23,764 bases of DNA from a virus: positions 1 through 23,764 of the IMG/VR virus record IMGVR_UViG_3300026512_000059. The stretch is one strand, 5' to 3'. A model generated the notes under the pieces. The model saw only the letters and a program-made list of their open reading frames with translations, was not told the origin of the DNA and ran no database searches. The translations under genes and the position numbers were made by a program. Shown here piece by piece: positions 1 through 23,764 of this stretch (the stretch's first letter is position 1; every line of letters starts with the position of its first letter).

Positions 1-1563
1 TATGATAGAGTTTGCAAGAGAGTTAAAATCCATTTTTCCAGTCATTACAAAATCAACTAAAGTGTTTTCCATTCCTTTAAAAGCGTTAGTGAAAACATAG
101 TTAATCTCTTTAGATGTCTTTTTGCTTGCATCTTCTAACTTCTTAAGATAGTTGTTTTTATAACTGTTGACATATTTATCATAATCAGCACCTTTTAACC
201 CCATCAAATCAGCGTTTGTCGTAGCAGTTGAGCGGTCATCAGAAACAAGCCAAGCAGTTTTGTAATCTTTTAACTTGTTGTAGTAATCTTCCCATACTTG
301 TTGGGATGCGAACAGTTCTTTTGTTTTAGTCTTAAAAATACTAGTTTCTGCAGGTTTTGAAATATCGGCAATGCTTTTTTTAGTATGCTTTGCTTCTTCT
401 TTTACCTTTGCTAAATTTGCTATAAATTTTTTACTATATTCTTCAGCAGATATCCTTCCATTTTGAAGCTCCCCTGTAAGATGCATCATTTCGTTTTTAA
501 TTGATATTATTTTATTTGCTATATCCGGCAGACTGCTTTCTAATTTAAACCCTATTTTATCTTGTCCTAGACTATCAGCTAAATAATTATAAGCGTCAAT
601 CATGTTGTTAATCATCACTCGTACCGGTTCAATCGCAACTGCCGCAACTCCTGCAAGAGAATAGAAAGCCAACTTAATACCGTCCAATACAAGTTCAATT
701 CCCGTGCCAACGTCTTTGATAAAACCGAGCGAGTACACAATATTAGAAATAGCCGTGACTGTAATACTTTCAAAGCCTTTTATTTTACTTGTCGCATCGC
801 TACCAAACGCATTATCAATAAAAGTTAAAGCTGTTTTGGATGCTGCATCAAGCGGTGCTATCATCGAAAAAGAAATGGTTCGTTTAAAGCCTTTCATCCT
901 TGCATCTATCTGATCCATTTGGTCGTGATATGCTGCTGCCATATTGTAAGTGCTTTGCGATATTGAAATGCCTATCTTTTTGGCTTCTTCACTAAATTTT
1001 TGCAGGTCACTTGATGTGATACGCATGATACTACTTGCACTTTTACTAAAAATGTCTTGAGCAATTGCCGTCTTCCTGAAACCGTCGGGCATCTTCTCAA
1101 GGCGTTTTAATATTTCTTTGAACGCTATGTCTGTATTTGTAAAGTGTTTGCGAGCATATTCGGCACTTATTCCTAGTTCTTGAAAAGCAGTTTTTGCAGC
1201 ACCGCCACCTGTTCTTTGAAAATTTGACAATCTTCTAATTAAGGCACTAAGTCCTGCGTTGAGTTCTCCATTACTTACTGCGGCGAATTTAGCTGTATAT
1301 TGATATTCGGAAAGGGCGTCTGTTGTTAAGCCTAGCTTTTGGGCGAGTTTCCCTGTAGAGTCTGCAGCATCGAGAGAATCATCAATCATATTTTTAAAAG
1401 CTCTTACACCTTGGATACCGACATAAGCTGTAGCTAGCGTGAGAATGGTTTTTTGGATATTTGAAACGGATCGCTTTATTGTGCTTTCGGCTCTATCCAT
1501 TCCGTTAACAAGCTTTGCAGTGTCCGCTTTAACATCTATAATTACTGTTCCAACTGGTTTCAT
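1..1563 (-). CDS. tail tape measure protein, 3' end outside window
   Basis: Minus-strand reading frame open from an ATG at 1563 to the window edge, giving 521 residues with no stop; the C-terminus is missing. The start overlaps the stop of the tail chaperone frame (TAATG), so translation is coupled. The N-terminus (MKPVGTVIIDVKADTAKL) and a long helical, Ala/Lys-rich body fit a tape measure that fixes tail length inside the tail tube. The segment around residues 495-520 (GMENTLVDFVMTGKMDFNSL) matches the conserved C-terminal motif of lambda-gpH-type minor tail proteins. Hydrophobic stretches around residues 220-265 may help in membrane passage of DNA, as is usual for this family. Position directly after the chaperone frameshift pair is the canonical one. 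The family assignment is firm; total length is unknown. Confidence 0.93.
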   Translation of the reverse strand, partial: MKPVGTVIIDVKADTAKLVNGMDRAESTIKRSVSNIQKTILTLATAYVGIQGVRAFKNMIDDSLDAADSTGKLAQKLGLTTDALSEYQYTAKFAAVSNGELNAGLSALIRRLSNFQRTGGGAAKTAFQELGISAEYARKHFTNTDIAFKEILKRLEKMPDGFRKTAIAQDIFSKSASSIMRITSSDLQKFSEEAKKIGISISQSTYNMAAAYHDQMDQIDARMKGFKRTISFSMIAPLDAASKTALTFIDNAFGSDATSKIKGFESITVTAISNIVYSLGFIKDVGTGIELVLDGIKLAFYSLAGVAAVAIEPVRVMINNMIDAYNYLADSLGQDKIGFKLESSLPDIANKIISIKNEMMHLTGELQNGRISAEEYSKKFIANLAKVKEEAKHTKKSIADISKPAETSIFKTKTKELFASQQVWEDYYNKLKDYKTAWLVSDDRSTATTNADLMGLKGADYDKYVNSYKNNYLKKLEDASKKTSKEINYVFTNAFKGMENTLVDFVMTGKMDFNSLANSII

Positions 1564-2359
1564 TATTTACCATCTCCAAATGCTGCTATTAAAGTTTCCG
1601 CTATTGAAGAACTACTCATTTTCATAGCTTTTACCTTTGCTTTTTTATAATCATCTTCGCTTAGAGCTAAAATTTGCCCTACTTTGAAGATTGTGCCTAT
1701 GTGATTTTTCACACTTAGTCTCGCCCACTTCAACTGGTCTTTGGCTGAGTCATAAAGAAAACCAACTCTACCCATCCCACCATCATTAAATTCACACTTT
1801 GCGGCAATATTTGCTAGATAAACTTCAAACGGAAGAAGTTCATCTGCATTTTTATCGCCCTTTAGTGCAACTGCTATTCGCCAGACTGCTTTTTTTCAAG
1901 TTCTGCTTTGGCAATATCTAAATCACGCATTAAAGCAACATAGCCTTTCACTTCGGCATACACTTCAAGCTTCTCTTTGTCTTTACCGCTTACAAGCATT
2001 TCGTATCTTTGTTTGGCAATTTCTTCGGCGAATGCGTCTTGATCTTCACCGCCGATTTCTTCAAGTTCTTCAAACAGAGACTCTGCTTTTTCTTCGAGTG
2101 TCTCTTTTTCCTCAATAGCTCTTAGTGATTTGTCATAGTCACTATTGAGTTCATAAAGTTCTGCTTTTTTCTCTAAAGAGCGTTGTTTGTTTATATTTTT
2201 CTGTGCTTTTTTGTAAATATCTACAAACTTTTTCTCTAGCGTTTTTTGCTTTAACTTCTCGTCTCTTGTTGGCTCTCTGAAAAAGATAGAGAGCTTTTCT
2301 TTTGACTTATTGCCTTCACGAACATCAATGTCAATTTTATAATCAAGTTGTATTTTCAT
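1563..2359 (-). CDS. tail assembly chaperone GT fusion made by -1 frameshift
   Basis: At 1895-1889 the minus strand reads A AAA AAG in the zero frame (codons GAA AAA AAG), a classic -1 slippery heptamer of the kind used in E. coli dnaX. Slipping back one base leads into a frame that stays open to the TAA at 1565-1563. The product would be 157 residues of the G part plus 108 more (AVWRIAVALKGDKNADELL and onward), about 265 residues in all. The T part has no good independent start: the only internal ATG (1775) lies in the middle of the continuous frame. G/GT fusions at this gene position are well known in siphoviruses, where the T part binds the tail tube protein. I see no clear downstream pseudoknot. 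Confidence 0.8.
1874..2359 (-). CDS. tail assembly chaperone, short (G-type) product
   Basis: A 161-residue acidic and lysine-rich protein beginning MKIQLDYKIDIDV. I chose the ATG at 2359, one base after the tail tube stop; an upstream in-frame GTG at 2389 would overlap the tail tube gene and has no better ribosome site. It has long helical stretches rich in E and K, ending in ELEKKQSGE. Its place between tail tube and tape measure, plus a slippery A7-G run near its 3' end (1889-1895), identifies it as the equivalent of lambda gpG, which coats the tape measure during tail assembly. There is no recognisable catalytic motif and none is expected. The assignment rests on synteny and the frameshift rather than on sequence likeness. 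Confidence 0.82.
   Translation of the reverse strand: MKIQLDYKIDIDVREGNKSKEKLSIFFREPTRDEKLKQKTLEKKFVDIYKKAQKNINKQRSLEKKAELYELNSDYDKSLRAIEEKETLEEKAESLFEELEEIGGEDQDAFAEEIAKQRYEMLVSGKDKEKLEVYAEVKGYVALMRDLDIAKAELEKKQSGE
1889..1895 (-). promoter_or_regulatory. -1 programmed frameshift slippery site A AAA AAG
   Basis: Seven A residues followed by G on the minus strand, in the phase needed for tandem -1 slippage (XXXYYYZ with X=Y=A, Z=G). The zero-frame stop (TAG, 1876-1874) follows four codons later, and the -1 frame is open for 108 residues. This sets the ratio of short to long tail chaperone. Confidence 0.82.
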
Positions 2360-2360
2360 A

Positions 2361-2774
2361 CTATGCTGCCGCTGTAATTGTTGGCGCACCGTTGAGATTT
2401 ACAGTGAAAGAGGCAAGCACGTCTCCGTCTTCTTCTTGATTTAGTTCAAAGTCAGACACAACCGCACCGGTCCATCCGAAAGTTGTTCCGTTTTTCCCTG
2501 CTGTGTCTGATAACTCAATTTCAAAAGGAACTGTGGTTCCATCATTGAAAGCCGTTTCGAGTTCTTTCGCCCCGGCATCATCTGTTGGATTGTAAAGGAT
2601 GCTAATTGCAAGAGGGTCTGTTTTAACATTTCCGATTGCCTGAACTATTACTCCGGTGTTGATTGCCTCATACTCTTTGATATTTCTTTTTTGTTTAATG
2701 CTGCCGATTGACTGCAAGTCGCCTGCATCTTTGGCATTAATTCTTACTTTGTGACCAGAAGTTCTGATTGCCAT
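2361..2774 (-). CDS. major tail tube protein
   Basis: A 137-residue protein starting MAIRTSGHKVRINAKDAGDL. The ribosome site AAAGGAC overlaps the end of the preceding gene (stop at 2778-2776). Length, beta-rich pattern and the segment EIELSDTAGKNGTTFGWTGAVVSDF fit gpV-like tail tube subunits, which polymerise as hexamer rings around the tape measure. The gene sits directly before the chaperone frameshift pair, as expected. The C-terminus (LNGAPTITAAA) is small-residue rich. I am confident of the role, less of the exact family. Confidence 0.85.
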   Translation of the reverse strand: MAIRTSGHKVRINAKDAGDLQSIGSIKQKRNIKEYEAINTGVIVQAIGNVKTDPLAISILYNPTDDAGAKELETAFNDGTTVPFEIELSDTAGKNGTTFGWTGAVVSDFELNQEEDGDVLASFTVNLNGAPTITAAA

Positions 2775-2775
2775 G

Positions 2776-3108
2776 TTATGTCCTTTTTATAGTTAAATCT
2801 ATCAACTGTCTATACAGTTCTAGTTCATCTTCGTAGAGGTCTTGAGCGGAAATACTTCCTCCCCCTAATTCAATCACGCTTGCTATAACTTCATCTTTTA
2901 AAGTTTTAGACTCTCTATAACTTTTTGAGTAAATATCCACTTGAAAGCGAACGTTTCTACTCATTAAGTTTCCGTTTGTTGCTTGGTTTGCACCATCAAA
3001 AACGACCTGATAAGTGATTGCGGGGTAAGCTGCATCATCTGGCATCATCATTGGGTAAACTCTATCGCACACATTTTTCAATGTGTTAAACAAATCTTTC
3101 TCAATCAT
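2776..3108 (-). CDS. tail completion/terminator protein (DUF3168-like)
   Basis: A 110-residue protein (MIEKDLFNTLKNVCDRVYPM). The pattern of an N-terminal helix, the segment DDAAYPAITYQVVFD, then RNVRFQVDIYSKSY and a following helix fits the DUF3168 / lambda gpU-like fold that caps the tail tube and joins it to the head. It overlaps the preceding gp10-like gene by 4 bp (ATGA-type), and its last codons carry the ribosome site for the tail tube gene. Synteny strongly supports the assignment. Confidence 0.82.
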   Translation of the reverse strand: MIEKDLFNTLKNVCDRVYPMMMPDDAAYPAITYQVVFDGANQATNGNLMSRNVRFQVDIYSKSYRESKTLKDEVIASVIELGGGSISAQDLYEDELELYRQLIDLTIKRT

Positions 3109-3578
3109 AATTTTGCTATTTCCTTATCAACTCGTTTTTTCATATACTCTCTAACAAACTTTATTGACTCTTCGCCCTTTTTCTCAAAGGCTGGACGCAT
3201 GAAAGGATGCGGTTTTATCCCTAGTCCTTTTGCAACTATTTTTTCTCTTCTTTTGCCAAGTTTTCCAGTTCTCTGTTTTTTCATAGGATGGTCAAGTTTT
3301 GCATAAGTTCCAAACTCAACAAAGTGAGCATACCACCCACCTTTTTTAATTCTTGGCGTAACTGAAAAGTGAATAATGTTCTTATTTTTACTTTTTCGCT
3401 TTACCGCTCCAATGCTTTTTTTCAGTGTTCCTGTGTTTGTTGGAACTAATGCCTTAGCCTCCTTCACAATTGGCTTAGTGCCTGCACGAACTGCACCGAC
3501 AACTACATTCTTTTGAATACGCTCAGGTAGTTTTTTTAGTTTTTTTAAAACTTCATCTAAGCCTGTTACGCCTTCCAT
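3105..3578 (-). CDS. HK97 gp10-like tail component
   Basis: A 157-residue basic protein beginning MEGVTGLDEVLKKLKKLPER. The N-terminal amphipathic helix, VPTNTGTLKKSI (residues 45-56) and WYAHFVEFGT (residues 82-91) are the hallmarks of the HK97-gp10 family, thought to act at the neck or tail end during joining. Its ATG follows the head-closure stop directly (TAAATG), and its 3' end overlaps the next gene by 4 bp. Confidence 0.9.
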   Translation of the reverse strand: MEGVTGLDEVLKKLKKLPERIQKNVVVGAVRAGTKPIVKEAKALVPTNTGTLKKSIGAVKRKSKNKNIIHFSVTPRIKKGGWYAHFVEFGTYAKLDHPMKKQRTGKLGKRREKIVAKGLGIKPHPFMRPAFEKKGEESIKFVREYMKKRVDKEIAKL

Positions 3579-3893
3579 TTAAACAACCTCTGTACAAATC
3601 AACTGCAAAGTTTTGTTTGCTTCACGGATATTTAAAACACTTTCAATACTAAACTCACGAGCGCCAAACATTACACGCATCTTTGGTTTAATATCTTTTA
3701 AATATCTCAGCTCTATTTTGTGGGAAACTTCGGCATTTGTTCCTGCCTTGTAATACTCTTTAGCACTCAACGGAGTTATAGAAGCATAGGCTGTTTTAAA
3801 ATCTTCCCAGCCTTTTACAACCTCGCCAAAATCATTCTGTGTTTCAGAATATGTTTGAATGATTATTTTGTGCTTTAAGTTTCCGCTTCTCAT
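3579..3893 (-). CDS. head closure / head-tail joining protein
   Basis: A 104-residue protein (MRSGNLKHKIIIQTYSETQN). The features MRSGNLKHKI..., DFGEVVKGWEDFKTAYASI, a central SAKEYYKAG and a late GAREFSIESVLN are typical of the SPP1 gp16/HK97 gp7-like head-tail joining family. The protein forms a ring that seals the connector after packaging. Overlap with the upstream connector gene is 4 bp (ATGA), so the two are translationally coupled. Confidence 0.9.
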   Translation of the reverse strand: MRSGNLKHKIIIQTYSETQNDFGEVVKGWEDFKTAYASITPLSAKEYYKAGTNAEVSHKIELRYLKDIKPKMRVMFGAREFSIESVLNIREANKTLQLICTEVV

Positions 3894-4459
3894 AATCTTC
3901 CTACTATGTATTTAGATATAAGAAAGTTGTTATACTCATTTTGTAGATATGATGTTATTGTTCCAATAACTATCTCTTCGCGGTTCTCATACATAGTCGC
4001 TATGCGAATAAGCATCCACTGCTTTAGTGGTGCAGGAACTCCGCCAACATAACCACTTCTAAAAGTGATCTTCACACTGTTTGCTTCATTTGAAACACTC
4101 GGATAGCTCACATCACGCTTTTTATAAACAATACCAGGTTCACTGATATCATCTACTTTGTACAGTGAAGCATCAAGAAGTACAAAAGTATCACTTCCAT
4201 CTGGTACATACTCTATCTTCTCAACCGAAATAAGCGGAGATTTTGCGAGCTCCATCGACTCACTTAACCCATCTACATACAACTCCCAAGTAGCCTCTAC
4301 AAACTGTCTTGATGTTATCTCCTCAGCCTGAGCAGTTGCCGCTTCTATGAGAGAAGTAATGTATGTATCATCATCGCTGTGCAACACTCGAAGATGCGCT
4401 TTTGCTTCATCGAGCGTAATCGGTAGTGATGATGGCGGAGTAATGAGTCTGAGCTTCAT
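3890..4459 (-). CDS. head-tail connector (gp6-like)
   Basis: A 189-residue protein starting MKLRLITPPSSLPITLDEAKAH. The segments LPITLDEAKAHLRVLHSDDD and YITSLIEAATAQAEEITSR are the signature of the gp6-like / phiE125 gp8 connector family. The C-terminal half (VPAPLKQWMLIRIATMYENR) forms the second conserved helix pair. It is a dodecameric adaptor that binds below the portal. It directly follows the small accessory gene: that gene's stop ends at 4460 and this ATG begins at 4459. Confidence 0.92.
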   Translation of the reverse strand: MKLRLITPPSSLPITLDEAKAHLRVLHSDDDTYITSLIEAATAQAEEITSRQFVEATWELYVDGLSESMELAKSPLISVEKIEYVPDGSDTFVLLDASLYKVDDISEPGIVYKKRDVSYPSVSNEANSVKITFRSGYVGGVPAPLKQWMLIRIATMYENREEIVIGTITSYLQNEYNNFLISKYIVGRL

Positions 4460-4840
4460 CTACTTATCTTCCTCTTTTTTCAGTGGTTCGCCTTGCATTT
4501 TTTCATCTACAAAAGATTTAATCTCATCATCATTTAAGACGATTCCCTCAATCTCTGCAACTTTTAATGCAACTTTTTCGTAAAGCTCACGCAACTCCAA
4601 CTCAAGAGTCTCTTTTTTTAAAATTGCGTTTGCCTCTGCCTCTTTTGCTTTTACTTCATCTTCAATCGATTGCAGTTTTTTCTTTGCAATCTCATAGGAT
4701 TTTTTATTCATAGGCTCCGCTTGATGTGAATCAATAAGAGCTATGGCCTCTTTTACAGGTAGATCAATTTTGTCACCTGGTGCATGACTGCCATCTGGTC
4801 CACTTCGACCAGTTAGCAGTTTGAGTTCTAATGTACTCAT
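4460..4840 (-). CDS. small phage protein, N-terminal FluMu-like segment, helical C-terminus
   Basis: A 126-residue protein. I used the ATG at 4840, with AAAGGT about 8 bases upstream, over the adjacent GTG at 4843. The N-terminus (LELKLLTGRSGPDGSHAPGD and the following LPVKEAIALIDSHQAEP) resembles the short domain found in Mu-like structural or accessory proteins: a small beta unit then a helix ending in a 'LI..G.A.P'-like motif. Residues about 45-105 are a charged, coiled-coil-prone helix. It lies between capsid and connector, where small head proteins often sit. Function is not established. Confidence 0.6.
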   Translation of the reverse strand: MSTLELKLLTGRSGPDGSHAPGDKIDLPVKEAIALIDSHQAEPMNKKSYEIAKKKLQSIEDEVKAKEAEANAILKKETLELELRELYEKVALKVAEIEGIVLNDDEIKSFVDEKMQGEPLKKEEDK

Positions 4841-4851
4841 CACTTAACCTT

Positions 4852-6036
4852 TTACTCTGCCATTTGCAAGTAGTTGATCGCTTCAGGTAAAACAAGTTTT
4901 CCATCAACTCTTTTATCTACCTGGAAGCCTACATGCCCTGTTGCAGCATAAAGCTCATCAAGACGAACCATGTTCATAACCTTTCTATCTTTGATGAAAT
5001 AGTAAGAGAAATCTCCAAATGCGATAGGTTTTGTTTCAGAACCGATGTCTGGCATATTTTTGTTGATAACAATAGGACGACCAAGAAGTGTTGACGGAGC
5101 ACCGTTAAGACCCTTGTTTACAAGATAGTCACCGTTACCATCTTTTAGCTTCATAATAGATACAAGTGTGTTTCTATTCATCATCCAGTGTGCTTCACCT
5201 GCATAATCTTCATCTAAAGAACCCCAGAGGTCGATGATCTCATCAGCTGTAATTGCATTGTTTGCAGCGGCAGTTTTTCCAAGAGTAGCATCAAGTAAGA
5301 AACCTCTTGCTCCTTTTGTACCATCACCGCTTACAAAAGCCTGCTCTTCTGTTTTGATGATAGATTTTGAAAACTTCATAGCTATGTATGCTTCAATGCT
5401 TGTAAAACTGTCTTGTAAAAGTTCACGAGTAGCCTTAATAGTAACACCCATTTTAAATGCTTTCATTACAACACGACCAACACCGACATCGCCAACAGGA
5501 TATGCTTCACCCTCATCAAGCCATGCACATGCAACATCAGCACCCTCAATAGGAATATTTTCAGTTGATGTTGAAACACTTACAGTAGCAAGATTTCTCA
5601 TATATGATTTTTCTGTAAGCTTGTTGATGATTGTTGTTTGGAACTCTTCTGGAACAAGGTACCCACCTTGTGCATCAACACCGACACTTAAAGCACGAGA
5701 TTGCTGTTGTGTAAGAGGCATTCTCTTTTGTGCCGCCCAAAATGCAGAACGATAGTCGGTATCGTTTGTATCTTGCACTACTTCACCTGTAATTGCACCA
5801 GTTTCAACAAGTGCAGCTCTTTGAGGTTGTGCCATAAATGTTTCACGCTCTTGTTGTTTAGCAACACGTTTTTCTTCTTTTTCAATATCAGCACGAGTTG
5901 CATCAAAATCAGCTTCAAGCTGATCATACTCAGAAGAGAGTGTATCATCGAGTCCATCGGGATTCTCATTTAGCATTGTTGTCATGCGACCTTGTAGTTG
6001 TGCAAGTTTTGCACGCAGTTTTTCTAATCTGTTCAT
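4852..6036 (-). CDS. major capsid protein, HK97 fold
   Basis: A 394-residue protein. The first 70 or so residues are a coiled-coil delta/scaffold domain (MNRLEKLRAKLAQLQGRMTT). The mature part begins near ALSVGVDAQGGYLVPEEF (about residues 114-131), a segment present in nearly all HK97-type capsids, and continues with SGDGTKGARGFL near 238 and the P-domain and A-domain blocks. The scaffold is expected to be cut by the upstream protease between about residues 70 and 115; the exact site is not visible. The ribosome site AGGAGATCTA precedes the ATG, which overlaps the protease stop (TAATG). Family identity is secure. Confidence 0.97.
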   Translation of the reverse strand: MNRLEKLRAKLAQLQGRMTTMLNENPDGLDDTLSSEYDQLEADFDATRADIEKEEKRVAKQQERETFMAQPQRAALVETGAITGEVVQDTNDTDYRSAFWAAQKRMPLTQQQSRALSVGVDAQGGYLVPEEFQTTIINKLTEKSYMRNLATVSVSTSTENIPIEGADVACAWLDEGEAYPVGDVGVGRVVMKAFKMGVTIKATRELLQDSFTSIEAYIAMKFSKSIIKTEEQAFVSGDGTKGARGFLLDATLGKTAAANNAITADEIIDLWGSLDEDYAGEAHWMMNRNTLVSIMKLKDGNGDYLVNKGLNGAPSTLLGRPIVINKNMPDIGSETKPIAFGDFSYYFIKDRKVMNMVRLDELYAATGHVGFQVDKRVDGKLVLPEAINYLQMAE

Positions 6037-6683
6037 TAGATCTCCTTTAGTTTTAAATTGAATTTTTTACGAAGTACATCTGTATTTCGTAGTTTTACAG
6101 CCTCTTTTTTTGCTGAGTGTGAACGACCCATAGTCGCACCTTTGTCAAAACCTTTCCACACAGCCGACAACTCAACTAAGGTGTAGTCAGTTACGAGTAT
6201 GTGGTCTGGTTCATCTTTTTTACTGGTTACGATGATGTCGTTTACATAGTATCCGACACTTACATCTGTTAAAATGCGGTCCTGGTACTTTGTGAAAACT
6301 TTCGATGCATCATCATCTGTACCAAAAACAACATCTGCTTTTATTTCTCCACTCTCAACTCGGGCATTTTCTATGCGTCCTATGGCGGTATCGACTGCTT
6401 GGCGATGGTCTTTGAAAAATGTTCTAAGCTCATCAAGACGCGCACCGTCTGGGTCAAGTTCTTCAATATATACTTCATCATTCCACCAGTCATATCTCTC
6501 TCCTGCATTATCATTGCTTACCAATATAAATGGGATTGAGCGATTTTCTACATCTATCACGCTCTCTCGTTCTTGTGTGTTTGCACTTACACGGCGAACC
6601 ATACGACCACATGAACGACTCATCACACCGACTTCGTTCATGCGAGCGATAATTTCAGCCTTACTTCGTTGTTTTTTCGCCAT
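6036..6683 (-). CDS. HK97-family prohead protease (peptidase S78/U35)
   Basis: A 215-residue protein from the ATG at 6683, preceded by GGAAGGTG; an upstream in-frame TTG at 6704 is less likely. It carries the expected catalytic elements: His93 in RTFFKDHRQAVDTAIGRI, Ser142 in ILTDVSVGYY, and Glu171 in LVELSAVWKGFDKGA. It cuts the capsid scaffold domain and itself during prohead maturation. It overlaps the portal gene by 23 bp at its 5' end and the capsid start by 1 bp. Arg/Lys-rich ends are typical for a protein that is packaged inside the prohead and then degraded. Confidence 0.94.
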   Translation of the reverse strand: MAKKQRSKAEIIARMNEVGVMSRSCGRMVRRVSANTQERESVIDVENRSIPFILVSNDNAGERYDWWNDEVYIEELDPDGARLDELRTFFKDHRQAVDTAIGRIENARVESGEIKADVVFGTDDDASKVFTKYQDRILTDVSVGYYVNDIIVTSKKDEPDHILVTDYTLVELSAVWKGFDKGATMGRSHSAKKEAVKLRNTDVLRKKFNLKLKEI

Positions 6684-7893
6684 TAGCGTCACCTTCCTTT
6701 CCAAAATTTAGCGGAACTATCATTTTATCAAGTCCATCTATAGGGTTTAAATCTTCAAGCTCACGTGCTTCATTTCTGCTCATCCAGCACCCTTTTGTGA
6801 TGGCAGATTCGTACGCTGCGTATCTACTACCGATATCTCCACGCAAAAGTGCTGCAAGAGAGAACTTCATGTAGTAGTTTTTTTTCTCCTCTTTTGTTAG
6901 GAGTTTCTTTTTAAGCTCTTTTTCTATACGAACCGCCCAGGGATGGATGGCATCTGTTACAAACTTGATGGATTGGTGTTCTATGTTTGAGAAAGTTGCT
7001 TTATCAAGTTCATTTATCATGTGAAGTGGTACTCTAAATATAGATGCGATTTCTGCTTTGGTGAACTTACGAGATTCTATATACTGGCCATCTCTGTTTG
7101 AAATAGTAATAGGAGTAAATTTGAATCCATCCTCAAGAATAAGCGGTTTACCTGCATTCATAATGCCGGTGTACGCTTCTCTAAAGCTTTGTTTGAAACG
7201 CTCAAATGCACCATCACTCATAGACTTTACACCCTCACCGCTTACCACACCTGATGGTGTCGCACCGTTTTTAAAAAGTGTAGATCCAAACTCTTCCATA
7301 GCGATGGAAGCACCGATGGTATGTCTGTTATATGTGATAGGAGAGATACCTATGATGCCATCAAGTGTCATCCCTTTAAAGTGTAGTACCTCATTTGCTT
7401 CAAGAGGCACTTCGCCAAGTGTCGTATGTCGGTAGATATATACAAGTTTTCCACTGTCAAGACGAACTATCTGCATAAGTTCATTTTTAAGAGGGTTAAT
7501 TGCAGTTACTTTACCTGATTTGTTACGAACAATCTGCGAATAGTGATTTCCTCTTAATGTAAGTTCAAGCATAACGAGCTGTATATATGCAACCGATGTC
7601 ATATCTTCATTTGGTTCATCAAGTAAAAGTGTATAGAGTGGATGTTTTTTTGCTTTTTGTTTGATGTTTTTTTTGTTTTTTATCTCCTCTTTGTAGAGAA
7701 AAAGAGGAAGTGTTGAGAGTGTTTCACTCAGAATATTTACGCACGAATAAACAGAAGTATGTTGCAGTGATCTCTCTGCTGTTACATGAACACCAGAAGA
7801 TGATAATCCTCCAAACATAGAGCTGAGCCACTCTGTCGGTTTTGATAAAGTCGATACAGCATCTCTTTGCATCATTCGTGAGATAATACTCAT
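6661..7893 (-). CDS. portal protein, HK97 family
   Basis: A 410-residue protein. The blocks SVYSCVNILSETLSTLPLFLY (residues about 48-68), LTLRGNHYSQIVRNKSGKV, FKGMTLDGIIGISPI and the late RVPLHMINELDKATFSNIEH are standard for HK97-type portals, the dodecameric ring through which DNA enters. Its start overlaps the small membrane protein gene stop by 4 bp (ATGA), and its 3' end overlaps the protease gene. Length is normal for the family. Confidence 0.96.
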   Translation of the reverse strand: MSIISRMMQRDAVSTLSKPTEWLSSMFGGLSSSGVHVTAERSLQHTSVYSCVNILSETLSTLPLFLYKEEIKNKKNIKQKAKKHPLYTLLLDEPNEDMTSVAYIQLVMLELTLRGNHYSQIVRNKSGKVTAINPLKNELMQIVRLDSGKLVYIYRHTTLGEVPLEANEVLHFKGMTLDGIIGISPITYNRHTIGASIAMEEFGSTLFKNGATPSGVVSGEGVKSMSDGAFERFKQSFREAYTGIMNAGKPLILEDGFKFTPITISNRDGQYIESRKFTKAEIASIFRVPLHMINELDKATFSNIEHQSIKFVTDAIHPWAVRIEKELKKKLLTKEEKKNYYMKFSLAALLRGDIGSRYAAYESAITKGCWMSRNEARELEDLNPIDGLDKMIVPLNFGKEGDANGEKTTK

Positions 7894-8099
7894 ACTGTCT
7901 CACTTTTTTGTTCTTTTAATGGAGGGTTTTTAATCTCAAGTATAAAAAGTGTCAACATCACAACAGCATGTACAACAAGTGCTCCACTGTAAGCGTAATT
8001 TGTCACAGCAGGGAAAGAGAGTGCAGCAGCATAAGCAAATGCTCCGATGATAAGTGCAAAAAATATGTAAAGTGCTATGATGTATTTAAAAATTTCCAT
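7890..8099 (-). CDS. small two-helix membrane protein
   Basis: A 69-residue protein with two hydrophobic segments, about residues 5-27 (YIIALYIFFALIIGAFAYAA) and 36-55 (AYSGALVVHAVVMLTLFILE), followed by a charged tail. It is coupled to the portal gene by a 4-bp overlap, and its own ribosome site is weak. A small membrane protein between terminase and portal is sometimes seen in such phages; holin or holin-like activity is possible but there is no lysin nearby to support it. Function unknown. Confidence 0.6.
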   Translation of the reverse strand: MEIFKYIIALYIFFALIIGAFAYAAALSFPAVTNYAYSGALVVHAVVMLTLFILEIKNPPLKEQKSETV

Positions 8100-8167
8100 A
8101 AAAGAAATCTACATCAAAAAAAGAAAGATTTTAAAAAAGCTTGCGAATATGCAATGTTGTTGTGAAA

Positions 8168-8188
8168 TTTCCCTCAAAAAGAGGGAAA
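8168..8188 (-). terminator. hairpin after hicB, possible terminator
   Basis: Perfect 8-bp stem (TTTCCCTC / GAGGGAAA) around a 5-base loop, just downstream of the hicB stop on the minus strand. The following T-run is short (TTT then CAC), so termination may be partial, which would let the late transcript through to the portal gene. Confidence 0.5.
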
Positions 8189-8209
8189 AAGAGGTGAAAT
8201 TTGTACTTT

Positions 8210-8602
8210 TTAAATGGCTATGTTATTGTTTTTCAGGTCATTTATGACTAAATTTTGTAGATATGCACTGCGATTTCCGTTAAACTCTACAAGTCTTTGC
8301 GGCAAAATTTCGATAATATCGCTTCGCATCATCACATTTATTCGCTTCAGTTTTTCAACTTTGACATTGATAAGCTGAGGAATAGCATCTTTTGGAAGAT
8401 CCAAATCATCTCTTTGAAGCAGCTCTTCAAGAGAGGAGGCTTTTGGTAAAGTTTTTAAATCTTCACAGTACAGCTCACTTGCTTCGATGATATTATGCAC
8501 AGCATCTGCAAAAGTCTCTCCATAGCTTGAAGTAAAGTTCAAGTCTGGAACTACTGCTACATAGGTATCATCTTCTTTGTAGATAAATGCTATATACTCC
8601 AT
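8210..8602 (-). CDS. hicB: HicB antitoxin
   Basis: A 130-residue protein. The N-terminal half is the degenerate RNase-H-like HicB fold (YIAFIYKEDDTYVAVVPDLN, then SYGETFADAVHNIIEASELY). The C-terminal part (RINVMMRSDIIEILPQRLVE and NGNRSAYLQNLV) reads as a ribbon-helix-helix DNA-binding domain. It neutralises HicA by binding it and represses the operon through the operator upstream of hicA. Its start has AAGGAG 9 bases upstream. It lies 31 bp after hicA, in the toxin-first order typical of hicAB. The pair interrupts the terminase-portal arrangement and so looks like an acquired unit. Confidence 0.93.
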   Translation of the reverse strand: MEYIAFIYKEDDTYVAVVPDLNFTSSYGETFADAVHNIIEASELYCEDLKTLPKASSLEELLQRDDLDLPKDAIPQLINVKVEKLKRINVMMRSDIIEILPQRLVEFNGNRSAYLQNLVINDLKNNNIAI

Positions 8603-8633
8603 CTATTTTCTCCTTATTTAAATTTTCAAGAGC

Positions 8634-8819
8634 CTAGCGGAGTTTAAGTCCGCTTTGTCTCTCTATGTTTTTGAGTGTTCCTAGTGGAACTTCATCTTTG
8701 CCATGGTCAGCAACGATAACTATCTTCTCATCTTTAATGAATTTTTTATGTGACCCTTTTTGGGACTTTAACCTGAAGCCGTTTTGTTTTAAAAGTTTGA
8801 TGATTTCTTTTGAATTCAT
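8634..8819 (-). CDS. hicA: HicA toxin (mRNA interferase)
   Basis: A 61-residue protein from the ATG at 8819, chosen because a near-perfect ribosome site (AAAGGAGGTG) sits 5 bases upstream; an upstream in-frame start would place that site inside the gene. MNSKEIIKLLKQNGFRLKSQ, GSHKKF with the catalytic His, and VIVADHGKDEVPLGTLKNIE are the HicA dsRBD-like fold in full. The protein binds and cleaves mRNA. It is intact, with family-normal length, so it is probably active. In a prophage it may serve stabilisation or phage defence. Confidence 0.94.
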   Translation of the reverse strand: MNSKEIIKLLKQNGFRLKSQKGSHKKFIKDEKIVIVADHGKDEVPLGTLKNIERQSGLKLR

Positions 8820-8836
8820 CTTTTCACCTCCTTTCA

Positions 8837-8898
8837 TATACACATTATACACATTATAGACTTAAAATCTATTTAAAAATATGTGTATAGTGTGTATA
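8837..8898 (-). promoter_or_regulatory. hicAB promoter and HicB operator, four 9-bp motifs
   Basis: Left arm TATACACATTATACACAT (8837-8854) and right arm ATGTGTATAGTGTGTATA (8881-8898) are inverted repeats with one mismatch, 26 bp apart. Each arm is itself a tandem of a 9-bp unit TATACACAT (one unit reads TATACACAC). On the minus strand two TATAAT boxes (8853-8858 and 8844-8849) lie inside the left arm, so repressor binding would cover the -10. Two head-to-head pairs suit dimers of ribbon-helix-helix domains in a HicA-HicB complex. Confidence 0.75.
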
Positions 8899-8999
8899 TA
8901 ATTTATAATTTCGCTAAAAATATTCACACTTGACAAAGAAAAAAGAGCTACTAAAGCGTGAAAAACAAAAATAATTCAAATCAACCTCAATACAAACAG

Positions 9000-10691
9000 T
9001 TAAATCGCCCTTACACCCCTACTCTCATAAACACTCTCCTCTTCAGGTTCATAAGCGATTGCACGGGCAAGGGTATTTATTATTGCGGCACACCCATCTA
9101 TTTTCCTATTTTGTTTTGTTTTGTCTGGCTTAACATTACCAGCAGCATCTGTAATTACTGTCATATTTGAAACCATCCACCTTGTAACTGGATTTTTATC
9201 ATGCAGTAGTTTTTTGCTCCTAATATAATCGCGGAAGTTAAAAGTTGGTTCACTTATAGTTAAATATCCCTGGCGTATTTGCACACAGTTTTCAAAGCCA
9301 CTCTCTTTTTCTATCTCAGATATCAATGTAGCAGCTCTGTAAGGATCGTAGCAAATTTCATCAATATTTTGCGTGTTTATCATCTGCACAATATCTCTAG
9401 CAATATATTTTAGGTCTATAGTTGCACCAGGTGTTGCAGTAATGTGTCCTTTGAGTATCCAAGCTTCTAATGGAACTCTAAGCTCTCTGGAGCGCTCTCT
9501 TACATTCTCAGCAGGTATATAGTAGTGCTGCGTAGTGTAGAAAGTTCCATCTGCAAACATATACGTTGCTGCAACTGCTGTGAAGTCATCACTACGAGAC
9601 AAGTCAACACCAAGAAACACACTTACAACATCACTTGCATCATAGCTATCAACACCACATTCATTCCAATCATCAAGCACTATAAAATGCTCCTCAGCTG
9701 TTACCCATCTGTTTAAATCTTTTACGAGGAAGTTGTTAAGTGTTTCCGTTCGCTCTTTTGCCTGTTTTGCCATCTTTCGCATATAGTCATAACTTTTTGA
9801 TACGCCAAGGTTTGGATTTGCTTTGCACCATACGCTTTCATCAAATGGATCATCATCCTTATCTAACTCACAGACGAACGCAAAGTAGCTATCATCTTCT
9901 ACAACGCCATCAAGAACATCTTTGGCATACTCATACTCCTGGTATCCTACCGATGCAGTGTTGAACCCTGCTGTAGTTATATAGAACATCATAGGTTGAA
10001 GCCTTGCCCCTTGCGACGATTCAACAACTTCTATCATCCCGCGGTCAGAATGTGCATGTATTTCATCACCAATTCCAAGTCCTATACTTAGCCCATCTTC
10101 TGTTTGTGAATCACGCCCAAGCGGCTTGATTGTCGTTTGTGTTGGTTTTATCTCTATGGTTGAGTATGCTATAAGAGACTTTTTTGAGAGCTCTTTATTG
10201 AGCCTTACCATTCTCTCACACCCTTTCCACACAATCTTAGCCTGGTCCTTCTTTGTTGCAAATGATACAATCTGGTTTCCATACTCAGCACTAAGCACAG
10301 CCTCAGCAACAGCAACACCTGAAGCTAAAATACTCTTACCATTTTTACGGGCTATGAACCAAAATGCAGTGTTAAACCTGCGTATCCACTGTGGCTTACC
10401 ATCACGAAGCAATGGTTTTCCATCTTTATCAAGTCGCTTTTTTTGCCAACCAAAGCAGATAACCAAAGCTTTTTTTTGCCACTCCTCAAGCACAATAGGC
10501 TTCCCTGCTAACTCGCCCTCAAAATGACATAGCTTCTCAATGATGACGATATACGCTAGTCCCAACTTCTTATTGAATCGAATATCATTACGCAAACCAG
10601 ACTCAACTGCCACTAAATCTTTTCTATGTCTTTGGAATGTTTTTTCGTAGTAAGGTATACGATTGTCACTTTTTGTTTTAGACATCGACAT
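9000..10691 (-). CDS. terminase large subunit
   Basis: A 563-residue protein from the ATG at 10691 (a second ATG at 10685 is possible; an upstream TTG is unlikely). ATPase domain: Walker A ARKNGKS at 114-120, Walker B LGIGDEIH at about 205-212, and a coupling segment YITTAGFNTASVGYQEYEYA. Nuclease domain: LGVDLSRSDDFTAV from about 360, with metal-binding Asp, and later Asp residues including KIDGCAAI near the end. This is the HK97/Terminase_1 type that translocates and cuts DNA. It overlaps the terminase small subunit by 14 bp. Confidence 0.96.
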   Translation of the reverse strand: MSMSKTKSDNRIPYYEKTFQRHRKDLVAVESGLRNDIRFNKKLGLAYIVIIEKLCHFEGELAGKPIVLEEWQKKALVICFGWQKKRLDKDGKPLLRDGKPQWIRRFNTAFWFIARKNGKSILASGVAVAEAVLSAEYGNQIVSFATKKDQAKIVWKGCERMVRLNKELSKKSLIAYSTIEIKPTQTTIKPLGRDSQTEDGLSIGLGIGDEIHAHSDRGMIEVVESSQGARLQPMMFYITTAGFNTASVGYQEYEYAKDVLDGVVEDDSYFAFVCELDKDDDPFDESVWCKANPNLGVSKSYDYMRKMAKQAKERTETLNNFLVKDLNRWVTAEEHFIVLDDWNECGVDSYDASDVVSVFLGVDLSRSDDFTAVAATYMFADGTFYTTQHYYIPAENVRERSRELRVPLEAWILKGHITATPGATIDLKYIARDIVQMINTQNIDEICYDPYRAATLISEIEKESGFENCVQIRQGYLTISEPTFNFRDYIRSKKLLHDKNPVTRWMVSNMTVITDAAGNVKPDKTKQNRKIDGCAAIINTLARAIAYEPEEESVYESRGVRAI

Positions 10692-11229
10692 CACACTCAA
10701 GTAACTCTTTGCTTATGTCAAATAATGAAGCCTCCTCTGTGTCGGGCTTTGTAGACATACCAATACGTTTGCGTGAAGAAATTGAGAGTCCAAGTAAGCC
10801 GGCTATCTTAATAAAAGTGTTCTCATACATTTTCGCAAGGTTTTCATACGGAGAAATATAGAGACTCCCCTTTGAGCTCACAGCAATGGACCCCTCATCT
10901 TTGATAATCTTTTGAGTTTCAATCCATTTTGAATAGTTTAAAGCAAAGGCAGCCACAAGAGGTTCATCAAGAGGTGAGTAATTATCACCCAAAGCATCAA
11001 TGATCTCTTTTGTTTTTCGTATGGCAACTTTATCCAGGAGTGGATTAGCTCCAACAAGAGCCTTATCAGTTATAACTTCTACTGCTGCACTCCGTTTCCA
11101 TCCCTCTTTTTTCACGCGTCTCTGTATGGCACCGTGAGACACATCATTTTCTTTAGCTATGAGGCGAATCGACTTAGTAGTCTCCTCATACTCAGAACGG
11201 ATGAAATCCCAATCTATCCCTTTTGCCAT
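10678..11229 (-). CDS. terminase small subunit (P27-like)
   Basis: A 183-residue protein. Residues about 5-45 form a helix-turn-helix (IRSEYEETTKSIRLIAKEND then HGAIQRRVKKEGWKR), used to bind the packaging site. The C-terminal half (AFALNYSKWIETQKIIKDEG, SPYENLAKMYENTFIKIAGL, LGLSISSRKRIG) is the phage P27 / Terminase_4 pattern. GAGGAG precedes the ATG by 7 bases. Its place upstream of the large subunit is canonical. Confidence 0.92.
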   Translation of the reverse strand: MAKGIDWDFIRSEYEETTKSIRLIAKENDVSHGAIQRRVKKEGWKRSAAVEVITDKALVGANPLLDKVAIRKTKEIIDALGDNYSPLDEPLVAAFALNYSKWIETQKIIKDEGSIAVSSKGSLYISPYENLAKMYENTFIKIAGLLGLSISSRKRIGMSTKPDTEEASLFDISKELLECDVDV

Positions 11230-11377
11230 ACCTACACTCCTCGTTTAAGGTTGAGCAAAAAACATACTAACCTTAAAAAAACAGCTACAAATACACAAAA
11301 ATAGCCACCCCATTGAAAATAGAGTTTGTAAAGAGAAGTCTGTGAGGTCGATACGGACGACTTCACATCTGTAGAAA
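11230..11377. other. non-coding gap between HNH and terminase; candidate cos region
   Basis: 148 bp without a supported gene, the largest gap in the left half. It contains a 9-bp inverted repeat TTTAAGGTT (11244-11252) / AACCTTAAA (11269-11277), and a second dyad with outer arms GAAGTC / GACTTC and inner GTC / GAC near 11336-11365. In cos-type HK97-like phages the cohesive-end site lies beside the terminase small subunit and HNH genes, which makes this the best place for it. The cut site itself cannot be read from sequence alone. Confidence 0.4.
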
Positions 11378-11761
11378 TCATAGACCCCCTCCCTTATTTG
11401 AGTTTTCTTTAGCTGTTTTTTTATTGTGATGAGAGTGACAAAGTGGGCGGAGATTCGTCTGATCTAATCTTTTTGAAAAGTCTTGAGATATTGGAATGAT
11501 ATGATCCACTACATCAGCTTTAACTACTAAATCAAAGTTCATACACTCCTCACAAAGTCCACCAGTTCTTTGCATTGCTATAGTTCTTGCTTTCTTCCAC
11601 TCAGTCGAGTTATAAAAAGCTTGATGTGCTTTATTGCGCTTGAACTTATTATAATCACTGTTCTTTTTTGCTGTCACATCTCTCTTATGTTTAGGACAAT
11701 ATCTCTCACTCATAGGAATGAGAGCATGACAGTTTACTTGATTACATATCTTTTTTGGCAT
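11378..11761 (-). CDS. HNH endonuclease, packaging-associated
   Basis: A 127-residue protein from the ATG at 11761. Two zinc-binding clusters are visible: Cys6, Cys11 and Cys22 near the N-terminus, and Cys70-Cys73 pairing with Cys108/His111. The HNH core reads VVDHIIPIS (Asp86-His87), NLRPLCHSHHNKKT (Asn103, His112). HNH proteins beside the terminase act with it in DNA cutting in HK97 (gp74) and relatives. Starts downstream of an overlap of 20 bp with the preceding HTH gene. The role in packaging is inferred from location and family. Confidence 0.9.
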   Translation of the reverse strand: MPKKICNQVNCHALIPMSERYCPKHKRDVTAKKNSDYNKFKRNKAHQAFYNSTEWKKARTIAMQRTGGLCEECMNFDLVVKADVVDHIIPISQDFSKRLDQTNLRPLCHSHHNKKTAKENSNKGGGL

Positions 11762-11993
11762 AGTCTCTCTCTTTTGCACCTATTCCAAAAAATAGCCAGT
11801 CAGTACTAATTTTATGCTCAACACAAAATGCAGTGAGGTTATCATAAGGAACTAAGTTTCGTGACTTCTTTGCTGCTAAATTATCAGGAGCTATTCCAAG
11901 CTCATATGCAATGTTCTTATCAAGAACCTTATCTTCATACTTATCTGCAAGTATATCTTTCATTCTCTCAACTATCTCAACCATATTTGCCAT
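11742..11993 (-). CDS. small HTH regulator (CI-repressor N-terminal type)
   Basis: An 83-residue protein from the ATG at 11993, which overlaps the preceding TGA (TGATG); GGAG lies 6-9 bases upstream. Residues about 24-72 (DKNIAYELGIAPDNLAAKKS, LVPYDNLTAFCVEHKISTDW, LFFG) match the helix-turn-helix domain of the phage CI-repressor family, in which the C-terminal 'DWLFFG' is diagnostic. There is no peptidase domain. It lies between the replication genes and the HNH/terminase block, so it may act at the early-to-late switch. The target is unknown. Confidence 0.72.
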   Translation of the reverse strand: MANMVEIVERMKDILADKYEDKVLDKNIAYELGIAPDNLAAKKSRNLVPYDNLTAFCVEHKISTDWLFFGIGAKERDYAKKDM

Positions 11994-12781
11994 CACTTCT
12001 CCAATTCTTTTAGATACATAATCTCACCTTTTTCAAACAAATCAACAAGCATTTTAGGAGGAATAGTTCCAAGTGTTCCACCATCAGGAGCTTTTAGTTC
12101 ATAAGTCTTATCATTGTATGTTCCCTGATACCATTCATTGCCACTTTTAACTTTCATATATTTTGGCATATAAGGAAGATACACTTCATTCTCTAAGAAC
12201 TTTTTAACACCAACAGGTTTTTGAACATTCTGATCATTTAAATATTTTATGGCTGCTAGCTTCAATAAATCTACATTTACATGAGTATTTACAAATGCTT
12301 CATAAGCTTCTGTTTTACTTCCTGGATAGTTTGTATTTCTACTGTATATGAAATAAAAGTCTATATAGTCTTTATCAAATAAAAAGCCGCGCGTATTATT
12401 ATTATAGTAATTAAAATCTTCGTTCGGTTGTCGTTTTGGTGGGTTGTTGCAAACTCCTATATTTTGGGGTTTGTTGGCGTTCGTTTCGTTCGGCTGTCGT
12501 TCGGCTTGATTTTTTGCATAGTTATAGTGTCTCTTATTTCTGATATCCCAATGACCAAGAAAAACATCAATCTCTTTCATAAATTCATCTATCCATACAT
12601 GAGCTGTACTTTTTGATACTTCCCAGCTCTTTGCATAAAAGCCATATGAATTATGATCTCCATGTTCCATGTCGTTCCAGTACTCTAAAAATGCTCGTGA
12701 CTTCTTTCGTCCTTGTACACCTCTGCTTTGATTAAGTTCCTGCACATAATCTGTAGGGTATGTTTTATAGTTCATTCTCAT
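11993..12781 (-). CDS. replication-initiator-like protein, winged-helix N-terminus
   Basis: A 262-residue protein. The N-terminal 90 residues (SRAFLEYWNDMEHGDHNSYG, WEVSKSTAHVWIDEFMKEID) look like a winged-helix domain of the type in phage replication proteins. A low-complexity Asn/Pro/Gln linker follows (about 92-128), then a helical part with EAYEAFVNTHVNVDLLKLAA and GVKKFLENEVYLPYMP, reminiscent of helicase-loader tails. The start overlaps the helicase stop (ATGA) and has GGAGCT upstream. The pairing with a replicative helicase suggests an O-like initiator; the origin, if inside the gene as in lambda, might lie in the linker region, but no clear iterons are seen. Confidence 0.6.
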   Translation of the reverse strand: MRMNYKTYPTDYVQELNQSRGVQGRKKSRAFLEYWNDMEHGDHNSYGFYAKSWEVSKSTAHVWIDEFMKEIDVFLGHWDIRNKRHYNYAKNQAERQPNETNANKPQNIGVCNNPPKRQPNEDFNYYNNNTRGFLFDKDYIDFYFIYSRNTNYPGSKTEAYEAFVNTHVNVDLLKLAAIKYLNDQNVQKPVGVKKFLENEVYLPYMPKYMKVKSGNEWYQGTYNDKTYELKAPDGGTLGTIPPKMLVDLFEKGEIMYLKELEK

Positions 12782-14049
12782 AAAAATTGAGCTCCTTCCA
12801 TTACTAAAGATGGTTCTTCAGTTTTATATGTTGGATTGATTTTAAAGCCAGTATCATATTGAGAAGAATCGTATATTGTTTCATGACATACCACCACTGG
12901 TTGCGGTGTTATTTCCCTCTTTACTTTGAACTGTTTGAGATGTTTTATCGCTCCGTAGTTATCTTTAGTGAGCACTATCTCTCTCATATTAGATTCATTT
13001 GTATCATCTATCTTATTTATCTCATAAACTGTTCTTGCAGCATCAACAAAAGCACCTGCACCTCTTGCATTGCTTTTTGTGTTATCACCACCTTTTCTTG
13101 AGTGGTGTAGGAAGACGATACACTTATTTGTATCTCTGGCCCAGTCCATAAACGGCTGCATAAACATTCTTGCGCTTGAGTTGTCGTTTTCATCAGATCC
13201 GTAAAATGCTAAAAGAGGGTCAAAGATGATGAGATCATAATCTGCAAAGTTCTTTTTAAACTTATAAAAGGTTGCATATGAAAATTGTTTGTTTTGAATG
13301 AGTTGTATAGGAGACCTTGAAACAAGGCGTATATTTTTAAGGCTTTTGTCTGTTCGTAAAATATCTTTACATATAGCAGCTGCACGAGACTTAGACTCAA
13401 ATAGAGGGTCTTCACTAAGCCATACTGCCACTTTTTTCCCACTTGCGTGTGCATGTCGTATGCTTAACTGCATTGAGGTCCACGACTTACCTGTTCCACC
13501 TGGTGCAGCTATAATTGTAACTGTTCCTTTTGGTATGGGAAGCCACTCTTTGAGTATAAATTCTGTTTCACCATCTTCTACATCATCTATACTTATTATG
13601 CCAAAGTCACTGTCTTTTGAGTCCATCTCAACGATGGCGTTAAGTTCCTGCTCTACTTTGGTTATGATAGTATCGCTTGTTTCATTGTTTTCTATGGCAG
13701 ATTTTTTAATAGTGGTAGTGAGAGATATAAGTTTTCTTACACGAGACTTATCGACAATCTCATCCACATACGCCTTAGTATTTGCGATAGGATTACCCAT
13801 AAGTATTTCAAGTATTACATTCTCATCAAATGCATTGTGCTTTACGAGTTCTTTTTTTATAAACTCTTCATCTATTGGTAAATTTTTACTTTCTAACTCA
13901 CACATGGCACGGTAAATATTTTGATGTGCAGGTAAGTAAAAATCATCAATACGCAGCATAGTATAAAGTTCTTCAAATATCGCAGGGTCAAAGATGATAG
14001 AACTTAGTATGCTTCGTTCAAACGCTATGTTATAAAGATTGTCTTGCAT
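12778..14049 (-). CDS. replicative helicase: DnaB N-terminal domain plus RepA-type AAA ATPase
   Basis: A 423-residue protein. Residues about 5-100 match the DnaB N-terminal domain (NIAFERSILSSIIFDPAIFE, LPAHQNIYRAMCELESKNLP). Residues about 165-350 are a RecA-fold ATPase of the RepA/AAA_25 kind: Walker A APGGTGKS at 182-189, Walker B YDLIIFDP at 271-278, and FLHHSRKGG at 313-321. The motor domain is thus closer to RSF1010 RepA than to classic DnaB, while the N-terminus is DnaB-like. It would unwind the fork as a hexamer. Start overlaps the upstream stop (TGATG). Confidence 0.85.
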   Translation of the reverse strand: MQDNLYNIAFERSILSSIIFDPAIFEELYTMLRIDDFYLPAHQNIYRAMCELESKNLPIDEEFIKKELVKHNAFDENVILEILMGNPIANTKAYVDEIVDKSRVRKLISLTTTIKKSAIENNETSDTIITKVEQELNAIVEMDSKDSDFGIISIDDVEDGETEFILKEWLPIPKGTVTIIAAPGGTGKSWTSMQLSIRHAHASGKKVAVWLSEDPLFESKSRAAAICKDILRTDKSLKNIRLVSRSPIQLIQNKQFSYATFYKFKKNFADYDLIIFDPLLAFYGSDENDNSSARMFMQPFMDWARDTNKCIVFLHHSRKGGDNTKSNARGAGAFVDAARTVYEINKIDDTNESNMREIVLTKDNYGAIKHLKQFKVKREITPQPVVVCHETIYDSSQYDTGFKINPTYKTEEPSLVMEGAQFL

Positions 14050-14324
14050 CAGTATGCTCTTACACCAGGTTTGTTTTCAAGTGGAGATCCTGCGCCTTTA
14101 TAAAAGTATCTAGCACGAGTTCCACCCCTGTTGTTTGGCTCATCATAAACCATTATAGGACATTTGCCCGTGTACTCGATATACTTCTTTTTTAAGTCCT
14201 GCATACGCTGTGCAAGTCTTCCTATATCCATAGCAAATGCTTCATCATGTGTAAGTGACTTTCCAGACTTAAAATGTTTGTTGAGTCTATCTGCTTGAGA
14301 GCCCTGTTTAAATGGTGATGCCAT
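14049..14324 (-). CDS. small winged-HTH protein (HTH_39-like)
   Basis: A 91-residue protein. Residues about 14-45 (HFKSGKSLTHDEAFAMDIGR, LAQRMQDLKKKY) follow the pattern of the phage helix-turn-helix family in which a 'GxS(I/L)T..EA......RLa.Ri.DLrkkG' block is conserved. AAGGAG lies 7 bases before the ATG. It is the gene just upstream of the helicase and overlaps it by 1 bp, so a role in replication or its regulation is plausible. No other domain is visible. Confidence 0.65.
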   Translation of the reverse strand: MASPFKQGSQADRLNKHFKSGKSLTHDEAFAMDIGRLAQRMQDLKKKYIEYTGKCPIMVYDEPNNRGGTRARYFYKGAGSPLENKPGVRAY

Positions 14325-14327
14325 GCC

Positions 14328-14819
14328 CTACTCCTTCTCTGCAAGGTGTAACACAAGATCTTTTAGTCTTGCATTTGCTTTTTGCACTTTTTCAAGAGCT
14401 TCAAGTATGCTCTTTTGTTCATCTTCATCTATAACCCCGTCACTCATAGACTCTTTTACAACACGAAAAACATCAGAGTTTTTAATGTTGGCAACATCTA
14501 CAAGTAAGTTTATATCTGCTACATCTGCTTTCTCTACACTCTTTTTGACAAGGACCATATCAAACAGTCCTGCTATATATTCAAGAGAAGATAAGTCACC
14601 TGTAAGTTCAAGAAAGTGTATGAACTCACTGAGTGTCATATCATTTTCAGCTTTTGCAGGTTTGAGCTTGTTTGAGAGTGTACCTTCGCTGAGACCTAGC
14701 TCATTTGCCACATCTTCAAAACTAAGCCCAAGCTCTTTACGGTTTAGAGATATGCTGCGGCGAATCATCGTGCAAAGCTTTGGTTCTTTTGGCCGTTTGT
14801 TGTGTATGTACTCTTTCAT
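14328..14819 (-). CDS. phage regulatory protein CII, CP76 family
   Basis: A 163-residue protein. An N-terminal basic arm (MKEYIHNKRPKEPKLCTMIR) is followed by a helix-turn-helix ELGLSFEDVANELGLSEGTL and SNKLKPAK, then MTLSEFIHFLELTGDLSSLE. That order (HTH, 'NKLNP', 'LtldElv.l...tgd') defines the phage CII/CP76 regulators. The C-terminal part (about 110-163) is a helical, charged tail. The ATG overlaps a TAA (TAATG) of a 10-codon frame just upstream. It is the second regulator of the left operon after the Cro-like gene, where CII belongs. Confidence 0.82.
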   Translation of the reverse strand: MKEYIHNKRPKEPKLCTMIRRSISLNRKELGLSFEDVANELGLSEGTLSNKLKPAKAENDMTLSEFIHFLELTGDLSSLEYIAGLFDMVLVKKSVEKADVADINLLVDVANIKNSDVFRVVKESMSDGVIDEDEQKSILEALEKVQKANARLKDLVLHLAEKE

Positions 14820-14851
14820 TATGCTGCATCCTTGTTTTGGTTTTCATTCAC
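14819..14851 (-). other. 10-codon frame coupled to the CII gene; leader peptide or gene remnant
   Basis: On the minus strand a GTG at 14851 opens a frame VNENQNKDAA and a TAA that overlaps the CII start. AAGGGC stands 10 bases upstream of the GTG. The last part and flanking bases copy the 3' end of the Cro-like gene (which ends NHNKDVA, then TAATG). It may be a translated coupling peptide or the stranded tail of a Cro-type gene left by an insertion. Confidence 0.4.
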
Positions 14852-14924
14852 TTTAGTATGCCCTTGTGATATAATTGTTAAATCTCTCCACAGAGAAACA
14901 AAATAAACATAAGGACATACTAAA
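14852..14924. promoter_or_regulatory. divergent promoter/SD region with 14-bp inverted repeat
   Basis: Arms TTTAGTATGCCCTT (14852-14865) and AAGGACATACTAAA (14911-14924) are inverted with one mismatch. Each arm contains the ribosome site of an outward frame: AAGGGC for the minus-strand frame ending at 14819, AAGGAC for the plus-strand gene at 14925. Between them is a plus-strand -10 box TATAAT (14870-14875) and a small dyad TCTCT-CCAC-AGAGA (14883-14896) which could be an operator or sit at the transcript start. Confidence 0.5.
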
Positions 14925-15047
14925 ATGCAAGATGGATATGCAGTTCGTATAGAAGCAGAGTTAAAAAAACTTCGTGAAGCGCAGGAAGCTTCTAATAAAA
15001 CATTAGAAAGAATCGCCGCTGCTTTAGAAAAAATAGCAGAAAAGTAA
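14925..15047 (+). CDS. 40-residue helical protein, unknown
   Basis: Short plus-strand gene (MQDGYAVRIEAELKKLREAQ, ending AAALEKIAEK) with AAGGAC upstream and a TATAAT box 50 bases before the ATG. The sequence is a continuous amphipathic helix with leucines, isoleucines and alanines in heptad spacing, so it probably oligomerises or binds a partner. It runs against the left operon and ends 5 bp before the stop of the converging 48-residue gene. The small size makes it uncertain, but codon pattern and ribosome site are good. Confidence 0.55.
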   Translation: MQDGYAVRIEAELKKLREAQEASNKTLERIAAALEKIAEK

Positions 15048-15052
15048 AACAT

Positions 15053-15199
15053 CTACTTTTCCTTTAGTGGTTCTGCTGAGATTCTCATCTCTATAAAATG
15101 GCTACTCTCTGTTATGTTTTTATTCGTAACAGAGTAACCGTACTTCTTAAATATTTTTACAGACTTTTTAACAGCCTTTTTTAATGCCTTGTTTTTCAT
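15053..15199 (-). CDS. 48-residue basic protein, unknown
   Basis: Starts with an ATG that overlaps the Cro-like gene's TAA (TAATG), AAGGATG lying 10 bases upstream. The N-terminal third is strongly basic (MKNKALKKAVKKSVKIFKKY); the rest is polar (TNKNITESSHFIEMRISAEP). Translational coupling to a regulator supports that it is real. No family recognised; it might bind nucleic acid through its basic arm. Confidence 0.55.
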   Translation of the reverse strand: MKNKALKKAVKKSVKIFKKYGYSVTNKNITESSHFIEMRISAEPLKEK

Positions 15200-15456
15200 T
15201 ACGCTACATCCTTGTTGTGATTTGTAGTAGATTTATCAGGTTGAGCTGTAGTATCATTCTTGCATACAATCTCATAAGGAGAAACATTGAAGTATGATGC
15301 TATCTTTAAAATCTTTCGCATAGGGAGTTCTCTTTTGCCGTGAAATGCAGCACTAACCACTCCGGGTTGCAGTCCTGTTGCGTGAGCAAAAGAGAGCTGT
15401 TTTTCACCTTTTTGTTCTAAAAGTTGCTTGATTTTTTTTGTGTTTAGTGTTTCCAT
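15199..15456 (-). CDS. Cro-like HTH repressor
   Basis: An 85-residue protein from the ATG at 15456; a TTG two codons earlier is less likely. Residues about 5-65 form an XRE/Cro-type helix-turn-helix (IKQLLEQKGEKQLSFAHATG, QPGVVSAAFHGKRELPMRKI, ASYFNVSPYEIVC), followed by a polar tail. It is divergent from the CI-type gene and first in the left operon, which is the Cro position. There is no Shine-Dalgarno sequence before the start. If the -10 is the TTAATA at 15469-15464 (minus), transcription would begin about at the ATG, so the mRNA may be leaderless. Confidence 0.8.
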   Translation of the reverse strand: METLNTKKIKQLLEQKGEKQLSFAHATGLQPGVVSAAFHGKRELPMRKILKIASYFNVSPYEIVCKNDTTAQPDKSTTNHNKDVA

Positions 15457-15464
15457 GTGCAAAT

Positions 15465-15540
15465 ATTAACGCTTTGGTAATTAAATACAGCTTAAACTAT
15501 TACTGTTTTGGTAATATTATAATGTTATCATTTTGTTAAT
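15465..15540. promoter_or_regulatory. left operator region (OR-like), three 17-bp operators
   Basis: Three copies of a 17-bp pseudo-palindrome: ATTAACGCTTTGGTAAT (15465-15481), ATTACTGTTTTGGTAAT (15499-15515), GTTATCATTTTGTTAAT (15524-15540). Centres of the first two are 34 bp apart, the third 25 bp further. The first covers the likely left early promoter, the second sits just upstream of the repressor's -10 box, and the third covers the repressor's transcription start. This arrangement resembles lambda OR1-OR3. Confidence 0.85.
15518..15523 (+). promoter_or_regulatory. -10 box of the repressor promoter
   Basis: Perfect TATAAT, 34 bp before the repressor ATG, lying 2 bp from the second operator and touching the third. 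A repressor dimer on the second operator could contact RNA polymerase, while occupancy of the third would block it, so autoregulation is likely. The ribosome site AAAGG is at 15546-15550. Confidence 0.65.
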
Positions 15541-15557
15541 TATTTAAAGGTTTTTAT

Positions 15558-16208
15558 ATGGATTTGGTAGACAAAGTAATAGATTTGATTAAAAAAAATA
15601 ACATATCCAGAAAAGATGTAGCAACATATATAGGGATGAAAGCACCTCATTTAAGCGATACATTAAATAGAAAAGGAAGAAAATTCTCAGTTGAACATAT
15701 CCCAAAACTAGCAAAGCTTTTTAATGTAGATGAGAGTTATCTTCTTGGAGATGAATCAAAAACACCGGTCAAAAAGATACCTATCATAGGCACATCATCC
15801 TGCGGGAATGCTGAGCAAAACTTTTTGCAGATAGAGGACAGCTACTGTATGTTTTCAGCCGATAAGTGGCATGAGAAGCTCTTTTGTGTTGTAGCTGATG
15901 GTGAGAGTATGGCTCCTGAGATAGAAAACGGCGACCAGGTCATCTGTGACCCGCTTCTTATGCCAAGGCACGGAGACCTTGCCTACTACAGTGTCAATGG
16001 TGAGAGTGCCATAAAAGTGTTTGTAGAAAACAAAGATGCCGGCATAGTGATGCTCAAGCCTGTCAATGCAAACGAGCACTTTAAGACAACAGTGTTTCGC
16101 ATAGATGATGATATGTTTGGTGATGTGAAGTTTGCAAAGGTTGTAGGCGTGAACAAGACAAACTTTAACAATGTCTCCGCACGCCTCAAGCTTGTTGGTG
16201 AGCAGTAG
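15558..16208 (+). CDS. CI/LexA-type repressor with S24 peptidase domain
   Basis: A 216-residue protein. N-terminal helix-turn-helix: VIDLIKKNNISRKDVATYIG, KAPHLSDTLNRKGRKFSVEH, then LAKLFNVDESYLLG. The C-terminal S24 domain has Ser117 in DGESMAP and Lys153 in SAIKVFVE, 36 residues apart, with Cys82-Gly83 (GTSSCGNAE) as the self-cleavage site, the normal Cys-Gly or Ala-Gly type. It would keep the prophage silent and be inactivated by RecA filaments on DNA damage. It is the only plus-strand gene in the immunity block; its last 23 bp overlap the 3' end of the converging 365-residue gene. Confidence 0.93.
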   Translation: MDLVDKVIDLIKKNNISRKDVATYIGMKAPHLSDTLNRKGRKFSVEHIPKLAKLFNVDESYLLGDESKTPVKKIPIIGTSSCGNAEQNFLQIEDSYCMFSADKWHEKLFCVVADGESMAPEIENGDQVICDPLLMPRHGDLAYYSVNGESAIKVFVENKDAGIVMLKPVNANEHFKTTVFRIDDDMFGDVKFAKVVGVNKTNFNNVSARLKLVGEQ

Positions 16209-17283
16209 AGAGTGTTATCTTTTTTCTTGATGTCGATACATTGATTCTGCCTTCTTGAAGTCTTTCAACCTCATGATCTGTCATGTCAAAATCTTCTCTT
16301 AAAAACTCTACAGAATCGAGAAACCGTATGTGTTCGCTTACTTTCATTCCTGAAAGTTTTACAACTTCACCCTTTTTAAAGTATAAAAACTTACTGAGTG
16401 CTTCGTTTTTTTCATACTTCCATGTTGTTTCATGAGAAAAGCTTTTTGTATCAGCAACAAGTGCATCATACATGTCATCTCTATAGTTGTCTTTTACACT
16501 TTGAATAACACATGTAGTGCTCAATGGTCTTTGCATGATACCTTGTGATAATTCTGCAATATTTTTAAAATCATCAATGGTATAAACTCTTCCGTTAAGT
16601 GTAACTTTAAGTAAATCAAGATTATGAAACTTCGAAAGTTCAGAAAACTTTTGTAAAAGCTTTTTGTAAACCTTTTGTATATTTTCACTTAATGTTTCAA
16701 GCTGCCTTGCAGATCCACATTCTAAATCTTCTAAAACATAAACAAATGCTTCTTTAAAAATTGTCATGTCAACAGTGCTGTACATATCCAGTTTTATACT
16801 TGCTGCCTCTGCCGTTGAAAAATTTTGCGGCTTGTAGTGTGGATTGTTTGCTGCAAGTGTAAGCGAATAGTGCATAATAGTATGAATTGCATAAAAGAAA
16901 AGCATTACTTTTTCTTGAGATTTAGGCTCCATTCCTTTGTGCATATTGTAGTCTGCACCATGAAAATGCAAAGAGTACTGATGATAAATTGCAGCATCAT
17001 CTAAGCTTGCCTGCGTATGTGAAAATGTTGGAAGTATTTCTATATACTCGCTAATATTTCGCAGTGCATCACCTGTATTGATAGTGTACTCTTCTATAGA
17101 CCTTGTTTCTTCATTATATAGTGAATAGGAGAATTCTCCCTTTATGAGAGATACAAATATCTTTTCAAATCCGCCTGTCGCATCTTGAACTATTCTAAAT
17201 GCTTCTTTGTCTGCAACATACGCAAAAAAGATGATCTCACCGCTTGGTGTTTTTACTTCAAACTTTTTAAACTGCAAACTCAT
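16186..17283 (-). CDS. 365-residue protein of unknown function, immunity-region accessory
   Basis: I do not recognise a family. The N-terminal 70 residues (MSLQFKKFEVKTPSGEIIFF) look beta-rich. The middle has a long helical part with several His/Tyr residues (IYHQYSLHFHGADYNMHKGM, FFYAIHTIMHYSLTLAANNP), and the C-terminus is charged (HEVERLQEGRINVSTSRKK). No transmembrane helix, signal peptide or nucleotide-binding motif is clear. Its start overlaps the upstream GNAT-like gene by 4 bp (ATGA), so the two are probably made together and may form a complex. Its 3' end runs into the repressor gene. In this location lambda carries rexAB, so superinfection exclusion or another lysogen function is possible; that is inference from position alone. 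Confidence 0.75.
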   Translation of the reverse strand: MSLQFKKFEVKTPSGEIIFFAYVADKEAFRIVQDATGGFEKIFVSLIKGEFSYSLYNEETRSIEEYTINTGDALRNISEYIEILPTFSHTQASLDDAAIYHQYSLHFHGADYNMHKGMEPKSQEKVMLFFYAIHTIMHYSLTLAANNPHYKPQNFSTAEAASIKLDMYSTVDMTIFKEAFVYVLEDLECGSARQLETLSENIQKVYKKLLQKFSELSKFHNLDLLKVTLNGRVYTIDDFKNIAELSQGIMQRPLSTTCVIQSVKDNYRDDMYDALVADTKSFSHETTWKYEKNEALSKFLYFKKGEVVKLSGMKVSEHIRFLDSVEFLREDFDMTDHEVERLQEGRINVSTSRKKITLSTAHQQA

Positions 17284-17870
17284 CGGATATCCTTATACAT
17301 TCGCAATGCCATACTATTTTTTACCCAGTTGCTAAACCATTCTTTATTTTGAGGTCTCAGCAAAGGAGCTATATCATGCATATCTGCATTACTTAATCGT
17401 TTTGCTTTTTTAGAATTGTATCCTAATATTTCTATCATATAAGTAAATACTTCATTTACCCACATCTCTTTAAATTCTTGAGTTTCAAATTTAAAAAGAA
17501 GCAATGGCCATACGGCAAGACCATCTAAAATAGCAGTCAGTTGCATCTGTTTAAAATTATTGTCAGATAGTATTTGTAAGTGTTTTTCATGCAATTTTTT
17601 TGTGATTTGATGTCGCTTATGTTCTCGCATTAAGGAAATAAACCCTACCTTACATACCTTTCCATTCTCATCACGATGTAATAGTTTTTCATCTTTAAAA
17701 AATTCCATACTCATATGTTCTGTTATGACTTCATCGTTTATATATAGCTCAATATTGTCAGATCTTATATCCTCATCACACACAGTATTTTCAAGACTAC
17801 ATGTAAGACCTATGCTGTTGACTGTGTTTGCATGTTCTATAGTAAAATCATTTATAATGTTAGAGCACAA
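17280..17870 (-). CDS. GNAT-like protein, divergent
   Basis: A 196-residue protein starting at a TTG (17870) with AAAGGT 6 bases upstream; no ATG is available upstream. Residues about 72-130 (VCKVGFISLMREHKRHQITK, KLHEKHLQILSDNNFKQMQL, TAILDGLAVWPLLLFKFE) have the order strand, basic turn, helix, strand, 'DG..VWP..LF' seen in GNAT acetyltransferases. The acetyl-CoA loop, normally Q/RxxGxG/A, reads KRHQIT, without the glycines, so catalysis is doubtful. A late 'SKKAKRLSNADM' helix and a C-terminal basic end follow. It is coupled to the 365-residue gene. A weak -10 (TATACA) lies upstream near 17910. Confidence 0.55.
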   Translation of the reverse strand: MCSNIINDFTIEHANTVNSIGLTCSLENTVCDEDIRSDNIELYINDEVITEHMSMEFFKDEKLLHRDENGKVCKVGFISLMREHKRHQITKKLHEKHLQILSDNNFKQMQLTAILDGLAVWPLLLFKFETQEFKEMWVNEVFTYMIEILGYNSKKAKRLSNADMHDIAPLLRPQNKEWFSNWVKNSMALRMYKDIR

Positions 17871-17955
17871 ATAAATACCTTTCTTTTTTTTAATTTTTTA
17901 AATAAACTGTATAAAATGTTCTTTATTAGTAAATAAAATCAAAAACTATCTTGCA

Positions 17956-18456
17956 TTATATTTTATGCGTTGACAGTATTTCGACATTTACTCCAAATGT
18001 TAATTTGTTTTTTGTTCCGCCAGTGATATCTTTTACAACAACAGCTACTTCAGCATCATCAGGTAGGGATACTATTTCAGATGCAAGTTCTGCTGACAAA
18101 TGTCCTACTTGTGTATCTATTCTTCCTTCTTTTGCCAGAAGCGCAATGGCAGGTTCACCTTTATAGCTGTACACTTTTATATGAAGTTCATCACCAACAG
18201 ATAAGTACTTCTTTATATTTTCTTGTCTACTTGAACCATCATCATTATCATATGTCACACCAACAACTTTTGAATAAAATGAAAAAGGAAAGGAAGCTAT
18301 CTTTTTTTTGTTTTGACGAATTTTTAAAATATATACAATCAAAAATATAGTGGCAACACCAAGTATAGAGTATATATATCTTGTAAGTTCTTCTTCATTA
18401 TCAGCTATAGATGCAATAAAGATAAACGCAATAAGAACAGCAAATATAGTCTTCAT
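17956..18456 (-). CDS. HIRAN-domain membrane protein
   Basis: A 166-residue protein from the ATG at 18456 (AAGGGAG 6-12 bases upstream). Two N-terminal membrane helices, about residues 3-18 and 29-46, precede a soluble domain at 62-161: VVGVTYDNDDGSSRQENIKK, SVGDELHIKVYSYKGEPAIA, GHLSAELASEIVSLPDDAEV, VKDITGGTKNKLTFGVNVEI. This is the HIRAN pattern, a fold best known for binding 3' ends of single-stranded DNA in HLTF. A membrane-tethered copy is reported in some bacterial and phage proteins. It lies next to the right operator with its own TATAAT at 18493-18498, so it may be repressor-controlled. A role at the membrane during DNA entry is speculation. Confidence 0.75.
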   Translation of the reverse strand: MKTIFAVLIAFIFIASIADNEEELTRYIYSILGVATIFLIVYILKIRQNKKKIASFPFSFYSKVVGVTYDNDDGSSRQENIKKYLSVGDELHIKVYSYKGEPAIALLAKEGRIDTQVGHLSAELASEIVSLPDDAEVAVVVKDITGGTKNKLTFGVNVEILSTHKI

Positions 18457-18492
18457 ATAAAACTCCCTTGATAACAAAATTTATTGAAAAAT

Positions 18493-18498
18493 ATTATA
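18493..18498 (-). promoter_or_regulatory. -10 box for the HIRAN gene
   Basis: TATAAT on the minus strand, 37 bp before the ATG at 18456, with the first right-region operator (18509-18525) about 10 bp upstream in the -35 area. Repressor may block or activate it. Confidence 0.55.
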
Positions 18499-18508
18499 TC
18501 TTTATAAA

Positions 18509-18559
18509 ATTACCAAAGCGTTAATAATTTAAGCTCTATTTAATTACCAAAGTGTTAAT
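18509..18559. promoter_or_regulatory. right operator region (OL-like), two 17-bp operators
   Basis: ATTACCAAAGCGTTAAT (18509-18525) and ATTACCAAAGTGTTAAT (18543-18559), 34 bp centre to centre. The first is the exact reverse complement of the operator at 15465-15481. The whole 54-bp segment 18509-18562 matches the reverse complement of 15462-15515 at about 48 of 54 positions, including the AATTTAAGCTCTATTT spacer. So the two outward early promoters are paralogous copies under one repressor. Confidence 0.87.
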
Positions 18560-18562
18560 ATT

Positions 18563-18606
18563 CTCTTATCCAAACAAGGAAACCACCTTGGAAGTGGAAC
18601 TTGTTT
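18563..18606 (+). ncRNA. early leader hairpin with boxA-like element
   Basis: CTCTTA (18563-18568) resembles the core of lambda boxA. It is followed by a two-part hairpin: outer stem AAACAAG (18572-18578) / CTTGTTT (18600-18606), inner stem CCAC (18583-18586) / GTGG (18594-18597). It sits at the expected first bases of the rightward early transcript. Such an element could be an antitermination (nut or put) site, or a translation control for the TTG frame whose start is inside it. Confidence 0.35.
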
Positions 18607-18674
18607 GTGTTGATTTACTTAAAGAAGCTGACGCAGGAGTAGCACATAGTTATATGTGTCATACAGCATGTTAA
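18588..18674 (+). CDS. 28-residue leader ORF (TTG start), tentative
   Basis: TTG at 18588 with AAGGA 7 bases upstream gives a frame MEVELVCVDLLKEADAGVAH then SYMCHTAC and a stop at 18672-18674. It is the first possible gene of the rightward operon. The amino-acid composition looks natural with an acidic helix and two C-terminal Cys, but length and TTG start leave it doubtful. A 7-bp stem (GCACATA / TATGTGT, 18642-18659) inside it shares its core with the 72-bp repeat downstream. Confidence 0.35.
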   Translation: MEVELVCVDLLKEADAGVAHSYMCHTAC

Positions 18675-18721
18675 ACATAAACAGTACCAAAACATTCTCA
18701 AGCGGTGTTAGGTTTTTAACT

Positions 18722-18793
18722 CTCGATGCAGCACATAGCAGTCCCATAGATACTACGACACAGATTCTCCCTGGTATGTGTTGCACAGAGATT
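18722..18793 (+). repeat. 72-bp leader repeat, copy 1
   Basis: First of three gapless 72-bp copies. The arms TGCAGCACATA (starting at repeat position 6) and TATGTGTTGCA (ending at position 64) pair as an 11-bp stem with one G-U. CAG/CUG inside and CUC/GAG outside extend the hairpin. It differs from copy 2 at two positions and from copy 3 at four, all transitions. It ends 8 bp before the AGGAT ribosome site of the gene at 18811. Confidence 0.9.
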
Positions 18794-18810
18794 TAAAAAA
18801 AGGATACAAA

Positions 18811-19098
18811 ATGTCAAAAGAAACAAGACAATTTAGAGAAAAAAAGTATAAAGAGTTTATAGCTTCAAACCCTTATCGTGGTGATGACTTTAAAATATTT
18901 ATCTATAATGATAAAAAAGAAAAAGACAACTACAACATCAGAAGAGAGGTATCAAGCATAAGAGTGCCACTCAAACACATAGTAACTCACTCCGATGATT
19001 TTATGAAAGAGGAGATGGAAGATTTAAGAGTCCTCATCAAATCTCAAGTTGGGAAGAAAAACTTCAAAAAACTCTGTAAGATCTTTAGACTCAAGTGA
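18811..19098 (+). CDS. 95-residue basic protein, unknown, cassette 1
   Basis: ATG at 18811 with AGGAT 6 bases upstream, chosen over in-frame GTG/TTG codons inside the 72-bp repeat. The sequence is charged (MSKETRQFREKKYKEFIASN, then YRGDDFKIFIYNDKKEKDNY, late LRVLIKSQVGKKNFKKLCKI). No family recognised and no membrane segment. Its last 75 bp overlap, tail to tail, the 3' end of the minus-strand zinc-binding gene, which is a long overlap for two real genes. It is the longest plus-strand frame behind a 72-bp repeat. Confidence 0.65.
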   Translation: MSKETRQFREKKYKEFIASNPYRGDDFKIFIYNDKKEKDNYNIRREVSSIRVPLKHIVTHSDDFMKEEMEDLRVLIKSQVGKKNFKKLCKIFRLK

Positions 19099-19287
19099 TT
19101 TTACATTTGGGATTTTATTTTGGCACTGTTTGTGGGCACATAAAGTGCGTATGAATCCATTCTCACCCTCATGATGTTTAAAAAACAAAACACCATCACG
19201 ATGCGTGAGGATAGGCTCACCGCAAACATCACACTTAATTCCAAAAGTACACTCATTACCAAATGGTTCTGTTTTTAACATAATCAT
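19024..19287 (-). CDS. 87-residue putative zinc-binding protein
   Basis: ATG at 19287 with AGGAG 5 bases upstream. Cys19-x2-Cys22 (KCDVCGEPILTHRDG) and Cys50-x4-Cys55 (TLCAHKQCQNKIP) form a likely zinc ribbon, with two histidines between (FFKHHEGENG). The C-terminal part is acidic (LTEFFEVFLPNLRFDEDS). A minus-strand TATAAT at 19309-19304, just left of repeat copy 2, serves as its probable -10. Function unknown; small zinc proteins in phages often bind host enzymes or DNA. Confidence 0.65.
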   Translation of the reverse strand: MIMLKTEPFGNECTFGIKCDVCGEPILTHRDGVLFFKHHEGENGFIRTLCAHKQCQNKIPNVKSLESKDLTEFFEVFLPNLRFDEDS

Positions 19288-19320
19288 AGCAACTCCTAAA
19301 GTAATTATTATATCATAAAC

Positions 19321-19392
19321 CTCAATGCAGCACATAGCAGTCCCATAGATACTACGACATAGATTCTCCCTGGTATGTGTTGCACAGAGATT
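19321..19392 (+). repeat. 72-bp leader repeat, copy 2
   Basis: Second copy, with A at position 4 where the others have G. It is preceded by ATTATATCATAAAC, which contains the minus-strand -10 box for the gene to the left; copy 3 has the same 14 bases. It is followed by AAAGGAT and the ATG of a 22-residue membrane peptide at 19411. Confidence 0.9.
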
Positions 19393-19410
19393 AAAAAAAG
19401 GATTAAAAAC

Positions 19411-19479
19411 ATGGAAGATGTAAGCGTAATCTACCTGATAGTTGGTTTTTTATTAGGTTTGATATTTGCAAGATTATAA
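19411..19479 (+). CDS. 22-residue single-pass membrane peptide, cassette 2
   Basis: MEDVSVIYLIVGFLLGLIFA followed by RL. An acidic start, one membrane helix (about residues 5-20) and a single Arg near the end. AAAGGAT lies 6 bases before the ATG. Its stop overlaps the stop of the converging gene at 19474. Tiny hydrophobic peptides behind structured leaders occur in type I toxins and in phage regulators of membrane enzymes; nothing here decides between them. Confidence 0.55.
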   Translation: MEDVSVIYLIVGFLLGLIFARL

Positions 19480-19728
19480 TAAAATGCACTTCTTATCTGT
19501 GTATTTGCACTTTTTGCCTATGAGGGCATGGCAACCGTTGGTAACTATTTTGCTTCCCTGATAGTACACTTCTATGGAAGCATAACTTTTTGGATTGTAC
19601 TCAAACCATATATCGCATTCACGGCGAACAGTTGTTGGTACTCTACTTTTACCGACCATATAACCAGCTCCAAAACCTGTTGCTAAAAGCCCTACATTTA
19701 TACTGATGTTTACAAGTGAAGCATCCAT
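19474..19728 (-). CDS. 84-residue membrane-anchored Cys-rich protein
   Basis: ATG at 19728 with AAAAAGG 6 bases upstream. One N-terminal hydrophobic helix (about 6-25, NISINVGLLATGFGAGYMVG) followed by a basic turn and a soluble domain with Cys38, Cys66, Cys74 and Cys81 (GCHALIGKKCKYTDKKCILL). This could be a membrane-tethered domain with metal or disulfide cysteines. The TATAAT for it lies just left of repeat copy 3 (19753-19748, minus). Unknown family. Confidence 0.6.
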   Translation of the reverse strand: MDASLVNISINVGLLATGFGAGYMVGKSRVPTTVRRECDIWFEYNPKSYASIEVYYQGSKIVTNGCHALIGKKCKYTDKKCILL

Positions 19729-19760
19729 AAAAAACCTTTTTGAAAAATTATATCATAAAC

Positions 19761-19832
19761 CTCGATGCAGCACATAGCAGTCCCATAGATACTACAACAT
19801 AGATTCCCCCTGATATGTGTTGCACAGAGATT
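19761..19832 (+). repeat. 72-bp leader repeat, copy 3
   Basis: Third copy, the most diverged (A at repeat position 36, C at 47, A at 53), still gapless. It is preceded by the shared minus-strand -10 segment, as copy 2 is, and followed by AAAGGATAAGTG and the ATG of a 20-residue peptide at 19846. Confidence 0.9.
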
Positions 19833-19845
19833 TAAAGGATAAGTG

Positions 19846-19908
19846 ATGGAAGATTGGTGGTGGCTTATGCTGCTTTTGTTTATGACAATAGCACTGTTTG
19901 ATGATTAA
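19846..19908 (+). CDS. 20-residue single-pass membrane peptide, cassette 3
   Basis: MEDWWWLMLLLFMTIALFDD: acidic first residues, three tryptophans, one hydrophobic helix, acidic end. Ribosome site AAAGGA 6 bases upstream; the block AAAGGATAARTGATGGAAGA is nearly shared with the membrane protein gene at 20958. It faces the converging membrane protein gene at 19923. Very short, so tentative, but repeated context supports translation. Confidence 0.5.
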   Translation: MEDWWWLMLLLFMTIALFDD

Positions 19909-19922
19909 GTAAGCCATTAGGC

Positions 19923-20543
19923 TTACTTTTGCTGTGTAGGATTTTTGTCGCTTCGCTCGGAACTTTCGTTTGACGGCGTAGTGTTTACCGGCTGTTGCGA
20001 CGGCTTTTCTATCTTCTTGCCATCTGCCATGATTTTATCACCTCCTTTGTAGTCTTGGTTTAAAGCAACTATGAAAATAAATGATATAAACGCAACAAGA
20101 GTACTCCAAAGAGCATAGTGCATAAATGTAGCTATATGTTTCATGATTTTTCTGTTTTCTTTGATGGCTATATCATCATTTTTAAGTAATGTTGCAAGCA
20201 TTGATGCATGAGGTTTATCTTCTTCATAAAGAGTATAGCTGTAGTCTATATCATCATAACCTCCGTACCACTTAAAGCGTTTGTTTAGCATGGCAACAAG
20301 CAATAAAGAAACACTTACTACAACGGGTATGTAGAAAAAAAGATGATAAACACTAAAGTGAATATCTCGAAGATATTGTGCTGCCAATCCAACAAAGAGA
20401 AGATTTATCCAAAGAATGGTTTTTATGTTTTGCAGTTGATGCGGCATAGATGTTGAAAGCATTATATTCAGTATGTTCCGTTTTGATTCTTGATGTACTT
20501 TGAGGTTTTGCTCATATGTAGAGTATTTTTCTTCTTCAGTCAT
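19923..20543 (-). CDS. 206-residue three-helix membrane protein
   Basis: Hydrophobic helices at about residues 42-58, 64-86 and 143-162 with an acidic, Tyr-rich loop between the second and third, and a polar Pro/Ser/Asn tail (about 178-206). AAGG lies 8 bases upstream of the ATG. Layout (N-terminal helix, two membrane helices, variable loop, charged helix, third membrane helix) recalls the DUF5706/Pycsar-type effectors, and the segment LLKNDDIAIKENRKIMKHIA before the last helix fits that pattern loosely. That is only a topological likeness. It converges with the 20-residue peptide gene. Confidence 0.65.
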   Translation of the reverse strand: MTEEEKYSTYEQNLKVHQESKRNILNIMLSTSMPHQLQNIKTILWINLLFVGLAAQYLRDIHFSVYHLFFYIPVVVSVSLLLVAMLNKRFKWYGGYDDIDYSYTLYEEDKPHASMLATLLKNDDIAIKENRKIMKHIATFMHYALWSTLVAFISFIFIVALNQDYKGGDKIMADGKKIEKPSQQPVNTTPSNESSERSDKNPTQQK

Positions 20544-20642
20544 TTTAAAAGCCTTATGTTTATTATGGAGCCTTTTGTTGATTTATGTGTTCGCAACAAC
20601 ATTATAGCAAAAGTCTCCACCGTGAATATACAAAGGAGCACC

Positions 20643-20837
20643 ATGCTAGAAGCAAAATATGAGGTGATAGACATACTTGAAAGAGAAGCATTGAAGCTTC
20701 AATACTTGGCAGAAGCTGAGGGCAAAGCTGGACTATCTGAGATCCTGATGGATATATCTACAAACATAAGCTGTATTAGATATGCAGAGTGTTTAAAAAC
20801 TGATGATGGAGGTGATCAAAATGGCAAAACGGATTAA
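20643..20837 (+). CDS. 64-residue helical protein, unknown
   Basis: ATG at 20643 behind a strong AAAGGAG; a longer upstream extension of the frame has no ribosome site. Mostly one helix (MLEAKYEVIDILEREALKLQ, YLAEAEGKAGLSEILMDIST) with a polar tail. It opens the uninterrupted plus-strand run. The region from 20544 to 20642 holds the divergent start signals for it and the minus-strand membrane protein. Confidence 0.65.
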   Translation: MLEAKYEVIDILEREALKLQYLAEAEGKAGLSEILMDISTNISCIRYAECLKTDDGGDQNGKTD

Positions 20838-20895
20838 AAGCGGTTTTGAGAGATTCGAAGAGCTGTTAGAGCAGCTCGCCGAAAAGTTATTCTAA
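20821..20895 (+). CDS. 24-residue helical peptide
   Basis: MAKRIKSGFERFEELLEQLA ending EKLF. A near-consensus GGAGGTG 6 bases upstream, placed inside the end of the previous gene, argues for translation. Basic start and an amphipathic helix with leucines in a heptad. Overlaps the upstream gene by 17 bp. Unknown function. Confidence 0.55.
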   Translation: MAKRIKSGFERFEELLEQLAEKLF

Positions 20896-20957
20896 ATGTC
20901 TCAAAATGACGTCTCAAAATAATAAACAAAGAAATTGTAACACAAAAAGGATAAATG

Positions 20958-21107
20958 ATGGAAGAGACAGCTGTAATAGTCGTATGGATTTTGGTCATAT
21001 CTGCTCTTATAGCTGTTTTGGCCAGATGGTTTGTGCGTGGCGGAAATGATGACTATGTAGATCATAAAGACTACACGTTAAGAAACTTTTACACCAGGAA
21101 GAAGTAA
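20958..21107 (+). CDS. 49-residue single-pass membrane protein
   Basis: I used the second of two consecutive ATGs (20955, 20958), which has the better distance from AAGGAT. MEETAVIVVWILVISALIAV followed by LARWFVRGG gives one membrane helix then a basic junction, so the Tyr/Asp-rich tail is probably cytosolic. The start block resembles those of the short peptides at 19411 and 19846. The stop overlaps the next ATG (TAATG). Confidence 0.65.
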   Translation: MEETAVIVVWILVISALIAVLARWFVRGGNDDYVDHKDYTLRNFYTRKK

Positions 21108-21253
21108 TGAGAAAGCCAAGTGTAAAAGAGCTGCTAAAAGATGCAAAAGAAGTAGTAACAGAAGCAAAATGGCTTGTGTATGAGCTCCTTGATGAGCCTA
21201 TGACAGATAAGCAAAAAGAGAAAATACTCAAGCTTTTTAAATTACTAAAATAA
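21107..21253 (+). CDS. 48-residue helical protein, unknown
   Basis: MRKPSVKELLKDAKEVVTEA followed by KWLVYELLDEPMTDKQKEKI. Two amphipathic helices with a DEPMT turn. Translationally coupled to the preceding membrane protein by TAATG. It is followed by AAGGATGAAAGG, the ribosome site of the next gene. No family recognised. Confidence 0.62.
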   Translation: MRKPSVKELLKDAKEVVTEAKWLVYELLDEPMTDKQKEKILKLFKLLK

Positions 21254-21263
21254 GGATGAAAGG

Positions 21264-21407
21264 ATGTTTAACAATGCGTACGAGTCGTATAGAGAAAAAT
21301 GCAAAGAGCTTGGCATTAAGCCAACTAAAAAAGAAGAACTCTTTAAAGAAAATATTGAGAGGCTTAAAAAAGAGAAAAGAAAGAGAATTGATGAATATTC
21401 CAAATAG
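21264..21407 (+). CDS. 47-residue charged helical protein
   Basis: MFNNAYESYREKCKELGIKP followed by TKKEELFKENIERLKKEKRK and RIDEYSK. This frame has the better composition (Glu/Lys amphipathic helix) and an AAGGA 7 bases before the ATG. A competing frame over the same bases would give a Ser/Leu/Lys-poor match and was not chosen for this stretch. Unknown function. Confidence 0.58.
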   Translation: MFNNAYESYREKCKELGIKPTKKEELFKENIERLKKEKRKRIDEYSK

Positions 21408-21540
21408 CTATGTTTGCAAAGAACAATTCAACGGAAAATGGTCCAATAGCTATTTTGACAATGAACCAGATGCAAAAAAGCTCTGCATGAAGATTATAGC
21501 AAAAGGCGGTTGTGCTGTTTGGATGAAAAATGGAAACTAA
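21391..21540 (+). CDS. 49-residue protein, unknown
   Basis: MNIPNSYVCKEQFNGKWSNS then YFDNEPDAKKLCMKIIAKGG, CAVWMKNGN. It starts in a second frame 17 bp before the previous stop, with AAGAGA upstream. The order of strand, 'NGKW', helix and 'GGCAVWMK' looks like a small alpha/beta domain with three cysteines. It overlaps the next start by 11 bp. Confidence 0.55.
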   Translation: MNIPNSYVCKEQFNGKWSNSYFDNEPDAKKLCMKIIAKGGCAVWMKNGN

Positions 21541-22006
21541 AACAACACCACTTCAAAACGCAATCATGATCAGTTCTATCATTGGCAGCATTATGTCAAA
21601 CTATGATCCAAAAGTAGCATCTGAGAGGAAAAAGCCTATAAATGAGATACGAAGACGTATTAAGAAGTTTATGTATAAACGCTCCAGGACAAATGCAAAA
21701 GAGTTTGATGAAGCAACAATACTGGCAAACATAGTTTGGAAAAAATCTGTTAATCATTTTATAGATAAAAATATGCGAATAGATGCCGTATCTGTAGCCA
21801 TACGACTTTACGATCTCTATGCAGATGCAATGAGCAAACATGCAAACATTCACGACAAGCAGATGGAAGCCTACGCATTTGATGCATACAGTGGAGATAT
21901 AGAGATGACAAGCTATGAGGTGTCTGACTACATACTCGATGAACTATCAAGCGTTACAGGTGTAAAAAGACAAAAACTAAATCTACTACAAAAGGTAAAA
22001 AAATGA
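21530..22006 (+). CDS. 158-residue phage protein, unknown, helical
   Basis: METKTTPLQNAIMISSIIGS then a helical body with a basic stretch (NEIRRRIKKFMYKRSRTNAK), FDEATILANIVWKKSVNHFI and IRLYDLYADAMSKHANIHDK. The C-terminus is acidic then basic (SSVTGVKRQKLNLLQKVKK). No domain recognised and no membrane helix. ATG overlaps the preceding gene; the stop overlaps the next start by ATGA. Its position before YopX-type, dUTPase and SSB genes suggests an early DNA-metabolism or host-interaction protein. Confidence 0.7.
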   Translation: METKTTPLQNAIMISSIIGSIMSNYDPKVASERKKPINEIRRRIKKFMYKRSRTNAKEFDEATILANIVWKKSVNHFIDKNMRIDAVSVAIRLYDLYADAMSKHANIHDKQMEAYAFDAYSGDIEMTSYEVSDYILDELSSVTGVKRQKLNLLQKVKK

Positions 22007-22143
22007 AGATAAGATTATTGGATCATAAAATTATATTGAGTGTTGAACACTACGATGCAAAAACAAAAGTTGTCACGGTAAAGATATTTGGAACTATGTG
22101 TAAGTTTCAAAAGCATGAGTATGAGGTTATTGAAGATGCGTGA
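22003..22143 (+). CDS. 46-residue small beta protein, unknown
   Basis: MKIRLLDHKIILSVEHYDAK followed by TKVVTVKIFGTMCKFQKHEY and EVIEDA. Alternating hydrophobic residues suggest a beta-sheet fold. ATGA overlap upstream and an 8-bp overlap with the YopX-type gene downstream show tight coupling. Its final codons supply GAGG for the next start. Confidence 0.58.
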   Translation: MKIRLLDHKIILSVEHYDAKTKVVTVKIFGTMCKFQKHEYEVIEDA

Positions 22144-22474
22144 GATTAAGTTTAGAGCATGGCAAGTAAATACTAGAAAAATGTTATTAGATAGTACATT
22201 TTTAAATTATCAGACTATGTTAGATTTCAATTCAAAAAACTACATAATGCTTCAATACACAGGCTTAAAAGACAAAAACGGCGTGGAGATTTACGAGGGG
22301 GATATTGTTAAAGAACATTTTGGAGCTTATGGAGAAGTTAAGTATGTAAACGGGTGTTTTATACTTCAACTTGTTGATGCAAGACCATTAGCAGAATATA
22401 TTATTTGTGATTTTGGAAATAAAACAGAAGTTATCGGAAATATTTATGAGAATAAGGAGTTGTTAAATGTTTAA
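22136..22474 (+). CDS. YopX-family protein
   Basis: A 112-residue protein from the ATG at 22136. MREIKFRAWQVNTRKML, then MLQYTGLKDKNGVEIYEGDI and VIGNIYENKELL are the family pattern ('iKFRaw', 'QyTGLkDknGkeIyeGDiv', 'vIGNiyEn'). YopX proteins are common in phages of Gram-positive and Gram-negative hosts and have a Tudor-like beta fold of unknown role. An upstream in-frame start would run through the previous gene without a ribosome site. Confidence 0.93.
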   Translation: MREIKFRAWQVNTRKMLLDSTFLNYQTMLDFNSKNYIMLQYTGLKDKNGVEIYEGDIVKEHFGAYGEVKYVNGCFILQLVDARPLAEYIICDFGNKTEVIGNIYENKELLNV

Positions 22475-23084
22475 AAAAGTAACAAATGATGCAATACTGC
22501 CAACACGAGGCAGCAAATATTCTGCGTGTGTGGATGTTTATGCAAATGAGAATATAACTATCGGAGCAGGAGAGACTAAGCTTGTAGGGCTTGGTATTGC
22601 GATTGATTTAGATAGCCTTTTAGAAAATGTGCCAATGGTTAAAGATATGAAAAGATGGCACAAAAAAAGGTTTAAGGCTGGTATCATTGATGTTTCTGAA
22701 GAAGATAGTTTAATTCATATAAAAGACAAATTTCTAAAATCTCACTATTTACAATTAATGATAAGAAGTTCGTTATCTGCTAAAGGCTTAATGCTTGCTA
22801 ATGGTGTAGGAGTGATTGACCTTGATTTTGTGGATGAAATTAAGATGAATATTCATAATCCTATAAGTTGGAGTTGTAATGCAACTGATGGTACTTATGA
22901 AGATAATCCAGCATTAGAACATATTCATAGTGGTGCAGACAATAAAGTAGAATATGTAATCAAAAAAGGTGACCGTATAGGTCAATTAATTCTACTAGAA
23001 CACAAGTCAAGCCTCTTTGGAATTGAAAGTGAAGATGAGCGTAATGGTGGGTTTGGTAGTACAGATAAAAAGGAAAACAAGTGA
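22467..23084 (+). CDS. dut: dUTPase-family protein with central insertion
   Basis: A 205-residue protein with AAGGAG upstream. All five trimeric dUTPase motifs are visible: SACVDVYA (19-26), RSSLSAKGL (100-108), GVIDLDFVDEI (115-125), GDRIGQLIL (168-176) and NGGFGSTD (193-200). It would hydrolyse dUTP to dUMP. Oddities: a 35-45-residue insertion between motifs 1 and 2 (about 51-95), Cys21 for the usual Gly in motif 1, and Phe121 where the motif 3 Tyr that contacts the sugar normally stands. Asp118 is kept. Family length is usually about 145-155. Confidence 0.9.
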   Translation: MFKKVTNDAILPTRGSKYSACVDVYANENITIGAGETKLVGLGIAIDLDSLLENVPMVKDMKRWHKKRFKAGIIDVSEEDSLIHIKDKFLKSHYLQLMIRSSLSAKGLMLANGVGVIDLDFVDEIKMNIHNPISWSCNATDGTYEDNPALEHIHSGADNKVEYVIKKGDRIGQLILLEHKSSLFGIESEDERNGGFGSTDKKENK

Positions 23085-23695
23085 ATAATGTAAACATAGT
23101 CGGCAGAATAGGCAAAGACATAGAGTTAAGATATTTACAAAGTGGAAGCGCTGTTGCATCTTTTAGTATTGCAGTGGACCAGAGTTATAAAAAAGATGGA
23201 CAAAAAGTAGAAAAAACAAGTTGGTTTGATGTATCGGCATTTGGCAAAACTGCTGAATTAGTCAATCAATATTTTTATAAAGGCTCGATGATTGGCATTA
23301 CAGGAGAGTTGGAACAGCAAACTTGGCAAGCACAAGACGGATCCAATCGCTCAAAAGTGATAATCAAGATGCAACAAGTGACATTTATTGACAAGAAAAG
23401 CGACAACCAATCAAACAACGCTCAAGCAAATCAGGGCTATCAACAACCGCAACAACCGCAACCGCAACAGTACCAACCACCTGCTCAAGCAAATCAGGGC
23501 TATCAACAACCGCAACAACCGCAACCGCAACAGTACCAACCACCTGCTCAATCAAGCAACGGTGAAGCAAATCAAGGTTATCAACAGCCTGCACAACAAT
23601 ATCAAGCACCGCACGGACAAGTGCCAGTTTATAATGAGCCTGCCCCGCAACAAGCCAATCAACAAAGTGGCTACCAACAGCCGCAAGGTCGGTGA
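23081..23695 (+). CDS. ssb: single-stranded DNA-binding protein, C-terminal frame broken
   Basis: A 204-residue frame. Residues 1-107 are the OB-fold (MNNVNIVGRIGKDIELRYLQ, TSWFDVSAFGKTAELVNQYF). The rest is a Gln/Pro/Asn/Tyr-rich linker with a 21-residue tandem repeat. SSB must end in an acidic tip (Asp-rich, then Pro-Phe) to recruit partners; this frame stops at QPQGR with none, while the frame one base further on (+1) encodes VGDVVLPAIDLDEDEIPF and a stop at 23744. One extra base near 23680-23693, a sequencing error or a programmed shift would explain this. The start overlaps the dUTPase stop by ATGA-type 4 bp. Confidence 0.92.
   Translation: MNNVNIVGRIGKDIELRYLQSGSAVASFSIAVDQSYKKDGQKVEKTSWFDVSAFGKTAELVNQYFYKGSMIGITGELEQQTWQAQDGSNRSKVIIKMQQVTFIDKKSDNQSNNAQANQGYQQPQQPQPQQYQPPAQANQGYQQPQQPQPQQYQPPAQSSNGEANQGYQQPAQQYQAPHGQVPVYNEPAPQQANQQSGYQQPQGR
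23420..23545 (+). repeat. two tandem 63-bp repeats in the SSB linker
   Basis: The unit starting GCTCAAGCAAATCAGGGCTA occurs at 23420-23482 and again at 23483-23545 without change, encoding AQANQGYQQPQQPQPQQYQP and P twice. A degenerate third unit follows. Perfect identity suggests a recent slip or unequal crossing-over event in the disordered linker. Confidence 0.9.
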
Positions 23696-23744
23696 CGTTG
23701 TTCTGCCTGCTATTGATTTAGATGAAGATGAAATACCGTTTTGA
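23678..23744 (+). other. SSB C-terminal tip encoded in the +1 frame
   Basis: In this frame the bases after the linker encode GDVVLPAIDLDEDEIPF and then TGA. The DEDEIPF end is the SSB C-terminal consensus and would only be translated after a +1 shift from the gene above, whose own stop (TGA followed by C) lies at 23693-23695. Confidence 0.8.
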
Positions 23745-23764
23745 GCGAAGCAGATAAAAGGCAG

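Follow-up and report, generated by a model that had tools for sequence, protein, structure and literature searches.

Prophage immunity slots and the intervals between hsdS and hsdR are two known collecting places for anti-phage genes, and GNAT folds are found among the known toxins (TacT, AtaT). To our knowledge, the known GNAT toxins keep their CoA loop and are accompanied by a short RHH/HTH antitoxin, usually encoded upstream. The accessory genes of type I loci, e.g., prrC, are guardians triggered by restriction inhibition, PrrC itself becoming active once the restriction enzyme is inhibited by a phage (PMC12707154). RexA of lambda biases the lambda switch independently of exclusion, which makes it an immunity-region gene with a role beyond exclusion (PMC11077077).

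Here, we compared with these systems a trio of genes from the immunity region of a phage, two of which form a conserved pair. The window, i.e., the whole stretch of DNA that was analysed, is a 23,764-base IMG/VR virus record. Like lambda RexAB and other exclusion genes of prophage immunity regions, the trio belongs to a temperate phage and is flanked by its operator regions, is presumably expressed in the lysogen, and occupies a slot that varies among related phages. However, no homology to RexA or RexB was detected (the pair has no Pfam, PHROGs or PADLOC match), the trio is opposite in orientation to the repressor gene and has a presumed operator-linked promoter of its own, the membrane protein comes from a separate HIRAN gene, and restriction operons of chromosomes carry the pair as well. 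The pair resembles PrrC/RloC in that it is located between hsdS and hsdR in two genomes, in the interval used for accessory effectors; nevertheless, it consists of two proteins without a recognised ATPase or nuclease domain and is also found without a restriction locus. With the TacT/AtaT toxins the pair shares a GNAT fold, a two-gene operon and a mobile context, but it differs from them in the degenerate cofactor loop, the reversed gene order and a large partner which is not of the RHH/HTH type.

Layout of the immunity region

A search with the window terminase led to related contigs, 16 of them viral and five from Campylobacterota, the latter labelled Sulfurovum, Sulfurimonas, Sulfuricurvum, Sulfurimonadaceae and Arcobacter. 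Given these terminase relatives, the host of the phage is very probably a vent- or sediment-type member of the Campylobacterota. The phage is temperate, as judged from its S24-type repressor, Cro-like and CII-like genes. The features of the region are as follows.

14328..14819, minus strand: CII-like regulator (Phage_CP76, by Pfam), downstream of cro
15199..15462, minus strand: Cro-like HTH protein of the early leftward transcript
15461..15540: first operator region, with three TATTAACGCTTTGGTAAT-like repeats of 21 nt, of which two are good and one is weak, at spacings of 34 and 25 bp
15518..15523: repressor -10 box, after the first operator set
15558..16208, plus strand: CI/LexA-type repressor (HTH_3 and Peptidase_S24), convergent with the trio, the 3' ends overlapping by 23 bp
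16186..17283, minus strand: 365-aa partner, encoded by the second of the two conserved genes and without a named family
17280..17283, minus strand: 4-bp ATGA stop/start overlap coupling the two genes of the pair
17280..17870, minus strand: degenerate GNAT-like protein of 196 aa, encoded by the first of the two conserved genes, TTG start at 17870
17955..17984, minus strand: promoter-like site TCGAAA-18-TATAAT (10/12), between the HIRAN gene and the pair
17956..18456, minus strand: 166-aa protein with two N-terminal hydrophobic helices and a HIRAN-like domain, phage-specific, outside the conserved pair
18493..18498, minus strand: TATAAT -10-like box after the second operator set, presumed trio promoter
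18509..18563: second operator region, with two ATTACCAAAGYGTTAAT repeats at a spacing of 34 bp, in inverted orientation relative to the first region

The two operator regions, which are inverted copies sharing the 34-bp spacing, flank the trio, and all three minus-strand open reading frames are located between them, in agreement with the sequence-only reading. The same reading had likened the placement to that of lambda rexAB. This likeness fails in one respect: whereas rexAB follows its repressor gene, the trio runs towards the repressor gene from the other side, and the 3' ends overlap. The -10-like box of the trio sits relative to the operators much as the repressor -10 box does. Since the placement of the trio, divergent from an early promoter, mirrors that of the repressor gene, the promoter and operator layout suggests that the trio is expressed in the lysogen. 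The site at 17955-17984 may provide the pair with a promoter of its own, in a scan whose yield was near background (23 sites found, 17.7 expected).

Such a layout could also belong to a lysis-lysogeny regulator, which would tune the switch in the fashion of RexA, with exclusion being incidental. The position of the trio between operator regions, the inward-facing promoter-like box and the exclusion-independent effect of RexA on the lambda switch would all fit this explanation. Nevertheless, the pair is also carried by chromosomal restriction operons where there is no phage switch, and a DNA-binding domain was recognised in neither pair protein; we consider a regulatory role of this kind most improbable.

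The HIRAN-like protein had been described as a two-helix membrane protein with a HIRAN domain and as a component of the system. The two hydrophobic stretches are present (about residues 1-20 and 26-46), and the protein is related to phrog_37629 (1.1e-16) and to a protein of the related phage L017 (30% identity over 73 aa, BLASTP 1.4e-4), which itself is over the HIRAN cut-off (6.6e-7). The Pfam HIRAN match of the 166-aa protein itself was weak (E=0.0064, 16.7 bits) and below the curated cut-off of 24.7. A HIRAN match in G285 (L024) was a generic HIRAN protein with no pair alongside. A search of the nine genomes with the pair, whose sensitivity was unchecked on a positive, did not return the HIRAN membrane protein, and the HIRAN-type protein of L017 occurs without the pair. 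The core module therefore consists of the GNAT-like protein and its partner, and, on this distribution, the HIRAN protein is outside it and tracks the phage backbone, not the pair. Its gene is a phage neighbour that the module does not need, although it may contribute an exclusion function of its own. The proposal of a membrane-tethered ssDNA-end sensor feeding two cytosolic proteins found no evidence in its support.

A conserved gene pair in Campylobacterota

Single-sequence searches with the 365-aa and 196-aa proteins returned nothing from viral contigs, genome contigs, phages, plasmids or the PDB. The family was reached through the sister phage L002, which was found via the terminase, followed by whole-genome searches with the partner proteins of the window and L002 and then by profiles. 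Campylobacterota genomes with the family were G286, G419, G453, G486, G509, G544, G650 and G345, along with G221, where the locus (L051) is cut by the contig end at the partner. In every genome with upstream sequence, a GNAT-like gene of approximately 200 codons lies directly upstream of the partner (chromosomal loci L045-L050, L052 and L057), as in the window and L002. This order, mostly with the 4-bp ATGA overlap, is the same in the sister phage and in at least eight Campylobacterota genomes; the overlap is found in 7 of the 9 intact pairs, and the remaining two have a gap of +1 or -1. Within the nine pair genomes, matches of the GNAT family occurred solely beside the partner, except for two weak matches to ordinary GNATs. 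The co-occurrence elsewhere that the sequence-only reading had set as a check is thus positive for the GNAT-like protein and its partner, without HIRAN in nine genomes.

When the profiles were trained without the window, they recovered its GNAT-like protein at 1.1e-17 and its 365-aa partner at 7e-47, the latter with L052 in the training set, against a background of about 3,000 ORFs and shuffled family members. The homology of the pair proteins is not in doubt by this measure, and the genes are real as judged from the frames kept in their homologues. Weak profile matches at L042/L053 and L044/L054 were in unrelated genes, and L043 was a weak partial match. Detections of the pair were infrequent: 3 in a phylum-wide sample of 397 genomes, 6 real cases among 228 genomes of one family, and 1 among 175 genomes of a second family, the last by single-sequence search. 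Adequately sensitive searches covered viral, phage and plasmid collections as well as Campylobacterota; the phage and plasmid records yielded no homologue of the pair, and the spread of the pair appears narrow within the reach of the search tools used. PADLOC-DB 2.0.0 (2023) had no match for the trio or for seven partner homologues. We found no published description of the pair in a literature coverage that was incomplete, and a later description is possible.

The partner had been noted as a coupled protein of no known family, and this held: nothing usable was obtained for it from Pfam, PHROGs, NCBIfam, PADLOC or the PDB. Its homologues are about 306-365 aa long, and the closest is L052:8204-9280 of G544 (43% identical). 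The family has few invariant residues, its alignment contains no recognisable catalytic motif, and no HTH match was obtained for the partner or its homologues. No transmembrane stretch was found in either pair protein. A single TreS/maltokinase match of the 365-aa protein (E=0.067) was regarded as noise, and a BVU_2266-like match of one homologue (E=1.8e-4, below cut-off) points to no function. The AlphaFold models of the two pair proteins, built from two-row alignments, were unusable (pLDDT 37 and 41).

The 196-aa protein alone had no Pfam match and nothing usable in PHROGs, NCBIfam, PADLOC or the PDB; its HscB/P35 matches were noise. However, when the family profile was run against the PDB, all 16 matches were GNATs (best E=7.9e-4), and one family member, L048, matched Acetyltransf_1 over the cut-off (1.1e-5). 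By fold profile, the window protein belongs to the GNAT acyltransferase superfamily. The M(x)C N-terminus of the window protein is common to its homologues. The cofactor loop of the window protein reads EHKRHQI, with no glycine, and departs from the CoA pyrophosphate loop (R/Q)xxGx(G/A), so that a GNAT-like protein lacking its loop glycines, as first described, is what the family comparison returned. Both glycines are retained in only one of nine homologues, that of L002, and neither is present in the window or in L046; the alignment indicates that the acetyl-CoA loop is degenerate family-wide. What the family conserves instead is a G-x-x-x-W segment, in which G117 and W121 are invariant, together with L111 and a C-terminal Met. 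Lost CoA-loop glycines could mean a decaying gene, which is a counterpoint to a defence reading.

Decay of the phage copy was considered in this light. The GNAT-like protein of the window, the most divergent one, would then be a non-functional remnant or would act as a dominant-negative decoy against a host copy. It has the longest branch in the GNAT-like tree (3.01) and no loop glycine, and the chromosomal relative in G544 (L052) has its GNAT-like gene broken by one in-frame TGA. On the other side, the reading frame, start and coupling of the window gene are intact, its partner is well conserved, and the loss of the loop is family-wide, the chromosomal copy L046 included. We regard a decayed or decoy copy as quite improbable.

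Genomic contexts of the pair

In the sister phage L002, whose repressor and Cro are 93% and 81% identical to those of the window, a HIRAN protein, a 193-aa protein and a 306-aa protein are encoded in the same place and order. The 193-aa protein has a weak GNAT match (9.8e-4) and an intact loop, FQGEGI, and the gene of the 306-aa partner overlaps the 193-aa gene by four bases. While the HIRAN proteins of the two phages are 55-57% identical, the pair proteins are just about 17-18% identical, and the two partners belong to different deep clades of the partner tree (support 100/99). Since the repressors are 93% identical and the partners fall in different clades, the pair was exchanged as a cassette; on these comparisons it behaves as a swappable unit, and the HIRAN gene was not replaced.

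In other sister phages, this slot is occupied by genes of known defence types: cll and beta/PD-Lambda-2_C in L003, cll and a capP-type peptidase in L011, HSDR_N proteins in L014 and, by similarity, in L016, and a HIRAN protein near PDC-M03B in L017. The cll/beta and PD-Lambda-2-type genes of L003 and L011 share the genomic slot and the phage group with the pair; however, their sequences are unrelated to it, and they are included in PADLOC, from which the pair is absent.

The pair of G419 is located in a Mu-like prophage. Together with a 173-aa gene, it is directed leftward behind an S24 repressor. The genes of a Mu-type transposase and of a TniB/MuB-like ATPase diverge from it, and a Mu portal gene (1.3e-104) follows after another 14 kb. 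Past the partner, the presumed left end carries three AAGGAACA repeats, which occur nowhere else in the 38 kb examined, so that the pair is placed between the S24 repressor and the end repeats. Given this layout, two unrelated kinds of prophage, lambda-like and Mu-like, carry the pair in what their gene order marks as the immunity region.

In the chromosomes, the pair of L050 (G486) lies between hsdS and hsdR in the operon hsdM-hsdS-[pair]-hsdR, and the operon of L057 (G345) comprises hsdM, hsdS, the GNAT-like gene, the partner, DUF6088, AbiEii, hsdR and YgjP. These two pairs are embedded in an hsd operon and the phage copies are not. A type III Res subunit adjoins the partner of L051 (G221), the pair of L046 (G453) faces an HsdR-like gene, and an AAA_15/AAA_21 ATPase gene overlaps the partner of L049 (G650). 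The pair of G286 is between an integrase and an IS transposase. At L047 (G509), a NucS-like nuclease follows the pair and the other genes are housekeeping ones; L052 (G544) is at a contig end near recN. Not every pair locus adjoins a defence gene, as is seen at L052 and L047, and this is a counterpoint to reading the pair as defence.

A role as restriction modulator may be asked of the pair, which would adjust or protect the type I enzyme or, in the phage, shield incoming phage DNA from it. The two hsdS-hsdR loci and the restriction subunits near the pair in two more genomes would agree with such a role. However, no restriction subunit is beside the pair at five chromosomal loci (the Mu-like prophage included) or in either phage, and we hold a modulator to be improbable.

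The mobile elements and the restriction operon with DUF6088 and AbiEii also bear on a toxin-antitoxin or addiction module, in which one of the proteins is a toxin neutralised by the other and the stabilisation of the prophage or restriction locus outweighs phage blocking. Two small coupled genes, one of them with a fold known from the toxins TacT and AtaT, are consistent with this. Nevertheless, the scarcity of both loop glycines in the family is unlike the known GNAT toxins, a partner of 306-365 aa with no HTH match is not a short RHH/HTH antitoxin, and the window pair lacks the combination of an intact CoA loop and such an antitoxin gene that marks GNAT-type toxin-antitoxin systems. An addiction module is unlikely on balance.

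A putative anti-phage accessory module

The shared ancestry of the pair, its strict pairing and its placement in both restriction operons and prophage immunity regions are firm at the level of sequence comparison. We propose that the window carries a prophage copy of a previously unnamed two-gene Campylobacterota module, most likely an anti-phage accessory acting in superinfection exclusion or abortive infection (probability of roughly 60%). The sequence-only reading had offered exclusion or defence as the function of the whole trio; the occurrence of the pair in restriction-modification and prophage-immunity contexts supports this for the pair, and the HIRAN protein as a component and the sensing of ssDNA drop out.

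The module would comprise a GNAT-fold protein with a decayed CoA loop and a translationally coupled partner of about 310-365 residues. In the lysogen, transcription of the trio would start at the inward-facing promoter of the second operator, the counterpart of the repressor promoter, and a possible second promoter before the pair would add transcription. We infer a complex of the two proteins, with the pseudo-GNAT held or aimed by its partner. The trigger would be a product of the superinfecting phage, perhaps an anti-restriction or replication protein, which would release the pseudo-GNAT, and the released protein would stop growth or translation.

More tentatively, and with rather less confidence than for the anti-phage role as such, the pair could represent a new class of two-component immune system. 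The pseudo-GNAT, no longer binding acetyl-CoA, would serve as sensor or effector and be joined by a partner of a previously unknown fold; the system would work as a guardian where it is part of a type I restriction operon, and in the two unrelated kinds of prophage it would be an exclusion cassette expressed during lysogeny.

The occurrence of the pair in prophage immunity regions and between hsdS and hsdR, and in both lambda-like and Mu-like prophages, makes it a specific and testable starting point in the search for a new defence system, within a phylum of vent and sediment bacteria that has received little study. Furthermore, the family-wide decay of the loop raises the question of what role a GNAT fold plays in conflict once its cofactor site has been lost.

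Operators and a repeated element

The operator regions at window positions 15461-15540 and 18509-18563 were near-copies of each other in mutually inverted orientation, with the same 34-bp spacing in both; therefore, the immunity region is mirror-symmetric. An extra match to TTTGGTAAT, which resembled a half-operator, was observed at 19255-19263 within the start region of a minus-strand ORF and may have arisen by chance.

An element of approximately 94 nt was repeated in the early rightward region:

18717-18810, plus strand, first copy
19316-19409, plus strand, second copy
19756-19849, plus strand, third copy

The three copies were 82-90% identical and were immediately followed by short plus-strand ORFs. 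Folding predicted one common long hairpin for all of them (z of -4.3, -5.0, and -3.0), and the Rfam search returned only weak, sub-threshold microRNA matches. The element is possibly an antitermination (put-like) or regulatory RNA.

Other genes in the window and at L057

8210-8602 and 8634-8852, minus strand, candidate HicB/HicA toxin-antitoxin pair
23081-23695, plus strand, single-strand binding protein
L057 6482-8081, DUF6088 and AbiEii toxin-antitoxin pair

The first pair, located between the terminase and portal regions, looks like HicB/HicA from translations judged by eye. The single-strand binding protein had a long, Q/P-rich, repeated linker (NQGYQQPQQPQPQQYQPPAQ). At L057, a chromosomal Campylobacterota locus, DUF6088 and AbiEii adjoined the GNAT-like/partner pair within a single type I restriction operon; this locus is a stack of accessory modules.

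The immunity slot in sister phages

In the sister phage L002, which shares the HIRAN gene and the pair with the window, an additional partial gene (1-275) lay directly upstream of the HIRAN gene; the L002 operon therefore comprises at least four genes. No counterpart of this partial gene was present in the window. In the sister phages L003 (2284-4025) and L011 (1571-4210), the same immunity slot was occupied by cll/beta/PD-Lambda-2-like genes; within this phage group, it has the appearance of a hotspot for defence genes.
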